NCBI RefSeq assembly: GCF_045679555.1
Contig: NC_092110.1
Coordinates: forward strand, 3,859,390 to 3,923,389
DNA from: Salvelinus alpinus
Taxonomy: Eukaryota > Chordata > Actinopteri > Salmoniformes > Salmonidae
DNA: 64,000 nt
Direction of reading: 5' to 3'
The translations under genes were made by a program, and so were the position numbers. Shown piece by piece: positions 1-64,000 of this stretch (position 1 is its first letter; every line of letters starts with the position of its first letter). The notes beneath the pieces are model-generated. The model ran no database searches. It saw nothing but the letters and a program-made list of their open reading frames with translations, and had not been told where the DNA came from.

Positions 1-1962
1 AAAAGGGATCCTGTGGGTTCTCTAAGACCACTTGAAGAGGCAAGACCAGTACTTGTCGCCACCGTTAATTCAGAAGAAGCTCAGGTTGAAGGAAAGGACG
101 TTCTGAAAACGTTGATTGCCGTAGTGGCACCTGAAGGAGAATCTCCAGAGAAGAAAGATCCTTTGGGTGTTCTAAGACCACTCATATGCTCTGCTATGGT
201 TCAGACACTAAAGGTAGAGGACATGGTTGTGATGAAGGATGTGCCTTCAGCACAGTTTGTTGATGGCCATGTGATCCAAGTACAAGTGACGGATGCAGTG
301 CTAAAGTCAGCTGAAGAAATTGACGAGGTAGTGCTTGAAGTGGGCTCATCTGATGCAAATGATCACAAGATTCTATTACCACAGGTGAACACTGAGATTG
401 AATCAGATGAAGCAAATGTTAACACAACCCTTGAGGTGGGCTCAACTGATGATCACGAGATTATAGTACAAGTGGCGGATGCAGCGTTAAAGTCTGCTCA
501 AGTAATTGTTGATAAAGTGCTTGAAATGGACTCAACCAATGTCACTGATCACGAGATCCAATTAAAAGGGTTGGATGTAGAGATTGAATCAGATGAAACA
601 ATTGTTGATACAGTTCTTGAGGTTGTCTTAACTGATGTCAAGGGTCATGAGATCCAAGTACAAGTACAAGTAACAGAGGCAAATGCTGAGAAGGGTTCAG
701 CTGAAGCTATTGTGGAGACTGCACTTGAGGTGGTTTCCTCAACCGATACTAAAGAGGTCATAGACGTTTTTGACAAAATGGAGGACGAAGGAGAGGGTGA
801 GAATGCCACTGAGAAGATTGAGGACGACATGTTTGAAGAGGCCAGCAGTATTCTAACTCAGGGAGTTGTCCAACATGTACATCAGAACTCATCAGAAGAC
901 CCCAATGTTGTACCACAATCAAGTGAAAAGGCTGAAGTTGAATTATCGAGTGAAGCAGACGTTTCGAAATCACCAGATAGTACACCAGCGGTCGCAGTTA
1001 TAGATAGTCAAGGACATCCACATGTAACTGCACAGGTGCAAAAGACAATTCATTTATTTGAAAACTACTTAGATCTTAATACTCAGGGAAATGCACAAGA
1101 ACCTTCAGAAAAAGAAACTGAGCCCTCGATTGCTCTCGAAGTTGATACAGTATATGAGGATAAAAAAATTCCTGAGGCATTTGTAGTGCCCACTTTTGAA
1201 TTTACCAGCATACCTGACGACACAGTTCCCACTACATTTGCAGAGTCTTGTTCACAGGCAGATGTGCAAGATGTTTTTGGAACAGAGGCTGAATTCATTA
1301 TTGATGTTTCAGACTCTACTAGCGGGCATGAGAAGGAACTAGTGGGAATGGTAGTAGAATCAGCAAAGGAATCAGTGGAGTCGTTTGAAAAGAGACTATC
1401 TATTGAATCCCATGTCCATATCCATCTCCACATTAAACCCAGCGATGCTGGAGTTGTGTCCGCGGGATTAGAGTCACCACCACTTGCTATTTGGCCACCT
1501 CCAAGTACTACTGCAGAAGTTGCAGTGAATACTGACAGCCTTCGAACAGAATCAATAGAAAGTGCAAGTACTATTGCAAAAAGTTCCGTGAATACTGACT
1601 GCGTTCTAACAGAATCAATGGAAAGTGCTCAACTTTGTGAAGTCAGTCAAATTGAGCAAACCAGTGACACTGCACCTCATTTGCCACTGCATACCCCACC
1701 TGCAACAGTGCTGTACACCCTAAACCCTGAAACAGAACAGGTAATGACCAATGCAGTAGGGTCTAACCCACACATAGAGGAAGAGAATGACCTAGAACTG
1801 TGGCTGGATGCTGAGGAAGATATTGGCACAGTAAAATCCCATATCTTGGAAGTTCTAAGCAAAAAAACAGATAGAGGAGTAGAGAAAACGCTGCAGGACA
1901 GTGAAGATATATTTGATATTGCACTTGAGCCTCAAAGCTTTCTGTCCGGAGGTGATACCTAG
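1..1962 (+). CDS. akap12: 3' part of large coding exon, probable A-kinase anchor protein 12 (gravin), 5'-partial
   Basis: The frame is open from base 1 to the TAG at 1960-1962, so the true start lies outside the window. The product is very acidic and low in complexity. About four diverged ~35-residue repeats (about 268-760) carry the pattern VLEV..TD..HEI, and a separate repeat recurs 150 bp apart (KRDPVGSLRPL at about 4-40, KKDPLGVLRPL at 154-190). AKAP12 is a membrane-associated scaffold for protein kinase A and C. A possible RII-binding amphipathic helix lies at 1336-1386 (ELVGMVVESAKESVESF); its hydrophobic spacing resembles the gravin RII helix, but a Lys sits at one usually hydrophobic position. 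The call rests mainly on position: AKAP12 lies on this side of RMND1 in other vertebrates. Composition and the 3'UTR intron agree. No globular domain is visible, so identity is moderate. Confidence 0.6.
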   Translation, partial: KRDPVGSLRPLEEARPVLVATVNSEEAQVEGKDVLKTLIAVVAPEGESPEKKDPLGVLRPLICSAMVQTLKVEDMVVMKDVPSAQFVDGHVIQVQVTDAVLKSAEEIDEVVLEVGSSDANDHKILLPQVNTEIESDEANVNTTLEVGSTDDHEIIVQVADAALKSAQVIVDKVLEMDSTNVTDHEIQLKGLDVEIESDETIVDTVLEVVLTDVKGHEIQVQVQVTEANAEKGSAEAIVETALEVVSSTDTKEVIDVFDKMEDEGEGENATEKIEDDMFEEASSILTQGVVQHVHQNSSEDPNVVPQSSEKAEVELSSEADVSKSPDSTPAVAVIDSQGHPHVTAQVQKTIHLFENYLDLNTQGNAQEPSEKETEPSIALEVDTVYEDKKIPEAFVVPTFEFTSIPDDTVPTTFAESCSQADVQDVFGTEAEFIIDVSDSTSGHEKELVGMVVESAKESVESFEKRLSIESHVHIHLHIKPSDAGVVSAGLESPPLAIWPPPSTTAEVAVNTDSLRTESIESASTIAKSSVNTDCVLTESMESAQLCEVSQIEQTSDTAPHLPLHTPPATVLYTLNPETEQVMTNAVGSNPHIEEENDLELWLDAEEDIGTVKSHILEVLSKKTDRGVEKTLQDSEDIFDIALEPQSFLSGGDT

Positions 1963-2004
1963 TAAGACTGCAGCCATTCCACCAAACTGACGTATCATGA
2001 ACTG

Positions 2005-2114
2005 GTAAGTCAGTCCTTTACATTTCTTGTTTTTCTACTTTGTATTTAAGTAAGAAGAAGAAGTACACAAATATAATGTCTCCTGAACTTGTCTCCTGAA
2101 CTTTCTTCTCTTAG
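2005..2114 (+). other. Short intron in the 3'UTR of the akap12-like gene
   Basis: A strong donor (ACTG|GTAAGT) lies 42 bases after the stop codon. A pyrimidine-rich acceptor (TTCTTCTCTTAG) precedes a last exon starting at 2115. The intron is therefore in untranslated sequence. A long coding exon followed by a small, mostly untranslated last exon fits AKAP12 architecture. The 3' end of the transcript was not located. Confidence 0.55.
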
Positions 2115-2174
2115 GTTTAACGAGCTAAAGGAGTGCTGGACTACCTGAAAGAGAAGATAGAAGTCCACACATGA

Positions 2175-2946
2175 AGGATGACCCACCACAACGGAGCTAA
2201 TGGAGACATTCTTCAGATCGTTGAATACATTAATGTTAGTTTCAATGTTATTATATCAAAGTTTAACTGTATGTGTAATTACGTCTACTTATTTAAATAC
2301 AATTCGTGTTCCTTTTCAAGGAACCATGTCATTTTATCAGAACTTGGAGGTACAATAATGTATATTATATAATATTTGTGTTAACATTTTTGAAAATGTT
2401 TGTCCTGTTTGTCCTTCTATTACACAGAGTATATTTATCTGAGTTTAGTGTTCTTTAGCGTTAATGTAATTTGTGGATTGAACAGAAGCCTTCCATTTAT
2501 CAACATATAATACACTTACATTCAACACAGGACATATGTACCGCACTGCTCACCAAAACAATGCAAAGACAAACTGTGATTAGATATACAGGTATGTAGA
2601 TTTGTTCGCGATGTTACTGTGTTATCACTGTCTTCTGTCAGACACTAAATGTTTGCTCGACTCAGCACATACCGGTAATAGAACATTTGCTCTAGTCATG
2701 TGTAGTGACTAGAATTTGTATCATATTTATCATCATTCCTATAAATATTGCCATCCATCTTCATTATCTCAGAATTATAGTTGAATTGCCAAGTTTTCAA
2801 ACTATGCACTGCAATGGTTAGTTGACACAGACCAAAATACTAATACAAAATGTGTATTTTATCACGAGTTACGTGATGTATTGGTCACAGACAAACTTAT
2901 CAACAGAACTATATTTGTGTATTCATTTTTTTTGCCTGTGAATATA
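2175..2946. other. AT-rich intergenic sequence / possible akap12 3'UTR
   Basis: No convincing coding exon or recognised repeat is seen on either strand. The first part may be the 3'UTR of the upstream gene. Confidence 0.4.
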
Positions 2947-3805
2947 CACGGAGTATACAAAACATTAAGAACATAACATAGACTGAGGTGAATCCAGGTG
3001 AAAGCTATGACCCCTTATTGATGTAATTTGTAAGATCCACTTCAAATTCAGTGTAGATGGGCAGGGCGGGGGGTGTGGGTAGGTTAAAGAAGGATTTTTA
3101 AGCCTTGAGACAATTGAGACATGGACAAAATATTTAAAGATGCTATGCAGAAATCGCTCTGCCATTTCCTGGTTGCTAAAATTCTAATAGTTCGCTTAAT
3201 TTAAGTTTATGTGACAAAACAAGCAAGTATAGTGTAGAGAATCATTGTACCATCTAAAATATATTTTCCATAATCAAACATATTGTATTTTCAGCTGTTT
3301 GAAGCTGGTGAACAAAACTGAAAGTAAAAGACGCAAAAACGAAACTTAAGAATGGGAAGCAGAGAAAGTGCACATGTAACGGATCTACCACTTCTTCAAC
3401 TTTCTTTCAATGACAATGACAGATCTATAACACACATTTCTATTTGAATTTGGTCAGGTGGTGAAAAAAGGGACATAATGCAGCTTTAAGTGCCTTTGAA
3501 CGGGGTATAGTAGTAGGTGCCAGGTGCACCGGTTTAAATGCATGTCAAGAACTGCAACGCTGCTGGGTTTTTCACACTCAACAGTTTCCCATGTGTATCA
3601 AGAATGCTCCACCACCCAAAGGACATCTAGCCAACTTGAAACAACTGTGGGAAGCTTTTGGAGTCAACATGGTCCAGCATCCCTGTGGGATGACTTGCCT
3701 TGACACCTTGTAGAGTCCTTGCCCTGACGAATTAAGGCAGTTCTGAGGGCAAAAGGGGGTGCAACTTAATATTAAGAAGGTGTTCCTAATGTTTTGTACA
3801 CTCAG
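2947..3805 (+). mobile_element. Decayed Tc1-type element, family 1
   Basis: The terminal inverted repeats are related to GTACAAAACATTAAGAAC at the left and GTTTTGTACACTCAGTA at the right, with TA at the right border. The interior keeps transposase-like remnants (phrases such as GTTTTTCACACTCAACAG and ACAACTGTGGGAAGC) but no long frame. A second copy of the same family lies at 8748-9618. Confidence 0.8.
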
Positions 3806-4809
3806 TATATATATATATATTCCTCTTTATCTTAAAATGTAATATTAACTAATAACTAAATGCAAAACATAAAAGAGTTGCATGAACATTTTTATATTTC
3901 AAAGCTGTGAATGAAATAAATGAAAACTATTTACATCCGGCTTGAAGGACCACTCTGAGCCTCTCGGGGTCTTTCTTACAGATGAGTTAAGGTTCTGTCA
4001 CTATGCTTCTACCTATACTAAATACAGCAAGACGTGATGACAATACGCAAGTTAGTTCAGTCTACTTTATTTTATCAAATCAAACACACAACAAACTTCA
4101 TAAAAGGAGATGACAGCTGTCACCAAATGTATGTGCTGTAGATCTTCATGGCTCATATGAATGTGAATAACATTTGACATGGCAAGACCACAGACAATTG
4201 GCATCTTCTAAATGACCTGCGGCTCCAGGCAATAGGCTCAGCTTCTTCCAGACAAGTCACTGGGTTGAAGATATCGGATTGGTTGTTTGAATTATTACAG
4301 TTTGCCAGAATGAAGAAATACACCGAAATGTAAGTCTGCAAATATATAAATACGTACAGTGAATCAATACATATAGGCAATTTAAAGTTTCAACTCAAAT
4401 ATAAACACAAGCATATAAAGCCCCAAAAAACATGCATATACTGTATTAATGATGGGGATGTAATGACTCACCGATACGCATCAGTCCCTTATTCAAATGT
4501 TTAAAATAGGACTGCGTCGGTCCACGGACCCCAAACCCATTCCAAATGTAGCATGCATCGGTCAGAAAATCGATTCAAACGTGACGAATCGCACATTCGA
4601 AATTCTTTCTACCTTCCCGAAAATGCCTCATATTTGTGACAACTGATGCGTCATCTCCTTCAGTGTCGAACCAAGCATGTAACTGTGTTGACAGTCATTG
4701 AGCTACAAATCATTTTGATTGTTGAATAACCCTAGGGAATATTATTATTATAATAATTTTTTTATTACAAAAAACACAAAAGGTTAAATAAATCAAATAG
4801 ATACATCCA
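3806..4809. other. Intergenic region, no recognised exon
   Basis: This is where the later exons of rmnd1 would be expected on the minus strand. I find none of its conserved protein segments. A minus-strand AATAAA motif lies near 4067 and an acceptor-like site near 4341, but the intervening frame resembles no family I know. Confidence 0.4.
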
Positions 4810-5312
4810 TTAGGCATCTCCCAGTCCTCTAATCTGATTAGTGGACGGCATCACCTTGTCCTCCTTTGGGGTCGGCTGATTGGTTCTGGATGGTTGTTTG
4901 GTCCTAGGGCCTTTAGGAAGTTTCTTCCCACTTCCAGGCATGGTCACCGGTTTAATCACTGATTTAATAGGGGCCGTTGAATAGAGCCTCCTCTGTATAC
5001 TGACACCCCACTGTCTGGTGGAGGTGGAATGACCAATGACAGCTGACAGCGACACGACACCGGCGCTGAAACATGGCGACACATTACCAAACATCTCGCT
5101 TCCTGTCTCCTCTGATAGTCCTCTGATGCTGTTGGGAGTGTGTGTTTGAATGACAGGTCCCAGATGAACATATAGATAGAATAGAGTTCTAGGTGGAGTC
5201 ACATGCAGCTGGACAGGGTCCGACAAGATTGACAGGGGTGAAGCCATAGGAACATGTTCTACTCCTCAAAAGGCTGCTGTATCCTCAGACGGCACAACAG
5301 AGTCCGGAGCAT
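4810..5312 (-). pseudogene. rmnd1: rmnd1 5' coding exon relic
   Basis: On the minus strand, codons around 4870-4920 read RTKQPSRTNQP, matching the RTRQPSRTN segment of the N-terminal region of RMND1, a mitochondrial inner-membrane protein needed for mitochondrial translation. An RRLYST segment upstream corresponds to the mitochondrial-targeting region. A Met at 5312 begins MLRTLLCRLRIQQ, but this frame stops after 17 codons and is out of phase with the RMND1-like frame (Met at 5247). A possible splice donor (AAG|GTGATG) ends the exon at 4855. None of the later RMND1 exons is found downstream, so I read this as a leftover of a lost duplicate. A gene with very distant exons, or a rearranged assembly, is the alternative. 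Confidence 0.6.
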
Positions 5313-6224
5313 GTTATCTGCATGGATGGACTGTACACAGGAATGCAAAGAGAAGAGAAAACATAAGCATACTGACTAGCTAAATCAATACATGTGAAAT
5401 ATTGAATAATGATGGGAACAACATATCTATGGGTTTTATTATATTCAAAAGGACCCCATTATAAAACCTTCACATATAGAAATGCATTTTGGCAATGTAC
5501 TGTACATTAATCTGGCTAGCGCTACTGCAAGGCAGGAAGATTGACCTTGGTTGAATGGCAATGCATGCAATAGCTAGCTAGGTAGATTGCAATAAACGTT
5601 CTGGGCAACATTAGCTATGGTCATAGGTCACTATATTGTGGCTGTTCATGAACCTCACAATAAAGCACGAGAGTATCACTATCCCAAAATCAAACCTTCC
5701 ATGACGTGGCTAAGGTTCGTGGACTAGCACTTGCAAGGTACTATAGCTAAATAGCGAGCTTCAAATGAATGAGGATGTAACCAGACAGAAGGGGTTAGTT
5801 ATAAATATCTTTGATGTAACGTTAACGTTAGCTAACCCAAAGAAAATAACTCACCAAATCAGGCTTTGCAAACAAGAAGATGTTTCAATGGCTGTCATGT
5901 TAACACAACTACAGTATCTACGTTTAGTCAAACTAGATCCGCATAACAGTTTGAGGTTTGAATGGAAGCTTGTTGTGCATAAAGTTTCATTTGAACAGCT
6001 ATACTGTATTTTCTGGTTGCAGTGACGCGTCGTAGCGTCATCCTGAAGCAAGGGATCCTGAACAACAGTACCCCCTGTGGTGAAACGAGAGACAATGTTT
6101 TCTGTTGCCTGGAGACTCCTGGAAACAGCACTGTATAGCACTTGGTTGAAATCCCAACCCCAAACTCTCACCTATATCTATTCTATTATATTTAAGGCGA
6201 CCTACAGTAACACAGAGAAATAAA
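5313..6224. other. Region between rmnd1 relic and ccdc170
   Basis: No exon is supported. Several short open frames look random. The last ~200 bases are taken to be the ccdc170 promoter and 5'UTR; ARMT1, which lies here in tetrapods, is not seen. Confidence 0.4.
6104..6116 (+). promoter_or_regulatory. Candidate X-box (RFX site) upstream of ccdc170
   Basis: GTTGCC-T-GGAGAC fits the ciliary-gene X-box pattern RYYNYY-N(1-3)-RRNRAC with one spacer base, 109 bases before the proposed ATG. RFX factors drive many ciliary genes, and CCDC170 is a ciliary/microtubule protein. The pattern is degenerate, so position carries most of the weight. Confidence 0.4.
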
Positions 6225-6269
6225 ATGGAAAGTATTGATACAGCAACCGAAGGCAGACAACTGGATAAG
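6225..6269 (+). CDS. ccdc170: ccdc170 proposed first coding exon
   Basis: ATG at 6225 in context AAATAAAATGG; codes [15 protein letters not shown] and ends at AAG|GTAAAA in phase 0, compatible with the next exon. The sequence is not conserved with the mammalian N-terminus, so this exon is the least certain. Confidence 0.45.
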
Positions 6270-9200
6270 GTAAAATAGAAATGTCATGAATAGAGCTGAC
6301 CTTATTCTACATGTCAGGGAAGCATGTTTGTTCTACACTTAAAGGACAATTTTCTTGCTACCCACGTCACCGCAAATCGCATAGTGTTTGAAAATCACTG
6401 TTGTTAAACTGTTTTTGATGATGTCATCTGGTATAACTTTTTTACTTGATATTTTTTTCCATAAAAAACGTAATTTGCCGTTATCACACACAGGTAATGA
6501 AAATGAGGTTGAAAAGTGGTGGAGTTGTCCTTTAACATAACCTAACATATTGTTTTTTTAATTTACCCCCTTTTTCTCCCTAATTTCGTGATATCCAATT
6601 GCGATCTTGTCTCATCGCTGCAACAACGCCAAACTGTGTCTCTTAACACGACCTGCCAAACTGTGTCCCTTAACACCCACCCGCTTAACCCGGAAGCCAG
6701 CTGCACCAATATGTCGGAGGAAACCGAGTTTAACTGACAACCAACGTCAGCCTGCAGGCGCCCGGCCCGCCACAAGGAGTTGCTAGAGCGCGATGAGCTA
6801 AGTAAAGCCCCTCCAGGCCAAACCCTACCCTAACCCGGACGAAGCTGGGCCAATTGTGCGCCGCCCTATGGGTCTCACGGTCATGGCCAGTTGTGACACA
6901 GCCTGGGATCGAACCAGGGTCTGTAGTGATGCCTCAAGCACTGTGATGCAGTGCCTTAGACCGCTGCGCCACTCGGAGGCCACTAACATAACATATTTAA
7001 CTTGTTCCACAACATTGTGCCCTGCTTAATGTGTCCCCAGGTGGAGCCCTGCCTTGAGAGGGACAGACTGAGGATGAGGGTCTCTGTGTTGGAGGAGAGT
7101 GTGAGGTCCTACGAGGTAGAGTGTAAAGCCAGCAGAGAGACGGTGATGAGACTGGTGGCAGAGGTGGCCCGGGAGAGGAGGAACACAGCAGGCAGTGCAG
7201 AGGCTCTCGATCTGCTAAGACTGGTATGTATCCACATGTGCATCCTTTTAAAACACATACACTTTTCACTTTGTGCTGATACGAGCTGTACTTTGCTGGC
7301 TCTGATATATATTTTTCCAGGGCAGTACAGCCTGGAATTGGCTCGTCTCAGTAGTGTACTACTGTCATCTTTGTTGTGTATAAGCATCAATTCATGTGTT
7401 AAATCTTTATACATGCATTATGTACAGTAAATGGTTATCTGTTGCAACTTTGCATTTCCTTGTCAAAATATGTCTTCCAGGACTTAGATAGTGCCTTGCT
7501 GACCAAGAGGAGCACAGATATGGAGAACCAGAGTCTAGCAGAGAGGCTGGAGGCCAGTCAGCGTGTGGTTGAGGCAGCCAAGCAGGAGGCAGGGTGCCTG
7601 GAGAGGCAGATCCAGGAGCTGGAAGGGAAACTCCAGACCAGCCAGGGGAAAAACCAGGCTACACAGGTAGGATTGCAATATTCCCAGGTTTTCCCAGAAA
7701 TCCAATTTGAAGGATTCCAAAAAATTTGAGACCCCATTCACAGGGGAGACAGCAGGCCCTCCTGGGGGAGGTAGGGGCCCTTCTGCAGCTGGGTCTCTCC
7801 ATGCCAACTGAGGAGGAAATACTACAGAGACTCGGGGACCTCTGCACCAGGCAGAAACGTATGAAAGCGGTAAGTAGGGTTTTTTCTGTTCTTATACTAC
7901 TACGTTGTTATTACATTGTGTGACAGTTTCAATAGGCAAGAACATAATATATTGACAGATAATCAATCAGGATTTTCAATCATTTTATACCTGGAGATAC
8001 AATGTTTGAACGATAGCCTAGAGTGGATGCACATTGCAATAACCTTGAGTAGTTATTCTTTATCAGTAGTTATGTTTTTAAGTTGTATCTGCCAATATTT
8101 CCTGTCAGATCATGGAGGAGATGGAGAGGAGGCTGTCCCAGGTCACTGAGGATGTGTCCAGGCAGACAGAGCTCCACCACAGTGCCCTGCAGAGAGCCCA
8201 GCTGGCTGAGCAACAGGTCACAGACCTCAGCGACAGGCTGCAGGGTTTGGAAGCTGAGCTGATGACTTCAGACGTGCACCGGGATGGGCTGAGTCATAAC
8301 AGTCAGCTTGTGAGTGAGCACACTGGCAACCATGTAGAGTGTGCAGTAGTAGGTGAACATCACACATTTCTCCACTGGTGCTGGGCCCCCCCAAAAATGA
8401 TAATAACAGTCTTTATAACTAACGTTAGACACAGTATATAGAACATATAACTACAGTAGTATATAACACTGTTGATACCTCCATGCTATAGTACGCTATG
8501 GTAAATAATCCCACAGCACCCAATCCCCCTCCGAAAAAAAATTCTAAACAACTACACCCTTGCCTTTCGTGAACCAACTCCCGCTTGACTTTTTCCTACT
8601 AGCACTGGCTTTGCTACTTTATTGAGGAAAAATGTACTTACTATAACTGAGATGTGGTTGTCCCACCTAGCTATCTTAAGATGAATGCACTAACTGTAAG
8701 ATGCTCTGGATAAAAGCGTCTGCTAAATGACGAAAATGTAAAACGTACACTGGGTGTACGAAACAATACGAACACCTGCTCTTGCCATGACACAGACTGA
8801 CCAGGTGAATCCAGGCGAAAGCTATGATCCCTTATTGATGTCATTAGTTAAATCCACTTCAAATCAGTCCTCAGGTCCAGAACAAATTCAAGGAAACACA
8901 CAGTATTATACAGAGCCATGAGTGGATGGAACTCAGTAAGCCTGGTTTTTAAAAAAACGAATAAAGCGACACTTCACAACGTCTCTCCCCCATGTGACCT
9001 ACTTGTTGTGTGTATGTACTGACGTGTGTTAACTGATAGATGCACACACACACTACATGTTAATGTTTTTAAACGTATGTAAATTGTAAAGTATTTTTTG
9101 TTGTTGTCTGTAATGTCTTTCTCGTTATGTGTCTGACCCCAGTAAGACTAGCTGACGCTAATGGGGAGCCTAATAATTCAAAGCAAATCAGTGTAGATGA

Positions 9201-11905
9201 AGGGGAGGAGACAGGTTAAAGAAGGACTTTGAAGCCTTGAGACAACTGAGACATGGATTGTGTATGTGTGCCATTCAAAGGGTGAATGGGAAAGGCAAAA
9301 TATTTCAGTGCCTTTGAACGGGCTATGGTAGTAGGTACCAGGCACATCGGTTTGAGTGTGTCAAGAAATGCAACACTGCTATGTTTTTCACGCTCAACAG
9401 TTTCCTGTGTGTGTGTAAAGAATGGTTCACCACCCACAGGATATCCAGTCAACTTGACACAACTGTGGGAAGCATTGGAGTCAACATCGGCCAGCATCCC
9501 TGTGGAAGGTTTTCAACACTTTGTAGAGTCCATTCCCCGCCAAATTGAGGCTGTTCTGAGGGCAAAAGAGGGTGCAACTCAATATTAGGAAGGTGTTCTT
9601 AATGTTTTGTACACTCAGTTTATAGGGTGCAGTAATGGAGCAGTATACTATGTGTGGAAGCTTTTCTTTTTTGTGACCAAATCTGGAAAGGGACCTTAAT
9701 AGGTCCAGGACTACTACCATCCTCGTACTAAAATCATAATGGTACATTTACTGTAAATGGATTTGGATGTTTCTGGATTAGCAGAGATATTACTGCCCTG
9801 GCCGGTATTCACAAAGTGTCCCCAGAGTAGGAGTACTCATCTAAGAACAGGCTACCCTCCTCTTATTCATTATGACCACCCGTACGTAAAATGTATGCAT
9901 GTATGACTAAGTCTCTTTGGATAAAAGCGTCTACTAAATGGCATATATTATTTAAAAGGCTAAATTGCAGCACTCCAACTCCGAGACACTATGTAAATAT
10001 GGGCCTTGTGTTTTGCCATGCAGTATGAGCAGTTCCTGGAACAGTTGTCCGGGAGAATGAAAGTAGACAGTATCGCCACTGACCTGGGCTACGACATGAG
10101 GCTACAGCTCATTCTGTCTCGGGCAGAGCAACTTGTCAAACTAGAAGGGACGGCTTTGGTGGAGAGCAAGACCCTGGCCCACAACCAACAGCGAAAGGTA
10201 CACAACATGAAACTAGTAGCCACTGAACCTACAACTTAAGAGTGTACATATCATTTGTTTATAGTCGGAGGGTTGTTTGCACACCTTACATCGTTGTCGG
10301 TGCATATATAAAACAAAACTCAAGCACACTGGTATTTTTGTATGATCCACATTCCACAATGTACAGTATTTAATGGATCGCACGCCAACATTTGTCAATC
10401 TAGTTACTATCATTACTGTTCCATCTACTAGTATCATTGTATGTTGTGCTTAAACACCTGTTTACCATGTTTACCGTATACCATGTTACCTGCAGTTGAA
10501 GATCCAGAAGGAGCGGTTGGAGAGTAAGGAGCTCCACATGGAGCTGTTGAGGAGGAAGGTGTCTGAGCTAGAGGAGGAGAAGAAGAGTCGCTCAGCCCTG
10601 GCCATGCAGCGAGACGACGCCAATGTGACCGCCCGGAAGATGCAGGTAGCCTAGAGGTTAGAGGGGTGGGCTAGTAGCCAGAAGGTTGCTGGTTCAAGCC
10701 CCAGTGCGGGTGTAAAAAGTGGAAACTGAACCGGCAACTGAAGGGCTGCTGGTCTGTGATCCCAGGTACCATCTCCTGCCATTGTGCCCTTTAGCATGGC
10801 ACTTACCTCCTAAAACTGAACCCCTAAAGCTCCACATCCAGGGGCGAGGTTAAGATAGGCAGAAGCCAAATTTCTGTTTCTTACTAAACGGACGATAAAG
10901 TATGTATTCTACTGTATCTAAAGAATCTATTCTATCTTAAGTATCTATTCTATTCCAAAGAAGAAGGTGGAGCGACTACAGGAGGAACTGGGATCCAGTA
11001 AGGTCTCCATCACAGAGCTCAAGGCCCAGCTGTCACACACCAACGAGCTGAAGGTAGAGGGCAGGACAGCTCAGGCCCACACATCCTCTAGAGGCAGAGT
11101 CATATAACTTCATTTCCTGGCGACTTCCTGTAGCTACAAGATTACATACTGAGTTTGAATAAAAGTTGGTTATTAATACCCTAACCACTGTCTTATATGC
11201 AAATTAGGAATAATTGTTTAAAGACTATACTTTCTAATGTTATGTTGTTGTTAAGTAACATGATCAAAATACATTCATGTCCAATTTGGAATGATGTGTC
11301 TAAGCTCAAAGTCCTGGAGCAGAGTCAGACCAATGCTGAGCAGAGTAAGAGTCTGGAGGACCTGGAGAAGGGCAAGGCCAAGGTGGAGAAGAAGTTCAGC
11401 ACAGCCAGGACAGATCTACAGAGCCAGGAGCATCTGGCCAGGGAGGCCCAGCAGCAGTTGACCAGCCTTAGACAGACCCTGGCTCAGCTCACGGACAGAG
11501 AGAGAGAGGTGGGGAGGATGGATACATAGTCGTATTAATATGCATGTACGCGCACACGCACACACACACACAATATAATTTGATTGAGGAGTACAGAAAA
11601 AGAACATCCGAAACCTGACTGGAAGTATGTTTACTCTGTTGTTTCAGTTGGTAGACTTCCGTATGGTGGTCTCTCAGATGTTAGGTCTGGATGTCTCAGC
11701 CCTGGCCCTTCCAAACTATGAGATCATCAAATCTCTGGAGAGCCTGCTTCACCCCCACCATCACCCCCAGCATGACCTCCACCACCACTCCCTGGCCCTG
11801 TCCTGGCCCTGCCCTACCCACCACCAGAACCACCATCTCCTACAGCTCCAGGACCAAGATAACTCTGGGTCTGTCACATGCCTCTCAGAGGTCCACGGGC
11901 CCTGA
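6225..11905 (+). CDS. ccdc170: Coiled-coil domain-containing protein 170, ten exons, short N-terminus
   Basis: Exons: 6225-6269, 7041-7223, 7481-7666, 7744-7869, 8109-8309, 10024-10197, 10496-10645, 10961-11053, 11305-11508 and 11648-11905. All have GT-AG borders and all are phase 0, giving 539 residues plus stop. The protein is nearly all coiled coil. From exon 2 on it follows human CCDC170: [68 protein letters not shown]170 binds microtubules and is a component of the lumen of ciliary doublet microtubules. The human protein is about 715 residues; the ~180 N-terminal residues before the match are missing, replaced by a 15-residue first exon. Introns hold a MITE, SINE pieces and a Tc1 relic. 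The gene ends tail to tail with syne1. Confidence 0.92.
6339..6535. mobile_element. MITE with TTAAAGGACAA inverted ends
   Basis: Perfect inverted ends TTAAAGGACAA / TTGTCCTTTAA enclose a 197-bp non-coding element in ccdc170 intron 1. Confidence 0.7.
6556..6985 (-). repeat. tRNA-derived SINE, reverse orientation
   Basis: Read on the minus strand, the head contains a polymerase III A box (TGGCGCAGCGGTC) and a B-box-like GGTTCGATCCC, followed by the common salmonid SINE body (CACAATTGGCCCAGC). Relatives lie near 30423, 32419 and 36975. Confidence 0.8.
7041..7223 (+). CDS. ccdc170: ccdc170 exon 2
   Basis: Follows GTCCCCAG and ends ACTG|GTATGT. Codes [14 protein letters not shown]... with the conserved [10 protein letters not shown] helix. 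Confidence 0.92.
7481..7666 (+). CDS. ccdc170: ccdc170 exon 3
   Basis: Acceptor TCTTCCAG, donor ACAG|GTAGGA; 62 residues of heptad-rich sequence ([11 protein letters not shown]...), matching DLLSAVEAKEA of the human protein. Confidence 0.92.
7744..7869 (+). CDS. ccdc170: ccdc170 exon 4
   Basis: Acceptor ATTCACAG, donor AGCG|GTAAGT; codes [20 protein letters not shown]..., equivalent to the human segment with IAALLRGRLSM. Confidence 0.9.
8109..8309 (+). CDS. ccdc170: ccdc170 exon 5
   Basis: Acceptor CCTGTCAG, donor CTT|GTGAGT; contains [11 protein letters not shown] and [14 protein letters not shown], both strongly conserved. Confidence 0.92.
8680..8740 (+). repeat. SINE tail fragment
   Basis: The 3' tail motif CTCTGGATAAAAGCGTCTGC of a salmonid SINE, without a head. 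Confidence 0.65.
8748..9618 (+). mobile_element. Decayed Tc1-type element, family 1, second copy
   Basis: Same family as 2947-3805. Ends are GTACGAAACAATACGAAC and GTTTTGTACACTCAG. It carries an inserted LINE 3' fragment at about 8867-9184 and only broken transposase-like frames. Confidence 0.8.
8867..9190 (+). mobile_element. LINE 3'-end fragment nested in Tc1 relic
   Basis: The sequence interrupts the Tc1 copy exactly where the uninterrupted family copy at 2947 continues. AAATCA occurs at both junctions (8861-8866 and 9185-9190) as a target duplication. The 3' end (GGGGAGCCTAATAATTCAAAG) has the look of an L2/CR1-type LINE terminus. Confidence 0.6.
9870..9955 (+). repeat. SINE 3' fragment
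   Basis: CTTTGGATAAAAGCGTCTAC tail plus ATGCATGTATGACT, the 3' half of a tRNA-derived salmonid SINE. Confidence 0.65.
10024..10197 (+). CDS. ccdc170: ccdc170 exon 6
   Basis: Acceptor GCCATGCAG, donor AAAG|GTACAC; codes [20 protein letters not shown]..., the best-conserved part of the family. Confidence 0.94.
10496..10645 (+). CDS. ccdc170: ccdc170 exon 7
   Basis: Acceptor CCTGCAG, donor GCAG|GTAGCC; codes [20 protein letters not shown]..., aligned with the [17 protein letters not shown] segment. Confidence 0.93.
10646..10830 (+). repeat. tRNA-derived SINE directly after ccdc170 exon 7
   Basis: AGAGGTTAGAGGGGTGGGC and a B-box-like GGTTCAAGCCC mark a tRNA-derived head. It begins within a few bases of the exon 7 donor. 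Confidence 0.6.
10961..11053 (+). CDS. ccdc170: ccdc170 exon 8
   Basis: 31 codons, [14 protein letters not shown]... to SHTNELK, then GTAGAG. Acceptor ATTCCAAAG. Confidence 0.9.
11305..11508 (+). CDS. ccdc170: ccdc170 exon 9
   Basis: Acceptor GTCTAAG, donor GAGAG|GTGGGG; codes [20 protein letters not shown]..., followed by coiled coil. Confidence 0.9.
11648..11905 (+). CDS. ccdc170: ccdc170 last coding exon
   Basis: Acceptor TTGTTTCAG; codes [20 protein letters not shown]... and ends with a His-rich tail and TGA. The His-rich end is longer than in mammals. Confidence 0.93.
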   Translation: MVDFRMVVSQMLGLDVSALALPNYEIIKSLESLLHPHHHPQHDLHHHSLALSWPCPTHHQNHHLLQLQDQDNSGSVTCLSEVHGP

Positions 11906-13202
11906 GGCTCTCCTGTGAATGAAGCGTATATCTGCTCATCCCGAGGACTCTGCTCAGGACAGGCACCTGTATGATATGAATGATTTATTTAAATGATCAA
12001 AATCAAAATGTATTCATTTGAGATGCATCCTATATCTTTTTGCCCATTGAAATTGGATTTGACATGAGTTTATGACGTATCCAAAGGTCAGATCCACATA
12101 CTGTCAAGTCAATAGCACTGAATCAGCCATTTTGAATAAAAGACAGAAACAAAATGAGAATTTGGGATTCAATATTTGTGATTTAGGCTCAGATATACAT
12201 TATATATATACATTTATATTATGTACAGAACATGTTAAGTAATCCTGGACTGGTATACATGTAATACTGAATGCACAGAGCCATAGAAAATACACAGTTG
12301 TTTTATAATTCGTTATAGTTTTGATTAATAGCATGTAGATAGTTTCCATATTTTCAATTAGAAAAATAACAACAAAGTGTGTTCAGTACATTATTTCCAT
12401 ATGGTGAATGTTTTTAAAGGTTTCTTATACAGTCAAACAGTTTAGCGCAAACAACTCTCATTATTTCATTTGCTTTACATACACATTCAAAACACAATTC
12501 AGATTAAATAGATTCTTACACACAGTTACAGTATAGTTCATATTAAAAATTCAACACGTATCAAGTAAAAGCAAAGATTATAACTGCATGCCAAAATACA
12601 CGTAAAAAATAAACGCAATTGTAAGTCATCTTAAAATGTTATTTTACAAATGTTCTATTGTTACAACAGGCAAATTCACAGGTTACATGTTCTGTATTGA
12701 ACTAGGTGTCAAATGGCAGCTGTATTTCAACTCAACAGTTCCAGCATCCAGTTGATATCCACTGACCGCAGTCAGAAACATTTTTTGGTTCTTACATGTG
12801 CTGCTCCAGAAATGCTTTCTCCGTCTATACATGACAGACAACTAAAAGATGACATGAGTGATTCGATCAGCCACAAAAGACAAGTTAAGACAGCTGCTGT
12901 ACTCTGTCCACACAAAGAAGACACGTCCGAGATCAGCTTGAGATTTGGGTTCCTATGTTTCTTGCTCATGGCGGCACAAGGAGCCGAATGACGGCATTGC
13001 TTATCTCGCTATTCTTCATGGAAGCTGCAAAGTAGTGGAGCATTGAAACAGTTCCAATACAATTAAAAACCCAGACTGTGACGATGTTCAAAAACCCCAA
13101 CTGTCCTCCTCAGGTTCGTCTCCGTGCCAGGGCCAGGCTGGAATATACCGGAAGTAATCTCGCTCGGCACCCAGAACCAAATGTTTGGTCTGTCATGATA
13201 GA
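11906..13202. other. Shared 3'UTR interval between ccdc170 and syne1
   Basis: Contains a plus-strand AATAAA at 12135-12140 for ccdc170 and a minus-strand AATAAA at 11984-11989 that could end syne1 transcripts. If both are used, the two 3'UTRs overlap. No exon of ESR1, which lies between these genes in tetrapods, is visible. Confidence 0.5.
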
Positions 13203-13443
13203 CTATACAGGAGGGGGCCCGTTGGTGTATTTGAGCATGGGGTAGAAGGAACGGGCAAAGTTATTGGACTGGCTACAGCTGAAATCACACTCATACATTG
13301 GCACCAGGCAGGCCATGCCCACCAGCAGCAGGAGGAGGAGCAACTGGAGGGGCACCGCCACCCACAGGACGCGGTACAAGAATGACGATGGTATCGCCTC
13401 GGCCTCAGAAGGGGAGGAAGCGGACCCAGCGACGTTGGGAGAC
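13203..13443 (-). CDS. syne1: syne1 last coding exon E41, KASH domain
   Basis: Contains a ~23-residue membrane helix ([20 protein letters not shown]) and a luminal tail ending [15 protein letters not shown] then stop. The luminal Cys before SNNFARS is in the position known to form a disulfide with SUN proteins. Two acceptors are possible: CCAG at 13443 breaks phase with E40, while CTGAG at 13403 keeps phase 0. Either 13403 is used or a small exon between E40 and E41 was missed. Confidence 0.9.
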
Positions 13444-16400
13444 CTGGTTAAACACGATACGGGGAGCACACAACAACACCAAGCCAAGTAGATTTAGGTT
13501 ATGACACCTGTAGAGCTACAGATCTGCATCCAGACCACACATCCATCCATGTATACCTTATAAAAAATAAAATAAATAAACTATTTAGTTATAAGATATA
13601 AACTATCCCAAATGATCTTGAGGAACTACAGCATGGTAGTTCTTGAACTACGATTACGATGACGAACTGTGTATCTCCACAAACATGATCGAATAACCAA
13701 ACGATATCTGTGATCAATACACTGAGTCATTTGAACATCACTTGACAAACATTTTCAAGAAACACAATCCTTTCAAACCCATAAAGTAAATATGTGGAGC
13801 TGACATTCCTTTCTCAAGGATGCGAGGTGTTAGGATGCGAGACAAAAAAGTAGCAGTTGAACATTTAGACAGTCCTACAAGGTCTCTCTGATGAGTTCAT
13901 ATCCTGTTAAAAAGCATGCCAAGACAGGAGCATAGCAGCATAGAGCAGTCTGTTTTAAAGGGGGGTAGCTGTAGCTCTGCTCTTCTTTTAGCATTAGTCA
14001 GCAGCAGAAGCATCGTAATACACCCTCATCTGACTGTGAAAAACATTGGCTGCTGTCAAACTGAGAGGACCCGAATCAGTCAATTCAGGAAGTAAACTCA
14101 AAACTGAAAAGCAATGAGGACTTCTTGAATTTGCTGAATTGATCCCAGCTCTGACAGTAACACTAAATTGCTACTAAATACGTTAAATTACCTGTTTGGA
14201 CAACGCACAGGGGATGTCAAGTAACAAAACAACAGCTGAGAAGAGTTACAGTACAGTGACTTTGCGGCATGTAAATATGTGATACCTGATGTTGATCTGT
14301 TTTACGTAGCTCTGAGGTCTATTTTATAACTGTGAAATTAGCTTACAGTGACGTCTGTTTTACCCTCAGGTTTGACTGGCTAGACTGTGACCAAAATGCC
14401 CCCTAACACTTCACAAATGGAGACCTGAGAGGCGAGACCCACAGATGGCAGATTGAGGGGAGCGAGGGGGAGATGGTGGATTAGTTATGTGAAATAGAAG
14501 AAGAGATGTCACACACAAGAGAAAGAAAGAGAAAGGAAGAGAGAGATAGACTTGCTGCCATCATATTGTTCATTGCAGACACTTGCTGGCTTGGCAATTC
14601 AAAAGAAAAACTGTGTGTGCCCATCAGCAGTAGAAAAGGAGCGTTAAGGGCCCTGTATTAGAGAAACTGTTTACAGTATGTTAAGCACTCGCGGTGCATT
14701 CTGGGTAGCGTAGTTAATCAAGCAGCCGAGGACATTGGCGGCGAAGAGGCTTGCAAGTCTCATTATATTTTGCGGAACTGTAGTGTAAAGGATTTGTGGG
14801 ATATAACCACCACCTACTGTAAACCCCTAGCCTCTACATAGTATCTAGAATGGTAGAAGATGATGGAATTCATTTTTCATTACCCTTTTGTGAACCTTTG
14901 GTAGTAAGTAAAAAACAGCACTCAGGGTTTTCTATCCCTGTATCGTACATTTTTGTTGTTGTTGCACTGTAGCGTTGCCCTGTACTGTATGTGTGCAGTG
15001 CAGCACAACGGACTGCGGTTTCAGAACAGGTGTAACATGTTCCATGAGTTCCATTATCTTCTGGGTGTTCTAGAAACCAGGAGAAAGGTACCTGTGTGGT
15101 CTGTGCGGACTGCTCACAGAGGGTCCAGAGGTCTGCTGTGACAGACTACATTTGCCCCGTTGCTGTTTGCAATGAACAGGGGGGGTAAAAGAAAGAAAGT
15201 ATGTTTCAGTCCCAGGCAAATAAAGAACAAAGCTACCGATGAAAAGGAATTACCCAAAATGAAAGGATAGAAAGGCAGCAACAAAATCAGATGTGTGAAG
15301 GAAGGTGACAATAAGAGAGATAATTCAATGGAAAACAAGGAAACTGGCTTTTTTCAAAGTGTACAGCTACTTTGAACCGCTACAGCTGAATGGCCATGCT
15401 GTTATTTTGAACAAAGTGAATTCATACGCTGCTGAGGCACAACTTGTACTATGTCCTATATTATAGGATGAATGACTTGCTATGTGGGAGACAGACGTAA
15501 GACATTTAAGATATACATGTGCTGTATCTTAACATCATTGAGATCAATCATCGGGATTGACTTAAAAAAAACAAGTCATTACTTCAGAGAAAAACAAAAA
15601 GAAATTGGAGAATTGGATTGATAAAAACCAAGCAGGATTAAATGTTCTACTTTGTGTTTTCAGCAGTATCAAAGAGCCAGTATTCCTTGAGCACTACACT
15701 ACAGGGACCTACAACTACAGAACACGAAAGAACGGAAGAACAAAACAAGAAAGAGTCGGTCAGGTAGAAGTAGAAGTTAAGGGGGAAGAATTTGGGATTT
15801 AAAGACATGTTGACTTCAAATGTTCAAATTTGGGTAGAAATTGAAGTCAAGTCAATCAAGAAGAGAAAGGGGGAAAGAAAAAAGGGGGAAAGAAAAAAGA
15901 ATGAAAAAAGAGCGGGAATAACCATGTCTCCAAAACTGGTAGGTTTGGCTCGGGTAAAAGAAGACATGCAAGGTGTAAAGGTGTGGAAACAGGATCAGAG
16001 TGTGGCGGGAAAAGTATATCAAGTCGAGGTACAGATCAGAGGTGAGAAGGAGAGGTCCTGGGATGGTGGGAGGGAGTGACTCTGCATGGGCTTAAACTGG
16101 GGAAAACTGGGCGTTGCATTCGGGGGCACAAGTGATGCACTGTCTGGGCCTTTCGGGGAAGCACCATGTTACGCCAGGGGGACTACTATACGTTACCGAT
16201 CGACGGCGACTTGGCGTGCTCCTGCCCGACACCGGGCTGATGGAACCAGAGGTGGTGTCCAGCTCATCAGCCGACGACCATGAAGACAGATCCTGAGAGG
16301 AGAGAGAGAGAGACAGGACCGAAGGAAGAGAGCGAGAGTAGGGGGACGGAGAGTCAGAAAGGCAGAGAGAGAGAGAGACACACACACAAACAGAGCATGA

Positions 16401-19400
16401 GAAATTGTGTTAGATACAGTAAAGAAAGGCTCCAAACTTTTCTCCTGTACTATTTATTATTGTGTAATTTGTACTGCATTAGAGGTGCATTCATTTGCTC
16501 TATTTAATTGTACAGTACAAGCGCTGCTGTTCTGACCTGTTGGCTGCTGGTGATGTTCAGAATCTTCTCCAGCTCTCTGAGGTCTCTGGTCACCTCCTTG
16601 AAGAGCAGTTTGAGGCGGTTCCCGATGACGTGCACCTTCTCTTTGGCCTCCAGACAGTCGCTGCCATCGCTGTTGACCAGCAGCTGCAGGGACATGTCCT
16701 GCAGGGACGACACTTTCCTCTGGGAGTCCAGCAACTCACCACGGATTTGCTGTAGAAGGAGAGGAGTGGAGATCAAATGGTGGCTCAGGCTCACTATCAT
16801 AGTGCAAGGAGTCAGTGATTCACAGAATAGGGTTTTTGCATGTTCAAGATTGACTACATTGCAGTCAGATCTCTGATCTATAAATGACCTTGCATTCCAA
16901 ACAACTAATCATAAAGGAATCAATATTAGAGATTCCGTGTCAAACGGATCCCTAAAAAAAAAACTGTTTAACTAGCCTCTCGTGACAAACAAGATTTGGT
17001 TCTGAGTTTCAGGATTACACATCAACATAAGGCTTCTCTACCGACCATGAGTGTTTTGTGGTGATCGTGGAGGGTGTCGCTGTCCTGGATGGGGTCAATG
17101 GGAACGATCTCGTTCCTCCTGCGGTCAATGTTCTCCAGCCACAGTAGCAGGCCGTGACTCATCTCATGGAAGTCCTACAGGAGACGAGATGTGAATACAA
17201 ATGCGAAGACGACGGAGTACTCAGCACTCTACGCCACCTTCTATCAAAAGTCATGGCTTCTACCAAAAGTAACATATTTAATATGTCTAACTATTGATAA
17301 ACCTTGTTTTTGATGTCCAGGACATTGAGACTGTCTCAGTTGTCTAACATGCAAACAATATCTGTCCAGGTTTGGCTCTTTGATTAAGTCAACAGTAGCC
17401 TGGTCTACTTCTTAATCTTCATCATGGAAATGCTGACAAAAATAATTTACTGAAATTTGTTACAAATGACGTGAGTCACCCATGATTCACCAAACAACAT
17501 TTTTAAAGAGGGAGCAAAGTACTTTGAGCATATGTTTTCATTTCAGTCTCCTCCATCTCCACTAACCGAAGTTAATTGCTAGGATTTTTTTATATTCATA
17601 ATTTTAAATTAACAGCTATACAGAAAGCCAAATTACAGAGGAGGAATTTCTTGATGCAATTAAAGCCTTTAAATCAGGGAAAACTCAAGCACTGTATGGC
17701 ATACCAGTTGAGGTATATCAGACTTTTTTTTATGTACTCAGAGGACTGCTTTTAGCATGTTTTAACCACTCCAGATACTCAACAACAAGGTCTGATTTCA
17801 CTATTACTGAAACAAAACCCAGGTCTTAAATATAAAGATCCAGTCCATAAAAAAGATTGGAGGCCCCTTACACTTCAGTGCTGCGATGCAAAAATTCTAG
17901 CAAAAATGCATAGCACATAGATTTAAAGGTATAGTTGGATATTATTCATCCTAATCGGACAGGTTATTTACATGGACGATACATTGGAGATAATATAACA
18001 AACACGATTTGAGAAAATTAACAACATTTTTTAAAGGAACCGGTTGACTTTGTCTTTTAGCTAGCTAGGTCTTTTTAATTTGTCTAAATTTGCACTAAGA
18101 ATCAATTTCAACAACAGAACACTATGAAAAATCTGGGAAACCAGGCCTAGTATTCATAGCTGATTTAAAAAAAAGCTTTTGATAAAGTATGACTGGAATT
18201 TATATATAAATGCCTGGAATATTACAATTATGGAGAATCTCTTACACAATGGGTTAAAGTTATATATAGTAACCCTAGGTATAAAATAGTAAATAATGGC
18301 TACTTCTCAGAAAGTATTAAACTGTCAAGAGGAGTAAAACAATGTTGTCCACTATGGGCATATCTATTTAATATGGCCATCGAAATGTAAAAATCAGATC
18401 CAACAATAATATCAAGGGGCTAGAGATCCAGGGCTTAAAAACAAAGGTGTCATTGTACGCTGATGATTCATGTTTACTTTTAAATCCACAATTTCGATAA
18501 CATATAAAATAGCATTTTATAAAACAGCATCATCTTTGTAAATTATATCATAAATAGGACTGGTGGAGTTGTCACACATGTAGCTTACAAAAATATATAG
18601 AAATGGCTGCTCTGTTTCAAAATGATAACCAACTAATTGTAGCATTGCCACAAAAGTGGAAGGGGGAGAAGGTAAGGAACTTGTCTGTTGGCGCTGCATT
18701 TAAGACCAAAATTGTTTAAAGAAAATTGTGATTAATAAAAGGTATACCAGTTTAATTTAAGGACACAAAAATTGGCAGCTGTGCCATACAGGTTGCAAAA
18801 CAGTTGGGAAGAGATTTGATGTACTGATTCCATGGCACATGGTTTATGAACTGACGAAAAAAACGACACCGGATTCAAAATGTAAGAGTTTTTCAATTTA
18901 AATGATTATATCAAATTCTTGCAACCAATAGAATGTTATATATATATATGGTGGAAACAACCATCCCAGCTCTGCAGATTTTGCTGCGAAGAGACAGAAT
19001 CATTAGTTCACTTGTTTTGGTACTGCCCATATGTAGTTTGTTTTTGGTTGCAGGTTCAGGTTCAGGTAAAGTCATAGTCAATCGATCAATAATATAATAC
19101 TTAGCAAAACATTATCTTTAATTTACAATCTGTAGAAACTATGAGAATAGGAAGGTTGGGGACTTTTGTGAAACATCCCAGCACAGTTGAAACATATATG
19201 GCTAATAGAAATCAAAATGTATGGTATTCAGAGATAGATGGGAGGGGTTAAGAGGAGCTGTGAAGGGTGGGACATAAAAAATAAACACAAATACATTTTA
19301 AAAAACGAACGTAAAATATACTGTGTCCGTAAAATGTATATAGTATATATAAGCTGGAAGTAGAAGCCTAAGTATTGTTGTCCATTAGTTTACTCCAAAT

Positions 19401-22400
19401 AAGGGAGGGATGATAGGGTTAAGGGAAAATAATAAAGAAGGAAAATATATACAAATTATATATTTCCCCCAAAATACTGTATATGGGGGATAAAAAATTA
19501 TGCAGACAATTACATTGATAGAAGCCACTATCTACATGCAATATTAAAGCTGATCTGCCCCCTAAAAGCAAAACAAACACAAAAACTGTAGCCTGGTCCC
19601 AAATCTGTTTGTGCTATCTTGCCAACTCCTCAACGGCCATTTGAGTTGGCAAGACAGCACAGATCTGGGACCAAGCTAGGTAGATAGACAGCTGGACACC
19701 TACGTGACACTGCATGAGGGCATTCTGTAGTGCTGCCCTCCACTCCCCTAGAGAGGTGCCAAGTCTGTCCCAGCGGTTGTTCATCTCTTTCAGCCTGGCC
19801 TGCAGGTCCTGGCATTCCTCTGTGGCAGACTGGACAAACTCTGCACTGCACAGGTTAATGGATAGCACAATGGCCTTACGCTTGTCAACAGCCTTCTGCA
19901 GCTCCTGTAGAAAGACATTATGGAAAGAGATGATTGGAGATTGTGTATAATATCAGCATAGAGTCTTTAAAAAAAAAGTTACTTATGAGAATTAGGGTTG
20001 CAAAATTATAGAAACTTTCCCTAAGATCCCAGGTTTTTAAGAAATCCCAGTTAAAGGATTCCCGATAACTAAGAGGGAATAAGCAAGGAGGCAATCCTCC
20101 AACTGGGAACCATCCAACCAGGATTTCTGAAAAACCCGGGAACTTTGGGAAAACCTTGCAAGCTTTAATCTTAGTGAGGATGCTAAACACCCATTTCAGG
20201 ACTCCGAGGGCATAAAGCCAAAAGTGAAAGATCACCTTGAATTTCTTGATGCGCATCTCGATGGTCTGGATGTCGGTGCTGAGGTCCAGGCTCCGCTGCT
20301 GCTCTAGCTCCGCCGCCGCCTGGTCCAGCCACAACCACACGGCATTGAGGTCAGAGTTGAACTGCTGCCACTGCTGAAGGTTCTGCTTCAGACGCATCTC
20401 TTTACTGAGGGCCTGGGCCTGCAGCAACTCCCAACGTTCTATCACACCTACACCCCAGGGGTGGAAGAAAGGGGTATTACAATGTATAAACGGCATTATA
20501 TAATATAGCTATACTAGATTTATCCATCTCTTTACTGAGGGCCTGGGATGGGGCAGCAACTCCCAGTGTTCTATCACACCTACACCGCAGCGGGAATGAA
20601 GGAGTATTTTATTATTTATTTGGTAATGGGATATATACGTAGTTATTTATTATATCTATGTCTATCTATCTCTTTACTCAGGGCCTGAGACTGCAGTAAC
20701 TATCCTACAGTATAGAAGGAAGGAAAGAAAGGGTATGAAATTATTAATTTGGTAACGGGATATATGTGTAGTTTATCTATTATTTATGTCTACGGCTAGT
20801 TATATATTCGATTATCGGCTTTGAGTAAAGCCAGTGTGTCTATGTATGCGTATGACTCAACACTACGTCAGCTACTACAGCAAGTGAAATCACTTCAACA
20901 CTTAACAAAGAGATGCCGTTAGTTTCAGAATGGGTGGAAAGGAATAAGTTAGTCCTAAATATTTCAAAAACTAAAAAGCATTGTATTTGGGACAAATAAT
21001 TCACTAAACCCTAAACCTCAACTAAATCTTGTCATAAATCATGTGGAAATTGAGCAAGTTGAGGTGACTAAACTGCTTGGAGTAACCATGATTTGTAAAC
21101 TGTGATGGTCAAAACATGTTGATACAACAGTAGCTAAGATGGGAAGAAGTCCGTCCATAATAAAGCACTGCTCAGCCTTCTTAAAAACACTATCAACAAG
21201 GCAGGTCCTACATGCCCTAGTTTTGTAGCACCTGGACTACTGTTCAGTCGTGTGGTCAGGTGCCACAAATAGGGACCTTGGAAAATTACAATTGCTCAGA
21301 ACAGGGCAGCACGATTGGCCCTTAAAATGTGTACACGTGGAGCTAACATTAACAATATGCATGTAAATGGAGGAGAGATTGACTTCATCACTACTTGTTT
21401 TTATAAGAAGTGTTGACATGATGAATGCACCGAGGTGTCTGTCTAAACTACCAGCACACAGCTTGCATACCCCACAAGACTGGCAAAGCACAAACAATAC
21501 TTAAAAAAATATAAACAATATAATTAGAGACAAACATGTGAAAAATACTGTACTTTATTAATGTTTCAATGAAACCCACCAAAATCATTTATTGATTTAA
21601 TTAAAAATCGATGTCCTCCAAATCAAGGTTTCACAATTAATGGTACCCTTAAATATTATTGTAAATAACATCTACCAAAATTAAGCCAGGAATTATATTC
21701 CACTTATTTAAGTTTATCTAAGTGTTAAGGAACTATATTGAGCCATTACATCACTTCCTTTTTCACTAGGGTATAAAAATGAGGTAACACGCATACATTA
21801 TCCCTTTGTCATCCAACACCATGAAGAAAAGAAAAGAACTGGCAGTTCAAAAGGGACAGATGGTCGTAGACCTTCATAAATCTGGTAATGGCTACAAGAA
21901 GATCCACAAACGATTGAATATATGACTGAGCACTGTCAGGGCAATTATTTAAAAATTCTAAAGATATGGAACAGTTGAAAACCTCACGGGTAGAGGACGC
22001 AAATGCATTTTGCCCCCCCAGGATAGGGAGGAGGATCGTGAGAGAAGCAACAAAATCCCCAAGAATCACTGTGCAAGAATTGCAGGCCGTGGTGGCGTCT
22101 TGGGGTCACCAGGTAAAAAAAAAAAAGCACCATCAGACGCCACCTCCCCAACCACAGGCTCTTTGAAAGGGTTGCCAGAAGAAAGCCCTTAATGACCCCA
22201 AGACAGAGACGCAAGCGCTTAGAGTTTGCCAAACGTCATTTAAATTATGATTGGAAGAAGGTGCTCTGGTCAGGTGAGACCAAAATCGAATGTTTTGGTC
22301 AGATACAGCATCGGCATGTTTGGCGACAAAACAGAGAAGCATACAAGGAGAGGCACCTCATACCCACGGTGAAATATGGTGGGTCAGTGATGTTTTGGGT

Positions 22401-25400
22401 CTGTTTTAATTCCAGGGGCACTGGTTAAGGTCCAGGGGCACTGGTTAAGATTGATGGCATAATGAATTCCACCAAGTATCAGGCAATTTTGGCTGACAAT
22501 CTGGTTGCCTCTGCCGGAAGGCTGGGACTTGGCCGTATGTGGACTTTCCAACAAGACAATGACCCAAAACAGACCTCAAGATCCACACAGAAATGGTTCT
22601 GTGACAACAAAATCAATGTTCTGCCATGGCCATCTCAGTCGCCGGACCTCAATCCAATCAAAAACCTGTGGGCTGAGTTGAAGAGGCCAGTTGATAAGCG
22701 CAAACCCAAAAATGTGAAGGATCTTGAAAGGATCTGCATAGAGAAATGGTCCAAAATCCCTCCAAATGTGTTCCTTAACCTTGTCAAACATTACAGGAAA
22801 AGACCATGCTGTTATCCTTGCCAGAGGTGGTGCCAATAATTATGAAACCTTGATTTTGGTGAAATGTATTTTTGTGGTGGGTTCCATTGAAACATTAATA
22901 AAGTGCAGTATTTCTCACATGTTGGTATTTTGAGTTTATCTCTATAATTATATTGTTTATATTTTTTTAAGTATTGTTTGTGCATTGCCAGTCAGGGGTG
23001 GCAGTAATTTTGGAGCTACTGTATGTGGTAGTAGAGTAGAGGCCTGAGGGAAAAACACTTAATGTGTTGTGAAAAGTGTTATGAAATGTCATGTAATATT
23101 TAACATTGTATATAACTGCCTTAATGTTGCTGGGATCCTTAATAAATACAAACAATTATTACTATTTGTAAAAATATTGAAAAACATAATTCCACGTCGA
23201 CATTATAGGGTATATTTAATCAATTTTAAATGCAGGCTGTAACACAACAAAATGAGGAAAAAGTCAAGGGGTGTGAAAACTTTGAAGGCACCGTACACAG
23301 TACAGTATCGACATCTGAAAGCCAAACGTTACCTGTTGTTTGTGAATCACCACCAATGGGGTCAGCGAGTCCTGAGGCCTTGTCCTCCTCCCCCTTCAGC
23401 TCGTAGCCCACCCTCTTCACCGTGTCTATACTGCCACGACACTCGCCCAACAGACGCATCTACACAACACGACAGGCAGCGGATGGAAAGCATGTCACTG
23501 AGATGTTCACATCATGTAATCCCGCTGAGTAGATACTTATATTACAAACCACATGATTTATGTAGATAAAGACACAATGTTTCCTAAAGACCTTCCATTG
23601 AGACATACAGTACCAGTCAAAAGTTTGGACACACATACTCATTCAAGGGTTTTTCTGTATTTTTACTATGTTCTACATTGTAGAATAATAGTGAAGACTT
23701 CAAAACTATGAAATAACACATATGGAATCATGTAGTAATCAAACAAGTTTTAAACAAATAAAAATATAATTGATATTTGTAAGGGCTGTCGCTTTCCTCA
23801 TCCTCGGATGAGGTGAGGAGAGAAGGATCTTCTAACCAAAATGCGGGTTCAGGGAAATATGCCATCTTTATTTATAAAACGAAAACTGATGACACGAAAA
23901 CAAACACTTTCAAAGCTTACAAAATAACAAAACGACGTAGAACGCAACCTGAACATAAACTCACATCACAAACGTAAACTCACGGACAGGAACGTTACAT
24001 CGAAACACACGAACAGCCAAACAGTCCCGTAAGTGAAAACACATCGACAACGACGAAAGACATCACAGGAGACAATCACCCACAAACAAACAGTGAGAAT
24101 GCCCTACCTAAATATGACTCTTGATTAGAGGAAAACGCAAACCACCTGCCTCTAATCAAGAGCCATACCAGGCAAACCAAAACCAACATAGAAACGAATA
24201 ACATAGACTGCCCACCCAAAACACATGCCCTGACCAAAAACACATAAAAACAACATAAAACAGGTCAGGACTGTTACAGTACCCCCCCCTCAAGATGCGC
24301 ACGCCGGGCGCACAAGCACAAAGTCCAGGGGAGGGTCCGGGTGGGCAGTTGACCACGGTGGTGGTTCCGGCTCAGGACGCTGTCCCCATACCACCATAGT
24401 CCATCCTAACTTCCTCCCTCCAAGAATGTCCACCCTCTTTTGACCCCCACAAAATCCCCTTAACAACATATCTAATAAGGACAACACCGGGACAGAGAGA
24501 TAAATCAAGACAGAGGGATAGATAAGAATATAGAAGTAGATAAAGATAGAGAGGGAGATCAGGATAGAGGGGCAACTCCGGACTGAAAGGCAGCTCCGGA
24601 CAGAGAGACAGCTCTGGACTGATGGGCAGTTCTGGGTATCTAGCCTTTTCAGGCTGAAGGGCAGCTCATGGCTGACTGACGACTCTCGACGCTCATGGCA
24701 GGCTGACGGCTCTCGACGCTCATGGCAGGCTGACGGCTCTCGACGCTCATGGCAGGCTGACGGCTCTCGACGCTCATGGCAGGCTGACGGCTCTCGACGC
24801 TCATGGCGCTCTGACGGCTCTGGCTGCTCATGGCGTGCTGACGGCTCTGGCTGCTCATGGCGCTCTGACGGCTCTGGCTGCTCATGGCGCTCTGACGGCT
24901 CTGGCTGCTCATGGCGCTCTGACGGCTCTGGCTGCTCATGGCTCGCTGGCGGCTCTGGCAGATCCTGTCTGGTTGGCGGCTCTGGCAGATCCTGTCTGGT
25001 TGGCGGCTCTGGCAGATCCTGTCTGGTTGGCGGCTCTGGCAGATCCTGTCTGGTTGGCGGCTCTGGCAGATCCTGTCTGGTTGGCGGCTCTGGCAGATCC
25101 TGTCTGGTTGGCGGCTCTGGCAGATCCTGTCTGGTTGGCGGCTCTGGCAGATCCTGTCTGGCTGACGGCTCTAGCGGCTCCTGTCTGGCTGATGGCTCTA
25201 GCGGCTCCTGTCTGGCTGACGGCTCTGTAGGCTCATGGCAGACGGGCGGCTTTGCAGGCTCATGGCAGACGGGCGGCTTTGCAGGCTCCTGGCAGACGGA
25301 TGGCTCAGACGGCGCTGGGGAGACGGATGGCTCAGATGGCGCTGGGGAGACGGATGGCTCAGATGGCGCTGGGGAGACGGATGGCTCAGATGGCGCTGGG

Positions 25401-28400
25401 GAGACGGATGGCTCAGATGGCGCTGGGGAGACGGATGGCTCAGATGGCGCTGGGGAGACGGATGGCTCAGATGGCGCTGGTGAGACGGATGGCTCTAGCC
25501 GGATACGGCGCACTGTAGACCTGGTGCGTGGTGCCGGAACTGGAGGCACCGTGCTAATGATAAGCACCTCCCTACTAGTGCGGGGAGCAGGAACAGGGCA
25601 TACTGGACCCTGGGGACGCACATTAGGCCTAGTGCGTGGGGCCGGAACTGGTGGTACCGGACTGGGGACACGCATCTCAGGGCTAATGCGGGGAGCAGCA
25701 ACAGGATGCACAGGACTCTGGAGACGCACAAAAGGCTTAGTGCGTGGTGCCGGAATTGGTGATACCGGGCTGGAGACACGCACCATAGGACGAGTGCGTG
25801 GAGGAGGAACAGGGCTCTGGAGACACACTGGAAGCCTGTTACGTGGTGTAGGCACTGGTGGCACTGAACTGGGGCGGGGAGGTGGCGCCGGAAATACCGG
25901 ACCGTGCAGGCGTATTGGCTCCCTTGAGCATTGAGCCTGACCAACCTTACCTGGTTGAATGCTCCCCGTTGCCCGACCAGTGCGGGGAGGTGGAATAACC
26001 CGCACCGGGCTATGTAGGCGAACCGGGGACACCATGCGTAAGGCTGGTGCCATGTAAACCGGCCCGAGGAGACGCACTGGTGGCCAGATATGTAGGGCCG
26101 GCTTCATGACATCCGGCTCAATACTCAATCTAGCCCTGCCAGTGCGGGGAGGTGGAATAACCCGCACCGGGCTATGCACACGTACAGGAGACACCGTGCG
26201 CTCTACTGCGTAACACGGTGTCTGCCCGTACTCTCGCTCTCCACGGTAATTACAGGGAGTAGGCGCAGGTTTCCTACCTGACCTCGCCACTCTCCCTTTA
26301 AGCCCCCCCCAAAGAATTTTTTTGGGTTTTCCCACAGGCTTCCTACCGCTTCGTCGTGCTGCCTCCATTCGCCGGTATCCCTCCTCGCACTGCGCCAGAG
26401 AATCCCAGGCGGGCTCCGGCACTCTCCCTGGGTTGATCGCCCACCTGTCGATCTCCTCCCACGTAGTGTAGCCCAGATCCTTTGTAGGTTCCCTTTCCTG
26501 TCTCCGAGCTAGCTCCTCATATCGCCGCCTCTCTGCTTTCGCTGCCTCCAGCTCAGCTTTGGGGCGGTTATATTCTCCTGGTACCTCCCGGTCTAAAATT
26601 TCCTCCCATGTCCATGAATCCTTGTATTTCTCCTGTTGCCGCTGGTCATGCCGCTTGGTCCTAAGGTGGGTGATTCTGTAACGGCTGTCGCTTTCCTCAT
26701 CCTCAGATGAGGTGAGGAGAGAAGGATCTTCAGACCAAAATGCGGGTTCAGGGAAATATGCCATCTTTATTTATAAAACGAAAACTGATGACACGAAAAC
26801 AAACACTTTCAAAGCTTACAAAATAACAAAACGACGTAGAACGCAACCTGAACATAAACTCACATCACAAACGTAAACTCACGGACAGGAACGTTACATC
26901 GAAACACACGAACAGCCAAACAGTCCCGTAAGTGAAAACACATCGACAACGACGAAAGACATCACAGGAGACAATCACCCACAAACAAACAGTGAGAATG
27001 CCCTACCTAAATATGACTCTTGATTAGAGGAAAACGCAAACCACCTGCCTCTAATCAAGAGCCATACCAGGCAAACCAAAACCAACATAGAAACGAATAA
27101 CATAGACTGCCCACCCAAAACACATGCCCTGACCAAAAACACATAAAAACAACATAAAACAGGTCAGGACTGTTACAATATTTTAGATTATTCAAAGTAG
27201 CCACCCTTTGCCTTGATGACAGCTTTGCACACTCTTGCCATTCTCTCAACCAGCTTCATCTGGAATGCTTTTCCAACAGTCTTGAAGGAGTTCCCACATA
27301 TGATGAGCACTTGTTGGCTGCTTTTCTTTCACTCTGCAGTCCAACTCATCCCAAACCATCTCAATTGGGTTGGGGTCAGGTGATTGTGGAGGCCAGCTCA
27401 TCTGATGCAGCACTCCATCACTCTCCATCTTGGTCAAATAGCCCTTACACAGCCTGGAGGTGTGTTTTGGGTCATTGTCCTGTTGAAAAACAAATGATAG
27501 TCCCACTAAGCGCAAACCAGATGGGATGGCGTATCGTTGCAGAATGCTGTGGTAGCCATGCTGGTTAAGTGTGCCTTGAATTCTAAATAAATCACGACAG
27601 TGTCACCAGCAAAGCAACCCCCACACCATCACACCTCCTCCATTTGTCACGGTGGGAACCAAACATCTCACATTTGGACTCATCAGACCAAAGGACAGAT
27701 TTCCACCGGTCTAATGTCCATTCCTCGTGTTTCTTGGCCCAAGCAAGTATTTTCTTCTTATTAGTGTCCTTTAGTAAACTCATCAAAAAAAGAAATGTCC
27801 TCTGACTGTCAACTGCGTTTATTTTCAGCAAACTTAACGTGTAAATATTTGTATAAACATAACAAGATTCAACAACTGAGACAAACTGAACAAGTTCCAC
27901 AGACATGTGACTAACAGAAATGGAATAATGTGTCCCTGAACAAAGGGGGGTCAAAATCAAAAGTAACAATCAGTGCATTAAGTACTGCAGTGCATCTCCT
28001 CCTCATGGACTGCACCAGATTTGCCCGTTCTTGCTGTGGGATGTTACCCCACTCTTCCACCAAGGCACCTGCAAGTTCCTGGACATTTCTGGGGGGAATG
28101 ACCCTAGCCCTCACCCTCCGATCCAACAGTCCCAGATGTGCTCAATGGGATTGAGATCTGGGCTCTTCGCTGGCCAAGACATTCCTGTCTTGCAGGAAAT
28201 CACACACATTGGTGGCATTGTCATGTTGGAGGGTCATGTCAGGATGAGCCTGCAGGAAGGGTACCACATGAGGGAGGAGGATGTTTTCCCTGTAACGCAC
28301 AGCGTTGAGATTGCCTGCAATGACAACAAGCTCAGTCCGATGATGCTGTGACACACCGCCCCAGACCATGACGGACCCTCCACCTTCAAATCGATCCCGC

Positions 28401-31400
28401 TCCAGAGTACAGGCCTCGGTGAAACGCGAATCCGACCATCACCCCTGGTGAGACAAAACCGCGACTCGTCAGTGAAGAGCACTTTTTGCCAGTCCTGTCT
28501 GGTCCAGCGACGGTGGGTTTGTGCCCATAGGCGACGTTGTTGCCGGTGATGTCTGGTGAGGACCTGCCTTACAACAGGACTACAAGCCCTCAGTCCAGCC
28601 TCTCTCAGCCTATTGCAGACAGTCTGAGCACTGATGGAGGGATTGTGCATTCCTGGTGTAACTCGGGCAGTTGTTGTTGCCATCCTGTACATGTCCCGCA
28701 GGTGTGATGTTCGGATGTACCGATCCTGTGCAGGTGTTGTTACACGTGGTCTGCCACTGCGAGGACGATCAGCTGTCCGTCCTGTCTCCCTGGAGCGCAG
28801 TCTTAGGCGTCTCACTGAACGGACATTGCAATTTATTGCCCTTGCCACATCTGCAGTCCTTATGCCTCCTTGCAGCATGCCTAAGGCACATTCACGCAGA
28901 TGAGCAGGGACCCTGGGCATCTTTCTTTTGGTGTTTTTCAGAATCAGTAGAAAGGCCTCTTTAGTGTCCTAAGTTTTCATAACTGTGACCTTAATTGACT
29001 ACCATTTGTAAACTGTTAGTGTCTTAACGACCGTTCCACAGGTGCATGTTCATGAATTGTTTATGGTTCATTGAACATGCATGGGAAACAGTGTTTAAAC
29101 CCTTCACAATGAAGATCTGTGAAGTTATTTGGATTTTTACTAATTATCTTTGAAAGACAGGGTCCTGAAAAAGAGACGTTTCTTTTTTTGCTGAGTGTAG
29201 TAGTTTCTTTGCGTGAATTTGACCATGACGGCCAAATTCACGCAATCTCCTCTGAATAGTTGATGTTGAGATGTGTCTGTTACTTGAACTCTGTGAAGCA
29301 TTTATTTGGGCTGCAATTTCTGAGGATGGTAACTCTAATGAACGTATCCTCTGCTGCATTGGTAACTCTGTGTCTTCCTTCCTGTGGCGGTCCTCATCAT
29401 AGCCAGTTTCATCATAGCACTTGATGGTTTTTGATGGCGACTGCACTTGAAGAAACTTTCACAGTTCTTGACATTTTCCGGATTGACTGACCTTCATGTC
29501 TTAAAGTAATGATGGACTATTGTTTCTCTTTGCTTATTTGAGCTGTTCTTGCCATAATATTGACTTGGTCTTTACCAAGTAGGGCCATCTTCTGTATATG
29601 CCCCCCCCCCCCCACCTTGTCACAACACAACTGACTGTCTCAAATGCAATAAGAAGGAAAGAAATTCCACAAATAAACTTTTAACAATTAATTAAAATGC
29701 ATTCCTGGTGACTACCCCATGAAGCTTGTTGAGAGAATGCCAAGAGTGTGCAAAGCTGTCATCAAGGCAATGGGTGGCTACTTTGAAGAATCTCAAAATA
29801 TAAAATATATTTAGATTTGTTTAACACTTTTTTGGTTACTACATGATTCCATATGTGATATTTCATAGTTTTGATGTCTTCACCATTATTCTACAATTAA
29901 GAAAATAGTAAAAATAATGAAAAACCCTGGAATGAGTAGGTGTGTCCAAACTTTTGGCTGGTACTGTAACTCACAGAACGGTGATAAGGGTCTCTTATCA
30001 GACATACCAATAACATTCATGGAATAGTTTAAATCGTAACTTCATGTTTACAAACCATGAGAGCCAAATGGGCTGCAGAAGACTTGGGTGTCTAGTCTAG
30101 TGAATGAGACCAGTATATTAACTAGTGAATGAGACCAGCAGTACTCACATATCCCATGTATGAAGCGTCTAGCTCGGGGCCAGTTGGGGTGCGGCTGCGG
30201 ATTATGTTCTCTGTCTGTTGCAGGTGGAACCGGCTTGTGTCCAGAACCTTGTCCAACTGTAGGATGTGAGTCTCCAGGGTACCTCCCTCTCCTGAGGATG
30301 GGAAGATGAGATGGAATACAGTTAGATAAAGGCTTTGATTTTATGTTCAAGGGCCGGTTTCTTAGACCTAGATTAAGCCTACTCCTGTTGGATTTAAAAG
30401 CACGTTCAATGTAGATTATTCAGGAGTTATTTAATTGTTTAATTTTATTTAAGCTTTATTTAACTAGGCAGGTCAGTTAAGAACAAATTCTTATTTACAA
30501 TGATGGCCTACCCCTGCCAAACCCGGACGACGCTGGGCCAATTGTGTGCTGACCTATGGGACTCCCAATCACGACCAGATGCGATACAGCCAGGATTCGT
30601 TTAAAGGAACAATCCACCCAAAAATCTAGTTTTCAAGATATGTAACTTTCAAAATACATGAAAAGAATATGAAAGTTACATATCTTGAAAACTTGATTGC
30701 TGACAAGCAAAACATTTTGGGACTATGCCAACAATGGACTAATGAAACAAACACCAAAATGTCATTTTTGGGTGGAGTTTTCCTTTAACCTGTCTTAATC
30801 TGTGTCCGAAAAACCGGCCCTAAATGTTTTCTTCAAACAGACATAGAAATCCATCCACTGCAAAACATTGTAAGATATCATTAATAGTGAGTGTTATCCA
30901 TTCAGTGGTAAATTAGAAGACAATGGACAAAGGACATTTGGAACACAAAAAACAGACAACAACATCTCCCCAACAGTGCACAACAACATGCACCTTTTGA
31001 AACACACAGGATGCCAACCACAAATTAGCTTGAGGTTAGCTACAGTAGCCTATGTGCTGCAAAATGTAATAGAAAAAAATACAAATCGTTAGGAAGTGGT
31101 GCTATGCTTCAGTGTGCGAGGAAGAAAACCAAACCAAACTCCTAGCAGGCAGTAAGTGGGCTGTTAGTATTATTTTTCCACACTACGGCATCTTGCCTAC
31201 CATCCAAGGACCTCAGGGTTTGTTCAGTTAGTTTAACAAAGGCCTCAGGGCTCTCTGGGATCACTACATCTGGAAGAAACATATACATACACACATTTCT
31301 TACAATTAACAAGGCTGAATATGAGTGTGCTTTAACAGCCACTGTACAATACTGTATCTCTCCACTGTGATGTCTCCACACTCTCTCTGAGATCGAGGCG

Positions 31401-32264
31401 ATCTTAAGTTGTGAGGGGTGTGTTATCCTTAGTATCTGACGGTACGGGTGTGAGGGGTGTAGACTAGACTGACCCGACAGAGCAGAGGCAGAAGCTGATC
31501 CCTGGTAGTTCCCCTCATCTCCGTGCTCCACCTGCTCAGAGGCCAGGCCCAGGGCCCTGCTGGCGCTCTCCAGACCCCGGCTCAGGTCGTAATCATGGTC
31601 CCACTCCAGGGGGATGGAGTCCACACTGGCTGGGGTGTCCCTGCCCGAGCGCTCAGCCCCAGTCCGCAGAGGGGCAGCCAGGGAAGCAGAGTGGCTTAGG
31701 GAGGGTAGAGGGGACATCAGGCAGTCTCCCAGACGCTCACTCCAGGGAATGCTGGACAGGTACCCAGGTTCGTCTAGTTCAAACTCCCGGTCCGAGAATG
31801 ACACGTCGTACTCGTCACCTGTTAGCTGGAGGAAGAGGAGTGGGAGGTACACTTATGAGACAGTCAACAAAGACAACGGCAGCTTCCAGGAATCAAGACA
31901 TGGCATTAGTTGGAAAAATGGCCACAGGAGAGAATGTGCTCAACTCTATCCTCTTAAAAAAACAAACAATGAAAGGGTGCTAGAAGCCAAGTCACCCAAC
32001 ATTAAAATCAAACCAAGGGGGCCAGTAGATGTCATCCCTAGGCTCACCGTCATCCCTAGGCTTACCGGTAGGCGTATGAGCTTCTTGTAGTAGCGCTCCA
32101 CACGTCCGAACACCTCCTGGCAGTATCTCTGCAGCTCCTCCAGCTCCTCCTCTATAACAGCGGCATCCAGAGGCTCACTCTTCTCTAGCAGCACCTCACC
32201 CTGGTGGAAGATGTGCTCAATCTTCCCAGTGGTCAGAGAGATCTCCTGCTGGAACGCCTGGTAG

Positions 32265-32295
<31 letters not shown>

Positions 32296-35200
32296 GTCAA
32301 ATGTACTTAATTTTACATCAGCGGTTGTCAAAAAGTGGAAGAGAAGCAGAGACCAACCAAGTAAGGTTGAGTTCACAACCACAAGGTGTGAAACTTATTA
32401 GCAAAAATGATGACACAGTCTCCCGAGTGGCGCAGCGGTCTAAAGCACTGCATCTCAGTGCTAGAGGCATCACTACAGACCCTGATTTGATTCCAGTCTG
32501 TATCACAACCGGCCGTGATTGGAAGTCCCATAGGGAGGCGCACAATTGGCCCAGCGTCGTCCGGGTTTGGCCGGTGTAGGCCGTCATTGTAAATAAGAAT
32601 TTGTTCTTAACAGACTTGCCTAGTTAAATAAAGTTTTATCAAAAATGACCAGTACCATGTACCTGGGCAGCACCAAGGTGTGAGGTATTGTGGGCATTCT
32701 TACCCTGAGCTGTTTGATCTTGGCCTGGATGTCACACTCTGAGAAGTGCTCTATGTTGGTGAGCTGCAGGTCCATCTCCGTGAGCCACACCAGGATGCTG
32801 TCTCTGGCCGTCTCAAACTCCTCACGCTGACTGATAAAGTGCTGGAGAAATCATGAAGGGATGCTTTAGGATACACATTTCTCGGCAGCAAAAAATATAT
32901 TTACCAATGAATTGCAATTTCGGGCAGACACTCCTCATGATTTCTTTCTGTGAGCACTACGGATATTTAGGAGTGTAGAATTGGACTATATACAAGACTT
33001 CCTGTTGTGTTACAGTTGCTCAACAAGGATGGACGCGACTCTGTACCTTGAGCCTGCGGAGGATGGAGGCCACCCTCTTCTGCAGGTTGTCCCAGCGCTG
33101 GTTACCGTCGTGGGCCATCTCCCGGAGGCGACAGGAGGAGTCGGTGCGGCTCTCTCTGGCCAGACGGCGGTACTGCTTATTGATCAGCTCCAGCTGGGTC
33201 AGACTCTCATGGACCTGACGTTGGAATGCCTACAGGACAACATATAATTAAAATATATATATTTATCAACCCACACATTTAGTATCGAGGAAATGTTGAT
33301 TAATCATTCAGTTGATCAATTCATCATTTAGTATCAATCAGAGACAAGTTAGTCCATCCATGAGTTTTGTCTAGATATGTACAGTCGTGGCCAAAAGTTT
33401 TGAGAATGACACAAATATTAATTTCCACAAAGTTTGCTGCTTCAGTGTCTTTAGATATTTTTGTCAGATGTTCCTATGGAATAGTGAAGTATAATTACAA
33501 GCATTTCATAAGTGTCAAAGGCTTTTATTGACAATTACATGAAGTTGATGCAAAGAGTCAATATTTGCAGTGTTGACCCTTCTTTTTCAAGACCTCTGCA
33601 ATCCGCCCTGGCATGCTGTCAATTAACTTCTGGGTCACATCCTGACTGATGGCAGCCCATTCTTGCATAATCAATGCTTGGAGTTTGTCAGAATTTGTGG
33701 GGTTTTGTTTGTCCACCCGCCTCTTGAGGATTGACCACAAATTCTCAATGGGATTAAGGTCTGGGGAGTTTCGTTCGTTGTTTTGTTCCCCGAACCACTT
33801 AGTTATCACTTTTGCCTTATGGCAAGATGCTCCATCATGCTGGAAAAGGCATTGTTCGTCACCAAATTGGAGAAGTTGCTCTCGGAGGATGTGTTGGTAC
33901 CATTCTTTATTCATGGCTGTGTTCTTAGGCAAAATTGTGAGTGAGCCCACTCCCTTGGCTGAGAAGCAACCCCACACATGAATGGTCTCAGGATGCTTTA
34001 CTGTTGGCATGACACAGGACTGATGGTAGCGCTCACCTTGTCTTCTCCGGAGAAGCTTTTTTCCGGATGCCCCAAACAATTGGAAAGGGGTTTCATCAGA
34101 GAAAATGACTTTAACCCAGTCCTTAGCAGTCCAATCCCTGTACCTTTTGCAGAATATCAGTCTGTCCCTGATGTTTTTCCTGGAGAGAAGTGGCTTCTTT
34201 GCTGCCCTTCTTGACACCAGGCCATCCTCCAAAAGTCTTCACCTCACTGTGCGTGCAGATGTACTCACACCTGCCTGCTGCCATTCCTGAGCAAGCTCTG
34301 TACTGGTGTTGCCCTGATCCCGCAGCTGAATCAACTTTAGGAGACGATCCTGGCGCTTGCTGGACTTTCTTGAGCACCCTGAAGCCTTCTTCACAACAAT
34401 TGAACCGCTCTCCTTGAAGTTCCTTATGATCCGATAAATGGTTGATTTAGGTGCAATCTTACTGGCAGCAATATCCTTGCCTTTGAAGCCCTTTTTGTGC
34501 AAAGCAATGATGACTGCACGTGTTTCCTTGCAGGTAACCACGGCTGACAGAGGAAGAACAATGACTCCAAGCACCACCCTCCTTTTGAAGCTTCCAGTCT
34601 GTTATTCGAACTCAATCAGCATGACAGAGTGATCTCCAGCCTTGTCCTCGTCAACACTCACACCTGTGTTAACGAGAGAATCACTGACATGATGTCAGCT
34701 GGTCCTTTTGTGGCAGGGCTGAAATGTAGTGGAAATGTTTTTGGGGGATTCAGTTAATTTGCATGGCAAAGAGGGACTTTGCAATTAATTGCAATTCATC
34801 TGATCAGTCTTCATAACATTCTGGAGTATATGCAAATTGCCATCATACAAACTGAGGCAGCAGACTTTGTGAAAATTAATATTTGTGTCATTCTCAAAAC
34901 TTTTCGCCACGACTGTACTGTAGAGGTACTGTCTTCTGAATGTGAGATACATGGGGAGAGAATATAGTGGTTTACAGCATATCAAATAATGTGGTCTGTA
35001 ATAGTTGTACTGTACCTCAAACTTCTTTAGTTCTTCCTTGGCCACAGTGTAGAGCACGCCTGAAGAGTTGGGCAGAGCAGCAGTCTTCTCTGAGGTCACT
35101 AGCCACTCCTCAAAACGTGCAAAGTCCTCTAAGAACTTCTGCCATAAACGCCATGTCTCTTCAATCCTTAGAAATGAAAACGATATGGACTATTTTAAGT

Positions 35201-38200
35201 TATGGTGACAGCCTACATCATAAGCTTTCAAATAGACTAACCGACCCTAGAGTTACATCACCGCACTTTGCTTGATGATACTCTTGAAAAAATAAGTCTT
35301 CTGTGATGTACAGTACCAGTCAAAAGTTTGAACACACCTACTCAATAAAGGATTTTTCTTTATTTGTACTATTTTCTACATTGTAGAATAATAGTGAAGA
35401 CATCAGAACAATGAAATAACACATATGGAATCATGTAGTACCCAAAAAAGTATTAAACAAATCAAAATATATTTTAGAAATATATTTTATATCTTCAAAG
35501 TAGCCACCCTTTGCCTTGATTACAGCTTTGCACACTCTTGGCATTCTCTTCATGAGGTAGTCACCAGGAATGCATTTCAATTAACAGGTGTGCCTTGTTA
35601 AAAGTTAATTTGTGGAATTTCTTTCCTTCTTAATGTGTTTGAGCCAATCAGTTGTGTTGTGACAAGGTAGGGGTGGTATACAGAAGATAGCCCTATTTGG
35701 TAAAATACCAAATCCATATTTTGGCAATAACAGCTCAAATAAGCAAAGAGAAATGACAGTCCATCATTACTTTAAGACATGAAGGTCAGTCAATACGGAA
35801 AATGTCAAGAACTTTGAAAGTTTCTTCAAAGTGCAGTCGCAAAAAACCATCAAACGCTATGATGAAACTGGTTCTCATGAGGACGGCCACAGGAAAGGAA
35901 GACCAAGAGTTACCTCTGCTGCAGAGGGTAAGTTCATTAGAGTTACCAGCCTCAGAAACTGAGTTCAAGTAACAGACACATCTCAACATCAACTGTTCAG
36001 AGGAGACTGCGTGAATCAGACCTCCATGGTCAAATTGCTGCAAAGAAACCACTACTAAAGGACACCTATAAGAAGAAGAGACTTGCTTGGGCCAACAAAC
36101 ACGAGCAATGGACATTAGACAGGTGGAAATCTGTCCTTTGGTCTGATGAGTCCAAATGTTTAGATTTTTGGTTCCAACCGCCGTGTCTTTGTGAGACGCA
36201 GAGTAGGTGAACGGATGATTTCCGCATGTGTGGTTCACACAGTGAAGCATGGGAGGAGGAGGTGTGATGGTGTGGGGGTGCTTTGCTGGTGACAATGTCT
36301 GTGATTTATTTAGAATTCAAGGCACACTTAACCAGCATGGCTACCACAGCATTCTGCAGCGACACGCCATCCCATCTGGTTTGTGCTTCGTGGGACTATA
36401 ATTTGTTTTTTAACAGGACAATGACACAACACACACCCAGGCTTTGTAAGGGCTATTTGACCAAGAAGAAGAGTGATGGAGTGCTGCATCAGATGACCCG
36501 GCCTCCACAATCACCCGACAGCAACCCAATTCAGATGGTTTGGGATGAGTTGGACCGCAGAGTGAAGGAAAAGCAGCCAACAAGTGCTGATCATATGTGG
36601 GAACTCCTTCAAGACTGTTGGAAAAGCATTCCAGGTGAAGCTGGTTGAGAGAATGCCAAGAGTGTGCAAAGCTGTCATCAAGGCAAAGGGTGGCTACTTT
36701 GAAGAATCTCCAATATAAAATATATTTTTATTTGTTTAACACTTTTTTGGTTACTACATGATTCCATATGTGTTATTTCATAGTTTTGAAGTCTTCAGTA
36801 TTATTCTACAATGTAGAACTTGGTTAAAATAAAAAACCTTGAATGAGTAGGTTTGACTGGTACTGTATATAAAGTGTAATATTGGGATGCAAACTCAAAA
36901 CTCTATATCTGACATGATATATGTGTCTTTTTTGTGTGTGTGTGTTTTTATTTTTTACTTTCACTTGTACCCCTTTTTCTGTTCAATTGGTAGTTACAGT
37001 CTTGTTCCATCACTGCAACTCCCCTACGGACTCGGGAGAGGCGAAGGTCGAGAGCCATGCATCTTCCGAAACACAACCCTGCCAAGCCGCACTGCTTCTT
37101 AACCTGGAAGCCAGCTGCACTAATGTGTCAGAGGAAACACTGTCCAACTTGCAACCGAAGTCAGCTTGCAGGCACCCGGCCGCCTCATGGGTCTCCCGGT
37201 CACGGCCGGCTGGGACACAGCCTGGGATCGAACCTGGGCCTGTAGTGACGCCTCAAGCACTGCGATGCAGTGCCTTAGACCACTGTGCCACTTGGAAGGC
37301 CCTGTGTATTCTTTTTTTAAGCCCATAACCATGTGTGTGTGGTGTATACTTTTGTTTCAAAGTAGATTTGTTTAAGACTACCAAGAAAACACTCTGAGTG
37401 ACCCTGATTTAGCCCACTGCAGCAAAAGGTTAAGTTAAACTGTGTAGGTCTTACTTGAGCCTTCTCTCCATGGACAAGGCACAGATGCTCCTCCATCGGC
37501 GGTCCAGGCTGCGAGTGGCCTGCTGGATAGATTCAGACTCTGTGTCCGTGGCACAAGCGTCGCAGTCATGCAACAGCACCTCGCACAGGTTCAACACAGA
37601 CGCCACACCTGTACTGTGCTTCTCTATGTCACGCTGAAGCTCCTGGATAGATGGAGAGAAAAATGGAAGGACGTTATGGTACGCTATGTTAGAGAAAGAG
37701 GGTGGGATCCAGAACCAAGAAACCTGCTAAGATTTTTCAATAAGCCCTTCTCTATTGTATTGTCTGTAAGCCTGTCTGCTAGGAACTAAAAAGGATCTAT
37801 AAAATATCAACATAAGCATCCATCATTGATTATGTACAGTAGCTGTATTAATAGCTATACCAAGGGGTGTAAATTACAGTGTGTTTTCAAAGTACTCACA
37901 GCCCACTGATGCGGTAGCCTGGTGGTGCCAGATCTGTTTGTGCCATCTTGCCAACTGCTATGACAACGACTACAGGAGTCTACAAGACAGCACAAACAGA
38001 TCTGGGACCACCAAGCTGACGGGGTATTTACCTGCTGCAGGTCCAGCTTCCTCTGTATCTCCTGGGAATCACAGGTGTCATAGACGATGGGTCTGCATAG
38101 CTCAGTCTCTATGTGGGCCAGCCAGGACCGCAGACTACTCATGTTCTTATCCAGCTGCTGCACTGCCACCAGAGTCTCCCTCAGCTTCTTCACTCTATAG

Positions 38201-40536
38201 CAACCGAATACATGATGCTTGTTTTAGAAAAACATACATAACACAGCAGATTCCTAGTAAAGAAGCACCTAAAAACAATTAACAAACACTTCTTTTCACT
38301 CATTGTTTTTATTTTATTGAAGCTATATTTTACCAGGAAGTCCCATTGTGGTCAAATTGTGCTAAGTACAGTACTGTACACTGGGCCAGCCAGGGAGTTT
38401 CTGAAAGTCAAGAAGGCTGCATCAAAGAAAATATTAACGCCAATGGCGTGTGTAAACAAACCCGGCCATAGTATATACAGTGCATTCGGAAAGTATTCAG
38501 ACCACTTCCCTTTTCACACATTTTGTTACGTTACAGTCTTATTCTAAAATGGATTAAATAGAACATTTTCCTCATCAATCTACACACAATACCACATAAC
38601 GACAAAGCGAAAACAGAAATACCTTATTTACATAAGTATTCAGACCCTTTGCTATGAGACTCGAAACTGAGCTCAGGTGCATCCTGTTTCCTTTGATCAT
38701 CCTTGAGATGTTTCTACAACTTGATTGGAGTCCACCTGTGGTAAATTCAATTGATTAAACATGATTTGGAAAGACTGTCTATATAAGGTCCGACAGTTGA
38801 CAGTGCATGTCAGAGCATAAACCAATCCATGAGGTCAAAGGAATTGTCCGTAGAGCTCAGGATTGTGTCGAGGCACAGCTCTGGGGAAGAGTATCAAAAA
38901 ATGTCTGCAGCATTGACGGTCCACAAGAACACAGTGGCCTCCATCATTCTTAAATGGAAGAAGTTTGGAACCACCAAGACTCTTTCTAGAGCTGGCCGCC
39001 TGGCAAAACTGAGCAATCAGGGGAGAAGGGCCTTGGTCAGGGAGGTGACCATGAACCCAATGGTCACTCAGACAGCGCTCCAGAGTTTCTCTGTGGAGAT
39101 GGGAGAACCTTCCAGAAGGACAACCATCTCTGTAACACTCCACCAATCAGGCCTTTATGGTAGAGTGGCCAGACAGAAGCCACTCCTCAGTAAAAGGGAC
39201 ATGACAGCCCGCATGGAGTTTGCAAAAAGGCACCTAAATGACTCTTAGACCTTGAGAAACAAGATTCTCTGGCTTGATGAAACCAATATTGAACTCTTTG
39301 GCCTAAATGCCAAGCGTCACGTCTGGAGGAAACCTGGCACCATCCCTAGAGTGAAGCATAGTGGTGGCAGCATCATGCTGTGGGGATGTTTTTCAGCAGC
39401 AGGGCCTGGGAGACTAGTCAGGATCGAGGGAAAGATGAATGGAGAAAAGTACAGAGAGATCCTTGATGAAAACCTGCTCCAGAGCGCTCAGGACCTCAGA
39501 CTGGGGCGAAGGTTCAACTTCCAACAGGACAACAACCCTAAGCACACAGCCAAGACAACACAGGAGTGGGTTTAGGACAAGTCCCTGAATGTCCTTGAGT
39601 GGCCCAGCCAGAGCCTGGACTTAAACCCGATCGAACATCTCTGGAGAGACTTGAAAATAGCTGTGCAGCGACGCTCCCCATCCAACCTGACAGAGCTTGA
39701 GGATCTGCAGAGAAGAATGGGAGAACCTACCCAAATACAGGTGCGCCAAGCTTATAGCGTCATACCCAAGAAGACTCGGGGCTGTAATCACTGCCAAAGG
39801 TGCTTCAACAATGTTCTGAGTAAAGGGTCTGAATACTTATGTAAATGTTATAGCAGTTTTTTAAAATTTTAATACATTTGCTAACATTTCTAATAATCTG
39901 TTATTGCTTTGTCATTCATCCATTTTAGAATAAGCCTGTAACGTAACAAAATGTGGAAAAAGTCAAGTGGTCTGTATACTTTCCGAATGCACTCCTTACC
40001 TGGCTCCGATGAGGTCCAGCAGGTGTTGCCAGCGCTCGCCCACCTTGCTGAGTTTGTGTTCTATCTCAGAGGCCTTGGTCTCGTGGCTGGCCCTGGCCAG
40101 GCGCTCACCCATCTTGTGCAGCTGCAGCTTGTTCTCCTTAGCCACCTCTATCTCCTCCTGGTAGTCCTGGGAGAGGGAGTAAAAACTGTCATCAGATCAT
40201 GTAAAAGGGAGAATAGTGTAACAGTTTGGACTGAAACACTATTCAAAGAGGAATCAACTTCTACAAGCATTTCTCATAGAAGCAATTCAGAGTAGAGAAG
40301 ACCAATTCAATGGGACATTTGTCTAATTAATCAAACACAAACAAAAAGACAAGGTCTGGTATCGGTTGGTGTTTACCTTGCGTAGCTTCTCGATCATCTC
40401 CTCGATGCTGATGTCTCCATTCTGGGACACCTTGCTCTCCATGTTGGTAAGCCAGTCACACAGCTCCTTGTTCCTCTCGTTAAACACGGCCCACTCATTC
40501 AGCTTCTCACTCACCTGATTCTGCCGAAGGGATAGC

Positions 40537-40571
<35 letters not shown>

Positions 40572-43500
40572 CAAGACACAGATACACAGGAGTTGTAAAT
40601 ACATATACTCATTTGAAATGAATTCCCCATGGTAAGGATAATAGCTAGTTGCACAGAGAAAGAAATGAACATTTTCATATAAAAAAAGAAACATACACAA
40701 CTAGCAGTACTAGGCAACATGCATAGATTTAGCAGAACATGAACGAAGAGGTAGCAGTGATGTAGCGGTGTTACCTAATGTAATGCATCTAAAGCTAGCA
40801 CTGTGTGACTTCCTGTCACTATCTGGTATGTGGCCTATATTCACATACACCACCGGATGTAGTTTGAAGGGGAAACATCCTGTACTGTTTTGCATGAAAG
40901 TTCTCTCTATCTCAAGTCTAGTTATACCAAACATTACGCTTCCAGCTTTATGAAATCACCAGAGATATGTTTCACAAAGGCGATAAAGAAGACTGCAGAA
41001 CCACTATTCAATCATATTGACCATAGTCTGCTGCAGATCTTCCTGCACGAGTCAGCAATCAGTGCAAGCCTGCAACCCTGTTCCCATAACTATGCGTACA
41101 TAGTGCAGCCATGGCCTATTGTGGAGCTTCAGCACCACCATTTGGCACCACATGTCATTACAACTTAAAATGACAGCTCTAGTCTCTCTCGCTAGACTGA
41201 TGACACACCCATTGCGTCAGAAACACGGAGGCCGTGGGAAGAGACTGCTTCTCCTCACAGCAGTATATTCAACAGCCATACAGTACCTGGTGACAGATCT
41301 CCTCCCACTGGCGGTGCAGCAGCTCTATACGTTCCTGTAGAACAGACAGGTCCTCAGCACTGATGTAGCTAGACAGGGACTCCCTCAGCACCGTCAGGTG
41401 GGCTAGGTCTTCTGTCCAGCCGTCAAACGTGTTCTCCAAGTCCTGGTCATAGGAGAGAGAACGTTATCATCTGCTTTAAGCAACCAAGGCTATGTTTAGC
41501 TGAATATTTTTAAAGACATCACGGGTCAATTTGAAATGGCACCGTATGCCATACATGGTGCACTCCATTTGTGTACCATTTAGGACACAGTTCATGATAG
41601 GCCTAAGCCCACCTACAGATAATGTCTCTGGACATTATGTGAGCCTGCCTGTATTCAGTATTAAACATAGTATAATAATTGTAGGGTCGTTCCACCAAAA
41701 GAGTGCCTTTGATATTTTAAGTAGACATTTTGCACCAATATTGCATTTTAAAAGCCTGTTGTAATAAACAAAGTGCCCTTTAATATAGACCACTTGGAGA
41801 CTTAAAATAAAATCAGATTTTTTATATGAATAAAGACTTGCTAATTCAGCATTTTGACATTTGGTATTTGGTATTTTATTTGGATCCCCATTAGCTGTTG
41901 CAAAGGCAGCAACTACTCTTCCTGGGGTCCACACAAAACATGAAACATAATACAGAATGACATAATACAGAATATCAATAGACAAGAACAGCTCAAGGAC
42001 AGACCTACATACATTTATAAAAAGGCACATGTAGCCTACATATCAATGCATAGACACAAACTATCTAGGTCAAATAGGCGATAGGTGTTGTGCCACGAGG
42101 TGTTGCTTTATCTGTTTTATTAAAACCAGGTTTGCTGTTTATTTGAGCAATATGAGATGGAAGGAAGTTCCATGCAATAAGGGCTCTTTATAATACTGTA
42201 AAGTGGCTTGAGAAAGTATTCACCCCCTTGGCATTTTTCCTATTTTGTTGCCTTACAACCTGGAATTAAAATAAATTTTTGCGGGGTTTGTATCACTTGA
42301 TTTACACAACATGCCTACCACTTTGAAGATGCAAAATAGTTTTTATTGTGAAACAAACAAGAAATAAGACAAAAAAACAGAAAACTTGAGCGTGCATAAC
42401 TATTCACCCCCTCAAAGTCAATATTTTGTAGATCCACCTTTAGCAGCAATTACAGCTGCAAGTCTCTTGGGGTATGTCTCTATAAGCTTGGCACATCTAG
42501 CCACTGGGATTTTCTTTAAGGCAAAACAGCTCCAGCTCCTTCAAGTTGGATAGGTTCCGCTGGTGTACAGCAATCTTTAAGTCATACTACAGATTCTCAA
42601 TTGGATTGAGGTCTGGGCTTTGACTAGGCTATTCGAAGACATTTAAACGTTTCCCCTTAAACCACTAGAGTGTTGCTTTAGCAGTATTATGGTAATTGTC
42701 CTGCTGAAAGGTGAACCTCCGTCCCTGACTCAAATCTCTGGAAGACTGAAACAGGTTTCCCTCAAGAATTTCCCTGTATTTAGCGCCATCCATCACTCCT
42801 TCAACTCTGACCAGTTTTCCAGTCCCTGCAGATGAAAAACATCCCCACAGCATGATGCTGCCACCACCATGCTTCACTGTGGGGATGCTGTTCTCGGGGT
42901 GATGAGAGGTGTTGGGTTTGCTCTAGACATAGCATTTTCCTTGATGGCCAAAAAGCTCAATTTTAGTCTCATCTGACCAGAGAACCTTCTTCCATATGTT
43001 TGGGGAGTCTCCCATATGCCTTTTAGCGAACACCAAACGTGTTTTGGTGTTCGCTAAATTGTTGTGTAAGCAATTGTTTAAGCAATTGTTTTTTTTCTGG
43101 CCACTCTTCCGTAAAGCCCGCTAAATTGTTGTGTAAGCAATTGTGTAAGCAATTGTTTTTTTTCTGGCCACTCTTCCGTAAAGCCCAGCTCTGTGGAGTG
43201 TACGGCTTAAAGTGGTCCTATGGACCGACACTGCAGTCTACGCTGTGAAGCTTTGCAGCTCCATCAGGGTTATCTTTGGTCTCTTTGTTTCCTCTCTGAT
43301 TAATGTTCTCATTGCCTGGTCCGTGACTTTTGGTGGGCGGCCCTCTCTTGGCAGGTTTGTTATGATACCATATTCTTTCAAATTTTTTATAATGGATTCA
43401 ATGGTGCTCCGTGGGATGTTCAAAGTTTCAGATATTTTTTATAACCCAACCCTGATCTGTACTTCTCCACAACTTTGTCCCTGACATGTTTGGAGAGCTC

Positions 43501-46500
43501 CTTGGTCGTCATGGTGCCGCTTGCTTGGTGGTGCCCCTTGCTTAGTGGTGCTTAGTGGTGTTGCAGACTCTGGGGCCTTTCAGAACTGAGATCATGTGAC
43601 AGATCATGTGACAGATCATGTGACACTTAGATTGCACACAGGTGGACTTAATTGAACTAATAATGTGACTTCTGAAGGTAATTGGTTGCACCATATCTTA
43701 TTTAGGGGCTTCATAGCAAAGGGGGTGAATACATATGCACACACCACTTTCCAGGTTTTCATTTTTTATTATTTTTTTAAACAAGTTATTTTTTTTCATT
43801 TCACTTCAACAATTTGGACTATTTTGAGTATGTCCATTATATGAAATCCAAATGAAAATCAATTTAAATTACAGGTTGTAATGCAACAAAATAGGAAAAA
43901 CACCAAGGGGATGTGTAACGGTTTTCTTCTTGGGATGAAGGAGAGGACCAAAATGCAGCGTAGCCAGTGCTCAACATGTTTAATTAAACAATAACCGTGA
44001 ACACTTAAAAAATAACAAAATAACAAACCGTGAAAACCGAGACAGTCCTATCTGGTGCAGAACAAACACAGAGACAGGAAACAAACACCCACAAAAGCCT
44101 ACTGCCTATGGCTACCTTAAATATGGCTCCCAATCAGAGACAAATGAATGACAGCTGTCTCTGATTGAGACCCAATCTAGGCAGCCATAGACATAACTAG
44201 ACAACCTAACAAACACTATCCCATACACATACAACACCCATAGACTAACCAAACACATACAACATACAATGCCCACCCCAACTCACGCCCTGACCAACTA
44301 AACATAATCAAAATAACATAAAAATAGGTCAGGAACGTGACATAACCCCCCCCCCCCTCAAGGTGCGTACTCCGAACGCACCACCAAAAGTCTAGGGGAG
44401 GGTCTGGGTGGGCATCTGTCCACGGTGGTGGCTCCGGCTCTGGACGCTGTCCCCACACCACCATAGTCACTCCCCGCTTCCGTATCCCCCACCCAATGAC
44501 CACCCTCCAACTAAACCCACTTAACTGAAGGGGCAGCATCGGGATAAGGGGCAGCACCGGGATAAGGGGCAGCACCGGGATGAGGGACGGCAGCTCCGGG
44601 CTGAGGGACGGCAGCTCCGGGCTGAGGGACGGCAGCTCCGGGCTGAGGGACGGCAGCTCCGGACTGGCTGGCGGATCCTGGCTGGCTGGCGGATCCTGGC
44701 TGGCTGGCGGCTCTGGCTGGTCATGGCTGGCTGACGGCTCTGGCTGGTCATGGCTGGCTGACGGCTCTGGCTGGTCAGATCTGGCGGAAGGCTCTGGCTG
44801 ATCCGGTCTGGCGGAAGGCTCTGGCTGATCCGGTCTGGCGGAAGGCTCTGGCTGATCCGGTCTGGCGGAAGGCTCTAGCGGCTCCTGTCTGGCGGACGGC
44901 TCTAGCGGCTCCTGTCTGGCGGACGGCTCTGTAGGCTCATGGCAGACGGGCGGCTTTGCAGGCTCATGGCAGACGGACAGTTCAGACGGCGTTGGGCAGA
45001 CGGGCAGTTCAGGCGCCGCTGGGCAGACGGGCAGTTCAGGCGCCGCTGGGCAGACGGGCAGTTCAGGCGCCGCTGGGCAGACGGGCAGTTCAGGCGCCGC
45101 TGGGCAGACGGGCAGTTCAGGCGCCGCTGGGCAGACGGCAGACTCTGGCCGGCTGAGACGCACTGTAGGCCTGGTGCGTGGTACCGGAACTGGAGGTACC
45201 GGGCTAAGGACACGCACCTTCAGGCTAGTGCGGGGAACAACAACAAGGCACACTGGACTCTCGTGGCGCACTCTAGGCCTGGTGCGTGGTACCGGAACTG
45301 GAGGTACCGGGCTGAGGGCACGCACCTTAGGGCGAGTGCGGGGAGAAGGAACAGTGCGTACAGGGCTCTGGAGACGCACAGGAGGCTTGGTGCGTGGTGC
45401 CGGAACTGGAGGCACTGGGCTGGAGACACGCACCATAGGGAGAGTGCGTGGAGGAGGAACAGGGCTCTGGAGATGCACTGGAAGCCTGGTGCGTGGTGTA
45501 GGCACTGATGGTACTGAGCTGGGGTGGGAAGGTGGCGCCGGATATACCGGACCGTGAAGGAGGACACGTGCTCTTGAGCACCGAGCCTCCCCAACCTTAC
45601 CAGGTTGAATGGTCCCCGTAGCCCTGCCAGTGCGGCGAGGTGGAATAGCCCGCACTGGGCTATGCAGGCGAACCGGGGACACCACCTGTAAGGCTGGTGC
45701 CATGTACGCCGGCCCGAGGAGACGTACTGGAGGCCAGATACGTTGGGCCGGCTTCATGGCATCCGGCTCGATGCCCAACCTAGCCCTCCCAGTGCGGCAA
45801 GGTGGAATAGCCCGCACTGGGCTAAGCATGCGTACTGGGGACACCGTGCGCTTTACCGCATAACACGGTGTCTGACCAGTACGACGCCCTCTCACTCCAC
45901 GGCAAGCCCGGGGAGTTGGCTCAGGTATCCAACCCGGCTTCGCCACACTCCCCTTTATCCCCCCCCCAAGAAATTTTTGGGTGAGCCTCTCGGGCTTCCA
46001 GCCTCTCTTACGTGCTGCCTCCTCAATCCACCGCTCCTGGGCTGTGGCTGCCTCCTTCTTCTCCCGAGAGCGGCGATTCTCTCCAACCCTTCCCCAGGGT
46101 CCTTTTCCGTCCATGATCTCCCAAGACCATTCCTCCTGTGTCCAGTAGTCCTGTGTACTGGGCCGCTGCTGCTCCCCGTTGCTACGCTGCTTGGTCCGGG
46201 TTTGGTGGGTGTTTCTGTAACGGTTTTCTTCTTGGGATGAAGGAGAGGACCAAAATGCAGCGTAGCCAGTGCTCAACATGTTTAATTAAACAATAACCGT
46301 GAACACTTAACAAATAACAAAATAACAAACCGTGAAAACCGAGACAGTCCTATCTGGTGCAGAACAAACACAGAGACAGGAAACAAACACCCACAAAAGC
46401 CTACTGCCTATGGCTACCTTAAATATGGCTCCCAATCAGAGACAAATGAATGACAGCTGTCTCTGATTGAGACCCAATCTAGGCAGCCATAGACATAACT

Positions 46501-49500
46501 AGACAACCTAACAAACACTATCCCATACACATACAACACCCATAGACTAACCAAACACATACAACATACAATGCCCACCCCAACTCACGCCCTGACCAAC
46601 TAAACATAATCAAAATAACATAAAAATAGGTCAGGAACGTGACAGGATGAATACTTTTGCAAGGCACTGTACGTTTTCTTGAATTTGTTCTGGATTTGGG
46701 GACTATGAAAAGACCCCTGGTGGCATGCCTGGTGGGATAAGTGTGTGTGTCAGAGCTGTGTGTAAGTTGACTATGCAAACAATTTTGGATTTTCAACACA
46801 TTAATGTTTCTTATAAAAAGAAGAAGTGATGCAGTCAGTCTCTCCTCAACTCTTAGCCAAGAGAGACTGGGCATGCATAGTATTTATATCAGCCCTCTGA
46901 TTACAATTAAGAGCAAACCGTGCCACTCTGTTCTGCGCCAGCTGCAGCTTAACATGCCCCTCCATGCACCCTCTGTGACATTTAGGAAGATTTTAACCCA
47001 CTTAATCCCAAAATGTCTCCATCATTGTAAAGCCCTAGTTATTTTGTTGCTTTGACAAAGTCATTTATGAAGATTATTATTTAGTTTGTGTGATAAGTGA
47101 TTAACTTACGTCAGTCCCTCATTTTAAGGTCAACCCTGTTACATAAACTGAACTCTCATTTTAATATGGTGAAACTATTCCTTTATAAATATTTATCAAA
47201 AAGAATGAACATCTTATAGTGAACATCTTATAGTCAAATCATAGTGTAAAAGCAGGTGAGCTGGTTCTACTCTTTTTGGCAATTTTGGGGTGTTTTGTGG
47301 TGGAAATCTGAGCCAGTTCGAGCCAGTTCGAGCATTACACCCATCAACCCTGTTACCAGTGGCGACCCGTCATTCAGGGCATGAGCCCCACATTTTTTGT
47401 GGGTTACCTATTTTGCATATTATTTTGGCATTAATAAGTGTCACATATCAGTTTGCAAACAAAGTAAAAAAAATAAAAAAACCACAAAATCATTGAGTTA
47501 ATAAAGCCTCCATACAAACATGGTCTCCTTTTACCTTTCTTGAACAAGGCAGCTCCAAATGCAGGTGTTTCAGCCTAGCTCAGTGCTTTCTGTGGTGGTG
47601 GGGTAGCCAGCGGAAAATACGGAGCGTAGGGGTTTGTAATGTTCTCTAGTTGCGCCGTGATTGTCTCCGTGTCCTATCACTCATGGGGACACTACGTCAC
47701 TGCCAAATCTAAAAGTAGAGCTCGAAAATTCAAGCACTTCCAAACCACTCATTGGTTGTCGACTTGATTCATGATGATGACTGCTAGCTAAGATTTTGAA
47801 AGTGTGATGTTGACATGATCAGTCCAATCAAAGCAACTGTAGATATAACGTGACTTGACGTAATTTTATCTGTGGCCAATGACCTTGAGCCTTTTTGGAT
47901 GGGCACTTCTAATGTAACTATGCTGCCATCATCAAATATTGTAAGAGTTTTCATTGTCTGCTTATATGCCCCCTTTATTTATCCTACGGTTCTGACTTGG
48001 TGTACTGGGAGAACACTGTAAGAACGGCCCATGTTCTGAATTCTGTCTCTGTACACTTGTACAAGTGCTGAACAAATAGTTATATTGACTACGTCCATCC
48101 TAGCTTGCTCATTAATGTCTTGATCGAAATAACGGATTGCCTCTTATCTACTTGTTGTCCCCTTATGCCATAGTTTGTACATCTCAATTGTCAGTAGAAA
48201 CCATATCAGCCATATCAGTTTTTTTAAAAGGCAGTAAATGAGGCTGAATGAACTGTTTCGCTGGCAGACAAGGCTACGCTGATAGCCAGGTGTAGCAGTG
48301 GTAAGGTGTTGGGACTGCTGTTGGGACTCTGCTATTGGGACAGCTTCATGTAGGCCCTAACATTTTGTGGGCACCGTTTGTCACCGTTATAGTGCAATTA
48401 ATATATTATTTAGTGTTGTGGCTTTGCCGCCATGCATCCCCCCAATTTTGGGGGGTTTGCCCCATCAAGATTTACATGCTAAAATCGCCACTGCCTGTTA
48501 CCCATCGATAGACAGGATAGAAATATTTTTAACAATAAAAATGTTTTTGTGAAGATTGTATTCCATTGCCATTTCCTGTTGCACAACAACAAGCTTCCAT
48601 TCCTCCTGTCAAAAGGGGATTTTATGGTTGTCAATCGTCAACCCCGTTACTTTATTTGGCACTTACTAGAGTCATTTTTTTATGAAGTTGAACATATGCT
48701 CTTCATGGCAGAATGTAAAAATATTTAAACAAATTAGGACGAAGTTATACTTCTCAAAAGACACCGAATTGGTGGAACAACCCAGTAATACAATCCATTT
48801 CCTGATTACTTGGATCATGAACCGCAATGCCATGTAATGACCTGGCTATTATGTTCATCACATCCTTAGTGAGTCAGTACTGCAGACCAGCTCCTGGCAT
48901 TGGTGTGGGGAATGTTGGAGAAATGTTGTAATTAGATCAGACCCATAAAGGTGCCAAGTAAGTTTGTCTATGTTCCTTCTGCTACCGCACGGCAAGCGGT
49001 ACCGGAGCGCCAAGTCTAGGTCCAAGAGGCTTCTAAACTGCTTCTACCCCCTAGCCATAAGACCCCTAAACATCTAATCTAGTCTGGATACCCAGACTAA
49101 TTACATTGCCCCCCCCCCTCTCCACCTCTTTACACCACTGCTATTGTCTGTTGTCATCTATGCATAGTCACTTTAATAACTCTACCTACATGTACATACT
49201 ACCTCAACTAACCGGTGCCCCCGCACATCGACTCTGTATCGGTACCCCCCTGTATATAGTCTCGCCATTGTTATTTTACTGCTGCTCTTTAATGACTTGT
49301 TACTTTTATCTCTTATTCTTTCCGTGTTTTTTTGAAACTGCATTGTTGGTTAGGGGCTCGTAAGTAAGCATTTCACTGTAAGGTCTACACCTGTTGTGTT
49401 TGGCGCATGTGACCAATACAATTTTATTTGATTATAATTACATCAGTTAAATATACCTCCAAAACAAGGTGTTCTAAAGCCTCGAAAGTCATTATTGTCA

Positions 49501-52500
49501 AGAATAAAACCCACTGTTCAATGAGAGTTTATCTGAACATAACTGTCCAGAGAAATGTGAGGACCAGACATGGTCCAAAGGTCCAATACCCAAGACGAAC
49601 ATTCAAAATATGCGTGAAGGAAACATCTGTGAAATCATATCACCTACACGGGATTGAAAAAGTTGTCTGTTTATTGTACTGTGCTGGTTCACATACCCCT
49701 TACTTTTAAAGATACTGTACTTCTCTAACTATCACACAAGATTCTCAAACCTATAAAATCAAAAGCACACTGGTGATATGTGGTTTTAGTACACCTCTCC
49801 AAGAGCACCGGACTCAGGCTTACCTTGCAGCGCATCTGTTCAGCCTGCAGGTCCTCGTGGTGATCAAGGAGGGGCTGAGAGAGCTGCCGTTTAAACGCCC
49901 TCAGCTTCTCCAGAGAACCCTCTATGCCTCTCTCACATCTCTCCCAGTCCTGTGGACAACAAGCATATCCACACACAGTGTCTCAGTACTTAAACATCTT
50001 CTGTTAACATCGTAGTATTAAATATGTCCTCAATCAATTAATCATTCAGGACAATAAGAATGCCTATAATTGCAGTTGAAGTGAATAATCTACATGCAGT
50101 TAAAAGGTAAACCTCCAAAAAAGGTCAAGTTAAAGTTACTGTGTGTTTAATGTTACAGTTTGGTGCAGTGTACCTTTATCAGGTTGGCCAGCTCTCTCCT
50201 CTGTTCCTCCAGGCAGATGTTGGCGTGTCTCCAGCGGCCTTGGATGCCTGTGAGCTCTCCCTGCAGAGACACCTCCACCCTGCTGTCTGCAGACAGGAGA
50301 AGCTGCTTCCCAGCCTCCACCGTCAGGATGTAGCTGCCCTGCTGCCGCTGTAGGACCTTCTCTTTCAGCTGGAGGAACACAGAGACACAGGACAGTTAGA
50401 ACGTAACCCTGACCCTAACTCTCCACTTGTAGGATGTAGCCACCACAGAACCTTGATGCCACTACAGAACCTTGATGCCTGACCCTTACCTTAACTCTAA
50501 CCCTTACCAGTGGCTCTATGGTGACAGCAAACAATAAAGGTGATAGATGTCAGCCCTGCCTTGTTCTTTGGCAAAGTTGAAAGGGTGAGGACAGGCTTTT
50601 GGGAATAAGTACAATACTGTTATCCATGAAATACGTCTCCATCTCCAGAGCCATATTTTTGCAGGGTGAAAAAAGCTAGTCCCATTCAGCACAGTCATAT
50701 TGGTGAGAGTGAGTTGTGGTATGAATAGTCACACGTTTTAATATTACCAAGAAGTAGGTAACTAGGGTCATGAGGTCATCAGAGTGAGTTGAACCTACAG
50801 TACCTGAACTGCGTCCAGCATGGATCTGGCCTGCTGCAGGGGTACGGGCATCCCAACCTGTAGGGCCTCGGCCGGGTGAGAAACCTCCACCAGCCATTTC
50901 CTCAGCTTCTCTGCCATCTCCCTGTAGCGCTGCCACTGGCGGACTAGGCTGTCGATGATACCCCGCCTCTGTTGGGTGCGACGCACCACACCCTGCCACT
51001 GGTTACTCAGCAGTGCCAACTTCAGGTTGAATTCATCCCTGCATGAGACAGGATAGTTACAGTAAGGTAAGGAAAGATTATATGGATATACAGTACAGAA
51101 GTCATACAAATCTGACAAAAATGACTATGTCTATGACTATATACCAAGGCACTCATCTATAACTTTGTGAATGATAAGAGACAGGTGTACATCAAGATAA
51201 GTCAAGTTTATTTCAAGTGCATCTTATGGGTATCATGATACAGTTGAAGTCAGAAGTTTACATACACTTAGGTTGGAGTCATTGTTTTTCAACCACTCCA
51301 CAAATTTCTTGTTAACAAACTATAGTTTTGGCAAGACGGTTAGGACATCTACTTTGTGCACGACACAAGTCATTTTTCCAACTATTTCACTTGAAATTCA
51401 CTGTATCACAATTCCACTGGTTTAGAAGTTTACATACACTAAGTTGACTGTGCCTTTAAACATCTTGGAAAATTCCAGAAAATTATGTCATGGCTTTAGA
51501 AGTTTCTGATAGGCTAATTTACATCATTTGGGTCAATTGGAGGTGTACCTGTGGATGTATTTCAAGGCCTACCTTCAAACTCAGTGCCTCTGCTTGACAT
51601 CATGAGAAAATCAAAAGAAATCAGCCAAGACCTCAGAAAAAAAATTGTAGACCTCCACAAGTCTGTTTCATCCTTGGGAGCAATTTCCAAATACCTGAAG
51701 GTACCACGTTCATCTGTACAAACAATAGTACGCAAGTATAAACACCATGAGACCACGCAGCCGTCATACCGCTCAGGAAGGACAGGCGTTCTGTCTCCTA
51801 GAGATGAATGTACTTTGGTGTGAAAAGTTTAAATCAATCCCAGAACAACAGCAAAGGACCTTGTGAAGATCTATATCCACAGTAAAACGAGTCCTATATT
51901 GACATAACCTGAAAGGCCGCTCAGCAAGGAAGAAGCCACTCCTCCAAAACCGCCATAAAAAAGCCAGACTACGGTTTGCAACTGCACATGGGGACAAAGA
52001 TCATACTTTTTGGAGAAATGTCCTCTGGTCTGATGAAACAAAAATAGAACTGTTTGGCCATAATGACCATCCTTATATTTGGAGGAAAAAGGGGGAGGCT
52101 TGCAAGCCGAAGAACACCATCCCAACCGTGAAGCATGGGGGTCGCAGCATCATGTTGTAGGGGTGTCTTTTCTGCAGGAGGGACTGGTGCACTTCACAAA
52201 ATAGATGGCATCATGAGGATGGAAAATGATGTGGATATATTGAAGCAACATCTCAAGACATCAGTCATGAAGTTAAAGCTTGGGTCTTCCAAATGTACAA
52301 TGACCCCAAGCATACTTCCAAAGTTGTGGCAAAATGGCTTAAGGACAACAAAGTCAAGGTATTGGAGTGGCCATCACAAAGCCCTGACCTCAATCCCATA
52401 AAAAATGTGTGGGCAGAACTGAAAAAGCGTGTGCGAGCAAGGAGGCCTACAAACCTGCCTCAGTTACACCAGCTCTGTCAGGAGGAATGGGCCAAAATTC

Positions 52501-55500
52501 ACCCAACGCATTGTGGGCAGCTTGTGGAATGCTACCCCAAACGTTTGACCCAAAATAAACCATTTAAAGGCAATGCTACCAAATAATAATTAAGTGTATG
52601 TAAACTTCTGACCCACTGGGAATGTGATGAAAGAAATAAAAGCTGGAATAAATCATTCTCTCGACTATTATTCTACTACTTAAAATAAAGTGGTGATCCT
52701 AACTGACCTAAGACAGGGAATTTTTACTAGGATTAAATGACAGGAATTCTGAATAAATAAATGTATTTGGCTAAGGTGTATGTAAACTTCCGACTTCAAC
52801 TGTATGTGTATCAACACACTTTACATACTGAGGCAGTGTACTGTACCTTTCATCCACCTGTCCCTGCTCCAGCATCCTCTGGCCATCACTGATTATGGAG
52901 TGAAGGATCTGCTGACGACTGAACATCTCAGCTTGGAATAGCTGCAGAGAAAACACATTCAGATCTGGTTAACTGCATCTTAGATAGCAACATTGCAGTA
53001 ATTATTGCACCATAGCAGTCCTGATGACTCTATGGAATCCAGACGTCCCAAATCCCAGCATGCAAAGCTGGATGAAATTATGTCATCACAACCAGAACTG
53101 TTTCAGAACAAGTTGTAATCTGGATTGAAGTCACTATAACAAGTTTTTCCGGCTGGGTTCTATTCCAGCAGGACTCCTCCAGTACCTCGTGTGCTCTCTG
53201 TTGCTCCATCAGACTCTGGTAGTTCCCAGAGATCCCCACGGCTAGCTTCTCCTCCGTCTGTACCAGGAACTCCATCCACGTCTCACACTTCTCCAGGAAC
53301 GTCTGGTGCTGCAACAGGAACGACTGCAGTTTACTGAGGAGAGACCAAGAACCAATAATATCAGACCCAAAAACCTTCAGTCAATTAAATAATTATGGGC
53401 CCGATATAGAGTTAAGATAAGTAGCCCCAACTCAAGACTTTCTCTTAATTCATTTATTGACGTAGATGGGAGACTTGTGCGGAAATTCTAGTTAAGCACA
53501 CAGATCTCAAGTCAGAATAAGTGCCCAATGTCATTTAATATTTCACGAATTGACCTTAAATCTCTTTGAAAAAACGTCAGTCTTTGAAGTTATTTCATGA
53601 ACTTCAGTTTTCAACCTTACCTGAATCTCTCAGTGGTTTGGGCATTGGCTGAGGACCAGCTCCGGTTAAGGTTCTGCATGCGTTTGATCTCGGTGTCGTT
53701 AAGAGGAAGCCGATAGCCCAGCTCATTCAGACGTTCCAGGTCAGGGGCCATGCTACTGAATCTCAGAATCTTTCTCTGCAGGGAGAACAAGAGCATAACT
53801 TGTAGTGAGTCTCAGTGACATTAACTCACCCCAGGACAATGGCTTTTTCTAATTGTCTAATATACTGTTTGTAGTCTTCTGTAGCTCAGTTGGAGCATGG
53901 CGCGTGTAACGCCACAGTAGTGGGTTCGAATCCCGGGACCACCCATACCTAAAATGAATGCATGCATGACTGTAAGTCGCTTTCGATAGAAGTGTCTGCT
54001 AAAAGGCATATATTGTCTAAGAATTGTTTCCTTTCCTTTATCGATATAATCTAAAATAATGGACCATGTAAAAGACTAGCCTAATGAGCTTCCACCATAT
54101 TGTTTTCACCTGTCAAGTCTTCTCCAATGAGTGTACACGAGGAGAAGAAAGGAGCAAAGGATTGAGTTTTTGACCTTTTTTTATAGTTGAATCACAGTCA
54201 TATAGCTAGATCACGGTGCTGACTTACCTTGAGTTCCTCCATGCGGTCCTGGATGATGGACAGGTCAGAAGAACCGTTGGGATCTTGGACCTTCAGAGCC
54301 TCCTCGGCCTCCACCATCCAGCGCCCCAACGAATCCAGCTGCTCACTGAAGGTCTCATAGTCCTGGACTCCCATCTGGAGGAGGGATTGGAGGACAAGAG
54401 ATGTATTTATTTATACATGCAAAATGTATCCAGGTGAGTCCCATTGAAATGTAAATACTTTTTTTCAAGGTCAAGAGGAATGAACCAATGGCTAATGAAG
54501 CAACTGAAAATGACATTCTTCGGAAGATCTCAGAAGCATGAGGTTGCACTAACTTCTCAACGTGGTAAAATCTTGTCTTGTTGGGTAAATCTGGTCCCAT
54601 ATTCCCCTGTACCTGTAGTGTAATGAGCTGCCTGCTGAGGGCCTGCTCCACGGTGGCCAGGCGCTGGGTTAGAGAGAGGTGGTCTGACTGGACGGCGGAC
54701 GCTGCAGAGGTGTCCACCTGTTGCTTCAGCTGATCTCCCAGCTCCTGGAGAACCTGTAGAGATGCCTGCACTGGAACCTGAGCCCGCAGCAACTCCTGGA
54801 GAGACACCACCATACACCAACACACATGAGTGTAACAGAACACAAATCATCTATTATCACAAAGCAATATGACCAAAGGATCAAGGATCATTGTTGACTG
54901 AAAGCTTAGGACATTAAACCGGGAAACTTGCATCTGATTAAAGTGTGCCACTTCTTTCCATAATAGACCATATAGGTGTTATGATTTTTATGAATAATGA
55001 CTAAATGATGTATACATTTAACGTAGAACTATAACTAACAGAATTCTACCCTGTCACTGTATGACTGAATGAAATTGATTAGAATTCATAAATCTAAATC
55101 TGATGTGTGTAGTTTTAGTCAGAATTAGAACAAGGACTTTTTGTTCCTTTTTAGTATGTAAGCAGGGTGCAAGTGTGAAACAAATGATAAGAGGAGCTAT
55201 CGACAGACAAGATGTACTACTGTGTTCCTTTCAGGACATTCTGTTCCCACCCAGGGAGGGGAGAGACCGTGGGCTTGTAGTAGATTGTGGCAGACAGGTG
55301 GCAGACAATGTATGAAAAGGAGAAGACTTGTGAACTATATTGTCATTGTCTTAGAGGAGGAGGGACAGTTATGACGAAATGAGAGGTATATAAACCAATG
55401 TACATGTAAGGATGGGCAGAGCTCTCGTAAATAAACCTGCTGACTATTGTAGACTGGCCTCTGTCTGTTTCATTTCAATAAGAACCTTACAAATTCTTAG

Positions 55501-58500
55501 TAACAGACAGAGTAGTTTAATTGAAGTTCAGTTTATGAACATTGAGAACCAAATTCTCTTGACAATAGGCAAAAAGGCCTTGATGGGAGATGACAGTTTA
55601 TGAATACTGAGTCCTATGTGTATGTAAAAGGATCAATCCAACACTGTCCCTGTTCCAACTCACACTGCAGTCTTGAATCCAGGTGGACACCTCCTCGTCT
55701 GCGATGTCCTTGCTGCAGGCGGTCTCCAATAGCTGGCCAGCCTGCTCCTCTTGCAGCTGGACGCTGGAGCAGCTCTGTTCATACAGCTCTTTGTAGTGCT
55801 GCCACAGCTGTAACAGGGCTTTACTGCTCCTCAGACGCTCAGAGATCTCCTCCAGCAGACTGCTCCACCTGGACACAACATACATAGATGATGAACATCT
55901 TGGATCAATGGATCCTGGATCAATAACATAATATTGTTGTTGGATCAACTGATCAACACCCGTGGTTCTCACCCATTCATGGAAGATAAGCCCCCGTTGT
56001 GGTCTTAAAGTGATCCAAATACACAAACAAACCTAGCGTTGACGTCCTTCAGGGTATTGTTGAGGCTGTCGGACACTGACGGGTGGCACTCCTTCAGCAG
56101 CTGGTGTGTCACAGAGCCAAACTTCCTCAGACTGCTCTCCTGCTTCTCCAGGTCCATCTGTAGGTTCTACACAAAACAAGTCAAACACATTAGGCCAAAT
56201 TCTTCCCGAAGTGTGCACTTCTCCACTACCCCTCAAATACGTAGAAGTATTGGATATCATGTCTACCATATTTCTTAAACCAATCCAATGTGTTTAAATC
56301 CTTGAGGGGGATGGAACTAGTGCACACTTTAGGAATAAGGGAGAGAATTGCAATTGGGCTACTGTGTAGGTTTAACCAGTCATTAAAGAAAACAGGTTGG
56401 GGGAAAAAACACATTTCTAAAAGCCTGAGATGCATGTTCGTCCTAGAATTACCTGTAGACTCTCCACCTGTAGCTGTACAGCCTCCAGGGAGCCGGTGAG
56501 GAGGCGGAAGCGAGACACAGAGTACCTCCCCTCCATCAGGTAGCCGTTCATCTCCTCTGAAGACAGCTTGTACAGACTCCACTGGTCCAGCACTGACACA
56601 AGGCTGATCTTCAACTGCCCAATCTGGGGCGGAGCAGAGATGGAGAAGAACAATGAGGTCTGCATTTAAAAAGTAATTCAAGGAGCTTACTTGATTTTGC
56701 AGTTGTGTTTAGTACTTTTCTGCAACGGGGGATCGTCATAGTGGCTTAGCGAGTGTGAGGTAGTTAAAATGAGGCAGTTCCGTTTAGTACTTTTCTGCAA
56801 CGGGCGATCGTCATAGTGGCTTAGTGAGCGTGAGGTAGTTAAAATGGGGCAGTTGCAGAGTATGCAGTAATAGGTGACTATGGGGTACTTATAGTGGGCT
56901 AGATCTATTATCACTCTCATATACTCTTATCTAACGCAGAGACAAAGCACACATTATTTACACTCTATAGAGAATTAATAGAGGATGAGGGAGAGATATA
57001 TAGAGTGAAATTGACAGAAGATAAGATAGCTCTGCCTACAAGGTGATCTAGGTTAGCCCAGGTGTGATTGACAGCTTGGAGTGTCTCCATGACGACAGCA
57101 CAGGCCTCGTCTGTTTTGTTCTGGATGAGGGCACAGGCCTGCTCCTCCACGCGCTCCACCTCACCCTCCTTCTCCTTCACCACCTCCTCCATCTCCTGCA
57201 GGAGCAGTGGAAAGAGAGAGCAGTCAGAGGTTTAAGATCAACATCAAGATCAATAACCTGATTAAGATTCTTCATTGAATAAAAACCAAACAATTGAAAC
57301 CCAAAGGCCTACCGAGTATAATATACACAGTGTAAAAAAAAGATGTGATTTATATAATAAATCAATACAAAGTGTAGACAGCGAGTATTCCTACCTGGCA
57401 GTCTTTGAGGGCGTTCTGTATGGAGGTTAGGTCCTCTATCCTGTGTTTCCTCTTCAGCCTCTCCTCCTGAGCGAGCAGCCAGGTCTTCAGGCCCTGTATG
57501 TTGTTCTCATAGTCTAACCAGTCCTCCAGCAGAGTCTCCAGGAACTGGACCTAACCACACAACACAGCAGGGCACATACTGTTAGAATTCGTTGTACTGA
57601 GACAATGAAATAATCCCTCTGATCAAAACTAGTCTCTACACTCTTAGAAAAAAGGGTTCCAAAAGGATTCTTCGGCTGTCCCCATAGGAGAACCCTTTTT
57701 GGTTCCAGGTAGAACCCTGAAAGTTGAGGTTGAAAGTGGTTTGTTTTCTCTCTCTCACCCTCTCCACGATGAGTCCCTGTAGTAGCTGCCAGCGTCGGTT
57801 CATGACTCCAAGCCTCTCCGCAAAGTCTGTCTTGTCGCTGCGCTTGCTTTCCACATCCTGACCACTGATCTGGGGCACAGACTGGTTCACAAAGTCCACC
57901 GTCAGCTGCTTACAGATCACATCTATTCTGAAGCCCTGGGGAAGTAGAAAGAAGGAGAGAGAGAGAAAGAGAGAGATAAGGCAAAAAAGAAGGACAAAAA
58001 GAAGATGACTTTATTGTCTAACAGACATTTGTATTCTGCGTTATCTTTTAGAGTGAGAGAGTCATTCGTTATTTACGATGGGTTGTGAGAATGTACAGAA
58101 GGTCCTCCATTAAGACAAAAAATACTTGAAATATATATGGAATATTTTACTCTTAGTAACCAGGTTTCCATCCAACCTTTGTATGCGAGTAAAGTGCATG
58201 TCAGAAAAAAAATGTAATGATGGAAACAGAAAATGTTTCTGTAAACTTTCCAAATGTCGACAAAACAAAATACCCTAGACAAGGTGGGATCTTTTTGTGT
58301 CGGTAAAGTGAATTATGCGAGAAATGTCGGTGGAACCGCTTTTATGAGCAAATATTGATATAATAATCGTATCGAAATAAACTTGGAGTCACGCGATGAC
58401 GTGTGGTCCTCCCACTACGACTCGGGAAAGCGTGCCGTTTATTAGGCTACAGATTAAATAAGTTACGAAGAACTTCACAGGGTGGTGAAAGTGCAAGGTT

Positions 58501-61500
58501 GATGCTTGATGCTCCTTTCCAATACATATTGAGTGTCTTAATCTGGTGACATGATGATCGACGCTTGGCTGCCATTTGACAAATAAAAAATCTTGCTCTT
58601 TGGCCATAATAATCTCCTCATGTTGGCCAATGGTTCCCAAACTGTGGATCGTTTCTTTTATTTATTTTTTTGGCTTTCAACTAACTTTTGAAAGTTGTAA
58701 TAGTAGCACAAGGTGAAATTTCGTAAATTGGGTAGTGCATCATCAGTATTCCTCTGTCATTGCATACCTTAGAACTTGTTAGAAATGTCCAGATCAACTA
58801 ACCCACGTCAGCTAACCTTTTAAGCTACATGTAGGATTTTTAGCCCATAGATTTTGTAGTAATGTTCGAGTCACTCAAACGTCACATGACTAAGACATTA
58901 GACATGTCAAAATGTTGTGGCAGACGGCAGGGAGAGGTGAGGGGAGTGGTTATTGAGGGGAGATATCTGGCAGACCGCGGGCTCCACCCCCGAGCCTTAT
59001 ATGGACTTCCTGCCCCAACGAGGCAAGGCTGTCATTTGTTAAGCCAGGGAGTGCTTGGGGATAAAGGAGGAAGCAGCCTGCACAAAGGGGCAGAGTAGGA
59101 GAGAGCCAAGTGCGTTATGAAGAGTGGGAAAAGAGAGAGCAATATCAGTGAGATTACCCGTTGTGACCTGGACTGACAGACTACCTCCCTTGTGTACTGG
59201 ACCGGATTGGCTGAGGACCCGAGTGTGAGGATTACCCCTGTAAAACGGAACGGACAACGAGAACGGCTTGTGGACTGTGAGGTGATTAGTGAATTCCCCC
59301 TTCTTCCCCAGTGTACCAAAATCCCGAATAAACTCCTCATTTGCATTTATTTGTGCTACTGGTGCATGTTTTGTTATTGAACTTGGTGACGTGGAAACCC
59401 CACATGCTTGAGCCTGCTACAATGTATAGAATTGCAAGAACATTTGCTTTAAAACTGCTAAATGTTCTATCCGCCAACAAGAGGGATGTGAACAATTTCT
59501 GTCATGAACAGTGATTGTGCCCATAGTACATAGACGTGGCACTCACGCAGGGGGGGGCACGGGATGTTCCCCAATGCTGGGAGGGGGGCCTGAGTTAAAA
59601 CGTTTGGGAACCCCTGATGTAGGTTATACTGGCGACGTAGCCAACAATTGGCTACACTGTTGGCTAGAGCACACGTGCCAATACCAGAGCGGGCATACTC
59701 GCTATCTAAAACAGTTTTGTGAGAACCATCAGTAGAGTTGAAAATGCAATGGAAACCCATTTAACTTGTATTGTTATTTCGGTACATGGGAATTTAACCG
59801 CAAGGTATTTTTGTGTGCACTGTCATCACGCACAGACTTATCTTCAAGTCAATTTGATGGAAACATCTCTGGTGGGAAAATTAGCATATAGTTTTTTTAT
59901 ATTCGCAGGAAAATCTCTCGCCAATTGGACGGAAACCTATTTAGTGTTTTGTTCCCTACCTTATACTTCTGTAAATAGTCCTGGATGACAGTCGACCCCA
60001 CTGCTCCCTTCAGGTTCTCCTCGTCCTCCTTGATCACAATCTCCATCAGAGACATCCAGTTGACCAGCTCCGAGATTGCGTGGCGAGAGGCCAGCTTCTC
60101 CATTTGAAGCTGAGGAAAAGAAACGGGCCAATATATGAAAGGTATGCAAAAGGGAGAAAAATAGCCTACTAGCCTGGATCCAAACTGAATTGCTCTGTTT
60201 TTACTTTTTGATTCCAGCCTGGCATTCCTAAATAAGGGAAAAGGAGAGCTTCTTTGCATACAAAAATAGTAAAAAATAGACATTCCTCTAATAGATAGAA
60301 CTTCTATACACAACATGGTCGAGAAAAGGTGTTGCTTGATCTAACTACTGTATGAGAGTGAGGCAGAAGAGTAGGAGTCAAACACTAATCCTATTTGCCC
60401 TGACCAGATAAGCCTGTTTCCGGCAGTACCTAAACTGCATCCCAAATGGAAGCCTGTTCCCTTGATAGGGTACAAAGTTTGACCAAGGCCCATTGGGCTC
60501 TAGTCAAAAGTAGTGCACTATGTAGTGGAATAGGGTGCTGTGCCTTGTCTCTCGTGAGACACAGTTACTGTAAACCACTGTTACTAAATCGAGTAGCTGG
60601 ACAGTGTTCACGCCAGATTTGGTTTTGGGTTCAGAGGTCAGACAGTACCTGGTGTAGCTTCTCTTGCACCATTGGGATGCGTGTGAGTAGTTGGGTCCAC
60701 TGTGAGTCCACGCGGGCCAAGTCAGAACGCAGGGCTGCGGTGTCAACCCTCTTCAGCCTCATGAGCTGGTTGCCCTCTGTCATCACAGAGCACTTCAGAG
60801 ACGAATGAGTCTCCACCTCCTTACAGAACTCCTGTGAACAGAGAATGGTATAACAGTCAGTTTCACATGGAATATAACTAGTATGTGTATACAGCTGGCA
60901 GATTTTAAGTTCCGGATAATGGTTCTCTAACCCCTTATGCCTAAACTTAACCCTTACCCCAACCCTAACCCTACCCTTAACCCCCTATAAGGTATCACCC
61001 AGTCTTTTGACATGTTGACTCACCAGGAAGGCAGAGAGATGATTCCTGACGGTCTCCATCTCCTGTGGAACTAAGTCTGCCTGTGTGTTCCAGATTTCCA
61101 GACGTTCTAGAGCAGACTGCTGCCAGCCATTTAGCTCTGCATACTCCTTCTGGTACCTGGACATCAAATGGAGAGGAACCGGTTGAGTGGGTGCTATTCA
61201 AACTCTCCAAAATATCCACTTACATACAGTACAGACCTGGGTTCAAGTAGTGTTTATTTTTTTTTCAAATGATTTGAGTTCTTGTTTGAGACCTGCCTTA
61301 AGTGACAGAAGGATGGGGTTGCACTTTTTGGTACTATTTAATTGATCCCACTGCGCCAGGCAAGCTCAATGAAGCGCAGCTAAAGAATTCGAGAAAAAAA
61401 ATCACATACAGTGCACTTTAAATAACATCCCTTGGGGTTCAGCCCTGACCTGGTCCAGTGTTTGAGAATGGCCTCTAGTCTCTGCAGCTCCTTGTTGACC

Positions 61501-63822
61501 TTGGTAGCGTTGCTTAGCCAGTGTTCCCCCAGCATTGTGAGCTGGTTCTCCAGGCCAGGAGAGCACACGGACAGCAGCAACCTCTTCCCCTCCTCCAGGA
61601 CCTGGTACAGCTTGTGCTGGTGCTCCGTCAGTCTATCCATCAGACTCTATGGTGAGGAGATTAGGTAGACCAAGACGATGAGAGGGGGGTATACAGGTAT
61701 GTACAGTGGTGTAGATACCTGTACTTAAATTACTTCAGTAAAAATACTTTAAAGTACTACTTAAGTTGTTTTTTGGGGTATCTGTACTATACTTTACTGT
61801 TTATATTTGGACAACTTTTACTTTTACTTCACTACCTCCCTAAAGAAAATAATGTACTTTTTACTCCATACATTTCCCTGACACCCAAAAGTACTCGTTA
61901 CATTTTGAATGCTTAGCAGGACAGGAAAATTGTCTAATTTACACACTTATCAAGAGAACATCCCTGGTCATCCCTACTGCCTCTGATCTGGCAGACTCAC
62001 TAAACACAAATGTTTAATTTGTAAATGATGCCTGAGTATTGGAGTGTGGCCCTGGCTATCTGTCAATAAAAATAGAAAATTGTGCCGTCTGGTTTGCTTA
62101 TTATAAGGAATTTGAAATGGTTTATACTTTTGATACTTAAGTACATTTAAAACCAAATACTTTTAGACAAGTAGTATTTTACTAGGTGACTTTTACTTGA
62201 GTCATTTTCTATCAAGGTATCTTTACCTTTACCTATTAAGGAATCTTCAAGTAGGACAATTAAGTACTTTTTCCACCGCTGCATAAATACATATCAAATG
62301 TATGCTTGGTAGCATTTTATTTTACTGTACTATTTACCAGGTAGTTACCTGGTATTCATTAGGAACATCATGATAAAGATTATGGCGGTGCTGTGTATGA
62401 TGCTATTAGAAGGTAGAGTAAGATATGGCAAAAGTAACACACAGTATACATGCGAGTGCCATTGGTTTTCTGTTATGATTGCATACCATTGTACAGAGGG
62501 ATGATAGTGGCATACTGTACCTGACACAGTGAGCTCCTCTCAGTGAGCTTCTCCTCGGTCTCCTCCATTAGGCCCACTGTGAGGATGCTACCCTCCACTG
62601 CCTCCAGCTGTCTACACAGAGCCTGGTAGTCCTGCACCAGACGGCTCCAAGTCTAAAAACACACAGATAACTCGTGAAAAAATAACAATTCAGCTATACT
62701 CGGGTTACAGATATAACCTTTTCAGACTATCGTGCCGACCCCAACTGTACTGTGCTGGCTCGGACATTGCCTTTTCACATTGTCCTTTCCAGCATGGTTC
62801 CAGCAAGTCTGGTGGATACGTAACCAGGCCAGCCCAGTACAGTACAGCTTGGCGCTAGTGTGAAAAGGGTATTTGACTGATTTATAAGTATGATAGCAGT
62901 TTGTTTTGTGGTCGTCTCTGACCTCCAGTATGTACTCCAGTTCCACTCCTCTCCTGTGGGCCTGTTTGAGGACTCCCTGGGCCTGGGCCAGAGTCTCCTT
63001 CAGACTCTGGTTCTCCCTGGGAACCACCAGGCCACTGATCTTCCTGAAGAATGTCTCTGTCAGGATCATATGGGACTCCAGACCCTGGAAGAACTCCTGG
63101 AGAAAGAAACCAGAGATGGTATAATGTTGAGATATGCCACTTGAGTGAAACCTCCCCCCAGCTATGGTCTTCTGGAAAGCACCCTGTGGGAATATCCAAT
63201 ATGGTGAACCAGAGACATGTCTTCCCTTGTAACGGACTTTAAATCATCATCGAGCGATATACTCTTGAATTGCCTTTTGACAATATATTTACTATGCATA
63301 GAATTCTTTGTACTATCCAAAATTGCTGTAAATCTGTGAGACTTATACGTAAGGTTAAAGTCTACCTTGTGTTTGTCCAGCAGGATCTGTACTTCCTCCA
63401 CAGAGCTGGCGATGATCCTCTGGTCGGCAGCCATCTTGTCTTGAGCGGTGTCCACCAGGTCAGCCAGATCCTGTAGAGCCCTCTCATACTGACCTTTCAG
63501 AGCCATGTTCTGGTTCAGGCCGCTACGCCGTGATCCCACCGTCATCACCAGCTCCTCGTAGGTATCCTGGAGGAAGAGGAGGAGGAGAGAGGACAGAGAA
63601 GCAGAAGAAGAATACCTCCAGATATGATACGAGTCACCAATGTTTAAGCAGTGTCTGTGGGTGTCTGTGTGTAAGAACTGTCTGTAGGAAGAGGTCAGAT
63701 ACCTGTAGCGTTAGCAGTTCGTTGGTGGAGATCTGGTCTGCCTGTAGCTCTGTTCCTCTGGTTTTGAGCTGGGTAATCCTCCGCTCAAACTCTCTCAAAC
63801 TCTCCTCAGCCTCAGCAATGAC
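13203..63822 (-). CDS. syne1: Nesprin-1 (syne1), C-terminal rod and KASH, 5'-partial
   Basis: Forty-one minus-strand exons (E1-E41 below, in transcript order). E1-E40 give 2204 codons with matching phases at every junction, plus about 66 residues from the KASH exon. Nesprin-1 spans the outer nuclear membrane. Its C-terminal KASH peptide binds SUN proteins in the perinuclear space, and its spectrin-repeat rod reaches the cytoskeleton. Diagnostic matches: [93 protein letters not shown]. The DLSSWSS linker separates nesprin-1 from nesprin-2. The actin-binding CH domains and most of the rod lie upstream of this window. No start of a short isoform was recognised. Many introns are filled with transposons. 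Confidence 0.96.
13444..16196 (-). other. Last syne1 intron
   Basis: No exon or clear transposon recognised. Contains purine-rich stretches (14510-14550 and 15855-15920). A mammal-like exon coding the Pro/Ser segment before KASH could not be found. Confidence 0.4.
16197..16292 (-). CDS. syne1: syne1 exon E40, DLSSWSS linker
   Basis: 32 codons: [20 protein letters not shown] then [12 protein letters not shown], diagnostic of nesprin-1. Donor TCG|GTAACG. Acceptor follows a long CT-rich tract. Confidence 0.95.
16537..16749 (-). CDS. syne1: syne1 exon E39
   Basis: [10 protein letters not shown]...ILNITSSQQ, 71 codons; [19 protein letters not shown] conserved. This is the last spectrin-like repeat. 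Confidence 0.96.
17046..17174 (-). CDS. syne1: syne1 exon E38
   Basis: [10 protein letters not shown]...DHHKTLM, 43 codons; [10 protein letters not shown] conserved. Confidence 0.95.
17575..19470 (+). mobile_element. Decayed L1-clade LINE in syne1 intron
   Basis: Plus-strand fragments give reverse-transcriptase motifs: an ADLKKAFDK-like box near 18155-18190 with a frame slip, [18 protein letters not shown] near 18298, and YADDS near 18456. A C-terminal CCHC-like knuckle ([16 protein letters not shown]) lies near 18980. Many stops and slips; antisense to syne1. Confidence 0.75.
19590..19682. mobile_element. Palindromic MITE
   Basis: AGCCTGGTCCCAAATCTGTT... is mirrored by ...CAGATCTGGGACCAAGCT around the inner GCCAACTC/GAGTTGGC. 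A relative is at 37915-38016. Confidence 0.7.
19704..19904 (-). CDS. syne1: syne1 exon E37
   Basis: [10 protein letters not shown]...NALMQCH, 67 codons; donor GTAGGT lies about 20 bases from a palindromic MITE. Confidence 0.95.
20236..20447 (-). CDS. syne1: syne1 exon E36
   Basis: (G)[10 protein letters not shown]...EMRIKKFK, 212 bases; [20 protein letters not shown] conserved. Its 5' portion and acceptor are duplicated upstream (20521-20790). Confidence 0.95.
20394..20790 (-). repeat. Three tandem copies of the E36 acceptor region
   Basis: TTTACTGAGGGCCTGGG recurs at 20401 and 20531, and in diverged form (TTTACTCAGGGCCTGAG) at 20673. Spacing is 130 then 142 bases. Each unit carries exon sequence, the acceptor and intron sequence. 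Only the first is joined to the full exon; copy 2 keeps a GGTGTAG acceptor. Confidence 0.8.
20790..23152 (+). mobile_element. L2-type LINE 3' part split by a Tc1 element
   Basis: Plus-strand fragments resemble the C-terminal end of L2-like ORF2 ([10 protein letters not shown]-like, [10 protein letters not shown]-like) up to about 21478. The 3' tail resumes at about 23020 and ends GGGATCCTTAATAAATAC at about 23148. The same LINE protein segment appears antisense near 46674-46874. Confidence 0.7.
21479..23015 (+). mobile_element. Tc1/mariner element nested in L2, inactive
   Basis: Inverted sub-terminal repeats (CACAAACAATACTTAAAAAA and its complement) bound the element. Transposase pieces lie at about 21822-22190, 22192-22428 and 22462-22839, interrupted by stops. 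The first catalytic Asp is Gly (WSGETK) and the third acidic residue is Lys (NPIKNLW); the middle QDNDPK is kept. Confidence 0.85.
23333..23459 (-). CDS. syne1: syne1 exon E35
   Basis: [10 protein letters not shown]...GDSQTT plus split Gly, 127 bases; isolated between two repeat-filled introns. Confidence 0.92.
23778..24278 (-). repeat. 3' LTR of copy 1
   Basis: 501 bp. Carries hairpin arms 24118-24131 and 24149-24162, TATA-like TATTTAG at 24108-24114, predicted RNA start near 24083 and AATAAA at 23867-23872, all on minus. Confidence 0.92.
24290..26764 (-). CDS. Proline-rich repetitive protein of LTR element copy 1 (824 aa)
   Basis: The ATG lies inside the 5' LTR and the frame stays open to just before the polypurine tract. 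The N-terminal ~170 residues are charged ([33 protein letters not shown]). Then come Pro/Arg-rich [13 protein letters not shown] blocks, and then runs of 9-residue repeats: [38 protein letters not shown]-terminal block [11 protein letters not shown]...HPDPPLDF is shared with copy 2. No known domain is recognised; position would suit a Gag-like structural protein, but that is inference. Plus-strand open frames here are by-products of the 27-bp repeats. Confidence 0.7.
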   Translation of the reverse strand: MAYFPEPAFWSEDPSLLTSSEDEESDSRYRITHLRTKRHDQRQQEKYKDSWTWEEILDREVPGEYNRPKAELEAAKAERRRYEELARRQEREPTKDLGYTTWEEIDRWAINPGRVPEPAWDSLAQCEEGYRRMEAARRSGRKPVGKPKKILWGGLKGRVARSGRKPAPTPCNYRGEREYGQTPCYAVERTVSPVRVHSPVRVIPPPRTGRARLSIEPDVMKPALHIWPPVRLLGPVYMAPALRMVSPVRLHSPVRVIPPPRTGRATGSIQPGKVGQAQCSREPIRLHGPVFPAPPPRPSSVPPVPTPRNRLPVCLQSPVPPPRTRPMVRVSSPVSPIPAPRTKPFVRLQSPVHPVAAPRISPEMRVPSPVPPVPAPRTRPNVRPQGPVCPVPAPRTSREVLIISTVPPVPAPRTRSTVRRIRLEPSVSPAPSEPSVSPAPSEPSVSPAPSEPSVSPAPSEPSVSPAPSEPSVSPAPSEPSVSPAPSEPSVCQEPAKPPVCHEPAKPPVCHEPTEPSARQEPLEPSARQEPLEPSARQDLPEPPTRQDLPEPPTRQDLPEPPTRQDLPEPPTRQDLPEPPTRQDLPEPPTRQDLPEPPTRQDLPEPPASHEQPEPSERHEQPEPSERHEQPEPSERHEQPEPSARHEQPEPSERHERREPSACHERREPSACHERREPSACHERREPSACHERRESSVSHELPFSLKRLDTQNCPSVQSCLSVRSCLSVRSCPSILISLSIFIYFYILIYPSVLIYLSVPVLSLLDMLLRGFCGGQKRVDILGGRKLGWTMVVWGQRPEPEPPPWSTAHPDPPLDFVLVRPACAS
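24665..25495 (-). repeat. Coding minisatellites with 27-bp units
   Basis: Four successive families: 24668-24805, 24806-24940, 24950-25165 (about 8 units) and 25300-25490 (about 7 units). All have 27-bp periods, so each unit adds nine residues without disturbing the frame. Confidence 0.9.
26677..27177 (-). repeat. 5' LTR of copy 1
   Basis: 501 bp, the same layout shifted by 2899: hairpin 27017-27061, predicted RNA start near 26982, AATAAA two bases before the ATG at 26764. Confidence 0.92.
27777..29197 (-). mobile_element. Tc1-like element B nested in element A
   Basis: Ends AACTCATCAAAAAAAGAAAT and GACGTTTCTTTTTTTGCTGAG; TA duplicated at about 27775 and 29198. Its transposase is in pieces: 28234-28920 (helix-turn-helix through FTDESRF), 28142-28369 and 27911-28126, so it is frame-shifted. 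It belongs to a different Tc1 subfamily from its host. Confidence 0.85.
30149..30291 (-). CDS. syne1: syne1 exon E34
   Basis: (G)[10 protein letters not shown]...[23 protein letters not shown] conserved; acceptor CCATCCTCAG. Confidence 0.95.
30423..30600 (-). repeat. SINE fragment
   Basis: On minus it reads the SINE body and tail, with CACAATTGGCCCAGC and the end TTAACTGACCTGCCTAGTTA. Confidence 0.75.
30601..30788. mobile_element. Small palindromic MITE with TTAA ends
   Basis: CCACCCAAAAAT and ATTTTTGGGTGG near the ends, with an inner inverted pair (AAGATATGTAACTTTC / GAAAGTTACATATCTT). Confidence 0.65.
31201..31269 (-). CDS. syne1: syne1 exon E33, 69-base in-frame cassette (DV23-like)
   Basis: Starts with AT of a split Asp (G|AT) and ends with G of a split Gly (DG). 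Codes 23 residues starting [20 protein letters not shown]. Skipping it keeps the frame, because E32 also ends with G. Acceptor TTTCTTCCAG, donor GTAGGC. Mammalian nesprin-1 has the same alternatively spliced 23-residue insert ([16 protein letters not shown]...). Confidence 0.92.
31474..31825 (-). CDS. syne1: syne1 exon E32, disordered linker with LEWD kinesin-binding motif
   Basis: [10 protein letters not shown]...GSASASALS, then G of a split codon. This 117-codon exon is a low-complexity, Ser-rich linker between spectrin repeats. It keeps [20 protein letters not shown]; the LEWD codons lie at 31598-31609. In nesprins, LEWD is the W-acidic motif bound by kinesin light chain. Confidence 0.96.
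32066..32257 (-). CDS. syne1: syne1 exon E31
   Basis: [10 protein letters not shown]...KKLIRLP, 64 codons; [20 protein letters not shown] matches nesprin-1. Confidence 0.96.
32261..32296. repeat. (CAAT)n microsatellite
   Basis: About eight CAAT units next to the E31 acceptor. Confidence 0.85.
32419..32645 (+). repeat. tRNA-derived SINE, full length
   Basis: CCCGAGTGGCGCAGCGGTC (A box) through the common body to the tail TTGCCTAGTTAAATAAAG. Head to tail preserved, with a diverged B box. Confidence 0.85.
32704..32841 (-). CDS. syne1: syne1 exon E30
   Basis: [10 protein letters not shown]...AKIKQLR, 46 codons; [18 protein letters not shown] conserved. Confidence 0.96.
33047..33229 (-). CDS. 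syne1: syne1 exon E29
   Basis: [10 protein letters not shown]...ASILRRLK, 61 codons; [15 protein letters not shown] conserved. Confidence 0.96.
33382..34915 (-). mobile_element. Tc1-like element D, nearly intact
   Basis: Ends CAGTCGTGGCCAAAAGTTTT and its complement (AAAACTTTTCGCCACGACTG), TA at both borders (33380-1 and 34916-7). The transposase frame is continuous on minus except for one in-frame TGA at 34239-34241. Confidence 0.92.
33558..34577 (-). pseudogene. Tc1 transposase with one in-frame stop
   Basis: The first part (34577-34242) holds the paired-type helix-turn-helix DNA-binding region. The second (34232-33558, same frame) holds the DDE catalytic core: Asp in FSDETP, Asp in QHDGAS, Glu in NPIENLW, with DD34E-like order. 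It is separated only by a TGA. The residues before NSPDLNP look locally altered. Length is close to the usual ~340 residues. Confidence 0.85.
35016..35166 (-). CDS. syne1: syne1 exon E28
   Basis: (K)[10 protein letters not shown]...KEELKKFE, 151 bases; donor GTACAG. Confidence 0.95.
35311..36865 (+). mobile_element. Tc1-type element C (sister of A)
   Basis: Ends CAGTACCAGTCAAAAGTTTG and TTTGACTGGTACTG with flanking TA. Long inverted ends as in A. C-terminal transposase frame at 36283-36648 keeps [11 protein letters not shown], where Glu is replaced by Gln. The N-terminal region is broken. Confidence 0.87.
36975..37305 (-). repeat. tRNA-derived SINE, reverse
   Basis: On minus, GAGTGGCGCAG-like head (here AAGTGGCACAGTGGTC), then the CACTGCATCGCAGTGC and GGTTCGATCCC B box. 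Confidence 0.75.
37455..37642 (-). CDS. syne1: syne1 exon E27
   Basis: [10 protein letters not shown]...SMERRL plus split Lys; [16 protein letters not shown] conserved. Confidence 0.96.
37915..38016. mobile_element. Palindromic MITE next to E26 donor
   Basis: CCAGATCTGTTTGTGCCATC is mirrored by GACAGCACAAACAGATCTGG. Ends 15 bases before the exon boundary at 38032. Confidence 0.7.
38032..38194 (-). CDS. syne1: syne1 exon E26
   Basis: (R)[10 protein letters not shown]...[26 protein letters not shown] conserved. A palindromic MITE sits 15 bases past its donor. Confidence 0.95.
38478..39993 (+). mobile_element. Tc1-like element E abutting a splice donor
   Basis: Left end CAGTGCATTCGGAAAGTATT after TA at 38476-7. 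Right end ...ACTTTCCGAATGCACT stops three bases short, directly at the E25 donor. Transposase pieces: 38829-39248 (DNA-binding), 39252-39575 ([13 protein letters not shown]), 39651-39872. Several stops, inactive. Confidence 0.9.
40000..40166 (-). CDS. syne1: syne1 exon E25
   Basis: [10 protein letters not shown]...LLDLIGA plus split Arg. Donor GTAAGG is followed directly by a Tc1 inverted repeat. Confidence 0.95.
40377..40535 (-). CDS. syne1: syne1 exon E24
   Basis: [10 protein letters not shown]...MIEKLRK, 53 codons. The acceptor follows a pure (CT)n run (GA repeat at 40539-40568 on +), a variable polypyrimidine tract. Confidence 0.93.
40539..40568. repeat. (GA)n microsatellite forming the E24 polypyrimidine tract
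   Basis: About 14 GA units on +, read as CT on the syne1 strand, 3 bases upstream of its CATAG acceptor. Confidence 0.85.
41287..41442 (-). CDS. syne1: syne1 exon E23
   Basis: [10 protein letters not shown]...WEEICHQ, 52 codons, phase 0. Confidence 0.94.
43055..43190. repeat. Two-copy ~70-bp tandem duplication within the Tc1 element
   Basis: TAAATTGTTGTGTAAGCAAT...CTTCCGTAAAGCCC occurs twice in a row inside the transposase region. Confidence 0.8.
43914..44342 (-). repeat. 3' LTR of copy 2
   Basis: 429 bp. Hairpin arms 44131-44141 and 44157-44167, TATA-like TATTTAA at 44117-44123, predicted RNA start near 44092. Confidence 0.92.
44216..46279 (-). CDS. Proline-rich repetitive protein of LTR element copy 2 (687 aa)
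   Basis: Starts in the 5' LTR, as in copy 1. Shared with copy 1: [15 protein letters not shown], the SPVR.IPP.RTGRA blocks, [15 protein letters not shown], and the C-terminal [11 protein letters not shown] and HPDPPLDF. Nine-residue repeats CPAAPELPV (about 5), RPDQPEPSA and SHDQPEPSA, then a seven-residue SPELPSL run. It reads through the G tract into the 3' LTR, unlike copy 1, which suggests a small frame change near its end. Function unknown; Gag-like role is a guess. Confidence 0.7.
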   Translation of the reverse strand: MLSTGYAAFWSSPSSQEENRYRNTHQTRTKQRSNGEQQRPSTQDYWTQEEWSWEIMDGKGPWGRVGENRRSREKKEAATAQERWIEEAARKRGWKPERLTQKFLGGGIKGSVAKPGWIPEPTPRACRGVRGRRTGQTPCYAVKRTVSPVRMLSPVRAIPPCRTGRARLGIEPDAMKPAQRIWPPVRLLGPAYMAPALQVVSPVRLHSPVRAIPPRRTGRATGTIQPGKVGEARCSRARVLLHGPVYPAPPSHPSSVPSVPTPRTRLPVHLQSPVPPPRTLPMVRVSSPVPPVPAPRTKPPVRLQSPVRTVPSPRTRPKVRALSPVPPVPVPRTRPRVRHESPVCLVVVPRTSLKVRVLSPVPPVPVPRTRPTVRLSRPESAVCPAAPELPVCPAAPELPVCPAAPELPVCPAAPELPVCPAAPELPVCPTPSELSVCHEPAKPPVCHEPTEPSARQEPLEPSARQEPLEPSARPDQPEPSARPDQPEPSARPDQPEPSARSDQPEPSASHDQPEPSASHDQPEPPASQDPPASQDPPASPELPSLSPELPSLSPELPSLSPELPSLIPVLPLIPVLPLIPMLPLQLSGFSWRVVIGWGIRKRGVTMVVWGQRPEPEPPPWTDAHPDPPLDFWWCVRSTHLEGGGGYVTFLTYFYVILIMFSWSGRELGWALYVVCVWLVYGCCMCMG
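46216..46644 (-). repeat. 5' LTR of copy 2
   Basis: 429 bp; hairpin 46433-46469, predicted RNA start near 46394, ATG of the long frame at 46279. Confidence 0.92.
47357..48493. mobile_element. hAT element, non-autonomous, with perfect 8-bp target duplication
   Basis: Ends CAGTGGCGA / TCGCCACTG. The eight bases CCTGTTAC flank both sides (47349-47356 and 48494-48501). 1137 bp, no transposase frame recognised. Confidence 0.88.
48960..49440 (+). mobile_element. RSg-1-like LINE 3' end
   Basis: Contains GTAAGCATTTCACTGTAAGG and GGCGCATGTGACCAATACAA, the usual tail of this salmonid LINE family, plus CTACCTACATGTACATACTA upstream. Confidence 0.8.
49824..49949 (-). CDS. syne1: syne1 exon E22
   Basis: [10 protein letters not shown]...AEQMRCK, 42 codons; precedes the 8.4-kb nested-transposon intron. 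Confidence 0.94.
50174..50368 (-). CDS. syne1: syne1 exon E21
   Basis: [10 protein letters not shown]...ELANLIK, 65 codons; [20 protein letters not shown] conserved. Confidence 0.95.
50804..51038 (-). CDS. syne1: syne1 exon E20
   Basis: (R)[10 protein letters not shown]...SMLDAVQ, 235 bases; contains [18 protein letters not shown]. Confidence 0.95.
51241..52802 (+). mobile_element. Sleeping-Beauty-type salmonid Tc1 element, inactive
   Basis: Ends CAGTTGAAGTCAGAAGTTTA and its complement, TA at 51239-40 and 52803-4. Inner copies of the direct repeat (AGAAGTTTACATACACTAAG) give the inverted/direct repeat layout of this group. Transposase N-terminus at 51602-51823 ([20 protein letters not shown], paired-type binding domain). 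C-terminal part at 52293-52586 has NPIKNVW in place of NPIENLW, so the third catalytic acidic residue is Lys. Several frame breaks between. Confidence 0.95.
52847..52941 (-). CDS. syne1: syne1 exon E19
   Basis: [10 protein letters not shown]...GQVDE plus split Arg. A Sleeping-Beauty-type element ends 44 bases beyond its donor. Confidence 0.95.
53186..53333 (-). CDS. syne1: syne1 exon E18
   Basis: (S)[10 protein letters not shown]...EQQRAHE, contains [16 protein letters not shown]. Confidence 0.95.
53621..53775 (-). CDS. syne1: syne1 exon E17
   Basis: [10 protein letters not shown]...TTERF plus split Ser; contains [13 protein letters not shown] and IKRMQNLNR. Confidence 0.95.
53880..54012 (+). 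repeat. tRNA-derived SINE
   Basis: GTAGCTCAGTTGGAGCATGG (A box) and GGGTTCGAATCCC (B box) followed by the tail AAGTCGCTTTCGATAGAAGT. A SINE head, not a tRNA gene, because the acceptor stem is absent. Confidence 0.8.
54228..54374 (-). CDS. syne1: syne1 exon E16
   Basis: [10 protein letters not shown]...DRMEELK, 49 codons; donor GTAAGT. Confidence 0.93.
54613..54795 (-). CDS. syne1: syne1 exon E15
   Basis: [10 protein letters not shown]...RQLITLQ, 61 codons, phase 0. Confidence 0.93.
54977..55564 (+). mobile_element. Solo LTR, endogenous retrovirus-like
   Basis: 588 bp, begins TGTTATG and ends CTTGACA, flanked by ATAGG on both sides (54972-54976 and 55565-55569). Has a TATA box (GTATATAAACC, about 55386) and AATAAA near 55431. 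No internal genes; this is what recombination between two LTRs leaves. Confidence 0.85.
55664..55868 (-). CDS. syne1: syne1 exon E14
   Basis: (R)[10 protein letters not shown]...WIQDCS, 205 bases; donor GTGAGT. Confidence 0.94.
56033..56166 (-). CDS. syne1: syne1 exon E13
   Basis: [10 protein letters not shown]...LKDVNA, then a split Arg; contains [17 protein letters not shown]. Confidence 0.94.
56453..56623 (-). CDS. syne1: syne1 exon E12
   Basis: [10 protein letters not shown]...LQVESLQ, 57 codons, contains [13 protein letters not shown]. Confidence 0.94.
56700..56855. repeat. Two-copy 75-bp tandem duplication
   Basis: TTTAGTACTTTTCTGCAACG through GAGGTAGTTAAAATG repeats once with a 75-base period. 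On minus both copies are open in one frame, but no splice signals support an exon. Confidence 0.8.
57040..57195 (-). CDS. syne1: syne1 exon E11
   Basis: [10 protein letters not shown]...WANLDHL, 52 codons; donor GTAGGC. Confidence 0.92.
57395..57550 (-). CDS. syne1: syne1 exon E10
   Basis: [10 protein letters not shown]...NALKDCQ, 52 codons, phase 0. Confidence 0.93.
57637..57722. mobile_element. Short MITE fragment
   Basis: AAAGGGTTCCAAAAGGATTC and GAACCCTTTTTGGTTCCAGG form a near-palindrome common in salmonid introns. Confidence 0.55.
57759..57935 (-). CDS. syne1: syne1 exon E9
   Basis: [10 protein letters not shown]...QGLIVER, 59 codons; one of the most conserved segments ([16 protein letters not shown]). 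Confidence 0.96.
58159..59938. mobile_element. MITE with GTTTCCATCCAA ends, filling intron E8-E9
   Basis: CAGGTTTCCATCCAA at the left, TTGGACGGAAACCT at the right. A second MITE (about 58629-59617, ends GGTTCCCAAAC / GTTTGGGAACCCC) is inside it, and a solo LTR inside that. Confidence 0.65.
58916..59421 (+). mobile_element. Solo LTR of a second family
   Basis: 506 bp, TGTGGCAG...CTGCTACA, flanked by ATGT on both sides (58912-58915 and 59422-59425). TATA-like CCTTATATGG near 59000 and AATAAA near 59325. Confidence 0.75.
59960..60109 (-). CDS. syne1: syne1 exon E8
   Basis: [10 protein letters not shown]...DYLQKYK, 50 codons, phase 0. A MITE end lies about 20 bases into the following intron. 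Confidence 0.94.
60430..60541. mobile_element. Palindromic MITE fragment
   Basis: CTGCATCCCAAATGGAAGCC and AGTAGTGCACTATGTAGTGG flank a GGCCCATTGGGCTC centre; typical short salmonid MITE. Confidence 0.65.
60649..60831 (-). CDS. syne1: syne1 exon E7
   Basis: [10 protein letters not shown]...VQEKLHQ, 61 codons, phase 0. Confidence 0.94.
61024..61156 (-). CDS. syne1: syne1 exon E6
   Basis: (R)[10 protein letters not shown]...NHLSAFL; one base completes the split codon, ends phase 0 at GTGAGT. Confidence 0.92.
61450..61646 (-). CDS. syne1: syne1 exon E5
   Basis: [10 protein letters not shown]...AILKHWT, then a split Arg codon (AG|G) to E6; donor GTCAGG. Confidence 0.92.
61704..62281. mobile_element. 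hAT-type MITE
   Basis: CAGTGGTGTAGATACCTGTA start and TACTTTTTCCACCGCTG end, rich in TACTTTTAC motifs; non-coding, 578 bp, in intron E4-E5. No clear 8-bp duplication, so old. Confidence 0.75.
62521..62652 (-). CDS. syne1: syne1 exon E4
   Basis: [10 protein letters not shown]...RSSLCQ, 44 codons, phase 0. Confidence 0.92.
62923..63096 (-). CDS. syne1: syne1 exon E3
   Basis: [10 protein letters not shown]...ELEYILE, 58 codons. [14 protein letters not shown] and [12 protein letters not shown] are nesprin-1 signatures. Donor GTCAGA. Confidence 0.95.
63366..63566 (-). CDS. syne1: syne1 exon E2
   Basis: [10 protein letters not shown]...LLDKHK, 67 codons, phase 0; contains the conserved SRRSGLNQN and [11 protein letters not shown]. 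Confidence 0.95.
63703..63822 (-). CDS. syne1: syne1 exon E1 (first seen)
   Basis: [10 protein letters not shown]...NELLTLQ, phase 0 at both ends; acceptor CTCCTGCAG, donor GTATCT. Confidence 0.9.
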
Positions 63823-63865
63823 CTGCAGGAGAGAACCCAATGCCGGTTAGCTTCTTAGACATTCA

Positions 63866-64000
63866 AATCAAATCAATTTGTATTTGTCAAATGCGCCGAA
63901 TACAACAGGTGTAGACCTTACCGTGAAATGTTTACTTACAAGCCCTTAACCAACACTGCAGTTCAAGAAATAGTTATGAAAATATTTCCTCAAAAATCTA
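63866..64000 (-). mobile_element. RSg-1-like LINE 3' end, antisense, cut by window edge
   Basis: The complement of the 48960-49440 tail: ATGCGCCGAATACAACAGGT and CCGTGAAATGTTTACTTACA. Confidence 0.8.

What the first reader, a model, noticed from the sequence alone, without database searches (positions are those of the whole stretch)
43914..46644. LTR family appears to prime reverse transcription with its own RNA 5' end
In copy 2 the ten bases 46205-46214, next to the 5' LTR, read AAACACCCAC on minus. They are exactly complementary to GTGGGTGTTT at 46394-46385 in that LTR. In copy 1 the same place reads AATCACCCAC (26666-26675), complementary to GTGGGTGATT at 26982-26973. The one difference between copies is compensated on both sides. 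In both, the LTR sequence starts exactly 31 bases after the first base of a TATA-like box, where a transcript would begin. No TGG of a tRNA primer site is present. Tf1 and sushi-type elements are known to use the RNA 5' end as primer; here the arrangement is inferred for elements that carry no polymerase.
Basis: partly seen in the sequence, partly recalled or inferred. Interest (0 to 1): 0.88.

Follow-up and report, generated by a model that had tools for sequence, protein, structure and literature searches.

The report
Fish retroelement that primes itself
A salmonid-fish retroelement with more than two thousand genomic copies appears to start copying itself with the first ten letters of its own RNA instead of a borrowed tRNA; dozens of copies in which the two matching ten-letter sites differ in step support this.

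Summary
Both window copies have the stated 10-base match between a TATA-defined presumed RNA start in the LTR and the bases just inside the 5' LTR. In the whole genome (2.37 Gb, salmonid) a pattern that leaves those ten bases free has 2068 matches (reversed control 0). Of 98 copies read, 72 carry the exact complement of their own site, each 30-33 bases after a TATA-like box; with the start found without using the copy's own site, 73 of 91 match exactly (site shuffled among copies: mean 21.1, maximum 37 in 10,000). Six primer/site versions occur; at least 17 joint changes are needed on a (weakly resolved) U3 tree. TGG, the tRNA mark, follows in 0 of 91. A helix around the site, as in the Tf1 'pretzel', is well supported; a third helix only in part. 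Gag-bearing sushi-type elements of the same genome show the same junction with 11-base self-matches in 11 of 12 stretches read. The present family encodes no recognisable polymerase, only a proline-rich ORF that starts inside the LTR and reads through the primer site. Self-priming is known from the Tf1/sushi group: a new variant of a known kind. RNA starts and primer cleavage are inferred.

The parts
46216..46644 (-). copy 2, 5' LTR (TGTCACG...CGTTACA)
43914..44342 (-). copy 2, 3' LTR
   Evidence: 1 difference in 429
46420..46425 (-). copy 2, TATA-like box TATTTA, first base 31 before the presumed RNA start
46385..46394 (-). copy 2, presumed RNA start and self-primer GTGGGTGTTT
   Evidence: start inferred from the TATA-like box
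46205..46214 (-). copy 2, primer site AAACACCCAC, one base (G) inside the 5' LTR end
46334..46347 (-). copy 2, helix B 5' arm CTGTCTCGGTTTTC
46215..46228 (-). copy 2, helix B 3' arm GAAAACCGTTACAG, abutting the primer site
46247..46266 (-). copy 2, helix C 5' arm in U5
46181..46197 (-). copy 2, helix C 3' arm downstream of the primer site
44216..46279 (-). copy 2, ORF (687 aa) whose ATG lies in the 5' LTR; it reads through primer site and helix arms and ends inside the 3' LTR
44346..44359 (-). copy 2, polypurine tract GAGGG..., 3 bases before the 3' LTR
   Evidence: read directly
46645..46649 (-). copy 2, target site duplication CATCC (5' side; 3' side 43909-43913)
26677..27177 (-). copy 1, 5' LTR
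23778..24278 (-). copy 1, 3' LTR
   Evidence: 4 differences in 501
27008..27013 (-). copy 1, TATA-like box TATTTA
26973..26982 (-). copy 1, presumed RNA start and self-primer GTGGGTGATT
26666..26675 (-). copy 1, primer site AATCACCCAC
26909..26923 (-). copy 1, helix B 5' arm CTGTTTGGCTGTTCG
26676..26690 (-). copy 1, helix B 3' arm CGACAGCCGTTACAG
26733..26746 (-). copy 1, helix C 5' arm
26651..26660 (-). copy 1, helix C 3' arm
24290..26764 (-). copy 1, ORF (824 aa) from an ATG inside the 5' LTR through the primer site to just before the 3' LTR
24282..24291 (-). copy 1, polypurine tract, 3 bases before the 3' LTR
   Evidence: read directly

Best explanation
The two copies belong to a large LTR retroelement family of salmonid fish, without a recognisable polymerase of its own, that starts reverse transcription with the first ten nucleotides of its own RNA. 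Shown: the RNA start predicted by the TATA-like box and the ten bases one base inside the 5' LTR are complementary and differ in step across copies; a helix flanks the site. Inferred: transcription starts at that base; the 5' end folds back on the site; a reverse transcriptase/RNase H supplied by another element, perhaps the gag-bearing sushi-type family with LTR ends TGTCACG/CGTGACA, cuts after about base 10 and extends the new 3' end across U5 and R. When the plus strand later copies the primer, the RNA start sequence is written back into the primer site, which would keep the pair matched and also rewrite codons of the ORF that spans the site.
For: Cis match 72 of 98 against trans 301 of 7394, reversed site 0 of 98. 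Start located without using the copy's own site: 91 of 100 located, 73 exact; site shuffled among copies gives mean 21.1, maximum 37 in 10,000; versions 26, 20, 12, 11, 3, 1 copies; at least 17 joint changes on the U3 tree, e.g. L087 and L057, U3 98% identical, different primer and correspondingly different site. The last five bases, which the locating rule does not touch, agree in 80 of 91 (shuffled mean 22.8, maximum 39). A second set of 20 copies chosen by another arm sequence: 15 exact, among them one copy each with the GTTT and GGTT versions. All 72 exact matches lie 30-33 bases after a TATA-like box; the base before the match is T in 68 of 72 while the base after the site is C (fixed by the search pattern), so pairing usually stops at the presumed start. 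TGG in 0 of 91. Helix C: in 91 copies the paired third positions are T 91, T 89, C 84, C 89, whereas the bulged positions vary (A 59/G 31/T 1; C 47/T 42/G 2; T 42/A 23/C 19/G 7). Window copies: helix B holds 12 pairs in both with two double changes (my count); it is reached in 35 and 13 of 1000 shuffles; own arms pair better than swapped ones in A and B. Gag-bearing elements of the genome: 11-base self-match at an ACA-G junction in 11 of 12 stretches (L137 with TATTTA 31 bases before; ten with GCCGGATCGTT/AACGATCCGGC), helix C reached in 10 (L137) and 1 (L129) of 1000 shuffles.
Against: No RNA 5' ends, no cleavage data, no polymerase shown to act on it. The co-variation is shared among related copies; the sign test on well-supported branches alone is not significant (same way in a mean of 1.8-3.6 of 3-8 pairs by version, opposite way 0.0; under the earlier rule opposite way 0.5 for one version). 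The count '91 of 91 within one base' is weak, because the locating rule asks for GTGGG with at most one change and shuffled sites give a mean of 66.5 (maximum 77). Eight of 91 copies carry two different valid versions in LTR and site. Helix B: longest Watson-Crick run no better than chance (132 and 143 of 1000); perfect in its fixed geometry in 23 of 74 copies (6% in trans); mean rank 0.28. Helix C: longest run in copy 1 at chance (626 of 1000), rank 0.404. Copies with an altered helix C 3' arm (GCGGC) keep CGCTGC in 18 of 20, leaving a G-U pair and no compensation. In the gag-bearing elements helix B is at chance (809 and 150 of 1000), and ten of the eleven have no box of the kind used for the present family.
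Confidence: 0.9

Rival explanations
1. The 5' end pairs with the site for another purpose (RNA dimerisation, packaging, translation control) and a different, unseen primer starts cDNA synthesis.
For: The site lies within the ORF and near its start codon; no biochemical data exist here.
Against: The pairing ends at the predicted RNA start and one base inside the LTR, where a primer must sit; it is flanked by the Tf1-type helix; this is the site and geometry of the known mechanism and of gag-bearing elements in the same genome.
Confidence: 0.06
2. A tRNA, or an internal piece of a tRNA, is the primer and the self-match is incidental.
For: Most LTR elements use a tRNA; half-molecule tRNAs are used by some copia-type elements.
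Against: TGG in 0 of 91 copies. A tRNA-matched site would not change in step with the LTR in six versions. Internal tRNA matches were not tested (no fish tRNA set at hand).
Confidence: 0.03
3. The match is chance or reflects only common descent of G/T-rich LTRs.
For: Single-copy chance is not tiny: 251 of 5000 shuffles for copy 2. Copies are related.
Against: Cis 72 of 98 against 4.1% in trans; 63 pairs of copies with U3 at least 93% identical but different primers, each with its own matching site.
Confidence: 0.01

Closest known systems
Tf1/Tf2 and other fission-yeast Tf1/sushi elements (Tj1, Tosmo, Tcry)
   Same: RNA 5' end (11 bases in Tf1) complementary to the site beside the 5' LTR; site flanked by further duplexes with the LTR, the 'pretzel' (passages read in PMC10085805, PMC7175516, PMC4600332).
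   Different: Those encode Gag, protease, RT and integrase; here no Pfam domain in either ORF. Here ten bases, six versions within one genome, and the ORF starts in the LTR and runs through the site.
Gag-bearing sushi-type elements of the same genome (DUF4939 matches; L129-L136, L138, L139 and L137)
   Same: ACA-G junction, self-match directly behind it, strong helix C. The larger family has LTR ends TGTCACG/CGTGACA, against TGTCACG/CGTTACA in copy 2, and open frames up to 1577 aa: the best candidate helper (inference; its polymerase was not examined).
   Different: 11 instead of 10 bases, other primers (GCCGGATCGTT; GCTCAGTGTTT), gag ATG just behind the site and not in the LTR.
Sushi-ichi and other vertebrate Tf1/sushi elements
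   Same: Self-priming stated as a common feature of the group (PMC10085805 passage).
   Different: They carry a polymerase. Butler et al. 2001 is not held; known here only through citations.
Ty1 (recalled, no call)
   Same: ORF begins inside the LTR and the primer site lies within it.
   Different: Ty1 uses a tRNA and encodes a polymerase.
TRIM-type non-autonomous LTR elements
   Same: No polymerase, presumably mobilised in trans.
   Different: TRIMs are described as under 1000 bp with a tRNA site (PMC6934838 passage); here 2.7-3.4 kb with a long ORF and no tRNA site.

Membership tests
Tf1/sushi self-priming elements | Site next to the 5' LTR complementary to the (presumed) first 10-11 bases of the RNA | tested here: met
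   72 of 98 exact; 73 of 91 exact
Tf1/sushi self-priming elements | RNA really starts at the self-primer | tested here: inconclusive
   TATA-like box 30-33 bases before in 72 of 72 exact copies; no RNA ends available
Tf1/sushi self-priming elements | Duplex between U5 and sequence 3' of the site | tested here: met
   (third-position constraint); against it: no compensation in the GCGGC copies and weak in copy 1 alone
Tf1/sushi self-priming elements | Duplex between R and sequence 5' of the site | tested here: inconclusive
   Two double changes between the window copies; perfect in 23 of 74 copies against 6% in trans
Tf1/sushi self-priming elements | RT and integrase of the chromovirus/Tf1-sushi clade | tested here: not met
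   No Pfam family in either ORF, which fills most of the internal region. It works like the group but is not filed as a member
LTR retrotransposons in general | TG...CA LTR pair, short TSD, polypurine tract before the 3' LTR | tested here: met
tRNA-primed LTR elements | Site beginning TGG, complementary to a tRNA 3' end | tested here: not met
   TGG within 15 bases in 0 of 91 copies
TRIM | Under 1000 bp, no long ORF, tRNA site | tested here: not met
   Lengths; ORFs; no TGG

The most novel reading that the evidence does not exclude
In this family self-priming writes the RNA start into the coding sequence: the plus strand copies the ten-base primer back into the site, which lies inside an ORF begun in the LTR, so each change of primer version also changes residues of the protein (Arg-Asn-Thr-His, Arg-Ile-Thr-His, Arg-Thr-Thr-His). 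Copies with two different valid versions (8 of 91) would be caught between rounds, or be products of one subfamily's RNA end priming another's RNA in trans. The six versions would then act as specificity groups.
Probability: 0.35. Interest if true: 0.78.

Novelty: new variant of a known kind. Interest (0 to 1): 0.67.

Why it matters
In the passages I read, self-priming was shown by experiment in Tf1 and proposed elsewhere from sequence matches. Here one vertebrate genome holds over two thousand copies with six natural primer/site versions that differ in step, a mutational series that tests the mechanism without engineering. It also suggests that a polymerase-less family can keep the whole self-priming apparatus, names a candidate helper family with the same LTR ends, and gives sequence-level targets (RNA start, site, helper enzyme) for bench tests. 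It warns annotators that absence of a tRNA site does not mean that an element cannot be reverse-transcribed.

Tried and rejected
Looking for copies outside the genome failed: DNA pattern in viral contigs, 0; protein in viral contigs, none confirmed of 4 stretches; alignment in genome contigs, none of 69, in viral contigs, none of 22. Protein databases gave relatives (all named ones salmonid) but no DNA.

Gag hypothesis for the ORF: Pfam 0 of 2; AlphaFold of residues 1-200 with 19 sequences, mean pLDDT 61.6, pTM 0.24, four helices and otherwise no structure; too weak for a fold search, so none was run. dN/dS between the two copies 0.61 over 625 codons: weak constraint at most.

Helix B as an exact 8-bp rule for all copies was rejected. 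A compensatory change in helix C was looked for and not found; in five of those 20 copies no exact primer was found, and only 380 bases upstream had been fetched. The first start finder took wrong sites in U3 for some copies (61 of 92 exact; shuffled mean 18.4, maximum 34; 14 joint changes); I changed the rule (box preceded by CA, site nearest the primer site) after seeing that result and reran it; both are given. Nine of 100 copies had no start under the new rule and are outside the 91.

Partner search: a pattern with the same site followed by a gag-like start gave 3 matches, all with the GGACCAAGCAGCG arm of the present family. The DUF4939 search scored 150 of 3997 candidates; I read 12 upstream stretches. 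With a TATA-like box required I saw only L137 and at first took the rest as negative; that was wrong: without this requirement ten more have an 11-base self-match at the LTR end, and L128 has the site but no primer in the stretch. I raised the confidence from 0.87 to 0.90 for this. Among 30 loci with 1.5 kb downstream, 30 had at least one match to the ORF, so none of them was a gag-bearing partner on this evidence.
Full report
WHAT IS THERE. The window holds two copies, both on the minus strand, of a 2.7-3.4 kb LTR element. Copy 2 (46644-43914) has LTRs of 429 bp with one difference and the duplication CATCC; copy 1 (27177-23778) has LTRs of 501 bp with four differences and the duplication AATAT, and sits inside a repeat whose two parts continue on either side. 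The LTRs of the two copies are alike only in blocks: U3 125 of 195 aligned bases, the remainder of R-U5 69 of 143, but 16 of 18 aligned bases in the 30 columns from the presumed RNA start. The window lies at G000:C25:3859390-3923389 of a 2.37 Gb assembly; all named protein relatives are salmonid (that these genera are salmonid is recalled).

THE 10-MERS. GTGGGTGTTT (46394-46385) and AAACACCCAC (46214-46205), and GTGGGTGATT (26982-26973) and AATCACCCAC (26675-26666), are exact complements. TATTTA begins 31 bases before each presumed start. Shuffled LTRs give as long a match anywhere in 42 and 251 of 5000 cases, so one copy alone is weak evidence.

CO-VARIATION IN THE GENOME. The pattern GTTACAG-N10-C-N(3-20)-GGACCAAGCAGCG leaves the site free. 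It has 1022 + 1046 matches; the reversed pattern has none. I read 98 of the 100 listed places. In 72 of 98 the exact complement of the copy's own site lies in the 500 bases upstream, once each, 30-33 bases after a loosely defined TATA-like box; 20 more are one base off, six further. Sites tested against LTRs of copies with another site match in 301 of 7394 cases; the reversed site in 0 of 98. With the start located without the copy's own site (a box, then 29-33 bases on a 10-mer whose first five are within one of GTGGG), 91 of 100 copies (98 plus the two of the window) could be placed: 73 exact against a shuffled mean of 21.1 and maximum of 37 in 10,000 (an earlier, poorer rule gave 61 of 92 against 18.4 and 34). 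All 91 are within one base, but that count is inflated by the rule (shuffled mean 66.5, maximum 77); the last five bases, which the rule does not touch, agree in 80 of 91 (shuffled mean 22.8, maximum 39). Versions among exact copies: GTGGGTGGTT 26, GTGGGTGATT 20, GTGGGTGTTT 12, GTGGGTAGTT 11, GTGGGATGTT 3, GTGGGTTATT 1. On a tree of U3 alone at least 17 changes of version are needed among exact copies (14); the tree is weakly resolved, and the sign test limited to well-supported branches is not significant, with no pair going the opposite way on average (0.0). Another 20 copies chosen by a different arm (189 in the genome) gave 15 exact matches, among them single copies with the GGTT and GTTT versions.

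WHERE THE PAIRING STOPS. Among 72 exact copies the base before the primer is T in 68 and G in 4, while the base beyond the site is C in all (required by the pattern); base 11 is G in 67, A in 4, T in 1, facing the G of ACAG. The duplex thus usually ends at the presumed first base and at base 10. In Tf1 the first 11 bases pair and RNase H cuts between bases 11 and 12 (PMC7175516 passage).

THE FLANKING HELICES. Tf1 needs two more duplexes between LTR and site-adjacent sequence (PMC10085805 passage). Helix C pairs CGCTGC-NNN-TTGGTCC in U5 with GGACCAAGCAGCG downstream. Its energy in copy 2 is reached in 3-5 of 1000 shuffles, in copy 1 in 51 (last part of U5) or 366 (whole R) of 1000; by longest Watson-Crick run, 6 and 626 of 1000. 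In 91 copies with an in-frame Ala-X-Trp (7 of 98 lacked it) the paired codon third positions are T 91, T 89, C 84 and C 89 of 91, while the bulge varies: a constraint beyond the protein, although descent also keeps bases alike. Copies with a changed 3' arm (GCGGC) keep CGCTGC in 18 of 20, which leaves a G-U pair; no compensation. Helix B (CTGT + 8 pairs with 8 + ACAG) holds 12 pairs in both window copies, with two double changes and two wobble changes by my count from the arms; own-arm energies are -15.2 and -14.5, swapped -5.7 and -11.1. Its energy is reached in 35 and 13 of 1000 shuffles, but its longest run is at chance (132 and 143 of 1000). Across copies it is perfect in 23 of 74 against 6% in trans, and own arms rank 0.28 on average (helix C 0.404; chance 0.5). 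I regard C as well supported and B as supported in part of the family. A and C cross each other, so an ordinary folding program shows one or the other: copy 1's ensemble contains the primer duplex (pair probabilities 0.86-0.96), copy 2's does not (at most 0.001).

THE ORF. In copy 1 an 824-aa and in copy 2 a 687-aa frame begins with an ATG inside the 5' LTR and runs through the primer site. In 86 of 91 genomic copies such an in-frame ATG exists; in 56 it is the first ATG of the presumed RNA. Relatives keep Trp-Ser, Arg-X-Thr/Ser-His and Thr-Lys. Of the 41 proteins returned by the searches contain Arg-X-Thr/Ser-His somewhere and 15 do not; in one of the 26 (P0007) the motif lies elsewhere, by my reading. 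No Pfam domain, no confident fold. The product is therefore not shown to be a Gag.

GAG-BEARING ELEMENTS OF THE SAME GENOME. I read 1.6 kb upstream of 12 of the 150 scored DUF4939 matches (that DUF4939 marks RTL/sushi gags is recalled). Ten (L129-L136, L138, L139) have the LTR end CGTGACA (CGTGATA in L134), one G, then AACGATCCGGC, and its exact 11-base complement GCCGGATCGTT 242-356 bases upstream, inside an LTR that begins TGTCACGAAT; a gag-like ATG follows the site closely. L128 has the site, no primer in the stretch. L137, another family, has TATTTA, 31 bases on GCTCAGTGTTT, and 301 bases further AAACACTGAGC directly after CTGACAG, then an ATG after seven bases. Helix C is reached in 1 of 1000 shuffles in L129 and 10 of 1000 in L137; helix B in 150 and 809. 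Some of these elements have open frames up to 1577 aa; their polymerases were not examined. The first of these families shares with copy 2 the LTR start TGTCACG and differs in one base of the last seven (CGTGACA/CGTTACA); as LTR ends are what integrase recognises, it is my candidate helper (inference). It does not share the primer.

HOW IT MOST LIKELY WORKS. Pol II starts at the G of GTGGG (inferred). The RNA end folds back to the site, helped by helix C and perhaps B. An enzyme from another element cuts and extends the primer (inferred; no polymerase recognised). Copying the primer into plus-strand DNA regenerates the site (established logic of retroviral reverse transcription, applied here by inference), which would explain why the two differ in step and why 8 of 91 copies carry two different valid versions.

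NOVELTY. Self-priming is described as a common feature of Tf1/sushi elements and predicted for some plant lineages (passages). My searches for a self-priming salmonid or polymerase-less family (listings seen, passages read only in PMC4600332, PMC10085805, PMC3601003, PMC6317226, PMC6934838, PMC7175516) showed none; most subscription papers, including Butler et al. 2001, are not held. I file it as a new variant: works like Tf1/sushi, membership of the clade not met for want of a polymerase.

Noticed in passing
window 46430-46472 and 27017-27061 (U3, just before the TATA-like box): Both copies have an inverted repeat shortly upstream of the TATA-like box (TCTCAATCAGAGACA...TGTCTCTGATTGGGA; CTCTTGATTAGAGG...CCTCTAATCAAGAG) whose arms differ between copies yet stay (nearly) complementary.
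   Followed up: no
proteins P0006, P0010, P0011, P0032, P0037, P0038: Pieces resembling this ORF appear inside database proteins with pyrin, immunoglobulin or zinc-finger domains or names such as MLC1-like; exonised insertions or annotation errors in salmonid genomes.
   Followed up: no
G000:C4:57372201-57379703; G000:C1:105337348-105342599: Primer sites recur every 2.1-2.7 kb on one strand, suggesting tandem copies that share LTRs.
   Followed up: no
window 9892-9947 and 53959-54012 (+): Two UnaL2 LINE 3' elements above the Rfam cut-off.
   Followed up: no
L129-L136, L138, L139 (upstream of DUF4939 matches): A gag-bearing family with an exact 11-base self-match and LTR ends TGTCACG/CGTGACA, whose presumed start lacks the TATTTA-type box of the present family.
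   Followed up: partly
window 16507-63710, minus-strand open stretches: Several open stretches look like spectrin-repeat coding exons, so both elements probably lie in introns of a large gene in sense orientation (gene identity not tested).
   Followed up: no
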